From contig NZ_PYFP01000002.1 of NCBI RefSeq assembly GCF_003056055.1, forward strand, positions 496,001 to 560,000: a DNA stretch of 64,000 bases, given 5' to 3'. Source of the stretch: Glaciimonas sp. PCH181 (GTDB lineage Bacteria; Pseudomonadota; Gammaproteobacteria; Burkholderiales; Burkholderiaceae_D). Positions 1-64,000 of the stretch are shown here, in pieces. A program made the translations under genes and the position numbers. Each line of letters begins with the position of its first letter. Positions within the stretch are counted from its first letter, which is position 1. The notes beneath the pieces were generated by a model. The model worked only from the letters and a program-made list of their open reading frames with translations. It was not told the origin of the DNA and searched no databases.

Positions 1-2
1 AT

Positions 3-194
3 GACGATCCCGATGCAGGTGCGTTTGCGGAGAAAATTGGGCGCGAGATTATCGCTAGATTTCTGCGCAATATGCCTGCAGAGCTTTATGCCCATCAAGG
101 TCATCACCATTACTTTTCCAACTTGATCAAGCATGGAAAGATGGTTGATGGTGAGTGGGTGCCCAATGCGGCAGAACAAGCAGGTGCCGAATGA
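3..194 (+). CDS. C-terminal part of an unknown phage protein (5' end outside window)
   Basis: An open frame enters from the left edge and stops at the TGA at 192-194, giving about 63 residues. It contains a His-rich stretch (AHQGHHHYFSNLIKHG). The next gene starts at 191 and overlaps the stop by four bases, as in the other genes of this operon. I do not recognise the family. Its place in a packed + strand series ending in xis-int marks it as a phage early-region gene. Confidence 0.55.
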   Translation, partial: DDPDAGAFAEKIGREIIARFLRNMPAELYAHQGHHHYFSNLIKHGKMVDGEWVPNAAEQAGAE

Positions 195-328
195 GCTACC
201 TCATCACAATCAAAACACAACCTGATAGCGACGGCGAAACCTATACCGCGATCGGCAATCTTGACGCATTGATCGATGCTGCTTACGACGCTGGTGCACT
301 GGGCGTAACCGTGATGGTGCAGCTATGA
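191..328 (+). CDS. 45-residue phage hypothetical protein
   Basis: ATG at 191 overlaps the preceding stop (ATGA) and the TGA at 326-328 overlaps the next start, so it is coupled on both sides. The product starts MSYLITIKTQPDSDGE and ends ALGVTVMVQL, a small acidic soluble protein. No family is recognised. The coupling and position are the evidence that it is a gene. Confidence 0.55.
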   Translation: MSYLITIKTQPDSDGETYTAIGNLDALIDAAYDAGALGVTVMVQL

Positions 329-543
329 ATACGCGCTTCGTAGTTGGGCTTATCAGCCTTGTCGCGGTGGCGTTACTTTTCTTTGCCTATGCCATGACCA
401 CGAATGCAAACCAGCTACCCGATCTGACGCCTGCAGAGGTCGAAGCAGATAAGCACGCGCAGCTGGCACAGCTTTGCAAGTTGGAGTGGCCCGACGTCAA
501 GGGCGGTATCGAGGCGCGTCGCATCGCCTGCAAGCACACCTAA
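325..543 (+). CDS. Small membrane-anchored phage protein
   Basis: The product has 72 residues. Residues 4-24 (RFVVGLISLVAVALLFFAYA) form one hydrophobic segment, followed by a charged tail with two cysteines (LCKLEW and IACKHT). This suggests an N-in single-pass or signal-anchor protein with its tail in the periplasm. The start overlaps the upstream stop by four bases. Function is unknown; small membrane proteins of this type occur among phage early genes. Confidence 0.6.
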   Translation: MNTRFVVGLISLVAVALLFFAYAMTTNANQLPDLTPAEVEADKHAQLAQLCKLEWPDVKGGIEARRIACKHT

Positions 544-547
544 TTTT

Positions 548-769
548 ATGCCGCAGATCACCGTAACGATGACGGTCGGCGAAGAGTTATTCGAGTTTTC
601 TAGTTTTGATAATTGGCTTCTCACCGTCCGCGACAAGTTCGTTGCGCATCGTGTGAATAGGGATCGTGTTGTCTGCGTTGATGCAAGCGGCCGTATTTGC
701 GCCAACGCCCAAGATTTTTCTATTGCTGATTATCCGGTCAAGGTCTATCGCAAACCCATAGGAGCATAA
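548..769 (+). CDS. 73-residue phage hypothetical protein
   Basis: It begins four bases after the preceding stop and ends two bases before the next gene. The product (MPQITVTMTVGEELFEF... DYPVKVYRKPIGA) looks like a small beta-rich soluble protein. The region GRICANAQDFSIADYPVKVY has the look of small phage proteins that store modified-nucleotide or host-takeover functions, but no family can be named. An ORF on the opposite strand here is treated as a shadow. Confidence 0.55.
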   Translation: MPQITVTMTVGEELFEFSSFDNWLLTVRDKFVAHRVNRDRVVCVDASGRICANAQDFSIADYPVKVYRKPIGA

Positions 770-771
770 GC

Positions 772-1146
772 ATGAGCGCATTTTGTGTATTCGGCGTCAG
801 TCGCCTTGATTGCAAGAAAGCTGCAGAGAAGAAGGTGCGGACGGTTGATCCGGCCACCAAGAAACGGCTATCGCACGATGAATGGCGCGCCGAAGTTGAA
901 GTTCTTTCGGTCTCCATATTCGAGGAAAAAAAGACTTTGCGCCAGATTTCACCAGCGTTTGACGCTCCGCAGTTTTGCTACGACTGGATTCGTATTGCGT
1001 CTGGGGGGGGGCAAATCAGGCTGCCCCGCCTGATGGTTCGCGGACCTAAAGTCGACAAAAAAGGCGTTCAGATAAAGCGCGACGGCAAGGTGCTTATCAC
1101 CTGGTTGCCTTACCAAAAATCAGAACAAGCAGCGGTCGCTGCCTAA
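772..1146 (+). CDS. Phage hypothetical protein with a G9 homopolymer
   Basis: The 124-residue basic protein (MSAFCVFGVSRLDCKKAAEKK...) is not recognised. It is rich in Lys and Arg and may bind nucleic acid, which is inference. A run of nine G at 1003-1011 encodes Gly78-Gly80 (ASGGGQIRL). One base gained or lost would shift the frame in the last third of the gene. The frame stays open through the run, so the gene reads as intact. A shorter overlapping frame at 785-1033 is considered a shadow. Confidence 0.6.
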   Translation: MSAFCVFGVSRLDCKKAAEKKVRTVDPATKKRLSHDEWRAEVEVLSVSIFEEKKTLRQISPAFDAPQFCYDWIRIASGGGQIRLPRLMVRGPKVDKKGVQIKRDGKVLITWLPYQKSEQAAVAA

Positions 1147-1170
1147 ACATCACTTCACTGGAGTTGCATC

Positions 1171-2070
1171 ATGTGGTTTCACAATCTTCAAATTTATCGT
1201 ATTCCCGCGCCTTGGGCGATCAGCGCTGAGCAGCTGGAAGCATTTTTGGCGAAGCGGGTTTTCGCACCGTGCAGCAGTCTGGAAATGCAAACCCAAGGTT
1301 GGACTTCACCGCGCGATAGCGGACAGCTGGTGCATATCGTTGATCGCCAGATGCTTATCGCGTTGCGTACTGAAAAGAAATTGCTTCCGGCCTCGGTTAT
1401 TAATCAGGTCACCAAAGATCGCGCCGCCGAAATCGAATCTGAGCAAGGTTTTGCGCCGGGCCGCAAGCAACTAAAGGATTTGAAAGAGCAAGTCACCGAC
1501 GAATTGCTGCCACGCGCCTTTAGTCAACTCCGGACGACGCACGTATGGATTGATCCGGTCAATGGCTGGCTGATCGTAGATGTGTCCAGTCCATCACGTG
1601 CAGAGGACGCTCTGAAGCTGCTGCTTGCATCGGTTGATAAGTTGGAAGCGTCAGGATTGCGCACGGTGCATTCGCCACTGACATCCATGACCGACTGGCT
1701 TGTGGCCGATGAAGCGCCGAGTGGCTTTACGGTCGATCAGGATACGGAATTGCGCGCCAATGGCGAAGGCAAGGCAACCGTTCGCTATATCCGCCACACC
1801 CTGGAAGTGGACGATACTCGCCGCCACATCGCCGCAGGGAAGCAGTGCACCCGCTTGGCGATGACCTGGAATGATCGCATCTCGTTCGTGCTGACCGAGG
1901 GACTAGCGATCAAGCGCATTGCTCCCCTCGATGTCATCAAAGAAGAAAGCGATCCGACCAATCGCAATGATAGCGAACGCTTTGATGGTGACTTCTTGCT
2001 GATGACCGGCGAGTTAAACAAAATGCTAAACGATCTTGTATTTGCCTTAGGTGGGGAGCCAGCAGTATGA
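1171..2070 (+). CDS. rdgC: Recombination-associated protein RdgC
   Basis: The 299-residue product starts [18 protein letters not shown] and carries the family features [20 protein letters not shown], the region ending in [18 protein letters not shown], and LTSMTDWL. The length matches chromosomal RdgC (about 300 residues). RdgC forms a dimeric ring on double-stranded DNA and restrains RecA, influencing recombination and replication fork processing. Here it sits in a phage operon, where a phage copy could modulate host RecA or phage recombination. A 24-base gap precedes it with an RBS-like CTGGAG at 1159, and it overlaps the next gene by ATGA (2067-2070). Confidence 0.9.
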
Positions 2071-3239
2071 GCAATGGCGCCCCGCGATTCACCGAACACG
2101 ACACGTCGCTGAATCTTTGGCTCGATGATCCCAAGGATCCAGCTGTCAAGGCAACCCGCGACCAGTTGGTCGACCACCTCAGTGCCCGTGGCTTTCACAT
2201 TGAAAACGACCAGAGCGTCGACGCGCTCATCCGCGATGACTATCACACCGGTAACAAAGGCGCCCTTGAGTTCAATCTGAACCTCTGCGGCCGACACCTG
2301 GAAATTATTTTTTTCCAGAACGTAGTCCGCGAGAATCGGGCGGGTGGCGAGTATGACTTCGACAAGCGAGAGAAAATGCCATTCCTGATCGGCATGCAGT
2401 ACGAGCTCGAGCGCGCAAAGATCGCAACGTTAATGGCTGGCCTTGGCTACGCACTCCAAGTCAAGGTCAAGCGCCAAGGCATGGCAGAGATCACCCATCG
2501 TCGTGACGAGCTGGCCGAGCAGCACCGCGGCATATACGACAAGCAGCCGGAGTCGCGCAACTCGACCACGGCGACCAAGGACACAGTCCGCGATGGAGAT
2601 GCGATCTACTTCCGCAATCATGATAAACGCTGGTTTTCGGGCACCGCGTATTACCACATCAACAATATGTGGTGGGTCTTGTTGCCCTGCGGGGAGGTGA
2701 TGAACATCGCCAGTTTTGAATTGCGCCACACAGCACCGGAAGCAGGACTGAAAGGTCAGCACTTCAACGATGACGATCGGAAGAAAAAACAGATGGCCGC
2801 GATCCATCAAGCTGTAGCACGCAAAAATATGAGGAAGATCGAGGTATTGCGCGCCAGCCTGACGCCGGAAAACAGCTACTACGTCCTAAGTCTGAAGCAC
2901 ACCAACCGAACCGATGCCCACATCACCCTATGGGGCCAGAGCGGCTGCGGGTACCGATATAGCATCGCCGCAGCCGGCAAGTACAGCCGTGACGAAATTA
3001 TGGCGCATCTGGGCCACTACAACGGCGGAGACAACATCGCCGTCGACGCGGAGACAGTCGAGCGCCTGGTGACGATGTGCGACAAGACAGACCGCGATCT
3101 AGAGCGCCAGGCGCCAACCCTGCGCAACACACCAAGCAACTGGCACAAGCTGATCGCCTCAGCTATCGCAACGCCTAAGCACGACGTCATCCCCGAAGTT
3201 TTCAGAACCAAGTCGGGAAAGAAAAGGAAGGCAGCATGA
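2067..3239 (+). CDS. Phage hypothetical protein, 390 residues
   Basis: ATG at 2067 overlaps the rdgC stop, so the two are probably co-translated. The soluble protein has an acidic N-terminal half (residues 1-140, including GKALEFN-like and [10 protein letters not shown] segments), a middle segment [20 protein letters not shown] that may be a small beta domain, and a basic tail ([12 protein letters not shown]). No catalytic motif is evident and the family is not recognised. Linkage to rdgC and a DNA methyltransferase suggests a DNA-metabolism role, which is inference. Confidence 0.65.
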
Positions 3240-3282
3240 AGCCGGACCTCTATAGCCTCTGTCAAATTTAACGGTTTGACGC

Positions 3283-4530
3283 ATGGCGAACTACTACAAC
3301 GAAATCGACCCATACGCTGCTAAATGGCTGCGCAACCTCATCGCCGCTGGACACATTGCGCCCGGCGACGTAGATGAACGGAGTATTGAAGATGTTAGAC
3401 CAGATGACTTACGAGGATATATCCAATGCCACTTTTTCGCTGGAATTGGAGTTTGGTCCCATGCTTTACGTCGCGCAGGATGGGCAGATTCGCGACCAGT
3501 CTGGACGGGTAGTTGTCCGTGCCAGCCTTTCAGCGCGGCAGGTAAAGGAATTGGATTTGCTGACGAGCGGCACCTTTGGCCTGCTTGGAACCACCTCATC
3601 AGCGAGTGCGATCCTCCAATCGTCTTTGGAGAGCAAGTTGCGAGTAAAGATGCAGACGCTTGGGTCGACCTTGTACACACTGACATGGAAGCCTTGGGTT
3701 ACGCCTTCGGGGCGGTCCCGTTTCCGTCTGCGGGCATCGGTGCCCCGCACATCAGAGACAGGAACTATTGGGTGGCCCACGCCAACATGCAACGTCAACA
3801 ATCAGCCAGAAACAGAAAGAGGTCTGCAAACGTTGGCGGGGCAAGCAAGTCTTTCGGGCTGGATCACTCCAACGGTACGGGATTGGAAAGATACGCCGGG
3901 GATGATAGCGCAGAGGGACGGCAAGGATCGCGTGGATCAGTTGCCGAGACAAGCATATTTGGCGGGCTGGCCGACATGCACGGTAACCGATTCCTCGAGG
4001 GGAGTAAAAGACGCGAGACCCTGGGATACGGGCAAGCCGCTGAATCAGATCGTGGCGCTGGCCGGTTGGCCGACGCCATCGAAAGCCAACGGGGACGGCG
4101 GCCAAACGATGACGCATTGCAGTCCATCGGGGCGGAGGTTGGACGGAACAAAATCACAGGTGACACTGAACGGAATAGTCAACTTAGCGGGATGGCCGAC
4201 GCCAATGGCCGGAACACCAGCACAGAAGGGGTACAACGCGTCAGCCAGCACGGATGGGGGCAGAAAAACGGCAGCACTTTGCGGGGCGAACTTAGCGGGA
4301 TCGGGAGTGACAACATCACCCGAATGGAGCGGCCCGGCCCGACTAACGGTTTCTGGCGAGATGTTGACTGGCTTGGATGCAGGGATGGAAAGTGGCGGCC
4401 AGTTGAACCCGGCACATTCCCGCTGGCTCATGGGGCTGCCTCAAGAGTGGGACGACTGCGCGCCTACGGAAACGCTATCAATGCTGAAGCGGCAAAAACT
4501 TTTATCGACACCGTAATGGAGTGGTTATGA
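3283..4530 (+). CDS. Phage DNA (cytosine-5-)-methyltransferase
   Basis: The 415-residue product has the C5-methyltransferase motifs in order: motif [13 protein letters not shown] (51-62, SAM binding), motif [11 protein letters not shown] (77-84) with catalytic Cys80, a motif VI variant EQV (117-119, usually ENV), the RDR of motif VIII (158-160), and motif X YGNAI (395-399). Residues 170-370 form an unusual low-complexity linker with repeated LAD/MAD-x-xGxR units instead of a normal target-recognition domain. That linker is the region where a second frame (3374-4516) also codes. Such enzymes protect phage DNA from host restriction. The ATG at 3283 has a poor RBS; no better in-frame start was seen. 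Confidence 0.85.
3374..4516 (+). CDS. Overprinted protein nested in the methyltransferase gene (+1 frame), GWPTP-repeat family
   Basis: A 380-residue frame lies wholly inside the methyltransferase gene, shifted +1. The product is ordered: an N-terminal part with [18 protein letters not shown] and [20 protein letters not shown], then about five repeats of the type LAGWPTPxAxD ([49 protein letters not shown]), then [20 protein letters not shown] near the C-terminus. From memory, proteins with these features recur in phages and prophages and are usually called hypothetical. The last segment resembles a conserved C-terminal stretch of some C5-methyltransferases. Each GWPTP unit is the same DNA that encodes LADA in the methyltransferase linker. 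Function is unknown; translation might be by internal initiation at 3374 or later. Confidence 0.6.
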
Positions 4531-4574
4531 AATCGAATTTTTCTCATGAGCGTCAGATTGCGAGGGTGGCATGA
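4527..4574 (+). pseudogene. 15-codon vestigial ORF at the end of the methyltransferase gene
   Basis: ATG at 4527 overlaps the methyltransferase stop (ATGA), the spacing used between real genes of this operon. After [15 protein letters not shown] the frame stops at 4572-4574, exactly where the antisense gene pair begins. It may be the truncated start of a former phage gene cut by insertion of the 4580-5438 module, or simply a chance ORF. Confidence 0.3.
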
Positions 4575-4579
4575 TCAAT

Positions 4580-5089
4580 TTAGTGAGTATCGTCCAGATC
4601 AACCCATACCAGCTCCGAAATATTTTTCTTAATCATGACGGAGGACGATTGTTCAGCGATTCTCATCATAACCCTTCGCATCTCCAAGAGCCAATGCTTA
4701 TCGGATTGGCCGGCATCCTCCGTGACCCACACCTCACGACCATGAAACCGCTGGAAAACGTGCGCAAGTATATCCTTAAGTCTAAAAAGACATGTAAGCA
4801 GAGTCGGGTCCAGGCATCTGAGAGGAATTTTTCCGAGCGAGCTTCGCATCTCGTTGAATGCTGCCACATCAAAAATGACCGGGGATCCTGGCGCGCTCTC
4901 GATTTGATCGTTCAAATTAATAGCAAATTGCATCGCTTCATGGTTCAGGAGATGCAGGGTCAAAACCGCATTGTCCTCGTCTCGTTGCCGGACAATATTT
5001 TGCTGGTGTCTAGAAATCCAAATTGCAGCGCCAATAGCTGCGATAGACCCAACCGCCTGAACCCAAGCAGCCCAATCCTGACTACTCAT
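4580..5089 (-). CDS. Membrane-anchored moron-like protein
   Basis: Antisense to the phage operon. Starting at the first ATG (5089) the product has 170 residues: a short N-terminus, one transmembrane helix at about residues 5-27 (WAAWVQAVGSIAAIGAAIWIS), a basic HQQNIVRQRDE junction, then a soluble helical domain. This arrangement (a WVQAVGSIAAI-type helix followed by a cytoplasmic helical domain) is common in small phage and plasmid cargo proteins of unknown function. A TTG start at 5119 is possible. A long + strand ORF over the same bases (4571-5200) lacks a plausible protein composition and is rejected. Superinfection exclusion is a possible role, but this is inference. Confidence 0.65.
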   Translation of the reverse strand: MSSQDWAAWVQAVGSIAAIGAAIWISRHQQNIVRQRDEDNAVLTLHLLNHEAMQFAINLNDQIESAPGSPVIFDVAAFNEMRSSLGKIPLRCLDPTLLTCLFRLKDILAHVFQRFHGREVWVTEDAGQSDKHWLLEMRRVMMRIAEQSSSVMIKKNISELVWVDLDDTH

Positions 5090-5153
5090 CGGAGGGTACA
5101 GCACAAACGTTACCACCAAAAAGGCACTGGCAAATCCAATTGTAATTTTTCAT

Positions 5154-5438
5154 CTAAGCAACATCACTTTCTCCCATATTTTGGGGGAATCCTAACATGA
5201 CCCAAACCCGCAAAGGTATCGATAAGGCGTTTACGATTGATTTACTCGCGCCACAGTCGTGCAGAGGGCCAATCAAGATCCGGCTGCATAAGGATGAGGA
5301 ACCACCCTCATCGCGCACGCCAATCAATTCGTTTCGGTGATCACAGGTTGGGCAAATAAAGTAAGACCCTACCTCATCGACTTCTGGCGTAAGGAGTGCA
5401 AAGTCCCACTCAGTTTTGCATTTTCGACATATCCACAT
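5154..5438 (-). CDS. Zinc-ribbon protein, phage cargo
   Basis: The 94-residue product has two CxxC knuckles, C4-x2-C7 (WICRKCKTEW) and C29-x2-C32 (YFICPTCDHRN), typical of a rubredoxin-like zinc ribbon that binds nucleic acid or protein. The start at 5438 has a strong RBS (GGAGG, reverse strand). It is read in the same direction as the membrane protein at 4580-5089, about 65 bases upstream of it, so the two probably form one leftward unit inside the rightward phage operon. The C-terminal half is not recognised. Confidence 0.65.
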   Translation of the reverse strand: MWICRKCKTEWDFALLTPEVDEVGSYFICPTCDHRNELIGVRDEGGSSSLCSRILIGPLHDCGASKSIVNALSIPLRVWVMLGFPQNMGESDVA

Positions 5439-5470
5439 GGAAGCCTCCGAGCAGATTCAGGAATCCTATC

Positions 5471-5818
5471 ATGACAAAAGAACAGACGCAGGAAATTAAA
5501 GCGCGACTACGTTCGCCGGAAACCGCTATTCCCCCAATGACCGACCCGCTTGGTAAGCACTGGAGGCAACCGCGCCGTGAAACGATATCGCTCGATGACA
5601 CGCATGCACTGATGGATGCCAGCTCGTTTGCGCAATTAGCGGACTACTCATCAACGCACCCCAGTGGCGTCTATCCCGGAAAGATGTGGAAGCGCCACGA
5701 TGGACTGTTCGATCGGCGCTGCAAGACGGAAGATCGCGTCTGGTTGCTCTGTTGGTTTGGTGAATGTGATGACCCAACCAAATGCTCAAACAATTATCGT
5801 CAAATTCTAGTGGCATAA
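5471..5818 (+). CDS. Phage hypothetical protein, 115 residues
   Basis: I chose ATG at 5471 (MTKEQTQEIKARL...) rather than the upstream start at 5396, because the upstream codons overlap the zinc-ribbon gene's start region and read as non-protein sequence. The product is soluble and includes LDDTHALMDASSFAQLADYSSTHPSGVYPGKMWKR and a C-terminal WLLCWFGECDDPTKCSNNYRQI with three cysteines. Similar small proteins occur in phage early operons; the function is not known. It resumes the + strand operon after the antisense pair and is 10 bases before the next gene. Confidence 0.65.
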   Translation: MTKEQTQEIKARLRSPETAIPPMTDPLGKHWRQPRRETISLDDTHALMDASSFAQLADYSSTHPSGVYPGKMWKRHDGLFDRRCKTEDRVWLLCWFGECDDPTKCSNNYRQILVA

Positions 5819-5828
5819 AGGATAAATC

Positions 5829-6896
5829 ATGGAATTGAATATCGAGCAGGCAACGGCATTTGCCGATAAGTTTGCTGTGACGGTTGAAAATGCCTTCATA
5901 GCCCATACGGGCGAACACATGGATCACGACGCTGCTTATGCCATTGCAGAAGCCTTGGCAGGTGCAGCACTAAGCCAGCAGGAGCCTGACAGCTATAGAG
6001 TCATCACGTCGGACGGTGTTTCTGCATTGTTTGATGCGCCGATTAACGTGACGTTCTGGCGCGAAAAAATGGGTCATACAGTTTTGCCGCTATTCGCCGC
6101 CTCACCAATGCCAGTAAACATCGCCCAATCGATCCACTATCCTGACTGTTGGGATGCGGCCACATATCCGACAGTTGAATCAGCGCTAGCCGAAATAGGT
6201 GCGTTCAAATGCTCGGAATGCACCGCGCCAGCACAGCTGCAGCATAGCGATGATGTCGCGGTAGATCGGTTCGCTGTTGCTATGAAAGAAAAGATGACTG
6301 TATCACGCGCCAATGGTAGGAGTGGATGGGACGATCATGGTCGCTGCACAAATCAAAGCCTTAGTGACATGCTCATAGCCCACGTCACCAAGGGAGATCC
6401 TATCGATGTTGCAAACTTTGCGATGATGATTCACCAGCGCGGGGAGCGTATAGCAGCGTCAGCAAAACACAAAAGCAGTTTAGCAACTGAATTGCGCGAG
6501 TACGCATCTAATTCAGGCTATAGCCATAACGACTATGCAGACGTGCTACGCGCTGGCGCTGATGCGATTGAACGGTTAGAAGCGCTGAAATACTCGGAAG
6601 CGCCAACACAGACAGTAGGCGAAAGCACTACTGGCGATAAGTATCGAGCTGAGTTGTACGATGAGGTTTGGGTGCTTGCCAGAAAGTATGGATTCGCTAA
6701 CGTGACTATGGCTATAGATGCGGCAGTGAAGACAAAGTTGGTGCCATTGAGTGATGACCAGATAAAGAGCATAGCCCACGACCAGAAACACTGGGGAGCC
6801 GCCCACGGAAGCGAGGACTTAGATGGAGGTCCAGACTTAGTAATTGATCCCGTGAAATTCGCCCGCGCCATCCTCGCTACTCAGGAGGCGAAATGA
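5829..6896 (+). CDS. Phage hypothetical protein, 355 residues, apparently modular
   Basis: ATG at 5829 follows an AAGGAT RBS. The protein seems assembled from short modules: an N-terminal helical part (1-50), a segment ITSDGVSALFDAPINVTFWR (about 60-80) followed by LPLFAASPMPVN, which resembles small phage inserts, a Cys pair (KCSEC) near residue 123, and helical C-terminal parts. No enzyme motif is seen and the family is not recognised. The next gene starts inside its stop (ATGA at 6893-6896). Confidence 0.6.
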   Translation: MELNIEQATAFADKFAVTVENAFIAHTGEHMDHDAAYAIAEALAGAALSQQEPDSYRVITSDGVSALFDAPINVTFWREKMGHTVLPLFAASPMPVNIAQSIHYPDCWDAATYPTVESALAEIGAFKCSECTAPAQLQHSDDVAVDRFAVAMKEKMTVSRANGRSGWDDHGRCTNQSLSDMLIAHVTKGDPIDVANFAMMIHQRGERIAASAKHKSSLATELREYASNSGYSHNDYADVLRAGADAIERLEALKYSEAPTQTVGESTTGDKYRAELYDEVWVLARKYGFANVTMAIDAAVKTKLVPLSDDQIKSIAHDQKHWGAAHGSEDLDGGPDLVIDPVKFARAILATQEAK

Positions 6897-7054
6897 CAGT
6901 CTCAGAACTCATTACCGAGCTGCAAAAGCACCCTGGATACTATCCTGTTTGGCTAATCACCTATACCGATGGTCCGTCGGCAATCGACGACGTCTCCTGC
7001 GAGTCGGGAATCGGTAACGCTGGATGCATTCTCAACATTACAGGCGAATCATGA
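6893..7054 (+). CDS. 53-residue phage hypothetical protein
   Basis: ATG at 6893 overlaps the previous stop and the TGA at 7052-7054 overlaps the next ATG, so this small frame is coupled on both sides. The product (MTVSELITELQKHPGYYPVWL... GCILNITGES) resembles the small proteins with a SELI..L...P...PV pattern that are frequent in phage early regions. Function is unknown. A different frame over the same bases is a shadow. Confidence 0.6.
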   Translation: MTVSELITELQKHPGYYPVWLITYTDGPSAIDDVSCESGIGNAGCILNITGES

Positions 7055-7302
7055 TCAATCGCATAGTTACCCCATCAAGACAGCGGCGGGCCGCGAAGCC
7101 AAAGCAATCGCCTTTACCCGCCACCCTGGCAAACTCGAAGCCACTGAGCGCTGAGCGAATCGCATTCGCTGCCTGGGCATATGGTGTTGAGGCCGCTCCA
7201 TGCGAAGCAAATAAGCTGGCGCACGAACGCATTGAAAAGATGGTTCGCGCCATTGTAGAAGAGGTTTGCAGGGTCTTGGTCACTAAGGAGCTAACAGCAT
7301 GA
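7051..7302 (+). CDS. 83-residue phage hypothetical protein
   Basis: I place the start at ATG 7051 (MINRIVTPSRQRR...), which gives an ATGA overlap with the gene before. The end overlaps the following gene by ATGA at 7299-7302. The N-terminus is basic and disordered. The rest is helical (SAERIAFAAWAYGVEAAPC, then KLAHERIEKMVRAIVEEVCRVL). Not recognised. Confidence 0.55.
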   Translation: MINRIVTPSRQRRAAKPKQSPLPATLANSKPLSAERIAFAAWAYGVEAAPCEANKLAHERIEKMVRAIVEEVCRVLVTKELTA

Positions 7303-8360
7303 GCGATAAATTACGCGAGGCATTAGAGATTGGTCTTCGGTGGGCCAACTATGGGTATTACATGAAGGACCACAGCCCCCAATCAAGTGCAAATGCGGAC
7401 GCCGATGCCCGCAAGATCGAAGCCGCCCTCTTGGATTTTGCGCAGGATAACGCGACGCAAAAACATAGCGGTGACGTCAACGATATGACCATTATCGGTT
7501 TTTTTGCTGAGACATCTTTGCTAGAGGGCATTGCTCCATCGCCTAAAATCTACAATGCGGCAGTCGCCACAGTTAAGTATTTTTTGAGCACCTCAAATAC
7601 TTCGAGTAGTTCGGTAGCATCTGTGCCGCACAACGAAAGCGCCGAGCACTGGAAAGCCAATCACAACAATCTGGTCAGACGTCTCGCGCTGCTGTTAGAG
7701 CGTCCCGATCTTCCGGTTGACAGAATTTCAGCCTATCAGGAGTTAGTGCAGTTGCAAGAGCGGCTAAAGCGCCACGAACTACAGTCTAAAAGTAAACATC
7801 CGGCACCGTGCGCCCGATATTGCGAGGCGAAGGCGTTTGAGATCGAGATTCGCAATTTGAGCGCTGAATTGGCGAAGGCGCAAATAGTAGTGGGCGACTT
7901 ATCCGTTCTAGTTCGCCAATTAGTCCGCGCACTCAGTGGAGCCGCGCCAGACCACAGGTTGTTAGTGAGGGTGATGGACTACTTACAGCGCAAGGGCTTG
8001 CAAGGTAGTCCATTGCGAAGCGATGCCGGAATTCCGGTATCGGACGGCTGGATTGGCGTTAATGAGCGGATGCCGGAAGTGAAAACTACCGATCGCAAGG
8101 ATTTCTTCATCGCTTGCAGGCGTGCGCACAACCAGAAAACTCACACGCTCAATGCGACATATTTAAATGGATTTCATCTATATGCAGATGAGGGGGCGAC
8201 CGCGTCATTTACGGGATGGTACAAAAAGATGTTGAATGCGGAATTTGAGGACTATTACGAACCCATTGAAACGGAAGGCGATGTTGTTACGCACTGGATG
8301 GAGTTACCGCCTGCCCCAACGCAAGATAAGGCCACCGGATCAAAAGGAGTTGATTTATGA
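7299..8360 (+). CDS. Phage protein with C-terminal DUF551 domain
   Basis: The product has 353 residues. Residues about 245-343 (SDGWIGVNERMPEV... FTGWYKKML... VVTHWMELPPAP) match the DUF551 pattern, a domain found almost only in phage and prophage proteins and of unknown function. The N-terminal two thirds are helical, with a Cys/His patch HPAPCARYCEAKA (about 167-179) and a following coiled-coil-like stretch. It overlaps both neighbours by four bases. Confidence 0.7.
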   Translation: MSDKLREALEIGLRWANYGYYMKDHSPQSSANADADARKIEAALLDFAQDNATQKHSGDVNDMTIIGFFAETSLLEGIAPSPKIYNAAVATVKYFLSTSNTSSSSVASVPHNESAEHWKANHNNLVRRLALLLERPDLPVDRISAYQELVQLQERLKRHELQSKSKHPAPCARYCEAKAFEIEIRNLSAELAKAQIVVGDLSVLVRQLVRALSGAAPDHRLLVRVMDYLQRKGLQGSPLRSDAGIPVSDGWIGVNERMPEVKTTDRKDFFIACRRAHNQKTHTLNATYLNGFHLYADEGATASFTGWYKKMLNAEFEDYYEPIETEGDVVTHWMELPPAPTQDKATGSKGVDL

Positions 8361-8563
8361 ACCACGCAATGACTTGGGTTAAGCTTACAAAATACGTTGA
8401 CATAACAGGCGACACCGCAGATGCGGTCCGGTCACGCAGAAAAATGGGTAAATGGCTGGACGGCACCCAGTGCAAGATTGTCGACGGATTTTTGTGGGTA
8501 AATTTGGCTGAGGCAGAAAAATGGGTGGAGCAATGGGGAACCAAGCAAGCACTCGCGGCATAG
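8357..8563 (+). CDS. Excisionase-like DNA-binding protein
   Basis: The 68-residue product (WVKLTKYVDITGDTADAVRSRRKMGKW...GFLWVNLAEAEKWVEQW) has the pattern of phage excisionase and related winged-helix proteins. In these a helix-turn-helix (TADAVRSRRKMGKW) is followed by a wing and a W-x-N-x-x-E-A-E-x-W end. It overlaps the integrase gene by 43 bases, the usual xis-int order. It probably directs the integrase toward excision at the adjacent ssrA-derived site. Confidence 0.75.
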   Translation: MNHAMTWVKLTKYVDITGDTADAVRSRRKMGKWLDGTQCKIVDGFLWVNLAEAEKWVEQWGTKQALAA

Positions 8564-9735
8564 AACTGCGAAAAGGAACGGAATCCGAGTCCATTCGAAT
8601 CCGGTTCATGTACAAGGGAATGGAGTGCCGAGAGTCACTAAAACTTGCGCACACCAAGCAGAACATCAACTACGCGATCCGCCTTCGCGGGGAAATCCTC
8701 AATGCTATTGAGCGCGGGAATTTCAATTACGCGGAATATTTTCCCGACTCAACTACGGCTAGCAAATTCGGCCCAGCTCCCGTGAAGGAGACTATCGGCG
8801 AGTTACTGCGCGAACAATTGGATATTGCAAAGAAAACACTATCAGCCAGCACACATCGTGGGTATAAGCAGGTTTGTGACTCGCATCTATTCGATCAGTG
8901 GGATAAAACCCTATTGCGCGATTTGACGGCACCGGCGATTAGGGCATGGATTGCTGGACTGGATTGCAAAATCAAGACTGTCCGCAACATTCTTACCCCA
9001 TTGCGGAATGCCTTGGAGCAGGCGGTTAATGACGACCTTATCGAATTTAATCCATTGGAGCGAGTCAAACTATCAAAGATCATGCCACGAGAAGCGCGCA
9101 AAACTGACTTTGAAGTTGATCCGTTCGATATGAAGGAAATTAGCGCAATCCTGGCGGCGTGCGTCGGTCAAGAGCGAAACGTGTGGCAGCACGCGTTTGC
9201 AACGGGAATGCGAACATCGGAGTTTATCGCACTGGAGTGGCAATCGATTGACTGGGTGAGTTCAAAAATTAGTGTTGATCGCGTCAAAACTCAAGGCATC
9301 ACCAAGACGGATGCCAAAACCGCAGCGGGTAATCGGAAGATAGATATGCTACGCGGCGCATACGACGCCCTGGTTGCGCAAAAGGAATTCACTCAACTAA
9401 AAGGAGGATTGGTATTTGAGGATCCTCGTTATAACGAAGGGTGGGCTGATGACCATGCGCTAGCCAAGCGCTGGCGACGAATCTTAACAAAGGCAGGAGT
9501 CAGGTATCGCAATCCGTACCAGACGCGTCATACCTTCGCTAGTACGTTGCTATCCGCAGGAGCAAACCCTTTATACGTCGCAAAGATGATGGGACACCGC
9601 GACACCGAGATGATTACCCGAAATTATGGTCGTTGGATTGAGCAGGGAACCGAATCGGAAACGCGGAAACAGCTTTTGGAGTTTTTCGCCCAAATGTCGC
9701 CCAAATCAAATGGGATAATCGGCAAAGCGTTATAG
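8521..9735 (+). CDS. Phage tyrosine integrase with DUF3596 arm-binding domain
   Basis: The product has 404 residues. The N-terminus (RGIELRKGTESESIRIRFMYKGMECRESLKL) is the DUF3596-type arm-site binding domain. The middle part (about 85-190) is a SAM-like core-binding domain. The catalytic domain has Arg in ATGMRTSEFIALEW, HTFASTLLSAGANPLYVAKMMGHRD with the His and second Arg box, and the Tyr nucleophile in ITRNYGRW. It recombines the phage with the bacterial site. The gene ends 22 bases before the ssrA-like sequence at 9758, so this is the integrase end of the prophage. An ATG at 8533 is an alternative start. Confidence 0.9.
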   Translation: MGGAMGNQASTRGIELRKGTESESIRIRFMYKGMECRESLKLAHTKQNINYAIRLRGEILNAIERGNFNYAEYFPDSTTASKFGPAPVKETIGELLREQLDIAKKTLSASTHRGYKQVCDSHLFDQWDKTLLRDLTAPAIRAWIAGLDCKIKTVRNILTPLRNALEQAVNDDLIEFNPLERVKLSKIMPREARKTDFEVDPFDMKEISAILAACVGQERNVWQHAFATGMRTSEFIALEWQSIDWVSSKISVDRVKTQGITKTDAKTAAGNRKIDMLRGAYDALVAQKEFTQLKGGLVFEDPRYNEGWADDHALAKRWRRILTKAGVRYRNPYQTRHTFASTLLSAGANPLYVAKMMGHRDTEMITRNYGRWIEQGTESETRKQLLEFFAQMSPKSNGIIGKAL

Positions 9736-9757
9736 GAACAGGCTCGGCGGTGACCGT

Positions 9758-9788
9758 GACGCGGGTTCGATTCCCGCCGCCTCCACCA
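9758..9788 (+). other. Attachment site: displaced 3' end of ssrA (tmRNA)
   Basis: The 31 bases have a T-arm (GCGGG TTCGATT CCCGC), an acceptor 3' strand CGCCTCC, a discriminator A and CCA, as in the 3' end of betaproteobacterial tmRNA. No matching D-arm, anticodon arm or 5' acceptor strand lies upstream; the integrase gene is there instead. It is therefore a displaced gene end acting as attR of the prophage and attL of the next element. The intact ssrA should lie left of the window. A tRNA other than tmRNA is possible but less likely from the sequence. Confidence 0.75.
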
Positions 9789-9820
9789 ATTACGCGTATC
9801 ACAAAGTCCCAAACTGTTCC

Positions 9821-9856
9821 AAAGGCCGCTCCCCTCATAGGGAAGCGGCCTTTTTA
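9821..9856 (+). terminator. Rho-independent terminator after the ssrA end
   Basis: The hairpin AAAGGCCGCTCCC / GGGAAGCGGCCTTTTT has a short CTCATA loop and a T-run. It follows the ssrA-like end directly, so it is probably the original or island-borne tmRNA terminator. A related hairpin with a similar left flank (TGTTC-AAA) follows the second attachment site at 29138. Confidence 0.75.
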
Positions 9857-9902
9857 TTGTCTCGTGAGGTATCATAAAGTATCGCCACATCCCGTGATTT
9901 CA

Positions 9903-9950
9903 GACGGTATGTCTGACGGTATCCCACCACCTTACAAGAGACATACCGTC
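9903..9950 (+). repeat. Arm-type repeats upstream of the island integrase
   Basis: GACGGTATGT at 9903-9912 is followed by GACGGTAT at 9915-9922 and by the inverted copy ACATACCGTC at 9941-9950, which abuts the integrase ATG. The same 10-mer recurs near the other end of the island (29075-29084) and just outside it (29259-29268). This distribution fits integrase arm-binding sites. The inverted pair may also serve as an autoregulatory operator. The role is inferred from position. Confidence 0.55.
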
Positions 9951-11165
9951 ATGCCCCTTACAGACATTGAAATCCGTAATGCTAAAGCAAAGGATAAAGA
10001 CTACAAGCTTTCTGATGAACGAGGTCTTTATCTTCTTATCAATAAAGCAGGAAAATATTGGCGTTATGACTATCGTTTTTCAGGAAAACGCAAAACGTTT
10101 GCGATAGGGGTTTATCCAGACATAACCCTTGCCGTTGCCAGAGTAAAACTTAACGAAGCACGTACCTTAGTCGCAAACGAGATCGATCCTGCGGTAAATA
10201 AGCAGGTGCAAAAGGCGGCAACCGTAGCTAGAGCGGCCAACAGTTTTGAAGTGGTGGCCCGCGAATGGTTTGCAAAATTCTCCAAAGAATGGGCGGAGAG
10301 TCACAGCAGCAAAATTCTCCGCCGCTTAGAGCGAGACATTTTCCCTTGGATTGGTGGCCGCCCAATTGCGGACATTACACCGCCCGAACTTTTAGCCGTG
10401 CTGCGCAGAATTGAAAACCGTGGCGCACTAGAGACAGCGCATCGAGCACATCAAAACTGCAGTCAGGTATTCCGTTACGCAGTAGCGAGCGGACATATGC
10501 AACGCGACTTCTCGCCGGACTTACGCGGAGCGATTCCGCCAGCGAAAGAAACTCACCACCCATCAATTACTGACCTCAAGGGGATAGGTGAACTAATGCG
10601 GGTCATTCAAAGCTACGGTGGCTCATTTGTTACCCAGTGTGCGCTACGGCTCCTTCCTCTCGTTTTTGTTCGTTCGGCAGAACTACGGAAAGCCGAATGG
10701 GTAGAGTTTGATATAGATCGGGCGGAGTGGCGCGTTCCTGCTGAGCGCATGAAAATGAAGGAACAGCATATCGTTCCCCTCTCCTTCCAGGCTGTCGTAA
10801 TCCTGCGGGAGCTTCACCCACTGACGGGTCACGGGAAATATGTTTTCCCGGGCGCAAGGACAAACGGACGTCCAATGAGTGAGAATACCGTCAACGGTGC
10901 GTTACGCCGCTTGGGGTATAGCAAAGAAGAAATGACCGGCCACGGTTTTCGGAGCATGGCATCTACGCATTTAAATGAACAGGGCTGGAATCCAGACGCC
11001 ATCGAACGCCAACTGGCGCATGGTGAGCGCGATCCCGTGCGCGGGGCTTATAACTTTGCTGAATATTTGGGAGAGAGGCGCAATATGATGCAGTCTTGGG
11101 CCGATTTTCTTGACAAACTGGCCAGCGGGGATAAAGTCATGCCAATAGACAACAAAGTTGCTTAG
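9951..11165 (+). CDS. P4-type tyrosine integrase of the island
   Basis: The product has 404 residues from ATG 9951 (MPLTDIEIRNAKAKDKDYKL), the usual N-terminus of P4/IntS integrases with a DUF4102 arm-binding domain (about 1-90). The core-binding domain spans about 100-195. The catalytic domain has Arg in LVFVRSAELRKAEW, the H-x-x-R box in GHGFRSMASTHL, the second His in RQLAHGERD and the Tyr in AYNFAEYL. It lies directly beside the ssrA-type site, the standard position for this family, and belongs to a different integrase family from the prophage enzyme at 8521. The frame extends upstream without a start of similar quality. Confidence 0.93.
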   Translation: MPLTDIEIRNAKAKDKDYKLSDERGLYLLINKAGKYWRYDYRFSGKRKTFAIGVYPDITLAVARVKLNEARTLVANEIDPAVNKQVQKAATVARAANSFEVVAREWFAKFSKEWAESHSSKILRRLERDIFPWIGGRPIADITPPELLAVLRRIENRGALETAHRAHQNCSQVFRYAVASGHMQRDFSPDLRGAIPPAKETHHPSITDLKGIGELMRVIQSYGGSFVTQCALRLLPLVFVRSAELRKAEWVEFDIDRAEWRVPAERMKMKEQHIVPLSFQAVVILRELHPLTGHGKYVFPGARTNGRPMSENTVNGALRRLGYSKEEMTGHGFRSMASTHLNEQGWNPDAIERQLAHGERDPVRGAYNFAEYLGERRNMMQSWADFLDKLASGDKVMPIDNKVA

Positions 11166-11677
11166 TAAATTGCCCGAGATTATTTTAACGGAATGGGGCG
11201 GAGTGTTCAAATCACCACGTCCCAACCAATGAAATCAAAGACTTAGGCCGATCCGACGATCGGCCTTTTCTATTTTAATTATTCTGTACCTTAGTTGCGG
11301 CAAGTTTTTTCTCCACAATTATTGACTTTTTTCGTAGTCAGTACGCTACGCTGATCCGCAATTATCCTAACAAACTGTTCATGTCCAGCAGCAACCCCTG
11401 CATTCATATCCCTTAAATGCAGAAACGGCCGAATAATTCGAGCAATTTTCCGCGTGACACCGAACAAAATAAGACCAGATATTTTCCTCGTTTATGTTTA
11501 CTGGTATCAATGTTTCCACACCGAAGGTAGTATTCAAGCGCATGCCGTTTGTACAACTATTGGAAAATATGCGTCGCCTCATGCATCTTTATCTCTAACT
11601 CACCAAAGCACCATTGTTATATGTAGGTTCCGCAGCTCAAATTTAATGTGGTTTGACGATAACAACGAGGGATTAAG
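11166..11677. other. Gene-free stretch after the integrase
   Basis: This 512-base stretch holds the terminator at 11245-11272 and then an AT-rich segment leading to the nuclease gene at 11678. Short ORFs on both strands here have no protein-like composition. A promoter for the nuclease gene presumably lies in the last 100 bases, but no clear -35/-10 pair could be assigned. Confidence 0.5.
11245..11272 (+). terminator. Rho-independent terminator of the island integrase
   Basis: AGGCCGATC at 11245-11253, loop CGAC, then GATCGGCCT followed by TTTTCT. This is a nine-base-pair perfect stem with a T-tract, 80 bases after the integrase stop. Confidence 0.85.
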
Positions 11678-13111
11678 ATGCGAATTTCGCAATATTTTAA
11701 GCTCAATAAAGAACAGCCTTATTTAGATTTCGTGGATATTCGATTAGATACGGACCTTGCGGTTTTCGTAGATCCTGGCCGATTAAGAAGTCTCCAAAGT
11801 ACATGGGCGACAGAGTGTCTTTCCCTCATTCAAGATTATTTCGACACCGTACTTAAAAAAATCAACAATGGGGATGATGAAGGTGCAATCAATCTTCTTA
11901 GTTGCCTAAAAGAAAGTAATGACTTCCATTTTGGCTTTTCGAAAGGAAAATCGCGAGGCAATGGAATGGGTGACGGATCGGCTCATGACGTATGGGGAGC
12001 TTTGACCAAGAGTAAAGCGAGTATCACGGGCCTTCTCCAAGACCTTGAAGACACATGTTTGCTAATTGATGGAATAGGCCCAGATAGAATTTCAGATGCC
12101 GTCTGCAACATTCTGCGTGGCCCCCTAATTCAATACACCCAGGAGGTCTGTAATTATTATGGAATTGAATTAACTCCAGACGTTGCATCTGGTCCTGTTT
12201 GGAATCCAGATAAAGAGCTGTGGGAAGAGCGCTTAATTGCCCTGCCTATGACGGAGTATGGACGCGTGATTCTCGTTCCGAAAATAATCGTTCGGCATCA
12301 GATCTGGTATGACTCACAGGAATATTACCGCTATTACCTACTCCCGCACATGCAGAGCGAGGAAAAACGCCTTCATACTGCATTAGTCGAGACGCTTAAA
12401 GACGGCCGGACACGGGTAACAAAAAAAAGCTTGATGCATAAATACGGCGCCGACAAACTAGCGGTTGTCGAACAGACCCTTAAGCACCCATCAGTCTTAG
12501 ATAACTACAGAGAGGCGAAGAAAAAACGCTTTCCAAAGCCAATGGATCATGAAACATTGGCAGACATAGAGACTACACCCCCACCCGACTTTGCTTTAAA
12601 GCTTAAAAAGCTTTCTGCTGTCCCACCAGGCAGGGATCATGCGACAGTTTATGAAAATTTGATCGAAGAAATCCTGTCCGCCCTCTTTTACCCATGCTTA
12701 ACTTCGCCAACAAAACAACATAACATCCATGAGGGTAGAAAACGGATTGACCTTACATATGTAAATAGTGCTTCGTCCGGCTTTTTCGCTTGGCTTGCGA
12801 TGCATTACCCAAGTGGGCATATTTTCATCGAATGCAAAAATTTCAGCTCCGACATTAGTAATCCAGAACTAGACCAGCTTTCAGGGCGGTTCTCTCCTAG
12901 CCGTGGTCGAGTTGGGTTATTGCTGTATAGAGAAATCGACAATCGAGAAAAATTTATTCAACGGTGCATTGATACAGCGAAAGATGACCGTGGTTTCATA
13001 ATCCCGCTAGGAGACACCGATCTAGCAGAATTAATCGGAAATTATCTTGAAAACCCAAAAAGCCAAGCGTTCTCCCATCTCAAGTCTCTTTTTAACCGAT
13101 TGATAATGTAA
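11678..13111 (+). CDS. PD-(D/E)XK nuclease-like defence protein
   Basis: The product has 477 residues. The C-terminal third carries a restriction-endonuclease-like core: an N-terminal helix with YENLIEEILSAL, then RKRIDLTYVN with the Asp and, after about 22 residues, FIECKNF (the E-x-K signature), ending in a LLLYREID strand. The N-terminal two thirds (MRISQYFKLNKEQPYLDFVDIRLDTDLAVFVDPGRL...) match no family I can name and may sense or bind a target. It sits alone between the integrase and a type I restriction system, so a role in restriction or abortive defence is likely but inferred. Start chosen at ATG 11678 behind GGGATTAAG. Confidence 0.7.
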   Translation: MRISQYFKLNKEQPYLDFVDIRLDTDLAVFVDPGRLRSLQSTWATECLSLIQDYFDTVLKKINNGDDEGAINLLSCLKESNDFHFGFSKGKSRGNGMGDGSAHDVWGALTKSKASITGLLQDLEDTCLLIDGIGPDRISDAVCNILRGPLIQYTQEVCNYYGIELTPDVASGPVWNPDKELWEERLIALPMTEYGRVILVPKIIVRHQIWYDSQEYYRYYLLPHMQSEEKRLHTALVETLKDGRTRVTKKSLMHKYGADKLAVVEQTLKHPSVLDNYREAKKKRFPKPMDHETLADIETTPPPDFALKLKKLSAVPPGRDHATVYENLIEEILSALFYPCLTSPTKQHNIHEGRKRIDLTYVNSASSGFFAWLAMHYPSGHIFIECKNFSSDISNPELDQLSGRFSPSRGRVGLLLYREIDNREKFIQRCIDTAKDDRGFIIPLGDTDLAELIGNYLENPKSQAFSHLKSLFNRLIM

Positions 13112-13513
13112 TTGAGTTAATGAAGCCCTCTACTCTCGTTGCGGAGGCAAGGCGCTTTGTTGTACGTAAGGCTATGCCTATACGTACAGAACAAGAAATT
13201 TGATCTTATGCGCCCGTTAGGGCCATTTATCAATTACGTACAGGTAAAATACGGACTGCACTTTAACGGACAATAAGGGTGCCCGCCAAACGATGTATCG
13301 GATACTGGCGAACCCAGCTGAAGCGGTAGCCAAAGCTACGGTGTGGTTTCAATAGTGTATCGCACCAGAATTCCCCGATTTCTGGGTTGCAACAAAATTT
13401 ACGATGGCCATACACCCCCGACTCGTAATTCAGTCGGGTATTCTCGTTGTGTTTCCTTGTTTCCCACGCAACTGAAGAGTATGGTTGCACTTGGATAATG
13501 TTGCTAAAATAAA
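13112..13513. other. Gene-free stretch upstream of hsdR, with a palindrome
   Basis: This 402-base stretch contains an imperfect palindrome at 13162-13187 (GTACGTA-AGGC-TAT-GCC-TATACGTAC) and a second TACGTAC near 13234. It could be an operator for the restriction operon. A 75-codon minus-strand ORF at 13263-13490 has an odd composition (CCNPEIGEFWCD, HRSFGYRFSWVRQYP) and may be a gene remnant; I do not call it as a gene. Confidence 0.4.
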
Positions 13514-16057
13514 ATGACTATTAAAGAAGCCACTGCCCGCATCAAGATTAACAAACTGCTCGAAGTTGCTGGTTGGCGTTTCTTCACCGATGGCAAATTA
13601 CCTGCAAACATCCAGCTTGAGCCCAGTGTCACGATCAAAACACAGGACCTTGACGCTCTCGGCGAAGACTTCGAGAAATCATCAAAAGGATTTATTGATT
13701 TTCTTCTTCTCAACGAGAAAGGCTTTCCCTTTATAGTCCTGGAGGCAAAGGCTGAATACAAAAGTCCGCTCGTTGGGAAGGAGCAAGCCCGCAAATACGC
13801 TCGTTCGCAGAACTGCCGTTTTATCATCCTTTCTAACGGCAACCTGCATTACTTCTGGGATCTGGAGCGCGGCAATCCCTACGTCATCACAACATTCCCG
13901 ACGCCCACGTCAGTGATCGGCTATCAGAAAACCGTCCCCGATCCTAAGCGTCTTGTTGAAGAGGTGGTTGACGACGACTATGTTGTTCTCACACAGCGAC
14001 CCAGCTATGCTGCCGAGGCCTCTTGGAAGAATAAGGCCGAACGCCCTGAATTCATCGACGCGAACAGTCTGCGTTTCCTCCGCCCCTATCAAAAGAAAGC
14101 CATATACGCCCTGCAAAGTGCCGTCAAAGATGGCAAAGACCGCTTCCTATTCGAGATGGCCACCGGTACCGGCAAGACACTCACGTCTGCCGCCGTAGTC
14201 AAACTTTTTTTGCGCACGGGTAATGCTAGGCGCGTGCTTTTTCTGGTGGATCGTTTAGAACTTGAAGACCAAGCTAAAAAAGCTTTCAGCAAGGTGCTCG
14301 CCAACGATTACAAAACCGTCATCTACAAAGAAAACCGTGATGATTGGCGACGCGCTGAAATTGTTGTCACCACCGTCCAGTCACTACTTTTTAACAACAA
14401 GTACCAGCAGCTCTTCTCGCCTACCGACTTCGACCTCGTCATCTCAGACGAGGCCCACCGCTCCATTGGCGGCAATGCCCGCGCCGTTTTCGACTACTTT
14501 ATCGGGTACAAACTCGGCCTTACCGCCACACCGAGCGACTACCTCAAAAAGTTTGAGAAAGCGAAACCTACCACCAAGGACCCACGCGAATTCGAACGCC
14601 GTTTGTTGCTCGACACTTACCGCACCTTCGGCTGCGATGATGGCCAGCCCACATTCCGTTATTCCCTGCTCGATGGCGTGAAAGATGGCTTCCTTATCAA
14701 TCCTACCGTAGTAGATGCCCGCAGCGAGATCACCACACAGCTTCTCTCGGAAAATGGGTTTATCGTTGAATTCAAAGACGATCAGGGCGAAGATCAGAAA
14801 GAGACTTTCAAGCAGCGCGAATTCGAGAAACGCTTCTTTTCCGACGCCACCAACCAGCTTTTCTGTAAAACATTTCTGGCGCATGCGCACCGCGACCCCA
14901 TCAGCGGCGAGATTGGTAAATCCATCATCTTTGCCGTTAGTCAAAATCACGCCGCCAAACTTGCGCAGATTCTGAACCTGATGGCGGACATGATGTTCCC
15001 AGGCAAATACCAGTCTGATTTTGCCGTGCAAGTCACCTCGCAGATTACCGACGCCCAGCAGTTCACCATCAACTTCACCAATAACAACCTGCTCGGATCA
15101 GCCAATTTTCTGCCAAGCTACAAAACCAGCAAAGCTCGCATCTGCATTACCGTCGGCATGATGACGACGGGCTACGATTGCCCCGACCTGCTCAACCTTG
15201 GCCTGTTCCGGCCGATCTTTTCGCCCACCGATTTCATCCAGATCAAAGGGCGCGGCACCCGCAAACACAATTTCCTCGAACAGCTATTCGATAACGACCT
15301 CAAGGAAATTGTCAAGAAACCGTGCAAAACCTCTTACAAACTGTTCGATTTTTTTGCCAATTGCGAATTCTTCGAAGAAGAGTTCAACTACGACGAGATT
15401 CTCAAACTACCTAAACCAAAAGGGCAAGGCAGCGAAGATGCGGGGGGTGGCGCGGGACCAGTGGCCTATGGTGAAAGCTACGAGCACTTAGGCGCAGATT
15501 TTATCTCATCCATTCAACAAGAGACCATCGGCTATGAGGGCATGAAGATCGACCGCATGTTCTACGAGAAATTCGAGGACACCATGCGCGAGAATGCGAC
15601 CATCGTTGAGGCCGTCGAGGCAGGCCAGTGGGACCGTGTTATTGATTACGTCAACCGCGAAGTGTTTGACAAGCCTAACGAATTCTATACCCTCGATAAG
15701 CTCCGTAAAGCCGCTGCCGTGGATCGTCGCCTCGGCCTGCGCGAAATTCTCGAAAAAATCTTCGGCCTGATCCCGCGCTTCAAATCCAAGGATGAACTGC
15801 TTGAAGAAGAATTCTCGAAATTCGTCGCCGACTACAAACCGGAAGAAGCTGAGGCTATTCCGGCGCTCAAGAATTACTTCAAGGCCTACGTCACCAGCGA
15901 CCAGATTCGCCACATCATCGAGACTAAACAATACACCGATCTCGCCACCAATCCGATCTTCTCGACCCGTGACCTCAGGGCCGTGCCAGAGCAATACCGC
16001 ACACTCATACCCAATTACATCAAGGACTACGTATCCTTGAACCAATTTGCTGCATAA
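13514..16057 (+). CDS. hsdR: Type I restriction endonuclease R subunit (EcoEI-like)
   Basis: The product has 847 residues. The N-terminal nuclease domain has Asp62 in GFIDFLLL and the pair Glu77/Lys79 in IVLEAKAEY. The SF2 translocase follows: Walker A EMATGTGKT (about 215-223), ISDEAHRS (about 311-318, motif II), GLTATPSDYL (motif III) and IKGRGTRKHN (motif VI). A C-terminal helical region (about 640-847) matches the EcoEI R-type C-terminal domain that docks on the methylase core. It translocates DNA from an unmethylated recognition site and cuts at a distance. It is followed nine bases later by the fused methylase-specificity gene, so the two form one operon. Confidence 0.93.
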   Translation: MTIKEATARIKINKLLEVAGWRFFTDGKLPANIQLEPSVTIKTQDLDALGEDFEKSSKGFIDFLLLNEKGFPFIVLEAKAEYKSPLVGKEQARKYARSQNCRFIILSNGNLHYFWDLERGNPYVITTFPTPTSVIGYQKTVPDPKRLVEEVVDDDYVVLTQRPSYAAEASWKNKAERPEFIDANSLRFLRPYQKKAIYALQSAVKDGKDRFLFEMATGTGKTLTSAAVVKLFLRTGNARRVLFLVDRLELEDQAKKAFSKVLANDYKTVIYKENRDDWRRAEIVVTTVQSLLFNNKYQQLFSPTDFDLVISDEAHRSIGGNARAVFDYFIGYKLGLTATPSDYLKKFEKAKPTTKDPREFERRLLLDTYRTFGCDDGQPTFRYSLLDGVKDGFLINPTVVDARSEITTQLLSENGFIVEFKDDQGEDQKETFKQREFEKRFFSDATNQLFCKTFLAHAHRDPISGEIGKSIIFAVSQNHAAKLAQILNLMADMMFPGKYQSDFAVQVTSQITDAQQFTINFTNNNLLGSANFLPSYKTSKARICITVGMMTTGYDCPDLLNLGLFRPIFSPTDFIQIKGRGTRKHNFLEQLFDNDLKEIVKKPCKTSYKLFDFFANCEFFEEEFNYDEILKLPKPKGQGSEDAGGGAGPVAYGESYEHLGADFISSIQQETIGYEGMKIDRMFYEKFEDTMRENATIVEAVEAGQWDRVIDYVNREVFDKPNEFYTLDKLRKAAAVDRRLGLREILEKIFGLIPRFKSKDELLEEEFSKFVADYKPEEAEAIPALKNYFKAYVTSDQIRHIIETKQYTDLATNPIFSTRDLRAVPEQYRTLIPNYIKDYVSLNQFAA

Positions 16058-16066
16058 AGGATTTTC

Positions 16067-18583
16067 ATGCTGGACTCCGTTACCAAACGCCGTATCGACA
16101 CCGCCCGCGACATCCTCGTCGGTAAGGTCCCTGACCCAAAATCCCAAGTCGAGCAAATCACCATCGCCCTCATCTACAAATTCATGGATGATATGGACGC
16201 CGAAGCCGAAGAGCTGGGCGGCAAGCGTAAATTCTTCACCGGCGACTTTACCCGCTACGGCTGGGCCAAGCTGATGAGCGCAGGCATTGGCGGCCACGAA
16301 TTGATCGGCCTCTACGGTGAAGGCATCACCACCATGCCGCAGAACCCCGGTATCCCCCTGCTGTTTCGCGATATTTTCAAAAACGCTTATCTACCGTATC
16401 GCGACCCCGAGACGCTCAAGAGTTTTCTTAAAATTATCGATGAATTTAGCTACGACCACTCCGAGCGACTCGGCGACGCCTTCGAATACTTGCTATCCGT
16501 CCTCGGCTCGCAAGGCGATGCGGGTCAGTTCCGCACCCCGCGCCACATCATTGATTTCATCGTTGAGGTGATGGCACCAAAAAAAGGCGAGATGATTCTT
16601 GACCCCGCTTGTGGCACGGCGGGTTTCCTCATCTCCGCTTACAAATACATTTTGCGTACGAATATCGACGCCAAAAATACCAGCACGCTCACCCCTGACG
16701 AAAAAGGCCGCATCGCCAAAAACTTTCAGGGCTACGACATCTCGCCCGACATGGTACGCCTATCGCTGGTGAACCTTTACTTGCACGGGTTCTCAGATCC
16801 GCACATCGTCGAATACGACACACTCACATCCGAAGAACGCTGGAACGAATCCGCTGACGTCATTCTTGCGAATCCGCCCTTCATGTCGCCGAAAGGCGGC
16901 ATCAAGCCGCATAAACGCTTTTCCATTCAGGCCAAGCGCAGTGAAGTGCTGTTTGTGGATTACATCGCCGAGCACCTCACGCCTACTGGTCGTGCTGGCA
17001 TCATTGTTCCCGAAGGCATCATCTTTCAGAGCCAGAACGCTTACAAAGAACTGCGGAAAATGCTGGTCGAAAATTCGCTCGTCGCCGTAGTTTCGCTCCC
17101 AGCGGGCGTGTTTCAGCCTTACTCTGGCGTCAAAACTTCCATCCTAATCCTCGATAAATCCCTCGCCAAACAAAGCCACAGCGTTGCCTTTTTCAAAATC
17201 GAAAACGACGGCTTCGGTCTTGGTGCACAACGCCGCGCGAATGGAGGAGAACAACTTACGCAGGTAAAAATTGAACTGGCCGAATACCTGCAAGCGCTCC
17301 GCAGGCAACAAGCCACCGACAAGCTTCAGCCCACGCTCGGACTGATTGTGGCGAAGGAAAAAATCGCCGCGAACGGCGACTACAACCTCAGCGGGGAGCG
17401 GTATCGGGAGATTGGGGTAAGCTCATCCAAATTTCCCAAACTACGCTTAGGCGACGTCTGCACATTGAATCCACTCAAGAGCGAACTTAGGGACTTGGGC
17501 GGTGAAACTTCCGTCTCCTTTGTGCCCATGGCAGACTTGAACGAGCATAGAATTTCATTCCGGCCCAGTGAAGAGAAAAGGCTGTCGGAAGTTTCGAACA
17601 GCTACACCTACTTCAAAGACAATGACGTGTTGCTGGCAAAAGTGACGCCCTGCTTCGAGAACGGCAAAGCGGGTATCGCGCGAAATCTCGTCAATGGAAT
17701 CGGGTTCGGTTCAAGCGAGTATTACGTACTGCGGACCGAAGGGCTTGCACTCCCTGAATGGATCTACTTTTGTGTTACCCATCCAATCTTCCGAGATAGC
17801 GCGATTGCCCAGATGACTGGCACCGGAGGTTTACAACGCGTACCGCGTAGCTATGTGGAGAACTTCGAAATCCCTCTCCCGCCGCTGGAGGTGCAGAAGG
17901 AGATCGTGGCGGAGATCGAGGGCTACCAGAAAGTCATCAATGGCGCCCGCACCGTCCTCGACCACTACCGCCCCCACATCCCCATCCACCTTGACTGGCC
18001 GGTCTTCGAACTCAGCGAAGTGTCGACCAAAATCACCGACGGCGCGCATTTCACCCCAACTTACACTGAGTCTGGCGTTCCGTTTCTGCGTGTTACCGAC
18101 ATCACTGGAAGCAACACGTCGAAAAAGTTTATTCCGCAGGACGAGCATAACGAACTCATCAAGCGCTGCCGTCCAGAGAAGGGAGATGTTCTTTACTCAA
18201 AGAACGGCACCATCGGCATTGCAAAGCTCATCGATTGGGATTGGGAGTTCAGCATATTCGTGAGCCTCGCTCTAATTAAGCCCAAGAGAGAGTTGCTGGA
18301 CCCGCATTATTTGGCGTGCTTTTTGAATTCCGACACGGCATATGCTCAGGCGACTGCCCGCTCCAAGTCAGGCACGGTTACGAACCTCCATCTCGTCGAT
18401 ATTAAAACGATCAAAATCCCCCTCCCACCCCTCGCCACGCAGCAAGCCATCGTCGCCGAGATCGAAGCCGAGCAAGCGCTGGTCGCCGCCAACCGCGAAC
18501 TGATGATCCGCTTCGAGAAAAAAGTCCAGGCCACCATCGCCCGCGCCTGGGGTGAAGAAGATCTACCTGAAGTGGAGGTCTAG
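16067..18583 (+). CDS. hsdM: Fused type I modification and specificity subunit (HsdM-HsdS)
   Basis: The product has 838 residues. The N-terminus (1-120) is the HsdM helical domain. The adenine-N6 methyltransferase domain has motif I DPACGTAGFLISAY (about 180-193) and motif IV NPPFMSPKGG (about 268-277). From about residue 460 two specificity modules follow: FPKLRLGDVCTL...EIPLPPLEVQKEIVAEIE and FELSEVSTKITDGAHF...IPLPPLATQQAIVAEIEAE, each a target-recognition domain with a conserved helical spacer. Normally HsdM and HsdS are separate. A start at 16067 (RBS AAGGA) and an uninterrupted frame show a genuine fusion. Recognition sequence cannot be predicted. Confidence 0.92.
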   Translation: MLDSVTKRRIDTARDILVGKVPDPKSQVEQITIALIYKFMDDMDAEAEELGGKRKFFTGDFTRYGWAKLMSAGIGGHELIGLYGEGITTMPQNPGIPLLFRDIFKNAYLPYRDPETLKSFLKIIDEFSYDHSERLGDAFEYLLSVLGSQGDAGQFRTPRHIIDFIVEVMAPKKGEMILDPACGTAGFLISAYKYILRTNIDAKNTSTLTPDEKGRIAKNFQGYDISPDMVRLSLVNLYLHGFSDPHIVEYDTLTSEERWNESADVILANPPFMSPKGGIKPHKRFSIQAKRSEVLFVDYIAEHLTPTGRAGIIVPEGIIFQSQNAYKELRKMLVENSLVAVVSLPAGVFQPYSGVKTSILILDKSLAKQSHSVAFFKIENDGFGLGAQRRANGGEQLTQVKIELAEYLQALRRQQATDKLQPTLGLIVAKEKIAANGDYNLSGERYREIGVSSSKFPKLRLGDVCTLNPLKSELRDLGGETSVSFVPMADLNEHRISFRPSEEKRLSEVSNSYTYFKDNDVLLAKVTPCFENGKAGIARNLVNGIGFGSSEYYVLRTEGLALPEWIYFCVTHPIFRDSAIAQMTGTGGLQRVPRSYVENFEIPLPPLEVQKEIVAEIEGYQKVINGARTVLDHYRPHIPIHLDWPVFELSEVSTKITDGAHFTPTYTESGVPFLRVTDITGSNTSKKFIPQDEHNELIKRCRPEKGDVLYSKNGTIGIAKLIDWDWEFSIFVSLALIKPKRELLDPHYLACFLNSDTAYAQATARSKSGTVTNLHLVDIKTIKIPLPPLATQQAIVAEIEAEQALVAANRELMIRFEKKVQATIARAWGEEDLPEVEV

Positions 18584-18586
18584 GCT

Positions 18587-19324
18587 ATGGACGAGGCACT
18601 CGAATTAGCAGACTATCTCCCCGTGTCGTACAAGACGCAATCCGAGGGCAAGTATATTACTTTTCTCTGGGATGCCTTTCAGAGCAACTACGCGACGGGG
18701 AAATACGAATTCTCCAGCCTCGCCTTTCACCTGCTATATATGAGCTTCGTCAGTTTTTCGATCTGGCAAATCCGGTTGGTTCGCGAACAAGATTTCAAGA
18801 ATGCGCTCGTCGGCTTTCAAAGCGAGTCTGAGAATACGCTCCTCGACGCTGACACGCCGTTCAAATTTTACGAAAAACTGAAGGAATCGCAGATCTTCCG
18901 TTTCCTAAAACTAATAGGTTGCGGAAACGAGCAAGTCGGTGAATTCGCGAAATTTGTAAAGCGTCGCAACAAGATCGCACATCCCAGTGGCACTGTCTTC
19001 TTCAACGACCAAAAATCGATTGACACCGAAATCAAGGAGATGATGCTAGAAGTGGCCAACATTCAGCGATGTATGCGTCCGATTATTCAAGAAGTGTACG
19101 GCCGTTTTTTGATCGGAGGTTCAGACCAAGAAGAACGCGAGTATGCAACCCCAGATCAAGAGATAGAAGCTAACCTGTTCCATCGAAATTACATCTCGCT
19201 AAAAGACATCGAAATCTGCATCGACTTTGACATCACCAGTTTACCTACGCATGAACACTCTGAAGCAATACAAGAATTGCACAACACTTTGATCTCAAAA
19301 TATGAAAACTGTGACTACCAATGA
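18587..19324 (+). CDS. HEPN-like protein in the restriction operon
   Basis: The 245-residue helical protein starts three bases after hsdM-S, with GGAGGT at about 18575 as RBS, so it belongs to the same transcript. The motif R127-N-K-I-A-H132 (in KRRNKIAHPSG) fits the RX4-6H signature with Asn after Arg that marks HEPN ribonuclease domains; flanking helices (FYEKLKESQIFRFLKLI, IKEMMLEVANIQRCM) also fit. HEPN proteins are toxins or effectors in defence systems. A cofactor or guard for the restriction system is plausible but inferred. A helical protein with a chance RX4H match is the alternative. Confidence 0.6.
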   Translation: MDEALELADYLPVSYKTQSEGKYITFLWDAFQSNYATGKYEFSSLAFHLLYMSFVSFSIWQIRLVREQDFKNALVGFQSESENTLLDADTPFKFYEKLKESQIFRFLKLIGCGNEQVGEFAKFVKRRNKIAHPSGTVFFNDQKSIDTEIKEMMLEVANIQRCMRPIIQEVYGRFLIGGSDQEEREYATPDQEIEANLFHRNYISLKDIEICIDFDITSLPTHEHSEAIQELHNTLISKYENCDYQ

Positions 19325-19369
19325 GTATGACGACAAATCACTCAACACGGACATGCTGCGGCACATTGG

Positions 19370-19921
19370 TTAAGCGTTTATTTGTATATGTGGACGCCTC
19401 TTTAGCAAAGCTTCAACAACTTCCTTGAACTGGGCTGGATTAGGAGTCCGCATAATTTGCAAGGGCAAGCCAAGCATTGTGGCAACCCTATTGGCATGGG
19501 CGGCCTCAGCTATCGCAAAGGACGCTAAGTCCGCAACGTTCCACGAATGATCGCCCCGTTCTGACAACCGCACCGAGATGACCTCAACATCACACTCAAG
19601 CAATAGAACAGCGTCAATTCGCAAACAACGGAATACCTTTTCCGCAATCGGTATATGCACGCCATGTTCGCCACGAAGAACAAAATGCCCATCAAGCAGT
19701 AGCGATGGATCACTTTCTTTCAATCTTGAGACTGCTGAAATTAGAGCAGTCTGGTTATCGTCCACTTCGCTAACTTGTTTATCTTTACCCCACGATTGCC
19801 CCCCACGCTCTTCTCTTATCAACTGACTCGCTGTCGCATGCCTGATTCCGAGTTGTTTAGCTATGGGGGCGGCAAGATAGGTCTTCCCGACACCATGAAT
19901 GCCAGCAACGAAAATAATCAC
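19370..19921 (-). CDS. P-loop NTPase / nucleotide kinase-like protein
   Basis: The product has 183 residues. The Walker A motif GIHGVGKTYLA (about 7-17) lies at the N-terminus, followed by a helix and HATASQLIREERG, the layout of small kinases (adenylate kinase or AAA_33 type). LLLDGHFVLRG supplies a Walker B-like Asp, and VISVRLSERGDHSW resembles a lid. It is the last gene of a three-gene leftward unit: its start overlaps the ASCH gene stop by four bases. Possible roles are phosphorylating a nucleotide or RNA end in a modification or defence reaction. It converges with the HEPN-like gene. Confidence 0.75.
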   Translation of the reverse strand: MIIFVAGIHGVGKTYLAAPIAKQLGIRHATASQLIREERGGQSWGKDKQVSEVDDNQTALISAVSRLKESDPSLLLDGHFVLRGEHGVHIPIAEKVFRCLRIDAVLLLECDVEVISVRLSERGDHSWNVADLASFAIAEAAHANRVATMLGLPLQIMRTPNPAQFKEVVEALLKRRPHIQINA

Positions 19922-20388
19922 TGTTTAGCCTTCCTTATTCGCACTTTCTGTTCGAGTTTTCGTATTTCAGCTGCCGACAAGTAGCGAAACGATTGCGGTG
20001 CCGAAAAATTCTCAATGACAGCCTGCGGCTCAATCATTTTCTCGAATTTAACAACGTCATCCAAGAGCACGGCATACCCAGCATCTTTACCGCTGAAATA
20101 GTCAAAAAGCTCACGCCTAGTCAGTCCTCCGCCGCGTTGAACACTGTGTTTCCATAGAGTGGACGGTGCCGCTCTCACGACGTCTTGCACATTCACGCGT
20201 CCCACAAGGCGGCAAACTGGAGAACTGGCGTAGATAACAATCATTCCCACCTGCTCGGCAGCCCACATACGACGCAATTCGACTGTTTTCGTACCAGCAA
20301 GAATTAGCTCAGCGTATTTAGGCTTAATTGAAAGAACTATGGCTCTTCCACCCTGCGGCAGTAAGCACTTTTGAGAATTGGTCATCAT
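19918..20388 (-). CDS. ASCH-domain protein
   Basis: The product has 156 residues with the ASCH/PUA-like start VLSIKPKYAELILAGTKTVELRR, then VIYASSPVCRLVGRVNVQDVV. ASCH domains bind RNA or modified nucleotides. It overlaps the preceding PIN-GNAT-EVE gene by 65 bases (20324-20388) and the kinase-like gene by four, so the three are translationally coupled. The PIN-GNAT neighbour carries its own PUA-like domain, so the cassette has two such domains. No closer functional assignment is possible from sequence. Confidence 0.75.
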   Translation of the reverse strand: MMTNSQKCLLPQGGRAIVLSIKPKYAELILAGTKTVELRRMWAAEQVGMIVIYASSPVCRLVGRVNVQDVVRAAPSTLWKHSVQRGGGLTRRELFDYFSGKDAGYAVLLDDVVKFEKMIEPQAVIENFSAPQSFRYLSAAEIRKLEQKVRIRKAKQ

Positions 20389-21817
20389 GAATGTGTCGAA
20401 TTGATTGAATTGGTCCTGCTACACCGCATTCCCGCTGAAGTTGAGCATAGCTAACTGGTCGAGATAGATGCTCGACCGAACGGAAGAGAATAACTTTCGT
20501 CTGTTTTTTCGCCATTGTTTCTATTTCTTCTTGACTGTAGACCGTCCGGCGGCTGACGAGGCTGGCTATTTCGGCAGGGTCTTGTAGCACCTTAAACTTA
20601 TCCACGATACCAATTGTGGTTACAGACATCTCGTCATGTGTACGGTAGAACAGTAAGACATCACCAGCGCCGATAGCAGTTGTCTTCGCATGACACAAAT
20701 AGGCCAGCTTGATCGCGTTGCCTACGCTGTTCGACGGGTTGAACAAGCGGCCTTGATGCGGACTGTAATCAGGAAAAAGCGTTTCGTGATACTCCGGCAA
20801 GATGGGAACGATGAATTTCTGTACGTCCGCATCATATCTAAAATGTGGAAAATATCGACGAGCATAGTCGAGCGGCGGCAATCCAGCTGGCTCAGGAGCT
20901 GATAGCGGATGAGTCTTCACCATCACTAGATCACCTGAATACGTCCCGCGTTCCTCAAAACCAAAATCTTCTAGTAAACGCAAAAGGTAATCGTGGCGCT
21001 CGGCATCGGCATGAATGAACAGATGTTCGCATGCGTTATTGGTGGCATAGCGGAATGCGGCCTTGAGAAATAGCTCTCCGATTTTCCGTCCGCGAACCTT
21101 TTCACCAACCTTGAAGGTGCAAAGTTTGAGCGCATCTCCAGTAAGGCACTCTTTCGCATCATTGAGAACCTCACCATTTTGTACGGTATAAATACAAAGT
21201 GCCGACAAATTTCCATGTTCGTCCCTGTACACCCACGCTCGCCGGTCGTCGCGCGCCGTACGACGAAACCATTCATCAAACCCGGCGTACCCTTCACGCA
21301 AGCTATCAAAGAAATCCGTAGCTAGACTTGGTGTCAGGCTATGCAGCGGTACATCCTCAATATTGGGAAGAACCTCCTGCTTCGGCTCGTGCAGCCCACG
21401 GAGCCAGTATTGCGCCATTTGGATCGTATAAACACGATCACTCAATCCTCTTGTTCGCGCCTTACCGTGAATACCCCTGTCCTCAGTAACTAATGCATGC
21501 ACCGCATCGCATTCAAGGGCATAGAGAATTTCGTTATCGCATGCCTCGTTGGCCGTAGTTTCCGGCGTATTCCAAGGGCATCGTGCAGGGTTATCAAGCT
21601 GTGAGTATTGCGCAAGACGATGAAGATTCATTTCGCGCCGCTGCTCATCGGTATCTCGCCGAAAATCCGCAATGGTCGCGGGATGGTAGAGCAACTGATG
21701 CCCACCGACTCCGGCTAATCGAACGAAGTCAGTCAGATTCGGCTCAAGAACCTGATAAGAGTCCTGAAGTGGAATTAGAATGTTTGTGTCGAGCAGAAAT
21801 CGAAGTCGCAGCGCCAA
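20324..21817 (-). CDS. PIN-GNAT-EVE/ASCH-like fusion protein
   Basis: The 497-residue product has three recognisable parts. Residues 1-135 are a PIN ribonuclease domain: LLDTNILI with Asp10, the acidic NEACDNEIL region, and LVTEDRGI. Residues about 165-310 are a GNAT acetyltransferase, with VGEKVRGRKIGELFLKAAF as the acetyl-CoA-binding motif A followed by LLEDFGFEERG. Residues about 335-480 are an EVE/ASCH-type PUA-like domain (AIGAGDVLLFYRTHDEMSVTTIGIVDKF). The combination suggests recognition of a modified base or RNA, with cleavage and acetylation by the same protein. It heads the kinase/ASCH unit and lies in a mobile island. Domain calls rest on motif reading and the function is unknown. 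Confidence 0.7.
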   Translation of the reverse strand: MALRLRFLLDTNILIPLQDSYQVLEPNLTDFVRLAGVGGHQLLYHPATIADFRRDTDEQRREMNLHRLAQYSQLDNPARCPWNTPETTANEACDNEILYALECDAVHALVTEDRGIHGKARTRGLSDRVYTIQMAQYWLRGLHEPKQEVLPNIEDVPLHSLTPSLATDFFDSLREGYAGFDEWFRRTARDDRRAWVYRDEHGNLSALCIYTVQNGEVLNDAKECLTGDALKLCTFKVGEKVRGRKIGELFLKAAFRYATNNACEHLFIHADAERHDYLLRLLEDFGFEERGTYSGDLVMVKTHPLSAPEPAGLPPLDYARRYFPHFRYDADVQKFIVPILPEYHETLFPDYSPHQGRLFNPSNSVGNAIKLAYLCHAKTTAIGAGDVLLFYRTHDEMSVTTIGIVDKFKVLQDPAEIASLVSRRTVYSQEEIETMAKKQTKVILFRSVEHLSRPVSYAQLQRECGVAGPIQSIRHIHDDQFSKVLTAAGWKSHSSFN

Positions 21818-21932
21818 GCTTCAGGTTCCCCATTGTGGTCGCATACCAGAACAACTTGTTCATTACATTTATGGCACTCAGAATAACCGATGAAATACGC
21901 TTTTGTCTATCTGGCAATAGGGTGCGCCCAAA

Positions 21933-24392
21933 TCAGGTCGCCATTTCTTGTTCCAACTGATAATCGAGCGATGTATCTTTCTGGCGTGACCTCGACATTA
22001 CATTTTGCAACTGTTTAGCAAACTCCTCTGAGCAGAAGATGCGCGTTTTATCTCGCGCCCTACTCACCCCCACGTAATTCCATTCGCGGTCACCCATTCC
22101 TTCGGACATCAGAATGAACACTTTATCTGCCGTGACTCCCTGGCCTTTATGCATCGACATGGCATACCCATATTCGATCTCCTGACAACCAAGGCGGCCT
22201 AGTTTTTTTGGATCTCCGAAAACAAATTGAATCGCCCGGCCGCTATCAAGCTGAACTTGGAAAACGTAGTGACCATCTTTTCGCTGGTCGATGCCAAGTA
22301 CAGTGCCTAGGTCACCATTTTTGACGCCGATCGAGCGATTGTTCCGACAAAAAATGATGCGGTCGTTCTCAGCAAATTCGCGCTCGTAGCGGATATCATT
22401 GATGACAGTTTCAACTTGAACAGATCTTCCAAAACGTTTGTCCCGACGAGCGCGTTCTCGCGCCAACTGATTAAGATGAAATGCTTCTGCTCGTGTCCCG
22501 GCCAGCATTAACGCTTCTTGCGGTCTAGATGAGTCAAACTGAGCAGCCCACTCCTCTTCCATTTTCAACATAGCTGAAGAGACATTGGCGCATACCGCGA
22601 TCCCGCCGCGTGCTTTGATCAAAACCAATGCCTGTGCAACGCTCCCTTCTGCAAATTGACGCACGATTTCTTTATCAACGTCATGACGTTGGCGTATGAC
22701 ATTCCGTAATGATGCGTAGCCTAGCCGCTCTGCCAGCAAACGAAAAGCGCCGCCCGCATCAATAGGCTGCAACTGCCGACTATCCCCAACCAGAACCGCT
22801 TTAGCACCCACATCATGAATCTGATTCAGCAGCTTTGAAAGCTGTTTCGAACCGATCATTCCTGCTTCGTCGATAACAAGAACTGATTGTGGTGATAGCT
22901 TTACTGTTCCCTTTTCCAGCTCTTCTATTAATGAATGAACTGTTTGTGAATGAATCCCGGCGGATTGCTCTAGTCCGTCAGCTGCTTTTCCGGCTAGCGC
23001 CGCCCCCCGCACATCCAAACCCGCCGCTTGCCACGCTTCGCGTGCTGCCCTCAACATAAATCCTTTCCCCGTCCCGGCCATTCCTTGCACGATTTTCACT
23101 CCACCGGGATCAACTGTTATATAGCGTAAGGCGGATATTTGTTCTTCGGTGAGCGTCTTGTGTGCAGCTATGGCGTCAGAAGGACTGGCGTAGTGGTTCA
23201 ACTCTCCGGCGCGACTTTGTGCATTTTCAACCAAGGCCTGCTCCAGCTTGATTTGTGATTGGGTTGTGTAGCGACACTCTGTCGAGCCAGATCTCTTGTC
23301 GATCTGATTGTTTTTAGCGATCAGGCGGACCAGTTCCGCATGACACATCAGGTCTGTGATGTACTTGTCAATTTCTTCGGCGTCCTTAATCCCCTGCGCC
23401 ACCACTGCAACCGCATGATGCAGTTGCATCGGCGTGAATGTGGACATTTTTTCAGTCATCAGATCAAACATTTGTGTGGGTGTAGGCATAAACAAGCACT
23501 GTGGTGCGAATGAGCGCAGCAGTTGAATATCGCCGCTGGCAATTCCGTTCTGGCGGCCCGTTTCCTCCCACTCATCCAACAAGGTAGCGCGGGATTCGCA
23601 CAATGGTTTTGATTGCCTGGTTGCGAGTGTCGCAATTTTCATCCCAGCATGACTAGTAAAACCGGTCTCATTGGCATAGGCGAGAATTTGCTGCCGCCTC
23701 GTTGAGAATACATCGCAGATGGATTTATCAATGCCGACAATGCTGAAGCTCCCCCTCCCTTCCTGTTGAATAGAGAAACCCGACATCTTCACTTCATGGG
23801 CTAGTTGCGCCCGATAAACGGCTCCCGCCGCCATTTTCCATCTTGAGTCAAAGTCGATCGCACAGACCGTGCCATCTTTTCGCAATCCGAGATTCGCGCA
23901 TAAAACGTGGGTATGCAGTTGAGGATCGAGCTCCCGGCTTGTGCCATGTTCGTACGCGGCAGCCAGCACTCTGTCAATTTTTTCAAACCCATCATTCCGA
24001 TCGCGGCTAGAAAATGCATGTTGCTCCAAAAAAGCCAATGCAGACGCCACTGCTTTCGCCTGGGCTTGTTTGATTGACTCTCGAATCTCCGTGCCTCCCA
24101 ATGCCCAAGCCGTCGACACAGATTTGGGCGAGGAAAACGTAAAGTCCCACCCAGGCTTATGCTCCGGCCCTGCATTACTCGCCAAGTTCTCGCCGGTTTT
24201 GGGGTGGAAGCCCCGCAACAATAGTCCTAACTCGCCCGGTTTTACCTGACCCTGGATCCAAAGTGCCGGAGACAGACCGCCAAGATAAAGGCCGGGTGGT
24301 TCACCACCCTTCTCGTAATAATCCTCTTCTGCTAAATTCTCGAAATATTCGACCGCTTCTTCTGCAGCTGCAATGGGGCTAAAAGTCATCAT
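21933..24392 (-). CDS. MOBF conjugative relaxase-helicase (TrwC/TraI type)
   Basis: The product has 819 residues. The relaxase domain (about 1-300) has the N-terminal tyrosines in EYFENLAEEDYYEKG, the FTFSSPKSVS motif and the metal-binding DPQLHTHVL. The helicase half has Walker A QGMAGTGKGFML (about 440) and Walker B VLVIDEAGMIGS, then YGYAMSMHKGQGVTADKVFIL, as in RecD-like helicases. It nicks oriT, covalently holds the strand and unwinds DNA during transfer. It overlaps the coupling-protein gene by ATGA at 24389-24392. It is shorter than TraI (about 1750) and close in size to TrwC-like relaxases. Confidence 0.92.
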   Translation of the reverse strand: MMTFSPIAAAEEAVEYFENLAEEDYYEKGGEPPGLYLGGLSPALWIQGQVKPGELGLLLRGFHPKTGENLASNAGPEHKPGWDFTFSSPKSVSTAWALGGTEIRESIKQAQAKAVASALAFLEQHAFSSRDRNDGFEKIDRVLAAAYEHGTSRELDPQLHTHVLCANLGLRKDGTVCAIDFDSRWKMAAGAVYRAQLAHEVKMSGFSIQQEGRGSFSIVGIDKSICDVFSTRRQQILAYANETGFTSHAGMKIATLATRQSKPLCESRATLLDEWEETGRQNGIASGDIQLLRSFAPQCLFMPTPTQMFDLMTEKMSTFTPMQLHHAVAVVAQGIKDAEEIDKYITDLMCHAELVRLIAKNNQIDKRSGSTECRYTTQSQIKLEQALVENAQSRAGELNHYASPSDAIAAHKTLTEEQISALRYITVDPGGVKIVQGMAGTGKGFMLRAAREAWQAAGLDVRGAALAGKAADGLEQSAGIHSQTVHSLIEELEKGTVKLSPQSVLVIDEAGMIGSKQLSKLLNQIHDVGAKAVLVGDSRQLQPIDAGGAFRLLAERLGYASLRNVIRQRHDVDKEIVRQFAEGSVAQALVLIKARGGIAVCANVSSAMLKMEEEWAAQFDSSRPQEALMLAGTRAEAFHLNQLARERARRDKRFGRSVQVETVINDIRYEREFAENDRIIFCRNNRSIGVKNGDLGTVLGIDQRKDGHYVFQVQLDSGRAIQFVFGDPKKLGRLGCQEIEYGYAMSMHKGQGVTADKVFILMSEGMGDREWNYVGVSRARDKTRIFCSEEFAKQLQNVMSRSRQKDTSLDYQLEQEMAT

Positions 24393-26212
24393 TTTGGCTC
24401 TGCCTTTCTTTTAATTTTCACAGCTGTTTTTTTTGCTAGAGGAATTCTTGATGCAACTATTGCGTCAATTTTTCGGAAAGTGCCGTTGGCTTGAGACGGC
24501 TGTGTTTGATCGCAGTCTGGACTCGCCCAATCTGCCAAAATTAAGCCGCTCCGAACCAGTGGAATTTTTTTCGCCGGCCATCTCAGTTGCAAAGTCATCC
24601 CCCACCCGTCGATCGAAAGCCATCCTTGAATACCGCGTCTCAGCGACGCGAGTTTCAAACCAGACACCTGGTCAGACAGAACGAGTTGCTGCGGTTGTAC
24701 TTGACTTAAGGTCGCAATTTTTCCCGCGTCTTCAGCGTTTTTCGATGAATCGTATCTTTCGACCTCTCGTGCTCCGAGCAGCTTTGAAGCATAGTCAGCG
24801 CCGGGGCCAGCACCAATTTGCAAAATGATTTTTGTTCGCAGCATCGAAATTAGTGAATCAATTTCTTGTCTGCCGTACGTCTCAATAAGCAATCCGATAT
24901 CTTGAAGGCCGAGCCAAATTGAAACGCCTTTCGAACGTCCCAGAGCAGTAAGATTTTTGAGCTGTTCCACATATGGAATTTGTGCGATTTCATCCAGCAA
25001 AAAATACAGTCGTCTGTTCGCGTTATCAGGAAACTGCGGCGACAAAACCTGACGCGAAATCAGATTCAGCACGGCGCAACAAAGCGGATCTGATACGGAT
25101 GCAAACGCCTTATTCACTTGCAGCAAGAGAACTGGTTTGCAATTCGAGTCATCTTTCAACCACTCATTGAGATTGAACTTGCCAACCGATATCGGCCAGG
25201 CAGTAGCGAGATGACGGATGAATGCCAACTCTCTAATCAGGTCGAAGACGACCGACTCACTGGTGCGCGAGTTTTCTCGGAATATTTTTAGACCAATGGC
25301 GAAGTGGCGCGTAAATGCTTCGACTATTTCGTTGGCCGGGGCTTCAATCGCTTGGGCTAGATCTGTCCACCCCCATTTTGTTCCGTGTGTTTTTTGAAGA
25401 CAAACAATGAGACCTGTCAGCATCAAGCGTGCAGCTTTACTGAAGACAGCATTTTCGCCTTTGGAAACTGGCACCGTCGATGCTGCGAATAGTTCTGCAT
25501 CCAGTTCGGTTTTAACCGTCGCCCCAATATCCAGCGCTTCCGATCGACTATCCCATGGCGCGAGGATTATTGAAATTGAAGGATCAACCTGCCCAGTAAA
25601 ATCGCCCTTGTTGTCGAGCAAAAATATTTTTGCGCTGGGTCGTGCAATCATCTGCAAAAGTGCCGACCATAAGACTTGTGTCTTGCCGCTACCAGGACTA
25701 CCAAGCACTAGCACACCCAGTAGTTCTCTGGCGCGGCTCAACTGGATAGACGGATGTATGCGAATACCTGATTCCCCGTCGGCACATTCGGCAAGAGACG
25801 ATTTGCGCCCACTCTTGATCGCGTCTCGCCCATAAAAATACCGTGTGCCACGCAAATGAATTAATCCGTCTCCAGGCTTAGCGCCGTGATATCCGACCAA
25901 CACACCAGCAAAGGTCGAAATCACGACCGGTGCATAGACGTGAATTGAAAAAGCAACGGCCGTGCCGGATTGGCGAATTAAACTTTCCTCCACAGACCAA
26001 GATGCCGCTTTGTACCCAGCCTTCGCCAACCAAAAATGGAACACAGCAGGAGGCAACTGTGTCCATCCTCGCCAGGACCATGTCGGATCAATCAAGGGGA
26101 ACGAGATGTGAAAGCCTGCCCAAGTCAGTATTACGCTCGACAGAAGGAACACGAAGACACCAAGCTGGAATCCAGCCTCAATTTTCCAAACACCATTTAC
26201 GTTGGTTTGCAT
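24389..26212 (-). CDS. Type IV coupling protein (TrwB/TraD/VirD4 family)
   Basis: The product has 607 residues. The N-terminal region has two membrane segments (LGVFVFLLSSVILTWAGFH at about 13-31 and APVVISTFAGVLVGYHG at about 93-110). Walker A is LVLGSPGSGKTQVL (about 170) and Walker B is LYFLLDEIAQIP (about 385). This ATPase brings the relaxase-DNA complex to a type IV secretion channel. No channel genes are present in the island, so it must use a channel supplied by another element. The order coupling protein then relaxase matches trwB-trwC of R388. Confidence 0.92.
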   Translation of the reverse strand: MQTNVNGVWKIEAGFQLGVFVFLLSSVILTWAGFHISFPLIDPTWSWRGWTQLPPAVFHFWLAKAGYKAASWSVEESLIRQSGTAVAFSIHVYAPVVISTFAGVLVGYHGAKPGDGLIHLRGTRYFYGRDAIKSGRKSSLAECADGESGIRIHPSIQLSRARELLGVLVLGSPGSGKTQVLWSALLQMIARPSAKIFLLDNKGDFTGQVDPSISIILAPWDSRSEALDIGATVKTELDAELFAASTVPVSKGENAVFSKAARLMLTGLIVCLQKTHGTKWGWTDLAQAIEAPANEIVEAFTRHFAIGLKIFRENSRTSESVVFDLIRELAFIRHLATAWPISVGKFNLNEWLKDDSNCKPVLLLQVNKAFASVSDPLCCAVLNLISRQVLSPQFPDNANRRLYFLLDEIAQIPYVEQLKNLTALGRSKGVSIWLGLQDIGLLIETYGRQEIDSLISMLRTKIILQIGAGPGADYASKLLGAREVERYDSSKNAEDAGKIATLSQVQPQQLVLSDQVSGLKLASLRRGIQGWLSIDGWGMTLQLRWPAKKIPLVRSGLILADWASPDCDQTQPSQANGTFRKIDAIVASRIPLAKKTAVKIKRKAEPK

Positions 26213-26215
26213 CTC

Positions 26216-26491
26216 TCAGTCTTTATTTTTTTCAGGACCTAAATCCTTGGATGCTCTCGTGCGATCAATGCAAATTTTTCTCAACATCCATGAAAAGAGA
26301 AACACCATATCGCTGACCGTAGAAGAATCACAACCATCAACGGCCCTTAAGTCAAAAGTCACGTGCGTATTTGTTATTGTTCGTGCTGTGCAAAAAAATT
26401 TTACTATTTGCTCTCTATCTTTTGATTTACTACAGGCGCTTATATAGAGACGCCCAAACGCAGCCTCTGCTAAAGTTGTATTGAATTCCAT
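26216..26491 (-). CDS. Small protein in the mobilisation operon
   Basis: The product has 91 residues and ends just upstream of the coupling-protein start (3 bases), so it is probably co-transcribed. The segment HVTFDLRAVDGCDSSTVSDMVFLF resembles a STAS-type strand-helix with a D-S-S core, but the match is weak. No family is assigned. Its composition and spacing support a real gene more than any motif does. Confidence 0.4.
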   Translation of the reverse strand: MEFNTTLAEAAFGRLYISACSKSKDREQIVKFFCTARTITNTHVTFDLRAVDGCDSSTVSDMVFLFSWMLRKICIDRTRASKDLGPEKNKD

Positions 26492-26617
26492 ATCTATCCT
26501 TTACGTTTTGAATTTAAAATAACGCATTCAGAAACTGTTATTCGTATTAAATTCGATAAATAATTAAAATTATGGCGCAAGGTATAACTACCCTGCGCTA
26601 CGTAATTTAAATTCCTA

Positions 26618-26905
26618 TCACTTTAGCAATGCTGGCGGTGGAAGCGGCGGCCCTTTTTCTATTATTGAAATAACAGTCGGCCAGAACCACTCTTTGCCGG
26701 AAAATAGGACAATCGAAGGGTTATTTTCTTTTGCAGCTTTGAGAATTTCGGCTTTCATTTTTTCGATCGGAAAACGCTGCAACCGTTTGAAGCCAAGGCC
26801 TTGGTCTTTTCCGCCCAATTGCATCATGCGTAAAGCCGCATCAACTGCACAGATACCGATTTGCTGCTGCACGTCCGGGTTACTGAAATCCACTGAATGC
26901 TTCAT
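26618..26905 (-). CDS. Small mobilisation-region protein, 95 residues
   Basis: A soluble protein (MKHSVDFSNPDVQQQIGICAVDAALRMM... PPLPPPALLK) with a Pro-rich end. The RBS GGAAAT-like AAAAGGAAATA lies upstream of 26905. It lies between the ribbon-helix-helix gene and the coupling protein, in the same orientation. The family is not recognised. It may be a relaxosome or entry accessory protein, by position only. Confidence 0.5.
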   Translation of the reverse strand: MKHSVDFSNPDVQQQIGICAVDAALRMMQLGGKDQGLGFKRLQRFPIEKMKAEILKAAKENNPSIVLFSGKEWFWPTVISIIEKGPPLPPPALLK

Positions 26906-26917
26906 TTTTATTTCCTT

Positions 26918-27196
26918 TTAGGTTGTGGTTTCAAAGTCATCAAGCCGTTGCTTTATCTCGCTCGTGGCAGAATTGATGACATCGATTTTTAATGACTGAC
27001 TACGAATTTCAGAAGACAAATGCTGAACTAATGCAATCAGCACGACTTCAGAATTACTGTTGCGACGGTTTTTCAGATACAAACTCAACGCGTTTCGAAT
27101 TACATCGGCGAACGTTGCTCCGTCTGTCTCGGCTGCAAAACCGATTTCTTTGTGCATCGCCTCCATAAGTCTTATTGTTACAGGTCTTGTTTTCAT
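26918..27196 (-). CDS. Ribbon-helix-helix relaxosome accessory protein (TrwA/TraY type)
   Basis: From ATG 27196 the product begins MKTRPVTIRLMEAMHKEIGFAAETDGATFADVIRNALSLYL, a ribbon-helix-helix fold: a beta strand (PVTIRL) then two helices. Proteins of this type bind the oriT region and stimulate the relaxase. The order of this gene, then coupling protein, then relaxase, mirrors trwA-trwB-trwC of R388. In R388, oriT lies just upstream of trwA, and the matching position here is 27245-27557. Earlier in-frame starts at 27244 and 27211 exist but are less likely. Confidence 0.7.
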   Translation of the reverse strand: MKTRPVTIRLMEAMHKEIGFAAETDGATFADVIRNALSLYLKNRRNSNSEVVLIALVQHLSSEIRSQSLKIDVINSATSEIKQRLDDFETTT

Positions 27197-27244
27197 TTTT
27201 AGAAGGCCCATTTTTGATAGGAAGCGGGTGTATTCAGCGTACAC

Positions 27245-27557
27245 ACCGCGCCAGTGCTGGCTTTGTGCGGTACCAAATGCCGGTCATGTAATCGCGCAGG
27301 CAATTGGTGTGCCTCATTGGGGGCGAGCGAATTTCCTGGGCAGGTGCGAAGCACTGCCTGGGAGTCAGGTATGTAATTACCACTGGTCTTTTTCTGGTTC
27401 AGACCTTTCGCCTGTCGGTCCTTGCGCTCACCTTTCTGAAGACGCTCGGATTGACGCGGCAAACTTACCGGTACGCGTGCCTGCCGAGCCACAAGTTGCT
27501 CGTCGCATTCGTTTAGTGCGCGAGCTGCCCAGACCATGGACCGTGCTATGGAGCCGC
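27245..27557. other. Candidate origin of transfer (oriT) region
   Basis: A non-coding stretch of about 310 bases lies immediately upstream of the ribbon-helix-helix gene. An inverted repeat GCGGGTGTA-TTCAGCG-TACACACCGC overlaps its left edge (about 27225-27250), and a bulged hairpin GGCA-G-GTGC-GAA-GCAC-TGCC lies at 27339-27358, flanked by CTGGG on both sides. MOBF relaxases recognise an inverted repeat next to the nick. I could not identify a nick sequence, so this is a location-based call. Confidence 0.45.
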
Positions 27558-27761
27558 TCAATTTAGCGCTCCATGGCGTAAGGAACCGATCCAATCCTCA
27601 ATTGATTTAGACGGCCATGCGCGAGCGCGGATTCCCAGCTCAACAGGACGGGGGAAAGTCCCCAACTTAATACGACGATAAATCTCGGATTTGGACAGTC
27701 CAGATTCTGTGATGACACGAGGCAAACGCCAAAGCGGGCCTGTTGATTGAAGCTGTAGCAT
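27558..27761 (-). CDS. AlpA-family transcription regulator / excisionase-like protein
   Basis: The 67-residue product has the AlpA helix-turn-helix (WRLPRVITESGLSKSEIYRRIKLGTFPRPVELG...ARAWPSKSIEDWIGSL). AlpA proteins are phage P4 and island regulators that activate integrase or control excision. It lies at the integrase-distal part of the island, next to the candidate oriT. It starts just inside the AT-rich stretch. The call rests on the strongly conserved pattern SKSEIYRRIKLGTFPRPV. Confidence 0.85.
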   Translation of the reverse strand: MLQLQSTGPLWRLPRVITESGLSKSEIYRRIKLGTFPRPVELGIRARAWPSKSIEDWIGSLRHGALN

Positions 27762-27882
27762 TTTGTTCTCCTATGTGGTCCTGTGAAGTTCACAGCATGG
27801 GGAGAACAATATCGAACAATTTACTCTATGAAAATTACCCTATGAGGTCAAATGCAATTGGGACCAGGTAACGACGACTATT

Positions 27883-28743
27883 TCATTTTTGTTTTGGAGC
27901 GCCGATGTGGAATTTCACATGCGGCATAGCTTTATGATACCAATTACTCAAAGTAATCGGATTGTAGTCGTCTATTTTATATCTTCCTTTGGTGTGGAAA
28001 TTTTTTACCTCATTCAAAGCGATTAGTTCCTTGACGCTATGTATTATTATATTTTTTTCTTTAATCATGGCGATGAATCGAGATTGATCTGTGTTTGTAT
28101 GCCGATTTTTCCATCCCGACTTAATATTTTCCAATTTACCCCTGATTTTTAATAATTCCGCAAAATCCACATTTCTGTGCTGCTCATCCATACGAACAAA
28201 CTCGACTAACTGTTTAACTATTTGCAACCCAAAGCTTGGTGACTTCATAATTTCAATTCCTTTTAATTCGTCCCCTTCTTCAATAGATTGATAAAGTTCC
28301 ATTGCGAGAATTATCGGCTTCAAAATTTTGGATTTTTTTGTGATTTCGCGAAATAACTTTATTTTTTCTTGATACGTTGAAATATCATTTTCCGATGGCT
28401 CTACTAAAGCATTAAAATTTTCCTTCGCATCGTGAAATTCTTTGCTTAGTCGTTCTAACTCTGTACTTACCGCATCAGAAGCTGCTATATCATTCAAAAG
28501 ATTTTCATGAAACTCAGCTTTCTGTTCGATCTTAGTTACCTCAAACTCTAATTTAGTCGACGCTTCTTCCATTCTGCTGGAAATGGATAGGATTTCCTTT
28601 ACAAAAACACTCCTAACCAAGTCGGTTGCCAAGTCTGATTGATCTTTTAGTTCATCAATTTTTGAGACAAACCATTTATGTTGGGCTTCCAACACGTTCC
28701 ACTCATCTTTTAGTGTCGACACTGCATTTTTAACTTGTAGCAT
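27883..28743 (-). CDS. AT-rich coiled-coil protein of unknown function
   Basis: The product has 286 residues and is dominated by heptad-like helices (LKDEWNVLEAQHKWFVSKIDELKDQ, SSRMEEASTKLEFEVTKIEQKAEF, and others), with no membrane segment and a polar C-terminus (YHKAMPHVKFHIGAPKQK). Base composition is visibly more AT-rich than neighbours, which suggests recent acquisition. The family is not recognised. As the outermost gene of the island, before the attachment site, it may be cargo such as a defence protein. Confidence 0.6.
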   Translation of the reverse strand: MLQVKNAVSTLKDEWNVLEAQHKWFVSKIDELKDQSDLATDLVRSVFVKEILSISSRMEEASTKLEFEVTKIEQKAEFHENLLNDIAASDAVSTELERLSKEFHDAKENFNALVEPSENDISTYQEKIKLFREITKKSKILKPIILAMELYQSIEEGDELKGIEIMKSPSFGLQIVKQLVEFVRMDEQHRNVDFAELLKIRGKLENIKSGWKNRHTNTDQSRFIAMIKEKNIIIHSVKELIALNEVKNFHTKGRYKIDDYNPITLSNWYHKAMPHVKFHIGAPKQK

Positions 28744-29137
28744 TTTTTACCAGTAATATTTATTTGATAAGTACGCGGGAGGTGTCCTGACACTGACATG
28801 CTCCGACTAGCCCATAACAACAATTCTACCTTTATGAGATGCTTTTTCGAGGCGCATACCGTCGAGTGACTTTCGTATTTGCCGTTTTTCAGAAATTTAG
28901 CATGCCAAACTCGCCCAAAGAGCTACGGGATACCAGCGATCTGACAAAATCAGGACCTAATTGGAGCTGGGTACAAGAAAGCGGCGCGGCTTATCGCCTA
29001 AGAATATTCAGATAAAGTGCGTCTTGTTGAAATCTGTTGCTAGAACGCAGCAACTAGCTTTGCACGGTATTTTTGACGGTATGTCTAAGTATGAAAACAA
29101 CGGAATCTAGTAATCATACTAATTTCCAAGTGGTATG
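28744..29137. other. Gene-free right end of the island with arm-type repeats
   Basis: No ORF of convincing composition is present. CACGGTAT (29063-29070) and GACGGTATGT (29075-29084) repeat the arm sequence seen near the integrase at 9903 and lie about 55-75 bases inside the att repeat. An inverted repeat GTTGCT...AGCAAC is nearby (about 29036-29054). This is what an attR-proximal integrase-binding region should look like. Confidence 0.5.
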
Positions 29138-29151
29138 CGATTCCCGCCGCC
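29138..29151 (+). repeat. Right-hand att direct repeat of the island
   Basis: CGATTCCCGCCGCC occurs here and within the ssrA-like end at 9768-9781, in the same orientation, 19370 bases apart. It covers the end of the T-loop, the 3' T-stem and the first acceptor bases of the tmRNA. The flanks differ (this copy is followed by CCAATGA), so only the core is shared. This marks the right boundary of the island. Confidence 0.7.
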
Positions 29152-29175
29152 CCAATGAATCGTTTTAAGATGTTC

Positions 29176-29212
29176 AAAAAGCCGCAACTCTCGTATGAGA
29201 TTGCGGCTTTTT
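29176..29212 (+). terminator. Rho-independent terminator beside the right att repeat
   Basis: AAAAAGCCGCAACTCTCGTATGAGATTGCGGCTTTTT folds into a hairpin, AAAAAGCCGCAA / TTGCGGCTTTTT, with a T-run. Its position (25 bases after the att core) and left flank (TGTTCAAAAAGCCGC) parallel the terminator after the left att copy (TGTTCCAAAGGCCGC). It is probably a derivative of the ssrA terminator. Confidence 0.75.
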
Positions 29213-29258
29213 CATTTTAGGGCGATCCTGACTCGTTCATGACAATCCGACATGGGAT

Positions 29259-29278
29259 GACGGTATGTTTGACGGCAA
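29259..29278 (+). repeat. Arm-type repeat outside the island, remnant of a third insertion
   Basis: GACGGTATGT then TT and GACGGC, about 108 bases beyond the att core. At the left end, the same 10-mer followed by CT and GACGGT lies at 9903-9922, about 122 bases beyond its att core. The same arrangement after a third att-like junction suggests that the 29152-29340 sequence is the integrase-end flank of an element that has lost its integrase. Confidence 0.45.
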
Positions 29279-29348
29279 CATCATCACTTAACGACACGCT
29301 TATCATCATCCCCTTAATAACTCTGCCATACACAATACCAAGCCAGCC

Positions 29349-29444
29349 ATGAAGCGCCCCTTAGAAACTGGATATTTTTATTTATTTGATGGTGAACAGA
29401 ATGGACAAACCATTCAAGTTCCTGTGATTATTACGAATAGATAA
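29349..29444 (+). CDS. 31-codon ORF, possible remnant
   Basis: MKRPLETGYFYLFDGEQNGQ... ends in VIITNR before TAA at 29442-29444. The protein-like sequence without gaps suggests a small gene or the start of a lost one, but there is no clear RBS. It sits just beyond the right island boundary. Low confidence. Confidence 0.2.
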   Translation: MKRPLETGYFYLFDGEQNGQTIQVPVIITNR

Positions 29445-29615
29445 ACCTTTTTATAGCGCACAATTATTAGGAATTACGTATGCAATACGCCATGAAATTA
29501 ATCGTTTTACACCTTAAATATCTATAAGAAATCGAATGGTTTTTAAGTACACCTGAAATAAAAACGGACCGAAGCTGTCAAGCGCCGGCCCGCCCATCAA
29601 AATAATTAAAACCGC

Positions 29616-31814
29616 TTAAAACCGATACTTCAATGTCAGCGTAGCGTTGCGCGGCGCACCGTAGGTCAGCGCACCATACGCTGGAAACATGCCGAAGTAC
29701 TTTGTGTCGAGCACATTGTTGACATTGAGTTGCGCCGAGAGCTGCTTGGTGAACTCGTAGCGCGCCATCAGATTAACCAGGCTGTAGGACTTCTGTTCAA
29801 TCATCCCGTTAGTGGAGGCCGGAGCATTAGGGTCAACCGTATAGGTACGGCCCTGCCAGTTGACGCCACCGCCAACTGTTAAAGCGTTCCAATCACCTGG
29901 CAGACGATAAGTTGTAAACACGCGAAATAGCTGACGCGGGTAAACGCTATTGATATCCGCACCGGAAGCGTCTGTGGCCTTGAACTGGGTATAGCCAACA
30001 CTGGCATTCCAACCTCGCGCCAACTCGCCCGAAACATCTAACTCAAACCCGTTGCTAGTTGCTCCCTTTACAGCGCGGTAATATGGCTCTGGTGCAAGCG
30101 GCCCGGCGCCATCGCGATCGACCAGGCCGGCTTCTTGTCCAAGGTTATCTTGCTTGATCTGGAACAGCGCCAAAGAGGCATTCAGGCGTCCATCTAGAAA
30201 CTCTCCTTTGATACCAGCCTCGGTACTTTTGCCAATAATAGGGTCAAGGCTCTTTCCGCCGAAATCTTTAAGATTCTGCGGCTGGAAGATGTCGGTATAG
30301 CTTACATACGAAGAGTAGGTCTCGTTGATGTCGTAGACAAGGCCAGCGTAAGGCGTCACTTCACGGTTATTCTTTAATGCATATTCGGGCGTATTGACGC
30401 CGTGGCCTGTTTTTTCGTAGTTGGTAACGCGGGCACCGATAATCAGTTTGAGCGGATCGGCGAGCGAGAACCGCACCACGCCGAAAAGCGCCTGCTGCTT
30501 GGTGATACTGCCTTCATAAAAACTCGGCGCACCCCAGGTTGGCTCTGGATAAGCAGCGCCGTTCCAGTTATTGAAGTCGCCAACCGGCGCGCTGGAATCG
30601 GCTGCGCGGCTGTCAGAATTAAACTTCTGCTCAGAATACATATAGCCGAATGCCGCTTCATGCTTGCGACCAGCCAACTCGAAAGGGCCGCTCACATGCA
30701 GGCCAATGTCATCCTGCTGCGTATGCGTCTTGTACGAACCGGCAAATGAGTTCATACCGAGGCCAGTCGTCCGATCTGGAACTCCCGACAGATACAACAG
30801 ATAGGAATCGCCAGTCCGGTCGCCATGGCTGTAGGAGGTGCTCAATTTCCAGCCGTTATCGAAACGATGTTCGAGATTCACAAAAGTGTTTTGATAGGAC
30901 GTGTCCCAGCGTGTCCAGCCAGCGGCAGAGGTCTTTGAGCGATCCCAATTTGTTTTCGAACCATCGGTGTACCAGTAAGGCAAACCGCCCCACATGGGTC
31001 CTTTTGGCGCGGTATCCTGCTGGCTGAAACCTGCGGACAACAATGTGTTTGGCGTCAGATCCGCCTCAATCGTCGCATATACAGTCTGATTTTTACTATG
31101 CATCAGATCGACCCAGCTATCTCCTTGCTTGTATTCACCGACCACGCGTGCGCGTACTGTGCCCGTTTGGTTTAACGGCGTAAATAGGTCAATCAAGGCC
31201 CGACGTTCACCCCAGCTACCCACGCCGATCTCTGCCGAGCCCTTAAACTCCTTGCTATCAGCACGTTTGCGCACAAGGTTAATCGCTGCGGAGGGATTGC
31301 CGCTGCCCGTCATCAGACCGGTCGCGCCACGCACAACCTCTACGCGGTCGTAAATTGCCAGACTGCTCGCGACCTCACCCGAACTCCAGGCCTGGTCCCA
31401 CGTAGTGGGAATTCCGTCGATTTGCAGATTGTCGATATCAAAGCCACGAGCAGTAAACTTGGCGCGATTAGTTTCGTATTGATTCACCGAGATTCCGGTC
31501 ACATTGTTGACAATATCCGTCACCGTCATCAAGCCCTGGTCTTCAATGCGTTGCTGCGTCACCACCGACACCGACTGTGGCGTATCGCGCAGCGACATGC
31601 TTAACGGCGTGGCTGTCTTGGTCTTGCCGGTCGTGTATGAGCCTGTGCCTTCCGTGGTTTCTCCCAGCGTTTGCGCCTTGACCTGAATCTCAGGCAGGGT
31701 AACCGCGCTCTGTTCAGCGCTTTGAGAATGGGCGGCTAAGGGAGTGGCAAGCGCCACACACACTGCAAACCGATTGAATTTGTGACGCCGGTCGGCGCGC
31801 GCATGGATAGCCAT
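29616..31814 (-). CDS. TonB-dependent ferric siderophore receptor
   Basis: The product has 732 residues. A signal peptide (about 1-30, RFAVCVALATPLAAHSQS) is followed by the plug: DTPQSVSVVTQQRIEDQGL, VNNVTGISVNQYETNRAKFTARGF and VVRGATGLMTGSGNPSAAINLVRKR. The barrel follows and ends in TLTLKYRF with a terminal Phe. These are the hallmarks of the FpvA/FhuE-like TonB siderophore receptor family (IPR010105). It imports a ferric siderophore across the outer membrane using TonB energy. A Fur box precedes it (31917-31935). No siderophore synthesis genes are nearby, so it probably takes up a foreign siderophore. Confidence 0.93.
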   Translation of the reverse strand: MAIHARADRRHKFNRFAVCVALATPLAAHSQSAEQSAVTLPEIQVKAQTLGETTEGTGSYTTGKTKTATPLSMSLRDTPQSVSVVTQQRIEDQGLMTVTDIVNNVTGISVNQYETNRAKFTARGFDIDNLQIDGIPTTWDQAWSSGEVASSLAIYDRVEVVRGATGLMTGSGNPSAAINLVRKRADSKEFKGSAEIGVGSWGERRALIDLFTPLNQTGTVRARVVGEYKQGDSWVDLMHSKNQTVYATIEADLTPNTLLSAGFSQQDTAPKGPMWGGLPYWYTDGSKTNWDRSKTSAAGWTRWDTSYQNTFVNLEHRFDNGWKLSTSYSHGDRTGDSYLLYLSGVPDRTTGLGMNSFAGSYKTHTQQDDIGLHVSGPFELAGRKHEAAFGYMYSEQKFNSDSRAADSSAPVGDFNNWNGAAYPEPTWGAPSFYEGSITKQQALFGVVRFSLADPLKLIIGARVTNYEKTGHGVNTPEYALKNNREVTPYAGLVYDINETYSSYVSYTDIFQPQNLKDFGGKSLDPIIGKSTEAGIKGEFLDGRLNASLALFQIKQDNLGQEAGLVDRDGAGPLAPEPYYRAVKGATSNGFELDVSGELARGWNASVGYTQFKATDASGADINSVYPRQLFRVFTTYRLPGDWNALTVGGGVNWQGRTYTVDPNAPASTNGMIEQKSYSLVNLMARYEFTKQLSAQLNVNNVLDTKYFGMFPAYGALTYGAPRNATLTLKYRF

Positions 31815-31916
31815 TTATTTTCCAATTAACAACAAAAACGAAGATAGTTGGCTGGCACTCCGAATGCATGGCGTTGGCAAATGACGGACAGTTAGCTGGC
31901 TACGGGACAAGATGCG

Positions 31917-31935
31917 AATGATAATGATTATCATT
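31917..31935 (-). promoter_or_regulatory. Fur box upstream of the siderophore receptor
   Basis: AATGATAATGATTATCATT is a perfect 9-1-9 palindrome matching the Fur consensus GATAATGATAATCATTATC. It lies about 100 bases upstream of the receptor start, the expected place for iron repression. Confidence 0.9.
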
Positions 31936-32115
31936 AAAAAGTCAACGGAAATGCGGAAATTGCTTAAATTTGCCCGTCAAAACAACAAAAAATAACCAAA
32001 TGTTGCATTGCGTCGAGTTTCCCGCAGATGGGGAGAAGGGTCCGCGTTAGGGCGTATTCCGACGTTTCAGCCATAACGCGTTTCGCCAATGCGCGCTGCT
32101 GCACGGCGATCACTT

Positions 32116-33042
32116 TTATTGTAATGACGACATGCCAGATGCCATGTATTGCAGCATCTTGTTAGCGCCAATAGAGAGTTTGCGGCCGGTGCGTGTGATG
32201 AGATGCGCTTCCGCATTTTGCAGAATGGGTTGCTGGATTGGAATGGCAAACAACTCCCCTGCTTCAAGCTCGCTTCGGACCACGAAGGCTGGCAGGAAAG
32301 TCACGCCGAGTTGCAGCTTTACGTACTGCCGCAATATGTAGAACGAATTTGTCGTCAGATGCGGTGTTAGTCTGATTTTTTCGGTTTGCTCAACCAGCTG
32401 CAGGATCTGCCGCAAGCCAAATGTCGGATGATTGAGGGCTAGCGGATACGACAGAAAATCAGCGATCTTGAGCGGCCCTTTTTTGCCTAACAACGGAAAA
32501 TCTGGTCCCACAATTGCCAATATCGGCTGCTTGCTGATCTTGCGCGAGACGATCTTGGAATCTGGCGGAGGATTCATGATCAGGCCAATTTCCGCCTCAT
32601 CTTCGCAGACTCTGCGCATGACTTCGTTGGTTCCCGCCACGTCAAGGACGATCGAAATATCGCTGTAATTCGCGCCGAGTTTGGTCAACGGCCCCGCCAT
32701 CAAATCGGAAACAAAGCCCTCTCCCAATGCAATCCGAACCGTACCTCTGCGCAGGCCTCTTAACTCCTGCAATTGGGAAAGAAGATCGTCCTGATGAGAG
32801 CGCTGCTCGCGAAAATATTCCAGCAAAAGCCTGCCGGCCTCGGTCGGCTTGACGCCACGTGTATGCCGCTCAATCAGCGGGATCGCCAATTCCTGTTCCA
32901 GCAATGCGATTTGCCGACTCACTGCAGAAGGTGCGATACCCAACGCGTCCGCTGCGGCCCGCATGGTGCCGCGCTGTATCGATTCGAACAAATAGATAAT
33001 CCGCGCTTCATTGACTGTTTCGTACATATCGTCGACTTTCAT
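32116..33042 (-). CDS. LysR-family regulator (of the divergent permease-hydrolase genes)
   Basis: The product has 308 residues: an N-terminal winged helix (YLFESIQRGTMRAAADALGIAPSAVSRQIALLEQEL) and a periplasmic-binding-like effector domain with DLMAGPL and PILAIVGPDFPLLG. It faces the DUF3100 permease gene at 33165 across a 122-base interval that contains a 7-3-7 palindrome at 33043. It probably controls permease and amidohydrolase genes in response to their substrate. Start at 33042 has no RBS; ATG at 33027 (MYETVNEAR) is a plausible alternative. Confidence 0.88.
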   Translation of the reverse strand: MKVDDMYETVNEARIIYLFESIQRGTMRAAADALGIAPSAVSRQIALLEQELAIPLIERHTRGVKPTEAGRLLLEYFREQRSHQDDLLSQLQELRGLRRGTVRIALGEGFVSDLMAGPLTKLGANYSDISIVLDVAGTNEVMRRVCEDEAEIGLIMNPPPDSKIVSRKISKQPILAIVGPDFPLLGKKGPLKIADFLSYPLALNHPTFGLRQILQLVEQTEKIRLTPHLTTNSFYILRQYVKLQLGVTFLPAFVVRSELEAGELFAIPIQQPILQNAEAHLITRTGRKLSIGANKMLQYMASGMSSLQ

Positions 33043-33059
33043 GTTCTAAAAATTAGAAC
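33043..33059 (+). promoter_or_regulatory. Palindromic operator candidate between lysR and permease
   Basis: GTTCTAA-AAA-TTAGAAC is a perfect inverted repeat, with the T-N11-A pattern of LysR sites, in the divergent promoter region. It abuts the LysR start codon at 33042, which argues for autoregulation and for a start at 33027 instead. Confidence 0.6.
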
Positions 33060-33164
33060 AGATATTGTTATCCAGTGATATTGATTATAGATCGGAATGG
33101 ATGCATGATCGCCTTCGCACAGCCGGACTGATGCATTCTTTTGCGGTAAAAAAGGGGAGATAAG

Positions 33165-34505
33165 ATGAGCAGCACCAAAACAATAAGTAACTATAAAACA
33201 CTAGACGGCAATGACGGTTTTCGCTTTGCAAAGCTATATATTTTCGCGGCGATCATCATCACGATTGCCGAACTGATTGGCTCCTTTACCTTCAACATAG
33301 GGCCCGGCAAGATTGTGCTGTTGCCCATGATCTGGGCACTGTTGATCGGCGCTGCGCTTGGTCTGGCGAAAAATCGCCTTCCGGCACCCTTGCGTATCGA
33401 AACCAGCATGCAATTCAATGCAGCGATGATTCTGCAACCGGCATTACTTCTTTTCGTTGCAAAACTTGGCTTATTAGTCGGTTCTTCATTACCTCAGATT
33501 GTTGCCTCAGGATGGGCACTGGTATTTCAGGAATTCGGCCATTTCGTCGGCACGATTATGTTCGGCTTGCCGTTAGCGCTGCTGTTGGGAATCAAACGCG
33601 AAGCCATCGGCGCAACGTTTTCTGTAGGACGCGAACCCAGCCTTGCCATCATTGGCGAGAAATACGGTATGGATTCGCCTGAAGGACGCGGCGTACTGGC
33701 AGAATACTTGACCGGCACCGTGTTCGGCGCTGTGTTCATTGCAATTCTGGCGGGCTTTATCGCTAGTCTCAATATTTTCGATCCAATCGCTCTGGCGATG
33801 GGTTCCGGCGTTGGCTCGGGCAGCATGATGGCCGCCGCTTCGGGTGCAATCGCTGCGCAACAGACACCGGAAATCGCTAAACAAGTGATGACATTTGCCG
33901 CAGCCAGCAATCTCATTACAACGACTATCGGCACTTACTTCACGCTGTTTATTTCGTTGCCGATGGCGGTCTGGGGTTATCGCGTTTTAGAACCGATTCT
34001 GGGCAGAAAATCATCTTCGTCGACGCCGCCTGAAGAAGCGAAAGTGGAAAAGTCAGCCGATCACAGCGCTGCCCTGGGTCCGATCGGCATAGTCTGCGCA
34101 TGGGTGTTGTCGGCTGGTCTGGCAATGATTGGCGACTGGATCGCACGCGGTAGTAATCCGCTTGAGTCGATTCCAGGTATGGCAATCATGCTGGTCGCGG
34201 TACTGATCGGTGTGTTGCTGAACCACGCAACCGGCAAAAAAATCCCTGCAGTATGCTGGGTATCGTTGATCGCAATGGCGTTGACCTCACCGATATGCCC
34301 ATGGGCCGAACAGATCAGCGCCCTGACCGCGAAGATCAATTTCCTGGCGCTGATCACACCAATGTTGACCTTTGCTGGCCTGTCGATTGCCAAGGATATT
34401 CCCGCATTCCGCCGTCTGGGATGGAGAATCGTCGTTGTGTCGTTTGCAGCAAATGCCGGAACGTTCCTCGGTGCAACCATCATTGCGCAGTTTTTCAAAC
34501 ATTAA
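33165..34505 (+). CDS. DUF3100 family membrane protein
   Basis: The product has 446 residues and about ten hydrophobic segments (for example YIFAAIIITIAELIGSF, VLLPMIWALLIGAALGLA and VFGAVFIAILAGFIASL). Polar conserved stretches include EFGHFVGTIMFGLPLA and REPSLAIIGEKYGMDSPEGRGVLAEYLTG, typical of the DUF3100 family. That family is commonly found next to amidohydrolases and LysR regulators. The likely role is uptake of an amide or peptide-like substrate hydrolysed by the following M20 enzyme, but this is inference. A good RBS (GGGGAGAT) precedes the ATG. Confidence 0.85.
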   Translation: MSSTKTISNYKTLDGNDGFRFAKLYIFAAIIITIAELIGSFTFNIGPGKIVLLPMIWALLIGAALGLAKNRLPAPLRIETSMQFNAAMILQPALLLFVAKLGLLVGSSLPQIVASGWALVFQEFGHFVGTIMFGLPLALLLGIKREAIGATFSVGREPSLAIIGEKYGMDSPEGRGVLAEYLTGTVFGAVFIAILAGFIASLNIFDPIALAMGSGVGSGSMMAAASGAIAAQQTPEIAKQVMTFAAASNLITTTIGTYFTLFISLPMAVWGYRVLEPILGRKSSSSTPPEEAKVEKSADHSAALGPIGIVCAWVLSAGLAMIGDWIARGSNPLESIPGMAIMLVAVLIGVLLNHATGKKIPAVCWVSLIAMALTSPICPWAEQISALTAKINFLALITPMLTFAGLSIAKDIPAFRRLGWRIVVVSFAANAGTFLGATIIAQFFKH

Positions 34506-34552
34506 ACCGTCCTTCTAATTCACCACCATTCCCGCATTTCTTTTTGTGATAA

Positions 34553-34580
34553 CCGGCATCGCTACACGTAGCGATGCCGG
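34553..34580. terminator. Hairpin between permease and amidohydrolase genes
   Basis: CCGGCATCGCTA-CACG-TAGCGATGCCGG is a perfect 12-base stem. No T-tract follows on the + strand, so it is either an attenuator or a transcript-stabilising structure. Confidence 0.6.
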
Positions 34581-34727
34581 GAAGCCTAAGAAGCAATAAG
34601 GATACTCAACGCGCTTGATTGCCTATCGACATTCAGCGCGGATGGCTGCTGTCACGCCATGCAAAAAACGCCAGAAAATTAGTCTTGCGGCCAAGCGCCG
34701 CCCAGATACACGTCAGAAAGGTAAACA

Positions 34728-35888
34728 ATGTCTATTGATAAAAACCTGATCGCCGAGATGACCAATTGGCGCCATACATTACACGCATGCCCAGAAATGG
34801 CGTTCGAAGAAGTATCAACCGCCAAGCTCGTCGCATCGGTCCTGCGCGCAAACGGTATTACGGTGCATGAAGGTGTCGGCCGTACCGGTGTCGTGGGCAC
34901 GTTGACAAGAGGAGATGGGCCTAAAATTGGTTTGCGTGCCGATATGGATGCGCTGCCGCTGCTGGAAAAAAATGCGTTCGCGCATAAATCCCAACATGAC
35001 GGCAAGATGCACGCGTGCGGCCATGACGGCCATACCGCCATGCTACTTGGCGCAGCGGTCGCATTAAGTCAGGATACCGGATGGCAGGGTACGATCAATT
35101 TTATCTTTCAACCGGCAGAAGAAGCCGCTGGCGGTGGCCGTGCAATGGTCGAAGATGGCCTGTTTGAGCGCTTCCCGTGCGACATGATATTCGGCATGCA
35201 TAACTGGCCGGGGCTGCCGCTAGGACGCTTTGCGATCAATCACGGTCCGATGATGGCGTCCTTCGACACCTTCGAAATTCTGGTGCAAGGCCAAGGCGGC
35301 CATGCAGCGATGCCAGAGAAATCTATCGACTCGCTAGTCTGCGCCAGTCATCTGGTGTTGGCGCTGCAAACCATCGTCAGCCGTCGTCTGCCACCGCAAG
35401 AAACGGCTGTGGTCAGCGTCACGCAAATACACGGTGGAGAGGCTTGGAATGTCTTGCCAGATACAACCGTCATCAGAGGCACAGTGCGCTGCTTTTCAAT
35501 GGCGACGCAAAAACGTATCCATGAACTGCTGGTCGAGCTGGGCGAAGGCACTGCCAAGGCCCACGGCGCGACAGCGACCGTTTCCTACAATTACGCGTAC
35601 CCGGCGACCATTAATACCGTTGCAGAAACTGACATCGCGATTCTGGCGGCCACGGCGACCGTCAGCGAAGAGAACGTCGAATGGGATTGTGTTCCATCGA
35701 TGGCTTCGGAAGATTTTGCGTTCATGTTGAATTTCAAACCCGGCGCGTATATCTGGCTGGGTGTGGACCGGGATACATCGGTGCCGTTGCACAACCCGCA
35801 TTACGATTTCAATGACGATGCGTTGGCAATCGGTGCTAAGTACTGGGTCGAGCTGATACACACGACGCTGGGCAACACTACGGCATAA
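34728..35888 (+). CDS. M20-family amidohydrolase (hippurate hydrolase-like)
   Basis: The product has 386 residues. It has the M20D features: KIGLRADMDALPL with metal-binding Asp, KMHACGHDGHTAMLLGAA (metal ligands), FIFQPAEEAAGGGRAMVEDG with the catalytic Glu pair, and a dimerisation lid (DTFEILVQGQGGHAAMP). The family hydrolyses N-acyl amino acids, hippurate or indole-acetyl amino acids. It follows the DUF3100 permease by 222 bases, in the same direction, and is probably under the LysR gene at 32116. The exact substrate cannot be deduced. The start at 34728 has AAGGTAAAC upstream as RBS. Confidence 0.9.
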   Translation: MSIDKNLIAEMTNWRHTLHACPEMAFEEVSTAKLVASVLRANGITVHEGVGRTGVVGTLTRGDGPKIGLRADMDALPLLEKNAFAHKSQHDGKMHACGHDGHTAMLLGAAVALSQDTGWQGTINFIFQPAEEAAGGGRAMVEDGLFERFPCDMIFGMHNWPGLPLGRFAINHGPMMASFDTFEILVQGQGGHAAMPEKSIDSLVCASHLVLALQTIVSRRLPPQETAVVSVTQIHGGEAWNVLPDTTVIRGTVRCFSMATQKRIHELLVELGEGTAKAHGATATVSYNYAYPATINTVAETDIAILAATATVSEENVEWDCVPSMASEDFAFMLNFKPGAYIWLGVDRDTSVPLHNPHYDFNDDALAIGAKYWVELIHTTLGNTTA

Positions 35889-36052
35889 AGCAACGCTCTA
35901 TCGCCATCCGGGATGACAGCAATAATTGCTGTCATCCATCGCATCCGTGCACAGGCCAGTCAGTTCTACGGCCCTTTCATGTGCCAGATAAGTACCTCCT
36001 TTAACCTTTATTCTTTTCTCTTTAAGAGAAGAGAAAGCGGAAGGCAAATAAT

Positions 36053-37432
36053 ATGGCCGTTAGCGTATTTGAATTATTTAAGATCGGCATCGGTCCGTCG
36101 AGTTCGCACACAGTCGGACCGATGCGGGCGGCGCAGTTATTTGTCAACGGCTTGAAAGAAAATGGTTTGCTGGATCGTACGCACGCAGTCAAAGCCGAAT
36201 TGTACGGCTCGCTAGGCGCGACTGGTAAAGGCCATGGCAGCGACAAAGCAGTCTTGCTAGGCCTGCTGGGTGAAAGCCCGGATCTGGTCGATATCGACAC
36301 CATTGCCGACAAATTGGCGCATATCCGCAGCACTGCAACGATCAATTTAATAGGACAAAAGCAGGTCGCATTTATAGAGAAAGAACATCTATTAATGTAC
36401 CGCCAGCGGACTTTGCCGTATCACCCGAACGGTATGCGGTTTACGGCTTTCGATAGCGACAATGCCGAAATCGCCAACAAGGTTTATTACTCGGTCGGCG
36501 GTGGCTTTGTTGTGAATGAAAATGCGGCTGGTCAGGATCGCCTCGTATCAGATACCACCACATTACCGTATCCATTTCACAGCGGTGACGAGCTGCTGGC
36601 CTTATGCCAAGCGAATCAACTCTCGGTCAGCCAGTTGATGCTGGAAAACGAGAAAGTCTGGCGCTCCGAAGAACAAATCCGCAGCGGATTGCTGAATATC
36701 TGGCAAGTGATGCAGAATTGCGTCAAACGCGGCTGCGCGCAAGAAGGTACGCTTCCCGGCCCGATGCAAGTCCGTCGCCGTGCCGCCGAGTGGTATCGCA
36801 CGCTTGCAGCGCAGCCGGAAACTAGTCTGCGCGATCCGTTGACGACGCTTGATTGGGTCAACCTGTACGCGTTAGCGGTCAATGAAGAAAATGCTACAGG
36901 TGGCCGTGTCGTGACAGCACCGACCAACGGCGCTGCCGGAATTATTCCTGCGGTATTGCATTACTACACCCGCTTTGTGCCGACGGCGAATGAGGATGGG
37001 GTAGTCCGATTTTTACTGACCGCAGCCGCGATCGGTATTTTGTATAAAGAAAATGCCTCGATTTCTGGCGCTGAAGTGGGCTGTCAGGGCGAGGTTGGTG
37101 TGGCCTGCTCGATGGCCGCTGGCGCATTGGCAGAAGTTATGGGCGGCACACCGGCGCAAGTAGAAAATGCCGCAGAAATCGGCATGGAACACAATCTGGG
37201 CCTGACTTGCGATCCGATTGGCGGACTGGTCCAAGTGCCCTGTATAGAGCGGAATGCGATGGGTTCGGTCAAGGCGATCAATGCGTCAAGAATGGCGTTG
37301 CGCGGGGATGGCAGACACATTGTTTCGCTCGACAATGTCATCAAGACGATGCGCGATACCGGTGCCGATATGAAAACCAAATACAAAGAAACATCACGCG
37401 GCGGCCTTGCCGTGAACGTGATCGAATGTTGA
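36053..37432 (+). CDS. sdaA: L-serine ammonia-lyase (iron-sulfur dependent)
   Basis: The product has 459 residues, single chain. The N-terminus [24 protein letters not shown] is the family signature of the beta-type domain. The 4Fe-4S ligands are seen in [13 protein letters not shown] (about 340-352) and [18 protein letters not shown] (about 383-400). It deaminates L-serine to pyruvate and ammonia. It lies 164 bases downstream of the amidohydrolase, which would supply serine if the substrate were an N-acyl serine; that link is speculative. Same orientation as that gene; possibly independently transcribed. Confidence 0.95.
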
Positions 37433-37520
37433 TGTATTGTGGATTATTTGTCGCAATGAAATTTCACGGTTAGCCTTAAAATCAGGCTAATTCACGCGAA
37501 CAAGCGAAGATGTCTGAACG

Positions 37521-37551
37521 CAATCGGCGCTTGCAGTCCAAGCGCCGATTG
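37521..37551. terminator. Convergent-gene hairpin after sdaA and opgD
   Basis: CAATCGGCGCTT and AAGCGCCGATTG are perfect 12-base arms with a 7-base loop, between the convergent sdaA and glucan gene ends. No clean T-tract; bidirectional terminator likely. Confidence 0.7.
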
Positions 37552-37572
37552 CCCTATTTCAGCGTTCTTATA

Positions 37573-39192
37573 TCAACTGCCATACACCGTGCGCGTTTTA
37601 AACGGTTGATACTGAAACAGCCATGTCTCCGACAGCGTTTCATCTTTATGCCGCAGATACAAACGCAAATCAACTGGCGCAGTGCCCTCAACTTTAAAAT
37701 CGAACTGGGCGCGCCAATGACCGGCGACGCCATCCGGAACGGCCTCAGTAAAGATATAAGAAAACTCACCACGCGATGACGTCAACACGGCTTCCGGCAA
37801 TTCGCCAAAGGCTAATTTTTCGAGCGGTGCGCCTAAGAATTCGACCATGAATTTGCGTACATTTTGTGGTCGCGGTTGCCCCGGAATACCGCCGTTGCCA
37901 AGCCGTGTAGCAACGCATCTGGCCAGCGTACTTGGGAAGGGTTCGTCCTTTTGCCAATACAAGCGATAACGCAGACGATAACTGCTGCCAGCGACGGCTT
38001 TAGCGCGTGGTACCCACATGGCGACGACGTTATCGTGGATCTCATCATCGGTCGGAATTTCGATCAATTGCACTGCGCCTTCGCCCCACCCTTCCATCGG
38101 CTCTACCCACAAACTAGGCCGACGTTCATAGCGCACACCATCCTGATAATGGTCAAAATTGCGGTCGCGCTGCAACAGGCCAAACCCGCGCGGACTGGTG
38201 TCGCCAAATGCCGATGCAGTAGTTTGCGCCGGGTTATTCAACGGCCGCCAAATATGTTCTCCGGCACCGCTCCACAATGCCAGGCCGTCGGAATCATGCA
38301 CCTCTGGCCGCCAGTCTGCGCCGGTGGCTTTGACCGACTCTGAAAACCAATACATCGACGTGACCGGCGCGATCCCGAAGCGCCCAATATCCCGTCGCAA
38401 AAATAACGCTGTCTCGATTTCCATCGTCACGCCCTCAGCGCGCTGCATGACGAACTTATAGGCACCGCAAATACTCGGACCGTCCAGCAACGCGTAGATG
38501 ACAACGGTTGCACTATTGTCGTCTGGAACAGTGAAGTAAAAATGCGTGAAACTAGGAAATTCCTCGGGCTGATCGCCCTGTGCAACATCGAGGGCGATCC
38601 CGCGCGCCGATAAACCATATTGATAAAGATCGCCGATTGCGCGGAAATAGGACGCACCGAGAAACGCAACCCAGTCGTTTTTATGCCAATCGAGTTTCTC
38701 CTGATCGCCAATCCGACTTTCCTGAAAACGGAATCCGGAAAAGCCACTACCCTTGGGCAATTTACGCGCAGGGCTATCAATCGGCATATCGAAATAACTT
38801 TCGTCGTAGACGATTTCACGGGCTTTTTCTTTGGCACCGCTACCCTCGATCAGATGCATGTGCACCGGCGTCTGGAAAAAGCGTCCGAGATGGAAAAACG
38901 TTACCGGAAACTGCCCCGGGCCATCCGCAAACAAGGCGTAATCTGTATTAAATTTAATTTTTCCGTGCGCTTCGTAATCGATTTTCTCTAGTATTTCACG
39001 CGGTGCAGTAGGCTGTGCCTGATACGGTTTTTGCGCCTGCGCCTGTGCTTGCGCGATCAACGCTTCAAAAGAAAAGGCGGAGGCTTTACCGAGTTTAACG
39101 CGGTTATCGGCAAGCGCTTCAAGCGGCACACCGAGAGAAAGAAGCGTCGCAGTGGCTGCGGCGGAATGCAAAAAAGTACGGCGATTTATCAT
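37573..39192 (-). CDS. opgD: Periplasmic glucan biosynthesis protein, OpgD type
   Basis: The product has 539 residues. The N-terminus MINRRTFLHSAAATATLLSLG has the twin-arginine motif RRTFLH followed by a hydrophobic stretch, so it is Tat-exported, which favours OpgD over the Sec-exported OpgG. The body is the MdoG family (FADGPGQFPVTFFHLGRFFQTPVHM, FFPGLGSW-type regions replaced by YQDGVRYERRPSLWVEP) that helps shape osmoregulated periplasmic glucans. The length matches the family (about 510-550). Convergent with sdaA. Confidence 0.9.
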   Translation of the reverse strand: MINRRTFLHSAAATATLLSLGVPLEALADNRVKLGKASAFSFEALIAQAQAQAQKPYQAQPTAPREILEKIDYEAHGKIKFNTDYALFADGPGQFPVTFFHLGRFFQTPVHMHLIEGSGAKEKAREIVYDESYFDMPIDSPARKLPKGSGFSGFRFQESRIGDQEKLDWHKNDWVAFLGASYFRAIGDLYQYGLSARGIALDVAQGDQPEEFPSFTHFYFTVPDDNSATVVIYALLDGPSICGAYKFVMQRAEGVTMEIETALFLRRDIGRFGIAPVTSMYWFSESVKATGADWRPEVHDSDGLALWSGAGEHIWRPLNNPAQTTASAFGDTSPRGFGLLQRDRNFDHYQDGVRYERRPSLWVEPMEGWGEGAVQLIEIPTDDEIHDNVVAMWVPRAKAVAGSSYRLRYRLYWQKDEPFPSTLARCVATRLGNGGIPGQPRPQNVRKFMVEFLGAPLEKLAFGELPEAVLTSSRGEFSYIFTEAVPDGVAGHWRAQFDFKVEGTAPVDLRLYLRHKDETLSETWLFQYQPFKTRTVYGS

Positions 39193-39566
39193 GGGCAGGC
39201 AATCTCAAAAAATATAAGAAGAACGGCTGGAACAACAAATGGCAACTTATTCCAGAACGTGGGCTTTGCAAATATCTGTTACCGATAGGCCAACGGCAAA
39301 TCCTAACATGACATGGAATGCAAGGCGAAGAGTATTAGTACGCCGACGATCTCGACCTGATCGTGGATTTTCACTACCTGGCTAAGCGGGGGGGGGGAAA
39401 TGTGTCGGCAAATGGCTTAAGTGACGTTTAGTCAAAATTGAACACAAAACGTTCCAACATATTGACACCGGGACTATGATGGCAAATCATACACAATTCA
39501 ACTTTTTACGACGCTCGGTCGCGCTGCAAAGACCTGCTTGCCTCCCTTAAAAGGAATAATCGTTCG
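39193..39566. other. Gene-free stretch between opgD and chrA with a G10 run
   Basis: This 374-base stretch between the divergent genes opgD (-) and chrA (+) should hold both promoters. A run of ten G occupies 39388-39397 (AGCGGGGGGGGGGAAATG). Such runs are slippage-prone and could lie in a promoter spacer. No ORF or motif beyond that is seen. Confidence 0.5.
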
Positions 39567-40931
39567 ATGACGGATGCCCAAACACGCGTAGAAGAATCTA
39601 TCGCGACCCAACTCCCTCCTATCCGCTTTTGGGACGCCTTCCTGTTCTGGCTGAAACTTGGCTTTATCAGTTTCGGCGGCCCTGCCGGACAGATATCAAT
39701 CATGCATCACGAGTTGGTAGAAAATCGGCGCTGGATTTCCGAGCGACGTTTCCTGCACGCACTAAATTACTGCATGGTCTTGCCCGGCCCCGAAGCGCAG
39801 CAACTTGCCATTTACATCGGCTGGCTGATGCATCGCGCATGGGGCGGCATCGTCGCTGGCGTGCTGTTCGTCCTGCCGTCGCTGTTGATTTTGATTCTGT
39901 TGTCGTGGTTGTACATCGCTTTTGGGGATTTGCCGGTAGTGGCAGGTTTGTTTTACGGGATTAAACCTGCGGTTGCCGCCATCGTGGTGCAGGCAACCCA
40001 CCGCATCGGTTCACGGGCACTGAAAAATAATGCACTCTGGTGCATTGCGGCGGCCTCATTCGTGGCTATCTTTGCGGTAAACGTACCTTTCCCCGCCATT
40101 ATCGTGACGGCGGCGCTCATTGGCGCTATCGGGGGACGCATTGCGCCAGATAAATTCAAAGTCGGCGGCGGTCATGCCAGCGTGCATCATTCGTCCGGGC
40201 CCGCCTATATCGATGACGACACACCAACGCCTGAACATGCACAATTTAGTTGGTTTCGCCTATTCCAAATAGTGATTATGGGCGCGCTATTGTGGACCAT
40301 TCCGATGGGCTTATTAACGGCGATTTACGGCTGGAATCATACTTTCACGCAAATGGGCTGGTTTTTTACCAAGGCGGCATTGCTGACATTCGGCGGCGCT
40401 TATGCTGTACTACCCTACGTTTATCAGGGTGCCGTCGCGCACTATGGCTGGCTGACACCGACGCAAATGATCGATGGTCTGGCGCTAGGCGAAACCACGC
40501 CGGGGCCGCTCATTATGGTGGTGGCTTTTGTCGGCTTTGTGGGTGGTTATGTGAAAGCGGTGTTTGGGCCGGATAGCTTGTTTCTTGCCGGTGCCATGGC
40601 CGCGATGTTAGTCACGTGGTTCACCTTTCTGCCATCGTTTTTATTTATTCTGGCGGGCGGTCCGCTGATCGAATCAACGCATGGCGATCTGAAATTTACC
40701 GCGCCATTGACGGCGATCACCGCTGCCGTCGTGGGCGTAATCCTGAATCTGGCGGTCTTCTTTGGCTATCACGTTCTCTGGCCGACGGGCCTGAGCGGAC
40801 GATTTGATTGGGTCTCCGCCTGCATCGCATTAGCTGCCGCCATCGCCCTCTTCCGGTTTAAGCGTAATGTGATTCACGTCATCGCCGCCTGCGCTGTGAT
40901 CGGGCTGCTATTGAAAATGACGATGCTGTGA
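39567..40931 (+). CDS. chrA: Chromate efflux transporter ChrA
   Basis: The product has 454 residues. It is a two-domain CHR transporter: [27 protein letters not shown] near the N-terminus (residues about 26-52), and a matching second half beginning at [26 protein letters not shown]. The motifs [14 protein letters not shown] and [12 protein letters not shown] are conserved in the family. It extrudes chromate, with loss of resistance when mutated in relatives. A good RBS (AAAAGGAATAATCG) precedes ATG 39567. It converges with the reductase gene at 40948, with only 16 bases between. Confidence 0.93.
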
Positions 40932-40947
40932 ATTACGATTGATGCGG

Positions 40948-41994
40948 CTATAAATCCAGCACCAGCAACTTACTTTTTGGACGTGAAACACAGGCGGTTA
41001 AATATTCCAGATGCTCGTCATCCGAGAGAATAAAATCGCGATGATCCACCTCGCCGGACAGATAGCGTAGCTTGCAAGTGCCACATAAACCGGATTGGCA
41101 GGAAGTCTCGATCACCACGCCGCTATCGGCCAACGCCTCGACGATACTTTTATCGTCGGGAATCGCGATTAACGCGCCAGTACTAGCGATCTGGACCGAA
41201 AATCCTCCCGCAACTTCTGATGCTGCATCAGAAGTTGCATCAGAAATTGCATCAACAGAAACAACCTCAGACTTAACGGGATCAGGCGCTTTGAAGTGCT
41301 CAAAATGGACAGTCCCGCGTGGCCAATGCTGCGCTGCTTTTGCACACGCGGCCATAAATCCGCCCGGTCCGCAATAGTACACATGCGTCCCTTCAACGTG
41401 CGCCGCCAACAGCGCGACGATATCCAAACCGTCGCGCGGATTACCGCCATCGAAATGAAATATAACGCGCCCTTTTTCAACCTGCGCGGCAAATTCTTCG
41501 CGAAATGCAGCGTGCTCCTGACCCTTCGCACAATAATGTAGTTCGTAATCCTCGCCCGTACTTTCAAGATAATGCGCCATAGCTTTTAACGGCGTCACGC
41601 CTATCCCGCCTGCCAACAAAATATGTTTTTTTGCATCGCTGATGAGAGAAAAGTTATTCCGTGGCTGACTAACCGACACCACATCTTGCACCCGCAGACT
41701 CTCATGCATCAAGCGCGAACCACCGCGCCCGACCTCTTCCCGCAAGACGGCAATAACATAGCGATGCCGCTCGCCCGGATTGTTGCACAGGGAATATTGG
41801 CGGATGACGCCGCCAGCCAGATGCATGTCGATGTGCGCACCAGCGGTCACTGCGGGCAATGCCTCACCCGTCGGATGGACCAGCTCAAAAGAATTGATGC
41901 CGACTGCCTCAAACCTGATTTGGCGTACTAAAAGCGACATTGGCGTTGGGGCTGAACGCGATTGCAAACCCGCTTGCGATTGATGGTCTTCCAT
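40948..41994 (-). CDS. Phthalate-dioxygenase-reductase-like oxidoreductase (PDR/VanB type)
   Basis: The product has 348 residues. FMN/flavin-binding region RQYSLCNNPGERHRYVIAVLRE (about 65-85), the NAD-binding domain ILLAGGIGVTPLKAMAHYL (about 120) and a C-terminal 2Fe-2S ferredoxin domain with ETSCQSGLCGTCKLRYLSGE (three Cys) and a fourth Cys in LTACVSR (about 330). It transfers electrons from NADH to an oxygenase such as the Rieske protein encoded divergently at 42386. The linker between NAD and ferredoxin domains contains a 12-base tandem repeat (41216-41263) coding DAxSDA units. Confidence 0.9.
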   Translation of the reverse strand: MEDHQSQAGLQSRSAPTPMSLLVRQIRFEAVGINSFELVHPTGEALPAVTAGAHIDMHLAGGVIRQYSLCNNPGERHRYVIAVLREEVGRGGSRLMHESLRVQDVVSVSQPRNNFSLISDAKKHILLAGGIGVTPLKAMAHYLESTGEDYELHYCAKGQEHAAFREEFAAQVEKGRVIFHFDGGNPRDGLDIVALLAAHVEGTHVYYCGPGGFMAACAKAAQHWPRGTVHFEHFKAPDPVKSEVVSVDAISDATSDAASEVAGGFSVQIASTGALIAIPDDKSIVEALADSGVVIETSCQSGLCGTCKLRYLSGEVDHRDFILSDDEHLEYLTACVSRPKSKLLVLDL

Positions 41995-42025
41995 GTGTGC
42001 CTTAGTCTCAGAATTTTTATTATGA

Positions 42026-42126
42026 GGACTTACGCAAAATCGCCCCAGCGGCGTTGTGTTTTCCTACCCGTACTTGGCGTACTGTCTTCGTCAGCACGCC
42101 TTGCTGGGAGGATTTTGCGTCAGTCC
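42026..42126. repeat. 101-base inverted-repeat element, MITE- or IS-remnant-like
   Basis: Termini GGACTTACGCAAAATC (42026-42041) and GATTTTGCGTCAGTCC (42111-42126) are inverted repeats with one mismatch in 16. The inner parts (CGCCCCAGCGGCG and CGCCTTGCTGGGAG) are also roughly complementary, so the whole piece can fold into one long hairpin. No ORF is inside. It lies between the reductase and the Rieske genes. The size and structure suggest a non-autonomous transposable element. No target duplication is visible. Confidence 0.6.
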
Positions 42127-42385
42127 TGGCTATTGCGATGCAGCATTCACTGCACCCCAACCTATGCCAAATCCTAAATCGGCACTGCCAATGCGTCCAA
42201 TGGGATTAACCCATGAATCCTATCTGGATAACAGATAACGTCGCCATGGCGACAAAGCCGATGGCAATTCGGATTTACCAATGAGATTCATCGCAAAATT
42301 GAATTCGACATAGCTGGCGTCAACACGTATGTTTGTCGACAGGAATAGATAAGCCCACCGAATAACGGTTGTTTGAGGAGACAAG

Positions 42386-43915
42386 ATGGATACCAAAGTT
42401 GATAACGCAAAGCTGGCAGAATCGTCAAAAGTGAAGAAGTTAATCCCCTATGGCGGCTATTACACCAGCAAAACGCCAGGGCATGACCCAGAGTTGACCG
42501 AGACCGGTCCGGGAACGCCGATGGGCGAATATATGCGCTCTTTCTGGCATCCCGTATGTATGTCGATTGAACTGGGCGATACGCCAAAATTTATCAAAAT
42601 TCTCAATGAAGAATTGGTGGCATTCCGCGATAAAAGCGGTGCCATCGGCGTACTGCATGCACATTGCGTTCATCGCGGCGCATCACTCGAATACGGCGCG
42701 ATTCAAGAACACGGTATCCGCTGCTGTTATCACGGCATGGTGTTCGACGTTGACGGCACTTGCTTGCATGTTCCGTATCCAAAAGGCGAAGAAAAAGAAG
42801 CTGAGAAATTTGCCTGCTCGATCCAGCAAGGCGCGTACAAAGCATTCGAACGCCACGGTCTGGTTTTTGCCTACATGGGATCGCCAGAAAAAGAACCGCC
42901 GTTCCCAGAATGGGAGTCCAATTTCACCGTTCATGCCACCGATAAATTAGTCCCGTACAGCAATTTTCAGCATTGCAACTGGCTGCAAGTACAAGACAAT
43001 GCAGCCGACAATTATCATCCGACAGCGCTGCATAATTCAGCCAATGTCGTTGACGAAAATTATCAAGGCACCACGTTCAACGAAGTGGGCGCGGCATCGA
43101 TGGAAGTCGCCCCGGACATGCAATTTATTCCGATCCATGAAGGCCGTGGCCTGGCATGCGCTGGCGCACGTCGCGTCAACAAAGATCGCCTTTTTATCCG
43201 CGTACAACATCAGGCATTACCCAATCTGAGTCTGCACGCGTACACCTCGGAAGACGGCGCTGCCAAAAAACTTTTCAGCCGCTTTCACATCGTGCGGTGG
43301 ACTGTTCCTGTTGACGATGAAAATAGCAAGATGATCGGATGGCGCGTGATGGGTCCGAATATCGATACACGCGGTATCGGCGATGAAGAAATGGTCGGCT
43401 ACGAAACCATCGATTTTCTGGAAGGCCAAGTTGCGATGCGGCGGCCAGAACGGTTCGGCAAATATAAGTTGGAAGACTTCCCGCCGATCCCGCCAAACCA
43501 TCGTGAACGCGATTGCTATAAAGATGCGCAGCAAGCGCCGGGGGATTACGAAGCCATCATCAGTCAACGCCCCATCGCAGTCCATGCGTTAGAAAATCCG
43601 ACCAAATTTGATGCCGGTGTTTTCTTGTTCCGCAAACTGTTGCGCGACGCCGTGCGCGGATCGAATCCTAAAGCCAGTGCAGAGAATTTTTACGACTGGC
43701 TACAAACGGTAAAAGGCGCGCCGAACAGCTATTGCAGCGGCAACGTGCTGGAAGTCGCCGAAGCAGCCACCATCGAAGAAGAAATTGCCCAACGGCGATC
43801 AATCACCAGAAAAATTGTACAGATATTGACGGAAAGCGATCACATGAAAGGCGATGTGCGGACGCAGTTTGTGATGGAGGGATTTGAGGCGCTGGAGCAA
43901 TCTGCCAAGAAATAG
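42386..43915 (+). CDS. Rieske aromatic ring-hydroxylating oxygenase, alpha subunit
   Basis: The product has 509 residues. The Rieske centre is C-x-H in HAHCVHRGASLEYG and C-x-x-H in GIRCCYHGMVFDVDG (about 90-115). The mononuclear iron site contains DNAADNYHPTALH (about 206-218), with the Asp/His set. The N-terminal YMRSFWHPV (about 50) is characteristic of phthalate-4,5-dioxygenase-like oxygenases. It hydroxylates an aromatic acid or similar ring; the substrate is not identifiable. The reductase at 40948 is encoded divergently, across the MITE-like element. It has a good RBS (GAGGAGACAAG). Confidence 0.9.
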   Translation: MDTKVDNAKLAESSKVKKLIPYGGYYTSKTPGHDPELTETGPGTPMGEYMRSFWHPVCMSIELGDTPKFIKILNEELVAFRDKSGAIGVLHAHCVHRGASLEYGAIQEHGIRCCYHGMVFDVDGTCLHVPYPKGEEKEAEKFACSIQQGAYKAFERHGLVFAYMGSPEKEPPFPEWESNFTVHATDKLVPYSNFQHCNWLQVQDNAADNYHPTALHNSANVVDENYQGTTFNEVGAASMEVAPDMQFIPIHEGRGLACAGARRVNKDRLFIRVQHQALPNLSLHAYTSEDGAAKKLFSRFHIVRWTVPVDDENSKMIGWRVMGPNIDTRGIGDEEMVGYETIDFLEGQVAMRRPERFGKYKLEDFPPIPPNHRERDCYKDAQQAPGDYEAIISQRPIAVHALENPTKFDAGVFLFRKLLRDAVRGSNPKASAENFYDWLQTVKGAPNSYCSGNVLEVAEAATIEEEIAQRRSITRKIVQILTESDHMKGDVRTQFVMEGFEALEQSAKK

Positions 43916-43965
43916 GCGGAATAGTGTTGGTGTTGGTTGATGTTATTTAATCCGGGTGGTGCGTT

Positions 43966-44002
43966 GTGGATGCTTTATTGGATATGCCAATAAAGCATCC
44001 AC
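43966..44002. terminator. Perfect hairpin between convergent Rieske and LysR genes
   Basis: GTGGATGCTTTATTGG and CCAATAAAGCATCCAC form a perfect 16-base stem with a 5-base loop between the two convergent gene ends. It is a strong bidirectional terminator candidate although a T-tract is lacking. Confidence 0.75.
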
Positions 44003-44017
44003 GGTGTGCTACCCGTT

Positions 44018-44902
44018 TTAGTTTTTTAAATTGCTCGCATCCAGCAAGTCTTTAACCACTTCAAAAAATGCCTTAATCACTGGCGCCTCTTTTCGCTCAG
44101 CCAGACACGCCAACTCCATGTCGATAAACATCGGCGCATCCACAATATTCAAAATGCGCAGCCGCCCATCAGGGTAGATTGCATCCAGCGCAATGCCGAC
44201 ACCGACTCCCGCTGCAATCGCCTCGCGTATCGCATCCTGACTATCAATTTCCAATACTCGTCGCACGCTGACGCCGCGCTCAGCCAAATAGTCATCGAAA
44301 ACTTTTTGCTGCATTGAGCCGCTTTCTCGCGTCACGATCCGCTGACCTTCCAGTTCTTCAACGCGAATATCGCTGCGTTCAAACCACGGATGACTGGCAC
44401 CGACTAGCAGGGCGATCTTGGCGCGGCGATACGGGACAGAAAAGAAGCGTTTATCACCCAGACGTGGCAAGACGGCAATATCGGCCTGTAATTCCAGCAG
44501 GCTGTCGCTCAATTCGCCGGAGTTTCCGAACGTCACCGAGACTTGCACTTCTGGATAGCGCTGACCGAAGGCGACGACCATTTGCGTGACTTGCACTGGA
44601 TCAAAGGCTGAAACTCTGACTTTTCCTTCTAGCAGGCCACCGGCGGCGCGCAGCGTTTCTTCGGCCTCGGTTTCCAGCGAGAAAATGCGGTTGGTAATGG
44701 TTAACAAGCGTTGTCCGGTATCGGTCAACGCCACAATGTGTCCATGACGTGAAAACAATTCGACTCCGAATCGCTGTTCTAGCGCCTTCACGTGTGTGGT
44801 GATACTCGGCTGCCCAACAAACAACGCACGCGCAGCCGCCGTGAAGCTGCCATGGAGGGCGACTGCGTGGAAACATCGTAATTGATGCAAATTCATAGCC
44901 AA
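44018..44902 (-). CDS. LysR-family transcription regulator
   Basis: The product has 294 residues with MNLHQLRCFHAVALHGSFTAAARALFVGQPSITTHVKALEQRFG as its helix-turn-helix and a standard effector domain (for example VSVTFGNSGELSDSLLELQADIAVL). Subfamily resemblance is to phosphonate-type or CysB-like regulators, a weak call. It lies between the Rieske gene and ilvC, and its target is not clear from location: it is transcribed toward the Rieske gene's end. The alternative start ATG at 44896 (MNLHQ) is close behind. Confidence 0.88.
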   Translation of the reverse strand: MAMNLHQLRCFHAVALHGSFTAAARALFVGQPSITTHVKALEQRFGVELFSRHGHIVALTDTGQRLLTITNRIFSLETEAEETLRAAGGLLEGKVRVSAFDPVQVTQMVVAFGQRYPEVQVSVTFGNSGELSDSLLELQADIAVLPRLGDKRFFSVPYRRAKIALLVGASHPWFERSDIRVEELEGQRIVTRESGSMQQKVFDDYLAERGVSVRRVLEIDSQDAIREAIAAGVGVGIALDAIYPDGRLRILNIVDAPMFIDMELACLAERKEAPVIKAFFEVVKDLLDASNLKN

Positions 44903-45144
44903 ATTACGCTCCTCCGCATCCTCCTATAGCCGCATTGACTGCGGTAGCCAGACTATCGGGGATGCTGTTTTCATTTTTTCGGTGCATTTTTCAACAAAAT
45001 GCGTTCCGTATAGTGAATACTTTTTACGCAGAAGTAAATGACAACGCAAAAATGACAAAGCGCGCTGACAGCCATAACGCTGCGCGATCTTTGTCATCTT
45101 TTGTGACTGGATCTCTACTTTAAAGATCCAACACGCATTTCTGC

Positions 45145-46230
<1,086 letters not shown>

Positions 46231-46247
46231 TCATCAGCGATTGATGA

Positions 46248-47549
46248 CTAGCGATTAACCAGTTTTGCCGGGATTGTGAACACTAGAACGCCACCAATGA
46301 CCAGACTAGCTGCCAGTACCAACACACCGTCGTTGGTACTAGAAGTCACGGTCTTGACCCAGCCCAATAGATAGGGGCTGATCAGCCCGGAAACACTGCC
46401 AATCGAGTTAGCCAGCGCAATCCCCGTTGCCGCCGCAGCGCCGCCGAGGATGGTTGGCGGCAAGGTCCAAAACTGCGAAATAGTCGTCATGATGCCCATC
46501 GTTGCAAATGTCAGTGCGACCATCGCCACCGCTGTATTTTGCGCATACAGCACGCTAAATACCAGACCGACTGCTCCGACAAAACCGGCAATAGCAAGAT
46601 GCCAGCGACGCTCGCCGCGCATGTCGGAACTACGACCAACCATGATCATTGCGATCGTCGCTGCAGCGTATGGAATCGCGGTCAGCAAGCCGATATCGAG
46701 TGCGTCAGAAACGCCGCTGGCTTTAACGATCGTTGGTAACCAGAAACTGACGCCATACAGCCCCATCGTAAAAAACAGATAGATAAAACTCAGCAACCAG
46801 ACTTTAGGATTGATAAAACCATCGCGCATTGAATGGAGTTTTTTGCCGTGCTTATCTGCTTCCAGATTTTTTTCCAGCATGGCGCGTTCTGCAGGTGTCA
46901 GCCATTTGGCATCGGCAACCCGATCATCCAGATAAAACCATGCCATCACGCCCATTATGACGGTCGGGATGCCTTCCAAAATGAACAGCCATTGCCAGCC
47001 TGCCAGTCCATGCGCACCGCTCATCGTGTGCAATATCCAGCCCGATAAAGGACCACCGATAACGCCCGACATCGGAATACCTGTCATGAAAAGCGCCGTG
47101 ACTTTACCGCAGCGCGATGCTGGAAACCAGTACGTCAAATAAAGCAAAATCGCGGGGATAAAACCAGCTTCGGCAACCCCGAGCAGAAACCGCATGAAGT
47201 AGAAACTGGTCGGTGTGGTGACGAACATCATGGCCGCTGAAATCACGCCCCACGTCACCATAATGCGGGCAATCCAGCGTCGTGCGCCGACTTTCTGCAT
47301 GATCAGATTGCTGGGTACTTCAAACAATAAATAGCCGACGAAAAACATGCCTGCGCCAAGGCCATAAACGGCCTCGCTCAAGTTGAGATCGTTCATCATC
47401 TGCAACTTGGCAAAACCGACGTTGACGCGGTCCAGATAAGCGCAAACGTAGCATAAGAAAAGAAAGGGAAGAAGTCGCCACATGACCTTGGCGTAGGTCT
47501 GTGATTCTTCCGCGCGTACTTCGACTACACCAATTGCTGGGTTATACAT
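46248..47549 (-). CDS. MFS transporter, anion:cation symporter family
   Basis: The product has 433 residues with 12 predicted hydrophobic segments. MWRLLPFLFLCYVCAYLDRVNVGFAKLQMMNDLNL is characteristic of the ACS family, which includes phthalate, tartrate and glucarate permeases. The next gene on the same strand (47714) is a class II aldolase, suggesting uptake of an acid or sugar acid metabolised by it. The short loop after helix 2 (GARRWIARIMVTWG) is conserved. Substrate unknown. Confidence 0.88.
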   Translation of the reverse strand: MYNPAIGVVEVRAEESQTYAKVMWRLLPFLFLCYVCAYLDRVNVGFAKLQMMNDLNLSEAVYGLGAGMFFVGYLLFEVPSNLIMQKVGARRWIARIMVTWGVISAAMMFVTTPTSFYFMRFLLGVAEAGFIPAILLYLTYWFPASRCGKVTALFMTGIPMSGVIGGPLSGWILHTMSGAHGLAGWQWLFILEGIPTVIMGVMAWFYLDDRVADAKWLTPAERAMLEKNLEADKHGKKLHSMRDGFINPKVWLLSFIYLFFTMGLYGVSFWLPTIVKASGVSDALDIGLLTAIPYAAATIAMIMVGRSSDMRGERRWHLAIAGFVGAVGLVFSVLYAQNTAVAMVALTFATMGIMTTISQFWTLPPTILGGAAAATGIALANSIGSVSGLISPYLLGWVKTVTSSTNDGVLVLAASLVIGGVLVFTIPAKLVNR

Positions 47550-47713
47550 TTTGCTGTCTCCTGATTTTTTTGATTATCGACCTGGGTCTGCCGGGAGCAG
47601 CCCAGGTAGTAGCAAATATTTTTGTTCAGTATTTAAAGCAAATTACGTAAGGCAATGACGCAGAGCTACTTGCGTAGCCCTGATTGAGGCGGTAATGCGA
47701 TGGTTGAAATCGA

Positions 47714-48526
47714 TCAATCAAACATGTCTGGCTGGGTCGCCAGAAGTTGTTCATAAATCGGTTGAAAATGCAGCCAGCCGATGAAAGGGCTGCCGACATG
47801 TTCGCGGCTATAACGGGCGCGGTCGGGCGTGACGAGGGTTGGTTTGATGCCGCTGGCTTCGACTAACAATTGCTGTTGGCAAACCCGTTCCAGTGCGATA
47901 AACCAGAAAGCCGCGTCTTCGATACTGTGACGACTAACGGTCATCAGGCCATGATTTTGATGGATCACGGCTTTGACGTTTTTGAATTGACCGGCGACCG
48001 AATAGCCCGCGCCCTCTTCCACTGCGACCGCGCCAGCTTCGTCATTGATGACGATATGGTCTTCAAAAAATACCGCTGCATCTTGCGTAATCGGGTCTAG
48101 CAATCGGCCGGTGGAAGCCCATGCAGTGCCGTAGATCGTATGCGCATGACACATCGCGATGATGTCGGGATGTAATTCATGCACAGCTGAATGCAATACA
48201 AAGCCAGCACGATTCAAGGCATAATCGCCTTCAATCACTTCACCTTTATGATCCGCAAGAATCAGATTCGATACCTTTACTTGCGAGAAATGGACCGCCA
48301 TCGGATTGGTCCAATACAGACTTGGAAACTCCGGATCGCGTACGGTGAGATGACCGGCAAAACCATAATCCAAGTTGTGCAGCGCAAACGCACGGCACGA
48401 AGCGACTAGCCGCTCTTTGCGATGCTTGCGTTCTTCTGCATGATTAGCAAAGGTTGGCATGACGGGAAATTTGAGGCCTTTTTGTTTAGGCTGATACAGC
48501 GATATACGATCCATGACTTCCGACAT
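47714..48526 (-). CDS. Class II aldolase/adducin family protein
   Basis: The product has 270 residues. The zinc-binding histidines appear as MCHAHTIYG (about 130) and HQNHGLMTV (about 198), with the conserved ERVCQQQLL helix. The family includes fuculose aldolase-like enzymes and aromatic-acid decarboxylases such as the phthalate decarboxylases. Adjacent MFS permease and divergent LysR gene (48737) suggest an inducible catabolic unit, perhaps sharing a substrate with the Rieske oxygenase region about 5 kb upstream. This is inference. Confidence 0.88.
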   Translation of the reverse strand: MSEVMDRISLYQPKQKGLKFPVMPTFANHAEERKHRKERLVASCRAFALHNLDYGFAGHLTVRDPEFPSLYWTNPMAVHFSQVKVSNLILADHKGEVIEGDYALNRAGFVLHSAVHELHPDIIAMCHAHTIYGTAWASTGRLLDPITQDAAVFFEDHIVINDEAGAVAVEEGAGYSVAGQFKNVKAVIHQNHGLMTVSRHSIEDAAFWFIALERVCQQQLLVEASGIKPTLVTPDRARYSREHVGSPFIGWLHFQPIYEQLLATQPDMFD

Positions 48527-48736
48527 AATTTTCTCCTGTTAACACTGCATTTTTTTGATTGACCAAAGCGCATTGGCGGCATAGAGCGTGCCGGGCCTGC
48601 ACCAGACGCCGCGGTGGCATTTGCCCGGGCGCCGATCCAATTCGTTGTTAGGATGGTGAGGTTGATGATCGGGCGTCGGAAGCGCCTTGACAAACGTTTC
48701 CTTTTCACTAATGATGAATCCAATTCACCTATAACC

Positions 48737-49630
48737 ATGCGAAAACTTCCCAGCTTTTCCTCCCTACGCGCTTTTGAGTCTGCCGCCCGGCAGGGAAGTT
48801 TTGCGCTCGCGGCGCAGGATTTGCATTTGACGCCCTCGGCAGTCAGTCATCAAATTCGGGGACTTGAAATCTACTTTGGAAAACCGTTATTTGAAAGACT
48901 GACCCGGCGCGTTGAATTGACGCCAGATGGCCGTCAGTTATTGGCCGGTTTATCGCGGGCGTTTGATTTGATTGAGTCGTCTTGTGCAGATTTAAGTCTG
49001 CCTGAAGAGACTGAATCCCTTGCCGTCCATTGCACCCCAAGCTTCGCCTCAAAATGGCTGGGGCCGCATTTGCCGCATTTCATGCAGCAACATCCGTTGA
49101 TTACGATTCGGATGTCGTCTAGCGCAGATCCGATTGATTTAATTCAGCACGAAGAGATTGATATCGCGATTGCGTATGGCGCTGCCAAAGAGCGTTCGGG
49201 CGTGACCATTGAGCCGCTTGGAACAGAAGTAATTGCGCCGCTGTGCTCGCCCAAACTGCTCAAGGGAAATACCGGGATCGACCTCAATCAGATGGCTAAT
49301 TTCACCCTGATCGATTCGCAGCTTAGCCCGGTGACATGGCAAAACTGGTTCGATTTGCACGGCATCAAATTGCCGGAAAGATCGCGGTTATCGTTTGATC
49401 GCGGCTCGCTGGCAATCTCTGCGGCATTGAATGGCCTGGGCGTCGCGCTGGAAAGTACGCGACTGGCGAAGCAAGAGCTTGCCGATGGGGAATTGGTGCA
49501 ACTCGGCAAAACGACATTTCGCCCGATGATACGGGAAATGCATTTTGTGTGTTATCGGGCGGCGCGGGCGAACAGCAGAAAAATCAAGGCGTTTCGGGAC
49601 TGGCTATTTAGCCAGACTGAAATCGTTTAG
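48737..49630 (+). CDS. LysR-family regulator, GcvA-like
   Basis: I chose ATG 48737 (MRKLPSFSSLRAFESAARQGSF), giving 297 residues; upstream codons from 48614 overlap the divergent promoter region and do not look like a LysR start. The helix-turn-helix AAQDLHLTPSAVSHQIRGLE and the effector domain (FASKWLGPHLPHFMQQHPLITIRM) are GcvA-like. It is divergent from the class II aldolase gene, with about 210 bases between, the usual arrangement for a regulator of that operon. Confidence 0.9.
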   Translation: MRKLPSFSSLRAFESAARQGSFALAAQDLHLTPSAVSHQIRGLEIYFGKPLFERLTRRVELTPDGRQLLAGLSRAFDLIESSCADLSLPEETESLAVHCTPSFASKWLGPHLPHFMQQHPLITIRMSSSADPIDLIQHEEIDIAIAYGAAKERSGVTIEPLGTEVIAPLCSPKLLKGNTGIDLNQMANFTLIDSQLSPVTWQNWFDLHGIKLPERSRLSFDRGSLAISAALNGLGVALESTRLAKQELADGELVQLGKTTFRPMIREMHFVCYRAARANSRKIKAFRDWLFSQTEIV

Positions 49631-49670
49631 TCGACACCAGATGCAGCAAGATGCAGCGTTAATAAACACA

Positions 49671-49698
49671 AAAAAGGGGTCTTTAAAGACGCCCTTTT
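49671..49698 (+). terminator. Terminator hairpin downstream of the LysR gene
   Basis: AAAAAGGGGTCTTT / AAAGACGCCCTTTT form a nearly perfect stem with a T-rich end, 40 bases after the LysR stop. Probable bidirectional rho-independent terminator. Confidence 0.7.
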
Positions 49699-49816
49699 CT
49701 GATAGCCCGACCGTCCAAGCAAACATATCGCTGGCGCATCACACAGCGCAGTCACGCCACGCAGTCCCGCCACATAATGACGCTGACGCAATTACTTCGG
49801 CATAATATATGAGCGC

Positions 49817-49981
49817 TTAATAACGATGATCGTCATAGCCACCTCTATCATGATCATGATCATGGTCATGCCAATCGCCACGACCATGTCGATCGCCATC
49901 GCCATAAGGCACCGCAACGCAACCACCGAGCCCAATAGATAGCATCGCTGCCAGTGTCAGCATAAGAGTGAAGCGTTTCAT
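49817..49981 (-). CDS. Small His/Asp-rich lipoprotein
   Basis: The 54-residue product reads MKRFTLMLTLAAMLSIGLGG-C, so the signal peptide ends in a lipobox-like GLGGC with the Cys at position 21. The mature part is only about 34 residues and is dominated by His, Asp and Gly, including DHDHDHDRGGYDDH. The RBS AGGAGAT lies seven bases before ATG 49981. It could bind metal ions (zinc, nickel) at the cell envelope; this is inferred from composition only. Upstream neighbours are unrelated. It is too small for many gene callers. Confidence 0.7.
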   Translation of the reverse strand: MKRFTLMLTLAAMLSIGLGGCVAVPYGDGDRHGRGDWHDHDHDHDRGGYDDHRY

Positions 49982-50257
49982 GACGATCTCCTGATGGTGA
50001 GCAATACAAGATTTGACCTTATAAAAGTGCTATCGGTTCACTTCCGGATCAACCAATTTAAAGGCTGATTCAACGCCGAATCGGGTCATATGAAATAATG
50101 CATTCGTGATATGACTGCAACGTCTTTATGATTGTCGGTTAACAGTTCTGCCCGGCATTTTTTTTTGTGTTTTTTGATGGCGGTTTAGCGCTTGTATCTC
50201 ACATTATTTAACATCAAGCGTTAAATGCCATTTCCTCTTTTAGAACGGTCAACGTAT

Positions 50258-51184
50258 ATGGATACAACAGTGTTTCATTCCCTAGACGCGACGCAACCGC
50301 AATGGCAGCTTGATGACGTTATTCAAGCATTGCGCAGTTCCCGCGAGGTAACGCACAAGATTCGGCATCAGGGCCGTATTCGCGAATTGCCTTCGCGGGA
50401 AGCCTTGGTGCAGGTATTAGATGGGCTATCATCGGTGCTTTTCCCCACGCATTATGGTCGCCCGAATCTGACCGATGAAAGCATCGATTATTTCGTTGGT
50501 AATACGCTCAATACCACCTTGAATGTATTGGTAAGTCAGGTCCGGCGCGGCTTGCTGTTCAGTGCCGATCAAGAGACATTATCGGATGCGGATCTGAATC
50601 AAAAGGCGATCCGGATTACCCATGATTTCAGTGCTGAATTGCCTGCCATTCGCGGTGTGTTGGTCAGCGATTTACAGGCTGCTTTTCAGGGCGATCCGGC
50701 GGCGACCAGTGTGTCCGAAGTGCTGCTGTGTTATCCCGGCGTGATGGCAATTATTTACTATCGACTGGCGCATACGCTGTATCGTTTAGGTGCGCCGTTT
50801 CTGGCGCGGATGATTTCGGATATTGCGCACTCATTGACGGGCATTGACATTCATCCGGCGGCAAAAATTGGCGGTAGTTTTTTCATCGATCATGGCACCG
50901 GCGTGGTCATCGGCGAAACCGCCATCATCGGCCAGCATGTCAGACTTTATCAAGCCGTTACGTTGGGCGCTAAACGCTTTCCGACCGATGACGATGGCGT
51001 ATTAATCAAAGGTAATGCACGCCATCCGATAGTCGAAGATGACGTCATCATCTATGCGGGAGCCACAGTGCTGGGACGCATTACAATCGGTCGCGGTTCA
51101 ACCATCGGCGGCAATGTCTGGCTGACGCAAAGCGTGCCACCGAATAGTAATATTTCTCAGGCACAAATGCGTAACGACGAATGA
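50258..51184 (+). CDS. cysE: Serine O-acetyltransferase (EpsC type)
   Basis: From ATG 50258 (MDTTVFHSLDATQ) the product has 308 residues. The C-terminal left-handed beta-helix begins at GIDIHPAAKIGGSFFIDHGTGVVIGETAIIGQHVRLYQAVTLGAK, the hexapeptide-repeat signature of serine acetyltransferase, with His and Asp catalytic residues. The N-terminal extension (about 1-180) is typical of EpsC-like enzymes. It makes O-acetylserine for cysteine synthesis. An earlier start at 50225 is also possible; no RBS settles the choice. It stands alone. Confidence 0.92.
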   Translation: MDTTVFHSLDATQPQWQLDDVIQALRSSREVTHKIRHQGRIRELPSREALVQVLDGLSSVLFPTHYGRPNLTDESIDYFVGNTLNTTLNVLVSQVRRGLLFSADQETLSDADLNQKAIRITHDFSAELPAIRGVLVSDLQAAFQGDPAATSVSEVLLCYPGVMAIIYYRLAHTLYRLGAPFLARMISDIAHSLTGIDIHPAAKIGGSFFIDHGTGVVIGETAIIGQHVRLYQAVTLGAKRFPTDDDGVLIKGNARHPIVEDDVIIYAGATVLGRITIGRGSTIGGNVWLTQSVPPNSNISQAQMRNDE

Positions 51185-51547
51185 TCGGTATCGAATAAGC
51201 GACACGCGATGCTAGCTTTTCCGTCTTCATTCTTTGGTTCAAGCGCCCTGCTGAAACCATCATAAAACCTGCCCGGCAGATCCTGTCGTGGCAGCGTTTC
51301 TTTCTTCAGACTTCATATCCCGTCATGGCAACGCATTGTTGACTCAGAATCACAATTGATTTGTTATTACAGCTATTTTTCTTAACAAATTAAGGGTGCA
51401 TAGTGTTGGCTATCGGGGCTATCGGATTAACTTTTTATCCGCGTTTTATCCTTGCCGTTATGCAAGACAGACCATTCGCGGCGAGATGGCAAAAACAATG
51501 ACGACGGCGCAGGATGCGCTACTCACACACTAATGACAGGAAACAAG
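51185..51547. other. Gene-free stretch upstream of the epimerase gene
   Basis: This 363-base stretch contains TA-rich segments about 51355-51390 that could hold a promoter, but no clear -35/-10, repeat or small gene was found. Codons upstream of ATG 51548 are in frame but carry no protein-like sequence. Confidence 0.4.
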
Positions 51548-52486
51548 ATGAATGTATTTATCACAGGCGCGACTGGCTTTATCGGCGGCTCGGTTGCTGC
51601 ACGCTTTGTTGCAGAGGGCTATAAAGTACGTGGTCTGGTACGGACGGAAGCGCAAGCCGCCCGCCTTCTTACGCTGGGTATCGAGCCAGTCCTTGGCACG
51701 CTGGAAGACGTCGCTATTCTGACGGCAGAAGCACAGCGCGCGGACGCGGTTATCAACGCCGCCAGCTCGGATAATCTCCCTGCGGTCGAGGCATTACTTA
51801 ACGCATTGGCAGGATCGGGCAAAGTATTTATTCACACTAGCGGTTCTAGCGTGGTTGGCGACGACGCCCGCGGCGAATGGGCGTCGGAGACCATTTTTGA
51901 TGAAAATACGGTGTACACCCCAGCGCCGGAAAAAGCCAAACGGGCTGCTTTGGACCAGTTGATTATCGATGCCGCGCAACGCGGCGTGCGCTCAGTCATC
52001 CTGTGCAATACCATGATTTATGGCAATGGACTGGGGCTGAATCCATACAGCGTGCAGATTCCGCCTTTAGTCGCTCAGGCGCAAAAAAGCGGTATCGCCC
52101 GTTTTGTCGGCAAAGGCCTGAATATTTGGTCCAACGTTCATATTGAAGATGTAGTCGAACTGTATTTGCTGGCGGTTAAAAAAGCCCCGGCCGGATCATT
52201 CTTTTATGTCGAAAACGGCGAGTCTTCGTATGCCGACATCACTGCCGCAATTGCCGAGCGCATGCACTTGGGCGCACCGCAAAGCTGGCCGGTGGAAGAG
52301 GCTATTAAAGAATGGGGCTTCGGTCATGCCGTGTATTCGTTCGGCTCCAACAGCCGGGTTTCCGCTAATCGCGCCCGTAAAGAGTTGGGTTGGGCACCAA
52401 AACACACCTCTGTAAGCGCATGGATTAAGCATGATATGAAGATCAGCGACGAAGTTGAGATCGACGCCGTCGCTGCTGCCAAATAA
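51548..52486 (+). CDS. NAD(P)-dependent epimerase/dehydratase family protein (SDR)
   Basis: I chose ATG 51548 with the RBS AGGAAACAAG, giving 312 residues. The start VFITGATGFIGGSVAARFVAEG has the TGxxGxxG nucleotide-binding motif of extended/atypical SDRs. RADAVINAASSDN and the helix after YLLAVKKAPAGSFFYVENGE support the family. The YxxxK motif is not clearly present. Possible roles are nucleotide-sugar modification or an NAD-linked reductase; no linked sugar genes. A perfect 15-base hairpin follows the gene. Confidence 0.85.
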   Translation: MNVFITGATGFIGGSVAARFVAEGYKVRGLVRTEAQAARLLTLGIEPVLGTLEDVAILTAEAQRADAVINAASSDNLPAVEALLNALAGSGKVFIHTSGSSVVGDDARGEWASETIFDENTVYTPAPEKAKRAALDQLIIDAAQRGVRSVILCNTMIYGNGLGLNPYSVQIPPLVAQAQKSGIARFVGKGLNIWSNVHIEDVVELYLLAVKKAPAGSFFYVENGESSYADITAAIAERMHLGAPQSWPVEEAIKEWGFGHAVYSFGSNSRVSANRARKELGWAPKHTSVSAWIKHDMKISDEVEIDAVAAAK

Positions 52487-52516
52487 GCGGAATCGGAAGA
52501 TTCAATCTTCTCTGCT

Positions 52517-52550
52517 AAACATCCTCGTTCTTTTCAGAACGAGGATGTTT
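52517..52550. terminator. Perfect hairpin between epimerase and GntR genes
   Basis: AAACATCCTCGTTCT and AGAACGAGGATGTTT are perfect 15-base arms with a four-base loop. A rightward T-tract is missing (GGGGTTT follows), so the strength as a terminator is uncertain. Confidence 0.65.
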
Positions 52551-52661
52551 GGGGTTTACCGATTTCACCCTTAAAGCGATCCGAATAGGTTTGATACATT
52601 CGGATGAAATTGGATAACGTTCAGAATACAATGGCTGCTTGCGCGATATTTGGAGAGCAGC

Positions 52662-53378
52662 TTGGAAGAGCAAGAGAAGCAAAAAAAAGTCCCTATTTTT
52701 CAGACGATAAAAGATTTTCTGCTAGGTGAGATTCAGGCCGGTCGTTGGCGCGAGGGCGACGCTATCCCGTCGGAGCAGGTATTGGCAAAACAATTCGACG
52801 TTTCGCGCATGACGGTTAACCGGGCAGTACGCGAATTAACTAGCGAACAGATTTTGAGTCGTATCCAGGGTTCTGGCACCTATGTTGCGCAGCAAAAATA
52901 TCAATCTACGCTGGTGGAGATTAAAAGTATCGCCGAAGAAGTACAGACCCGCGGCCACGTCCATCGCAGTGAACTGCATCAACTAGAACGCCTGAAGGCG
53001 TCCGATGTGCTGGCGCACCAATTTTCCGTCGAGATCGGGGAGCCGCTATTCCATTCGGTGATCGTGCATTTCGAGAATGACATCCCGATTCAAGTCGAAG
53101 ATCGCTGGGTCAATCCAAAGGTGGTGCCGGACTATATCCGGCAGGATTTTACGCATATGACGCCGAATGAATATCTGATGGCGGCGGCACCGTTGCAGGG
53201 TATGAATTACGGCATCGAGGCGCAAACTGCGCCTCGTGCAATTGCCGGGATGTTGCAGATCACGCCAAAAGAGCCGTGTCTGGTGCTCAAGCGAAAAACC
53301 CTGTCGATGTCACAGGTTGCATCCATCGCAACGATGTGGCATCCGGGCAGCCGTTATCGCTTCGCTGGCGGGTTTTAA
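52662..53378 (+). CDS. GntR-family regulator with UTRA domain (HutC-like)
   Basis: I chose TTG 52662 because GGAGAG at 52652-52657 provides an RBS at normal spacing; a TTG at 52650 has none. The product has 238 residues. The GntR helix-turn-helix (DFLLGEIQAGRWREGDAIPSEQVLAKQFDVSRMTVNRAVRELTSEQIL) fills residues about 13-70, and the UTRA effector domain follows (VHRSELHQLERLKASDVLAH, VEDRWVNPKVVPDYI). It resembles the histidine-utilisation repressor, but no hut genes are nearby. Confidence 0.88.
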   Translation: MEEQEKQKKVPIFQTIKDFLLGEIQAGRWREGDAIPSEQVLAKQFDVSRMTVNRAVRELTSEQILSRIQGSGTYVAQQKYQSTLVEIKSIAEEVQTRGHVHRSELHQLERLKASDVLAHQFSVEIGEPLFHSVIVHFENDIPIQVEDRWVNPKVVPDYIRQDFTHMTPNEYLMAAAPLQGMNYGIEAQTAPRAIAGMLQITPKEPCLVLKRKTLSMSQVASIATMWHPGSRYRFAGGF

Positions 53379-53404
53379 GACAAGAAATCTGCGTCTCAAT
53401 ATCT

Positions 53405-54109
53405 TTAGATTTGAACCTCGCTAAGCACCGCCCAGCGTGCTGCGCTAACGCCTTTTTCCAGACTCACCCGACTAACGATTTGCTCAAGCTGCAAATGATT
53501 GCTGGGTGAACTGATGACATCAGCGCGCACTTCTAGCTGGCTTCCGGATGGCAGATCTTCGCTGTGCAACGATTGCACAATCAGATGCGGCATGCCGTTC
53601 AGCATATGCAACATCAAGGTGCGCACTTGCACTTCGTCATCGGGACGGCAGACGATAGACAACCGATATACCTGCTCAACCTCAGTAGCGCCTTGCAGGT
53701 CTTGACGATTGATCAGATGCGACACGCTGCGCAATAAAACGTTGGTGCCCAAGATCGCCGCAGCGCCAATCGCAGCTTCCAACGGATGCCCAAGGCCGCA
53801 CAGCACACCGACTGCTGCTGAACACCACAACGTTGCAGCTGTATTCAGGCCACGAACGCTGGCCCCTTCGCGCATGATGACGCCAGCGCCTAAAAAGCCG
53901 ATGCCCGATACGACATACGAAGCGATCCGGGTCGCGCCTTGCGGATCGGTTTCAAACGCCGACACCATTACAAATAACGACGCGCCTATCGCCACCAAAG
54001 CATTGGTGCGCAGACCCGCCATACGCTGACGCATCTGACGTTCTGCGCCAATCAACGCGCCCAATGTGAGCGCCAGTAAAATTCGTACTAAAAATATTTG
54101 CCATTCCAT
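53405..54109 (-). CDS. MgtC/SapB family membrane protein
   Basis: The product has 234 residues. The N-terminal half has four or five membrane segments with the family motif LGALIGAERQMRQRMAGLRTNALVAIGASLFVM and VVSGIGFLGAGVIMREG. The C-terminal cytoplasmic part (about 140-234) is a ferredoxin-fold-like domain seen in longer MgtC homologues. MgtC affects growth at low magnesium and F-ATPase. It is followed upstream (opposite direction of transcription) by a 384-base leader region and then CorA, hinting at a magnesium-linked gene group. Confidence 0.9.
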   Translation of the reverse strand: MEWQIFLVRILLALTLGALIGAERQMRQRMAGLRTNALVAIGASLFVMVSAFETDPQGATRIASYVVSGIGFLGAGVIMREGASVRGLNTAATLWCSAAVGVLCGLGHPLEAAIGAAAILGTNVLLRSVSHLINRQDLQGATEVEQVYRLSIVCRPDDEVQVRTLMLHMLNGMPHLIVQSLHSEDLPSGSQLEVRADVISSPSNHLQLEQIVSRVSLEKGVSAARWAVLSEVQI

Positions 54110-54493
54110 ATCAACATCTCACCATGAAGTTGCCCTGCATTGCAGGACGATGGATACCGACGTGTCGGCAATCGAAACCACAATTGCATGAGCAACGTTT
54201 AGTCCTGCATACACGCGATTTTTGTGCGTCGGCAGATAACTAAAATCAATCAAAAGGATGGGAGTAGGCAATGGTGAGAGGATCACCAGAAATACGCTAC
54301 TACAGCGCGACAAGGTTGAATAAATCAACACAACTTGCACGCTGTAGCGGAGGGAGGTCTGCTAGTGGCGGGCGAAGTATGTCGGGCTGATTGCCCATCC
54401 ACGGGGTCTAGAACAACTGTCCAAGATCGGAACTCCAATAAACGTAATGGGCCGAATTTTAAAGAGCTGCCAACGGCATGTCAAGCCAAAATA
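54110..54493. other. Region between the CorA and MgtC genes
   Basis: Both genes are on the minus strand, so these 384 bases are the leader of the MgtC gene. A 73-codon minus-strand ORF (54119-54340) starting with GTG is present, but its composition does not convince. Magnesium-sensing leader elements are known upstream of mgtC in enteric bacteria; I see no recognised riboswitch consensus here. Confidence 0.35.
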
Positions 54494-55531
54494 TCACCAC
54501 ATTTTTAGCTTTTTGAGCAGCCATAAAGTCGCCAGACCTAGCATCACCATAATCCCCATCACCCACCAGAATGAGGTCGACTCATGCAGGCCGGGCAGAC
54601 CCGCGACGTTCATGCCGAAGATGCCAGAGACCAGCGTGGCTGGCATTAACAATGCGGTTAATACCGAAAGCGCCATTAAATTACGGTTCATTTGCTCCGA
54701 CATTTGCGAGGCAATTTCTTCCTGCAATAATTTGGCGCGCTCGTAAAGCGCCTCTAGCGTCGCGTGTAAACTATTGAGAATGTCGGTCGATTGGGTGACC
54801 TGATTGAGTGCTTCGAGTGATGCCCAAGCCGGTTTCTGACTAGTCAGCCGCAGCAACAAATGTCGCTCCGGATTGATGTAGCGACGCATCTCAGCCAGTT
54901 GTCGGCGTATCGCGCTTAACTCGATCCGGTCGCCGCTGCGACGATCGGATAAAACTGACTCTTCAATGTCGTCGACACGCTCAGCCAGATGTTCTATTTT
55001 TTCGGAGAAGCCATCGGCAAGACAATGCAACAAGCCTGCAAATAACTCCATCGGATTCGTAAATATCCGCCCTTCCGCCACCACCTGCCGCAATAAATTG
55101 GTCGAGCATAACGGCTGGGTGCGCATGGTAATCAGGCGATGCCGGTCGAAAAAATAATGCAGCACGCCTTTTTCTGCATCGTTGCCAGCTAGCCCCATCT
55201 TAAGATCGGCCAGGGTGCCGTAAATACCGCCATCAGAAGCGTGCAAGCAAGGCCGGGCGTCGCTGGTCAGCAAAAACCGGCGCACATGATCCGGTACGCC
55301 ATCAAAATCTTTGAGCCAATCGCGTACTTTGGCGTCCGCGTTTTTGGCATGCAGCCAGGTAAATGCGGGGGCACGATAACGGGGCTTTTGCACCTCGCCC
55401 CATTTCAGTAATGTGGCCGGTCCGCTCGCATCAAAATGGTAGGCGCAAATCAGTCCCGCAGGCTCATAAAAAATATCAATAAGCGGCTTCATCAGCGGAT
55501 CAACAGTCGGTGCGCGCAGTGCATTCATCAA
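54494..55531 (-). CDS. CorA-family divalent cation transporter
   Basis: The product has 345 residues. The C-terminal pair of membrane segments starts at LSVLTALLMPATLVSGIFGMNVAGLPGLHES with the GMN selectivity motif, followed by FWWVMGIMVMLGLATLWLL. The N-terminal cytoplasmic domain (for example ICAYHFDASGPATLLKWGEVQ) resembles ZntB/CorA family members. It transports magnesium or another divalent ion. It lies 70 bases upstream of the TcdA gene end, same direction. Confidence 0.9.
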   Translation of the reverse strand: MMNALRAPTVDPLMKPLIDIFYEPAGLICAYHFDASGPATLLKWGEVQKPRYRAPAFTWLHAKNADAKVRDWLKDFDGVPDHVRRFLLTSDARPCLHASDGGIYGTLADLKMGLAGNDAEKGVLHYFFDRHRLITMRTQPLCSTNLLRQVVAEGRIFTNPMELFAGLLHCLADGFSEKIEHLAERVDDIEESVLSDRRSGDRIELSAIRRQLAEMRRYINPERHLLLRLTSQKPAWASLEALNQVTQSTDILNSLHATLEALYERAKLLQEEIASQMSEQMNRNLMALSVLTALLMPATLVSGIFGMNVAGLPGLHESTSFWWVMGIMVMLGLATLWLLKKLKMW

Positions 55532-55601
55532 TGTGGTTCCGGGTTCGGTAGCTGGCGCAATATCAGGATGTTTTATGGTTCAGAGCGCAATCTTAAGGCG
55601 A

Positions 55602-56450
55602 TTATTTTTGTTCAACATCCGCAGCCAGCTTGCGCAAGACTTGCGCAGCGGCGACTAAACCAAAGGTCGCCGTGACCACCACCGCCGAACCATAACCGGC
55701 GCAATTCAGACCGGTGATCGAGGTCGTTTCCTGACCGTCTATCGCACAAGCTTCTTCCGTCACTGGCATGCGTAGTGGCTCCGTTGAAAATACCGCATCG
55801 ATGCCAAATTTACTTTTTTCGCCACGCGGAAAACGGTGTTGCGAACGCAGTAATTTACGCACCTTGGCAAGCAATGGTTCTTGCTCGGTCCGCGCCAGAT
55901 CGCGCACTTCGATGCAGGTTGGATCGACTTGTCCGCCCGCACTGCCGACCGTGACGAGACGAATGCCATGGTCGCGGCAATAGGCGATTACGGCGGTCTT
56001 TGCGCGCACGTTGTCGATGGCGTCGATAACGTAATCGTAGCGATTACCGCCCAACATCTCTTCCAGATTATCGGCAGTAATAAAATCTTCGACTTCGGTG
56101 ACTTTACAATACGGATTAATTTGATGGATGCGCTGCGCCAGCGCGGTAACTTTGGCCAGACCCAGCGTGTCGGTTAACGCGTGAATCTGGCGATTGACGT
56201 TGGATTCAGCCAAGTTATCGAGGTCTATCATCGTCAAATGACCGACTGCGCTGCGCGCCAACGCTTCAACTGCCCACGAGCCAACTCCGCCCACGCCGAT
56301 TACGCAGACATTGGCTGACCGGAACCGCGCCAACGCGGCTGCGCCGTACAGGCGGGCGATTCCGCCAAAACGGCGATCAAAATCGATGTCCTCCGCGCTG
56401 ATGGCATCGGTAATCGGGCGGATTTCAACTGGTGCTGCGGATGAGGACAT
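55602..56450 (-). CDS. tcdA: tRNA threonylcarbamoyladenosine dehydratase (ThiF/MoeB family)
   Basis: The product has 282 residues. The adenylation motif NVCVIGVGGVGSWAVEALARSAVGHLTMIDLDNLAESNVNRQIHA (about 45-85) and a second conserved segment YDYVIDAIDNVRAKTAVIAYC match the E1-like TcdA/CsdL family. It converts t6A37 of tRNA into the cyclic ct6A form in an ATP-dependent reaction. The zinc-binding Cys pair seen in other ThiF proteins is not obvious. t6A itself needs the TsaC product encoded at 61168; the two genes are not linked. Confidence 0.92.
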   Translation of the reverse strand: MSSSAAPVEIRPITDAISAEDIDFDRRFGGIARLYGAAALARFRSANVCVIGVGGVGSWAVEALARSAVGHLTMIDLDNLAESNVNRQIHALTDTLGLAKVTALAQRIHQINPYCKVTEVEDFITADNLEEMLGGNRYDYVIDAIDNVRAKTAVIAYCRDHGIRLVTVGSAGGQVDPTCIEVRDLARTEQEPLLAKVRKLLRSQHRFPRGEKSKFGIDAVFSTEPLRMPVTEEACAIDGQETTSITGLNCAGYGSAVVVTATFGLVAAAQVLRKLAADVEQK

Positions 56451-56781
56451 GAGTTCTGACTAAATAACAATAAAAGATGACTATTAAACAATAAAAATGG
56501 CGTATTCTGAGAGCGTACAAATTATGCCGACTTTCGCAGCATTGTTCCAACAACGCGGCTAGCAAACATCAAGCGTTGACGACAATTTGCTAAAGCATGC
56601 ACCTAAATATCGCTATTTTACCTATACATTCTTACTGGCGTATTTCAGTTGCAATAGCGGAATGTTGGTTACTGGCATCAGGACTTGATCTACAGCATTT
56701 ACGCGTTCGCAATAGTAGTGGTCTAATACGATTAGTTCGATCGAAAGACACTTTCATTGCAGACTTTTAGTCAGGATAACT
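56451..56781. other. Divergent intergenic region between tcdA and hemerythrin
   Basis: These 331 bases contain the promoters of both divergent genes. AT-rich segments occur about 56463-56500, but no clear operator or repeat was found. No small ORF is convincing. Confidence 0.4.
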
Positions 56782-57318
56782 ATGGGTAACCCCCTTTTCG
56801 ATACAGCCCCCGATTTCGGTCAGCCGATTGCCGTACTCAAGCATTGCCACGAGCGGATACGCAAACAACTTGCGACGCTGGAACGGTTACAATCGCATTT
56901 GCCAGAACACGGCGCAGATGACGAGGCGCAACAAGCAGTCGCAGGCGTTCTGCGTTATTTCAGCAAAGCTGCACCGCATCATCACGCAGATGAGGAACAA
57001 GATTTATTTCCGATGCTGACCGCGACCGCCAAAGACGAGGATGCCAAAGTCCTGCAACGCCTCGGTCCAGAAATTATGAGCGAACATCAACAAATGGATC
57101 AGCTCTGGCATAAGCTGGAGGGGCAATTAACGTCTCTGCAAACAGGCAATACGTCCGCTCTTTCCGGCCCAGATGTGGCGCTATTTTCCAGCCTGTATCT
57201 GGCGCATATGGAGAAAGAAGAAACCTGGATTGCACCGATGGCTAAACGTATTTTTAGTGCAGAACAAATGGCCCAACTGGGTTCGGCCATGCAACGCCGC
57301 AGAGGAATTTCAGCATGA
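56782..57318 (+). CDS. Hemerythrin/HHE-domain protein
   Basis: The product has 178 residues and is a four-helix bundle with iron-binding residues seen in [45 protein letters not shown] and [15 protein letters not shown] (H-x-x-x-E/D repeats). Such proteins bind oxygen, nitric oxide or act in iron or redox sensing. It overlaps pdxH by ATGA at 57315-57318, so the two are co-translated. An unusual partner, since PLP metabolism has no obvious oxygen link. Confidence 0.88.
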
Positions 57319-57977
57319 GTATCGACACAGGTGACGGTCCATTATTAATTTCCGGTCTTCGGGTCGATTACAGCCACGCTAGTCTCTCCAAAGCGGACAC
57401 GCTGGCCGATCCAATGGCACAATTTGGCAAATGGCTGCAGGAGGCAATTAGCGCGGAAGTACCAGAGCCGAACGCGATGAGTCTGGCCACCGTCAATGCC
57501 GCCGGGCGCCCCTCTTCACGCATTGTTCTGATTAAAAATTTCGATGCCACAGGCATTACCTGGTTCACCAATTACACCAGCCGCAAAGGCGAAGAACTGG
57601 CGCAGAATCCTTACGCTGCGCTGCTGTTTCATTGGGTCGAATTGCAGCGTGAAGTGCGGATAGAGGGCAAAGTCGAACGTATTTCGGACGCCGAAAACGA
57701 TGCTTATTTTGCGACCCGTCCACTGCGCAGCCGTCTGGGCGCAATTGCCTCGGCACAGAGCCAACCCGTTGCTAATCGGGCGGTGCTTGAAGCCAACTTT
57801 GCGGAGGCAGAAAAGACGTTTGGAGAGCATCCGCCGCGTCCAAAAAATTGGGGCGGCTACAAGCTTGTTCCAGATACTGTAGAATTTTGGCAAGGTCGCA
57901 GGTCGCGCTTACACGACCGCATTTTGTATCAGTTGGACGCCGATGGCAATTGGCAACGACAGCGTTTGCAGCCGTAA
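57315..57977 (+). CDS. pdxH: Pyridoxamine 5'-phosphate oxidase
   Basis: The product has 220 residues, typical of the family. The signature [28 protein letters not shown] binds FMN. The C-terminus [30 protein letters not shown] is the conserved PNPOx end with substrate-binding Arg. It oxidises pyridoxine and pyridoxamine phosphate to PLP. The start overlaps the hemerythrin gene. Confidence 0.95.
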
Positions 57978-58114
57978 CAATGCATGCACCAGCAGACCGA
58001 ACTTGATGAAAAAGACGGCAGCGAATCTCAGCAGAATCATCACTGAAAAACGCTTGCCGTCAGGCTTTCAAAAGCGCAATTCCGATTAATCGGATTATTT
58101 TTTGGAGAAAAATC

Positions 58115-59326
58115 ATGTTCTGGGAAGCAAAACTGCAACACTGGGTTGATGACATTCGCAATCGCGCCGCATTACCTTTAAGGCTCGAATTATGGAACGG
58201 TCAGCGCTTTGATTTTAGTACCGCCGCAGCACCCGAAGTTATCGTCCGCATCCCCCACGCATCCTCCCTCTCTTATCTATTAACACCGTCCTTGTCGAAC
58301 CTTGGCGAGGCCTATGTTGAGGGCAAGATCGAGGTCGAAGGCAAGCTCAAACAGATCATCTCCGTCGCCAATGCGCTAGCCGCAACGCACCTTAAGCCGG
58401 TCGGAAAATTCGGCCGGGTTGCCCGCACCATCCGACACAACAAAGCAAAAGACGCAGAAGCGATTCATTATCATTACGACGTTTCCAACCATTTTTATCA
58501 ATTGTGGCTGGACCAGAATATGGTGTATTCGTGCGCTTATTTTGAGAATGGCGATGAAGATTTATACACGGCGCAGCTGAAAAAAATCGATCATATTCTG
58601 ACCAAAATTCAACTCCAGCCAGGTCAGACATTGTTGGATATCGGCTGCGGCTGGGGTGCGCTGGTATTGCGTGCGGCACAAAAATTTGGCGCGAAATGTG
58701 TCGGCGTGACGCTCTCGGAAAATCAGTATGCGCTGGCAAAAGAACGCGTGGCAGAAGCCGGCCTGACGAACCAGATTGAAATCCGTTTACAAGACTATCG
58801 CGATGTCACCGGAAAATTTGATCGCATCACCAGCGTCGGTATGTTCGAGCATGTCGGCCTGAAGAATCTGCCGATGTATTTTTCGCGTATCCAATCGCTG
58901 CTGAATGACGATGGCGTCGCGATGAATCACGGGATTACAACAACCGATATCGATAACGGTGAATCGCCTTACGGCGGTGGTGAATTTATTGATAAATACG
59001 TGTTCCCACATGGCGAATTACCGCATATCGGCCTAGTTCTGAAGACTATGCAGGAAGGCGGCCTGGAAGTCATGGATGTGGAAAATTTACGCCGACATTA
59101 TGCAAAGACTTGCAGCATTTGGGCCGACAATCTTGAGGCGCATTCAGATGAAGTCAGACGTGCATCGGATGATCGTCGCTTCCGCATCTGGCGTTTATAT
59201 CTGGCGGGCAGCGCGTATGGTTTTGAGATGGACTGGATGTCGCTATATCAGGTGATTTGTCGCAAGGCTGGACGGAGTGCGGCAACGCTGCCGTGGTCGC
59301 GCAAATATATCTATGGTGAGACTTAA
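58115..59326 (+). CDS. cfa: Cyclopropane-fatty-acyl-phospholipid synthase
   Basis: The product has 403 residues. The SAM-binding motif LLDIGCGWGALVLRAAQKFGAKCVGVTLSENQ (about 170-200), the upstream YDVSNHFYQLWLDQNMVYSCAYF and the bicarbonate-region GMFEHVGLKNLPMYF are diagnostic. It methylenates unsaturated fatty acids in the membrane phospholipid, a stationary-phase and acid-stress modification. RBS TGGAGAAAA precedes ATG 58115. A strong terminator follows at 59348. Confidence 0.95.
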   Translation: MFWEAKLQHWVDDIRNRAALPLRLELWNGQRFDFSTAAAPEVIVRIPHASSLSYLLTPSLSNLGEAYVEGKIEVEGKLKQIISVANALAATHLKPVGKFGRVARTIRHNKAKDAEAIHYHYDVSNHFYQLWLDQNMVYSCAYFENGDEDLYTAQLKKIDHILTKIQLQPGQTLLDIGCGWGALVLRAAQKFGAKCVGVTLSENQYALAKERVAEAGLTNQIEIRLQDYRDVTGKFDRITSVGMFEHVGLKNLPMYFSRIQSLLNDDGVAMNHGITTTDIDNGESPYGGGEFIDKYVFPHGELPHIGLVLKTMQEGGLEVMDVENLRRHYAKTCSIWADNLEAHSDEVRRASDDRRFRIWRLYLAGSAYGFEMDWMSLYQVICRKAGRSAATLPWSRKYIYGET

Positions 59327-59347
59327 TTAGTCCTACCGGTCACATGT

Positions 59348-59378
59348 AAAAAGGTCGCCCTCCGCGGCGACCTTTTTT
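59348..59378 (+). terminator. Rho-independent terminator of cfa
   Basis: AAAAAGGTCGCC, loop CTCCGC, GGCGACCTTTTTT: perfect 12-base stem plus T-run, 22 bases after the cfa stop. Confidence 0.95.
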
Positions 59379-59448
59379 ATTGCAGGCTTACTTGATTTGC
59401 GCACTGATGCGGTTTACCACCCACTATCGCAGCAAACAATCACGTCGC

Positions 59449-59979
59449 TTAAGCCTTTATCTGATCCATAAATGTTTTGCGTAGCTTGGCGACTTTTGGG
59501 GCAACCACAAAAGCACAATAACCCTGCAAAGGATGTTGTCTGAAGTAATTCTGGTGATAATCCTCGGCCTTGTAATAGGTTTCAGCAGCAGACAATTCCG
59601 TGACAATCGGCGCATCCCAGACACAGGCCATTTCCGCCATCACATGTTTTGCAGTTTCTTTCTGCTCAGGCGACTGATAATAGATCACTGACCGATATTG
59701 GGTGCCGACGTCATTCCCTTGCCGGTTCAGCGTAGTCGGATCGTGAATGGTGAAAAATATCTCTAGCAATGCACGAAAACTGACTTTCTCGTTATCAAAC
59801 GTAATCGCAACTACTTCTGCATGGCCGGTCGTACCGTCGCATACTTGCTCATAGGTCGGATTGACAATGTGGCCGCCGGTATAGCCTGATTCGACATGTT
59901 CGACGCCTTTGACTTCCTGATAGACCGCCTCCGTGCACCAGAAGCAGCCACCGCCGATAACTGCAGTTTCGATAGCCAT
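59449..59979 (-). CDS. msrA: Peptide methionine sulfoxide reductase A
   Basis: The product has 176 residues. It begins MAIETAVIGGGCFWCTEAVYQEV, with the catalytic GCFWC motif near residues 11-15. GYTGGHIVNPTYEQVCDGTTGHAEVVAI is the signature substrate pocket. YKAEDYHQNYFRQHPLQGYCAF is the conserved C-terminal region. It reduces the S-epimer of methionine sulfoxide in protein. The gene precedes a convergent cfa terminator region. Confidence 0.95.
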   Translation of the reverse strand: MAIETAVIGGGCFWCTEAVYQEVKGVEHVESGYTGGHIVNPTYEQVCDGTTGHAEVVAITFDNEKVSFRALLEIFFTIHDPTTLNRQGNDVGTQYRSVIYYQSPEQKETAKHVMAEMACVWDAPIVTELSAAETYYKAEDYHQNYFRQHPLQGYCAFVVAPKVAKLRKTFMDQIKA

Positions 59980-60078
59980 ATTATTTCCCTCATAGTTTCA
60001 TCATTTATAGTGACTTTAACGCAATCCGTCTGGATTTGCCTACTTGAGGATTTGATTTCTCTTTGCTGCCTTTCCATA

Positions 60079-60119
60079 GTCGTAAAAAAACCTCGACATA
60101 ATCGAGGTTTTTTTACGAC
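60079..60119 (-). terminator. Long perfect terminator hairpin between ompW and msrA
   Basis: GTCGTAAAAAAACCTCGA and TCGAGGTTTTTTTACGAC form an 18-base perfect stem with a 5-base loop. It is downstream of the ompW stop on the minus strand, so it ends ompW transcription before msrA; it has T-runs in both directions. Confidence 0.9.
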
Positions 60120-60152
60120 CAGCCACAGTTCCGGCCAGACTTTTATGCCACT

Positions 60153-60878
60153 TTAGAACTTGTAACCAACCGACAAGAAACTAACAATCGGATCCAACGT
60201 CAGTTTGGTTGTGCTGTGTACTGGGCCAGCCGGTGTATTGGTGGTCAAGTCGGCTTTTGTCTTCAACGCAATATAAGAAACCGAGAAGCCAACCGACCAG
60301 TGCGCATCGAAGTTATAGCTTGCACCGGCACTGATCACTGGCGCGAACGAGCTGCTCAAATCGGCACTAGTTGTGAAAGCGGTTGTGCGTCCACCACTGA
60401 TTTTGCCACTTAATGTTTGCTGGAAAGTATTATCCAACTTAACATCCGAGTACCAGACATAGGTAGCACCGGCGCCCAGGAAGGGACGGAACTGACTATT
60501 TTTATCGCCGAAGTAGTATTTAACAAGAAGCGCTGGACTCCATTGTTTAGCCGAGCCGATATGCAAGCCTTGCAAACTGCCTTCGCCATCCAGTTTAAAT
60601 TTAGGCGGAATACCTGCGTCGCCAGATAATACCCAGTTGTCAGTAAAGAAATGACTGAATTGCAAACCTAACGTGTCTGCATTGCCAACGCTAGCGCCGG
60701 TATTTGGCACAGTTTGACCGCCAACGACCAGATTTTGACTCGAATCCTGCGGTGCCAGATGAAACCAGCCTATACCAACGATGTTATCGCCAGCTTGCTG
60801 CGCGATTGCTGGCATGGCAGCCATTGTCAGTAATGTTAAAGCGGCGACCTTCGGCAGCATGGCAAAATGTTTTTTCAT
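60153..60878 (-). CDS. ompW: OmpW family outer-membrane protein
   Basis: The product has 241 residues. A signal peptide (MKKHFAMLPKVAALTLLTMAAMPAIAQQ) is cleaved about residue 26-27. The body is an eight-stranded barrel with family patterns (GIGWFHLAPQDSSQN, LGLQFSHFFTDNWVLSGDAGIPPKF, PALLVKYYFGDKNSQFRPFLGAGATYVWY) and it ends in a terminal Phe (SVGYKF). It forms a narrow hydrophobic channel of uncertain substrate. RBS GGAGAAGA precedes ATG 60878. Confidence 0.94.
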   Translation of the reverse strand: MKKHFAMLPKVAALTLLTMAAMPAIAQQAGDNIVGIGWFHLAPQDSSQNLVVGGQTVPNTGASVGNADTLGLQFSHFFTDNWVLSGDAGIPPKFKLDGEGSLQGLHIGSAKQWSPALLVKYYFGDKNSQFRPFLGAGATYVWYSDVKLDNTFQQTLSGKISGGRTTAFTTSADLSSSFAPVISAGASYNFDAHWSVGFSVSYIALKTKADLTTNTPAGPVHSTTKLTLDPIVSFLSVGYKF

Positions 60879-61167
60879 ATGTCTTCTCCAAGTATGGTGT
60901 TTAAAATGTAAGTACTACATTGGTGTTGGAGCATGCATCCCCACCCCTTTTTGGCGCCTGCCTCGCTAATCGCTATTGGCTGGAGGCGCTCTATTATTAT
61001 TTATTTTCGCGTATGAAACTATAGTTTGATGTTGATATCAGGCAATTTGCATGTTTTTCTCAATCACTAAAAAGAACGTGCGTGCTATTCTTTTTTTACA
61101 CTATGCCAGTTTTGCACCACTTTGACCATGCTTGACTAGCGTTGTGGTATTTTTGCCTCAAACAAAC

Positions 61168-62217
61168 TTAAGGGCGCAAAAATGGTGTGAATATATCGGT
61201 TGAATCGTGCGCTGCGCGACGCAAACGATCATTGATTCCCTGCCACGCAATCTCTTGCGGCGGCGTTTCCACCACGATCAAATCAGCAGCAGCGTGATCC
61301 AGATCGCGCAACGCAGCGTAAAGATGATGGGCGTAGTCATGCGGCGTTCCTGGCATTGGGTAGTGCGCCAGCAACGGTGCGGCGTTCTGAGCAGACGCCG
61401 AATAAGAAATCAATGCTAACCGTTTCCCTGCCTGATGTAGCTGCGCCAACGTTGCAAACAAAAGCGCGGGTGCGACCTGCAATACTGGCGTACGCGGTGC
61501 GTAATGCGATTCCAGCGTACCGGAAGCACGGGGAGCGGCGGCGTCAGGGGCTTGTACAGTTTCGCCCAATACTGCGGCAATCTCCGCGGCGCTGATGTCG
61601 CCCGGACGCAATAACACCGGGCCATGCGTCGCCACCCGTGACAGATCGATGATAGTGGATTCAATCCCGACTTCGGCCTGACCGCCATCCAAAATATACG
61701 CAATCGGACTGTCAGGACCATCGCCAAACTCTTCGCGTACATGCTGCGCGCTGGTTGGGCTGACATGGCCAAACTTATTCGCAGACGGTCCGGCGACACC
61801 GCCCTTACCGCCTTTAAATGCGCGGAATAACGCTTGCGCCACCGGATGAGAGGGACAACGAATACCGATAGAATTCTGACCGCCCGAAAGCGCGCTGGAA
61901 ACATGCGCCGCACGCGGCAAAATCAGCGTCAGCGGTCCCGGCCAAAATGCGGCAATCAATTGATGCGCCTGCGACGGAATCGCCTGCGCCCAATACTCAA
62001 GATCAGCCTCGGGCGCGATATGGACGATAACGGGATGATTGGATGGACGGCCTTTGGCGGCGTAAATACCCGCTACAGCAGCCGGATTTTCTGCATCCGC
62101 TCCCAAGCCATAAACCGTCTCGCTCGGAAACGCTACCAGCTCACCTGCTTCAAGTTTGCGCGCGGCCAGCGCAATGGCTTCCAGATCGATCAGCGGGGAT
62201 GCAGACGAACCGTTCAT
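61168..62217 (-). CDS. Threonylcarbamoyl-AMP synthase (Sua5/YrdC family)
   Basis: I chose ATG 62217 ([25 protein letters not shown]), giving 349 residues and an ATGA overlap with purK; an earlier start at 62244 lies inside purK. The YrdC domain has [18 protein letters not shown] and [25 protein letters not shown] and [17 protein letters not shown] follow. The C-terminal part (about 230-349) is the Sua5 domain. It makes threonylcarbamoyl-AMP from threonine, bicarbonate and ATP, for t6A in tRNA. Linkage behind purE-purK is a recurring Burkholderiales arrangement. Confidence 0.93.
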
Positions 62218-63470
62218 GCCAAAGCAATACCAAGAATGCCGCAAGCGAGGGCGAGCTGCACCTGCGCTTCTGCCAGCGTAGGTGCGACAAAAGTGATGTG
62301 CCCCATTTTGCGGGCACGACGCGCTTCGGCTTTGCCGTACAAATGCAGCGCAGCACCGGGTAAAGCGGTGATCTGATCCCAGGCTGGTTCGCGCACTTGA
62401 TCGCTATCATCAGGGAACCAGACATCGCCCAGAATATTCAGCATGACAGCAGGAGAATGCTGACGCGTATCGCCCAGCGGCATGCGCGCCATCGCCCGTA
62501 CCTGCTGGGCAAACTGACTGGTAATACAAGCGTCGATCGTGTAATGCCCGCTATTGTGCGGACGTGGGGCCATTTCGTTGACCACTAGCGAACCATCCGC
62601 CAGCACAAAAAATTCGATGCACAGGACGCCGACATAGCCCAGTTGGCCGACGAGCGCCAGTGCAGCATCTTGTGCGCGTTTAGCCGCATCGGCGCCAACA
62701 TTCGGTCCCGGTACAGTGGTCGTAAACAAAATACCGTCGCGGTGCACGTTTTCTGCTATCGGATACACGACGGCCGCACCGTCAGCACCACGCGCGACTA
62801 GTACCGATACTTCGTAAGCCAGCGGCAGCATTTTTTCAAGAATGCATTGCACACCGTTCATCTCGGCATACGCACTGCGCAATTCATCCAGCGTGCGCAC
62901 GCGCGCCTGCCCTTTGCCGTCATATCCCAAACGCACGGTTTTCAATATACCGGGCAGTAAGTCCGCAGGCACGCTGTCGATATCGCTATCCGATGCGATG
63001 ACTTTATAGGGCGCTGGAAAGACGTTGGATTGCGGACTGCATTGCGTGAAAAATTCTTTTTCGGCGACACGGTCTTGCGCAATGGAGACGCAAGCCGCTT
63101 TGGGCGCGATGAAAATACTGTCGGCCAAAAATGCCAGACTGTGGTGCGAGACATTTTCAAACTCGGTGGTAACAGCCACGCACAACGACGCCAACTCGGC
63201 TAAGGCGACTTCATCATCGTAGTCAGCCAGAACGTGCCGGTCAGCAACGTGCGATGCAGGGCAATCTTCTGCTGGCTCCAGCACAGCGACTTTATAGCCC
63301 ATCGATTGCGCGGCATGCGCAAACATGCGGCCCAACTGACCGCCGCCCATCACGCCTAACCAGGTTGCTGGCGTTGTGGTGGGGACGAAGGCGGTCAATG
63401 AAGCGTCGTCAGCTATCACGACAGCGGCTGTTGCGGTTGTTGCGGATGTTACGTGTTGCGCGCTACTCAT
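62214..63470 (-). CDS. purK: N5-carboxyaminoimidazole ribonucleotide synthase
   Basis: The product has 418 residues. After a long low-complexity N-terminus (about 1-36: Ala/Thr rich) the family start [26 protein letters not shown] appears. The ATP-grasp domain includes [20 protein letters not shown] and [29 protein letters not shown]. It converts AIR, ATP and bicarbonate into N5-CAIR. It overlaps purE (63467-63470) and sua5 (62214-62217) by four bases each. The added N-terminus is about 35 residues longer than most PurK. Confidence 0.95.
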
Positions 63471-63973
63471 ACAGGAGGTAATTTCATATCAAGTGCCATC
63501 TGGGTCTGTCTGGCGCGATACGCCAGCAGCTTTTCGGCCAACACATCATCGGTGCAAGCCAGCATCGCTATCGCCGACAATGCAGCGTTTGCCGCGCCCG
63601 CTTCGCCAATCGCATAGGTCGCAACCGGAATGCCTTTGGGCATCTGCACAATCGACAGCAACGAATCCTCGCCGCGCAAATACTTCGACGGCACCGGCAC
63701 ACCTAAAACAGGCACGATGGTTTTAGCAGCGATCATGCCGGGCAAATGGGCGGCACCGCCAGCACCGGCAATAATCGCCCGCAAACCGCGTTCACGGGCG
63801 GTCTCGGCATAAGCGAACATCTGATCAGGCATGCGATGCGCAGAAATGACCTGCGCTTCATGTTCCACACCGAATTCAACCAGTATGGCGACCGCGTGTT
63901 GCATCACATCCCAGTCAGAGGACGAGCCCATGACTACGCCGATCAGCGGTGTATTTTGTTGGCTTGCACGCAT
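63467..63973 (-). CDS. purE: N5-carboxyaminoimidazole ribonucleotide mutase
   Basis: The product has 168 residues. It has the class I PurE motifs [45 protein letters not shown] and [28 protein letters not shown]. It moves the carboxyl group of N5-CAIR to give CAIR. It is the first visible gene of the leftward purE-purK-sua5 unit. The 27 bases up to the window edge contain no other feature. Confidence 0.96.
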
Positions 63974-64000
63974 GATTAATCCTTCAGTTTCTCACCAGTC

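Follow-up and report, generated by a model that had tools for sequence, protein, structure and literature searches.

A putative two-chain C5-cytosine DNA methyltransferase encoded by overlapping genes in a predicted virus of Glaciimonas sp. PCH181

Organization of the overlapping gene pair

The window analysed here is a stretch of 64,000 nucleotides from Glaciimonas sp. PCH181 (contig NZ_PYFP01000002.1, positions 496,001 to 560,000), and all coordinates without a contig name refer to it. Reading of its open frames places a C5-methyltransferase gene of 415 codons (alpha) at 3283-4530 and, in the +1 frame of alpha, an ORF of 380 codons at 3374-4516; the overlap covers 1143 of the 1248 bases of alpha (92%), and the lengths and coordinates given in a first-pass annotation of this DNA are thereby borne out. 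The features of the locus are as follows, with the evidence for each in brackets.

3283..4530, + strand: alpha, catalytic chain of a C5-cytosine DNA methyltransferase, 415 aa, with motifs I, IV, VI, VIII and X and no motif IX (PF00145, phrog_363, M.HhaI alignment and model)
3380..3383, + strand: GGAG, Shine-Dalgarno-like, 8 nt upstream of the ATG at 3392 (sequence and conservation across loci)
3392..4516, + strand: beta, +1-frame protein of 374 aa, proposed motif IX and target-recognition chain (shuffles, selection, start conservation, phrog_31772 and phrog_1008)
3427..3456, + strand: alpha motif I (sequence, alignment of diverse alphas)
3508..3549, + strand: alpha motif IV with the catalytic Cys (M.HhaI alignment, alignment of alphas)
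3628..3639, + strand: alpha motif VI, GEQV replacing ENV (M.HhaI alignment, alignment of alphas)
3659..3751, + strand: beta, conserved helix-hairpin segment with LTWK, overlying alpha motifs VI-VIII in the +1 frame (conserved among betas; residues 81-120 with pLDDT about 72-84)
3739..3777, + strand: alpha motif VIII (M.HhaI alignment, alignment of alphas)
3773..4330, + strand: beta, five GWPTP modules; the same DNA in alpha is an unconstrained, predicted-disordered linker (selection, module parsing, alpha model)
4400..4456, + strand: beta, candidate motif IX (alignments of betas, HMM of in-frame IX-X segments)
4450..4506, + strand: alpha motif X (alignment of alphas; helix 401-414 in the alpha model)

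The locus lies inside a predicted virus of IMG/VR. Neighbours of the methyltransferase in the window include the gene of an RdgC protein (1171-2070) and two different tyrosine-type integrase genes that adjoin each other (8521-9735 and 9750-11165). The same genome holds a second copy of the overlap (L002, G000:C1:1541541-1542675) with 97% DNA identity. The two copies differ at 57 of 1245 alpha bases; of the 35 changes inside beta, 19 alter alpha only, ten beta only, four both and two neither, and the products differ at 13 of 374 beta residues and 28 of 415 alpha residues.

Alpha is a catalytic methyltransferase chain by several lines of comparison. It matches PF00145 with 45.9 bits (cut-off 22) as well as phrog_363, it aligns with M.HhaI across motifs IV-VIII, and its modelled core resembles that of M.HhaI (Foldseek E 7e-7, 170 alignment columns, rmsd 3.8). 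Residues P79, C80 and Q81 of motif IV, E117 of motif VI and R158 and R160 of motif VIII are invariant in 11 diverse alphas. The motif IX pattern was not found in alpha's own frame in the window, and the segment encoded by the DNA of the GWPTP modules is predicted to be disordered in the alpha model (pLDDT mostly below 50). An ordinary single-chain C5 methyltransferase carries a small DNA-recognising domain between motifs VIII and X. The first-pass annotation had concluded that this methyltransferase lost its target-recognition domain; such a domain is indeed absent from alpha's own frame, but "lost" does not fit, because on the evidence below the segment appears to be present in the +1 frame. 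Against PADLOC, alpha scores best with DruM2, the Druantia cytosine methylase (E 2.4e-15).

Evidence that the +1 frame is a gene

The length of the +1 frame was compared with chance by permuting synonymous codons within alpha, so that protein and codon usage were kept. A +1 run of 380 codons was reached in none of 20,000 shuffles (mean 137, maximum 361), and the +2 frame is ordinary, its 73 codons being reached in 4348 of 20,000. Mean +1 runs of the shuffles range from 90 to 185 codons across the 11 genes tested, and seven of the ten other named genes reach their own +1 length in at most 20 of 2000 shuffles (Paenibacillus phage, 47% GC, 0; K1G, 1; epsilon15, 3; OwlsT2W, 4; N15, 7; Baddon, 16; BcepC6B, 20). 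The counts per 2000 shuffles are 60 for CyLDV1, 241 for MoxR1 and 1089 for Chanagan; since the lengths of MoxR1 and Chanagan are often met by shuffles, a lone high-G+C gene is weak evidence.

Substitution patterns point the same way. In 29 pairs of window-type loci (75-99% nucleotide identity, each locus used once), the three alpha codon positions differ at frequencies of 0.056/0.043/0.285 upstream of beta and 0.182/0.102/0.163 where the frames overlap, a shift of the wobble pattern as expected with both frames constrained. Omega was estimated by class of change, pairs without a recognisable motif VIII or X being skipped. For beta it is 0.31 over the core (bootstrap 0.24-0.46), 0.35 over the linker (0.22-0.62) and 0.32 over IX/X (0.18-0.63), and for alpha 0.13, 0.95 (0.70-1.44) and 0.43 over the same segments; the reference class, changes synonymous in both frames, numbers only 71 in all, so single values are rough, although the overall pattern is not. 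Both frames are thus under purifying selection, the outcome sought by a check that the first-pass annotation had proposed, and in the GWPTP linker selection falls on beta while alpha drifts near neutrally. Among 34 pairs of distant types the codon-position differences shift in the same way, being 0.072/0.030/0.388 outside and 0.206/0.119/0.186 inside beta; omega over linker plus IX is 0.23 for beta and 0.63 for alpha, and over the alpha core beta is weakly constrained (0.81, with 8 changes in the reference class).

The start of beta is conserved as well. Reading from the upstream ATG at 3374 finds no Shine-Dalgarno sequence of its own. We surveyed 133 non-identical window-type loci in which alpha reads VDxRSIx(D/E)V and scored the +1 triplet in the last two codons of this stretch, which is ATG in 120, ACG in 12 and AAG in one. 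The Asp codon there is GAT in 120 of 132 cases, compared with 1320 of 3399 across the same genes; in the start region Arg is AGG in 41% (8% elsewhere) and Ser is AGT in 38% (11% elsewhere), and 94 of the 133 loci have a Shine-Dalgarno-like core. The ATG at 3392 is most likely the beta start, judging from this conservation and from the GGAG 8 nt upstream, and beta is therefore taken as 3392-4516, 374 aa.

Pairing of alpha and beta in phages

The +1 product has no match in Pfam or NCBIfam; it matches phrog_31772 and phrog_1008, both labelled DNA methyltransferase. A profile of beta run against PDB sequences and Pfam found no methyltransferase, only weak unrelated matches. As a single chain beta is modelled poorly (mean pLDDT 55, pTM 0.25), and a structure search with this unreliable model gave no fold match at E 0.001.

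Beta belongs to a conserved family, with 7762 proteins at E 0.001 among 7995 candidates scored, as the earlier statement that such second-frame proteins recur in phages had it; the best non-self identity to the window beta is 62%, well beyond the strict copies to which homologues might have been confined. The pairing of beta with alpha was followed in similarity-ranked samples, each the best 80 of more, the first two of which share some contigs. At all 80 loci fetched with the window beta an alpha lies in the -1 frame, and all 80 loci fetched with diverse alphas have a +1 beta match, so that the broken +1 frame beside an intact alpha, named beforehand as the observation that would count against the overlap, did not appear among these best 80. 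The motif IX pattern is found in beta at 76 and 73 of the 80 loci, respectively. Of the best 80 loci fetched with Firmicute and actinophage betas, 65 pass the pattern test, none with IX in alpha; in the other 15 an alpha was recognised by eye in the -1 frame throughout, ten of them having a variant motif IV (PCQPYS, PCQPHS or PCQPAS) and three a variant IX. No stand-alone beta was seen in the two beta-first samples. Alpha is interrupted in L545 and L567; the C-terminal frames of alpha and beta look swapped in L160, L161 and L573, as after a frameshift or assembly error, and alpha is disturbed in these three loci too.

The pair occurs in phages or prophages of Proteobacteria, Firmicutes, Actinobacteria and one cyanobacterium. 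Named examples are phages N15, epsilon15, BcepC6B, K1G and Cy-LDV1, together with Paenibacillus vB_PlaS-1/A, Microbacterium vB_MoxS-R1 and Mycobacterium OwlsT2W; compared whole, the betas from Paenibacillus, Microbacterium and Mycobacterium phages have 23-27% identity with the window beta. Database records call beta a hypothetical protein or a DNA methyltransferase, or do not name it. Both frames are annotated in the GenBank record of K1G, beta as a "putative Mte8-like protein", and in that of PhiXhv-28, where both are named DNA methyltransferase; neither record gives beta a separate role.

Position of motif IX

The most conserved stretch of beta, LNPxxxRWLMGLPxEW near the C-terminus, matches motif IX, and by eye the C-terminal end of E. 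coli Dcm corresponds to it. In the group of Gordonia phage Baddon and Mycobacterium phage Chanagan this stretch stands in alpha's frame just before motif X (RRLSPAFVEWLMGLPAGHVTDVPGLTRTQQLKALGNGVVP). An HMM was built from 39 single-frame IX-X segments and run on 11 sequences, to which set the E-values apply. It matches the C-terminus of the window beta (domain E 2.8e-6) and of four other betas, five of the six tested, the sixth (L427) giving no match; in Dcm it matches the motif X side only, weakly (0.0076). That an HMM of single-frame segments finds the C-termini of betas suggests that motif IX lies in beta and X in alpha, on the evidence of a short segment recognised by a pattern and a short HMM. 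Two further alpha/+1 pairs, both in a genome of the same genus (G001), have divergent motif IX-like ends: L427 (1456-2313 / 1475-2299) with SERLTIMGFAPDWM and L430 (1447-2196 / 1451-2191) with FEEWMMSWPVLW.

The position of motif IX was surveyed by pattern in three alpha-first samples, each the best 80 of a similarity-ranked list, the second retrieved by queries whose own alpha contains IX; 2, 2 and 7 of the 80 loci lacked the motif IV pattern and were set aside. Motif IX is found only in the +1 ORF in 73/78, 17/78 and 65/73 loci, only in alpha in 1, 45 and 3 (L348, one of the last three, being a spurious pattern match), in both frames in 0, 4 and 0 (the four +1 matches look spurious) and in neither in 4, 12 and 5. 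By these patterns, motif IX in distant groups mostly appears either in alpha or in the +1 ORF. In the 45 loci with IX only in alpha, the +1 ORF exceeds the shuffle mean in 44; in 36 no more than 5 of 100 shuffles attain its length, and 26 contain the PTP module pattern. The +1 ORF is long there although IX sits in alpha, and the remainder of beta thus seems to be of use in itself.

The GWPTP modules

GWPTP-like units of beta start at 3773, 3860, 3968, 4067 and 4193, and a WVTP lies at 3695. The five units announced by the first-pass annotation are thus present, but it had equated each with an LAD unit of the methyltransferase, and alpha reads VAHAN, LDHSN, LADMH, LADAI and MADAN at these places, so only three are LAD/MAD units. 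Nor are they the same DNA repeated, as had been supposed: their pairwise nucleotide identity is 46-58%, compared with 45% for a shuffled pair. Of the idea that one DNA repeat serves both frames, what holds is that the GWPTP frame is selected; the alpha linker is near neutral (omega about 0.95). Repeat DNA as the unit of selection was rejected on both counts, the units being so dissimilar and selection following beta.

From 292 non-identical betas, 241 were parsed into 648 units, and 17 gave none. Single linkage had merged 610 units into one cluster, and the modules were typed by greedy clustering instead. Of the 126 types, 33 hold 524 of the 648 units; 15 of the 16 largest are found at three to five different positions, and there are 185 distinct ordered arrangements. 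Among distant types, 170 of 382 units match the window-type library at E 1e-4 where IX lies in the +1 ORF, and 26 of 102 do so where it lies in alpha, compared with 17 of 484 shuffled controls; the best cross-type matches among those listed reach 89% identity. As read from the protein sequences, the modules of about 35 residues are a shuffled array common to phages of different bacterial phyla. Sharing is clear at the protein level. Recent module swapping at the DNA level was considered and rejected, since among 104 loci no module of at least 90% nucleotide identity is common to a pair with core identity below 0.80; exchange, if recombinational, would thus be old.

The modules behave like cassettes and sit where C5 methyltransferases have their variable region, which suggests a role in target recognition. 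Going further, beta might consist of interchangeable target-recognition cassettes, and phages would mix methylation specificities as they trade these GWPTP modules, each about 35 residues long. The alpha linker would lengthen in step, because the module DNA is also its own. We offer this tentatively, as an idea with somewhat less than an even chance of being right; if it is, the two genes would be an old overlapping pair shared across phyla, with specificity evolving in one frame and the other kept along as a spacer.

A proposed two-chain enzyme and its alternatives

We propose, with a probability of about 0.82, that the two overlapping genes specify the chains of a single C5-cytosine DNA methyltransferase, alpha being catalytic and beta carrying motif IX and probably target recognition. 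Alpha would be the large catalytic domain, in which a floppy linker connects the motif X helix to the part with the SAM site, the motif IV Cys and motifs VI and VIII. Beta would be translated from its own ribosome-binding site inside alpha and supply motif IX and the GWPTP array, the part that stands between VIII and X in a single-chain enzyme. The two chains may then assemble into a complex in which the beta modules contact the target and alpha methylates the cytosine. A likely use for a prophage would be the marking of phage DNA against host restriction.

Three other explanations deserve weighing. The +1 frame could be untranslated and owe its length to base composition and codon bias; composition does often yield long +1 runs, as the shuffles of MoxR1 and Chanagan bear out, but the window and the Paenibacillus phage at 47% GC yield no shuffle of such length, and the codon-position pattern, the omega of beta below 1 and the conserved start contradict it, which makes this account extremely improbable. 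Granting that beta is a real protein, it might have another job, such as anti-restriction or regulation, and merely share its DNA with alpha. The lack of a known fold for the GWPTP modules would suit this idea, which we nevertheless consider unlikely: wherever motif IX stands in the +1 ORF it is missing from alpha, apart from the four doubtful loci with both, and no beta stands alone in the two samples of the best 80.

The two frames could also be joined into one polypeptide by programmed frameshifting, alpha being read through motif VIII, the beta frame for the modules and IX, and alpha again for X. Selection does change hands along the DNA, from alpha in the core to beta in the linker, and the +1 ORF stays long in the group with IX in alpha. 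Such a product needs two shifts, however, and would have no use for the constraint on beta upstream of the modules (omega 0.31, core) or for the internal ATG with its SD-like codons that the window-type loci keep; we regard it as quite improbable. A two-chain enzyme from overlapping genes remains our preferred reading.

Comparison with known methyltransferases

Multispecific single-chain C5 methyltransferases of SPbeta-type phages have several recognition units of about 38 residues between motifs VIII and IX, and the gene for the beta chain of M.EcoHK31I lies in another frame inside its alpha gene. The modules of about 35 residues are comparable with the SPbeta units, although here they would form, together with motif IX, a separate +1-frame chain, and their recognition role is putative. 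M.EcoHK31I (YGGCCR) is a naturally split C5 methyltransferase (PMC3404938, PMC3439449, as far as the accessible parts of both go); the accessible part of PMC3404938 assigns motifs I-VIII and X and the predicted target-recognition domain to its larger chain and only motif IX to the smaller. The window pair resembles it in this distribution of motifs (here by pattern and short HMM) and in that the gene for the second chain lies within that for the first, in a different frame. It differs in that the VIII-X region of alpha is near neutral and the modules are in beta, that the window-type beta is a modular array, and that the pair is found in phages and prophages across several phyla. The best reading is that the window pair would work like M.EcoHK31I, to which it is likened by published description; with an alpha linker of omega 0.95 and pLDDT mostly below 50, we speak of working alike and claim no membership. 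M.AquI, too, is split into two chains within or near the variable region, but IX and X are together on its second chain (PMC3404938, accessible part), whereas in the window pair alpha retains X and the two coding sequences overlap.

Two cloned m5C methyltransferases of relaxed specificity from Paracoccus aminophilus prophages (PMC3925955, accessible part) were considered as alpha/beta pairs and rejected. By coordinates (G126:C1:726427-728409 and 2747340-2749376) they are single-chain, with open frames of 703 and 741 aa, each of which also matches the last part of the PF00145 profile. No such overlap is described in the accessible parts of a Paracoccus virome paper (PMC6536676) and a Serratia phage paper (PMC7556043), the words methyltransferase and methylase are absent from that of PMC8903798 on overlapping genes in viruses, and no report of a phage alpha/beta overlap is among the literature matches listed.

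A two-chain enzyme would assign this family of thousands of proteins a function that can be tested and explain why motif IX seems absent from these methyltransferases; it would also mean that cloning or recoding alpha alone could destroy the enzyme. The locus would further serve as a natural example of a sequence whose two frames can be examined for selection separately, one segment at a time. To our knowledge, overlapping gene pairs that are both long and old have rarely been described from tailed phages and bacteria.

Insertions within the gene pair

Three loci have inserted or additional sequences. In L095 (EBPR siphovirus 2, JF412297; 1501-3996) an intein-like insert interrupts alpha exactly before the catalytic Cys of motif IV, with the borders GSCP/CFPAG...VVHN/CQPFS, and the open run of the beta frame starts near the end of the insert. 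L046 (4042-4572) has a second ORF, HNH-like by eye, within the C-terminal part of alpha from the linker end to motif X. In L010 (2904-4577) the beta frame has an insertion of about 490 bases, HNH/endonuclease VII-like by eye; beta breaks off ahead of the insert, and alpha is open throughout (557 aa).
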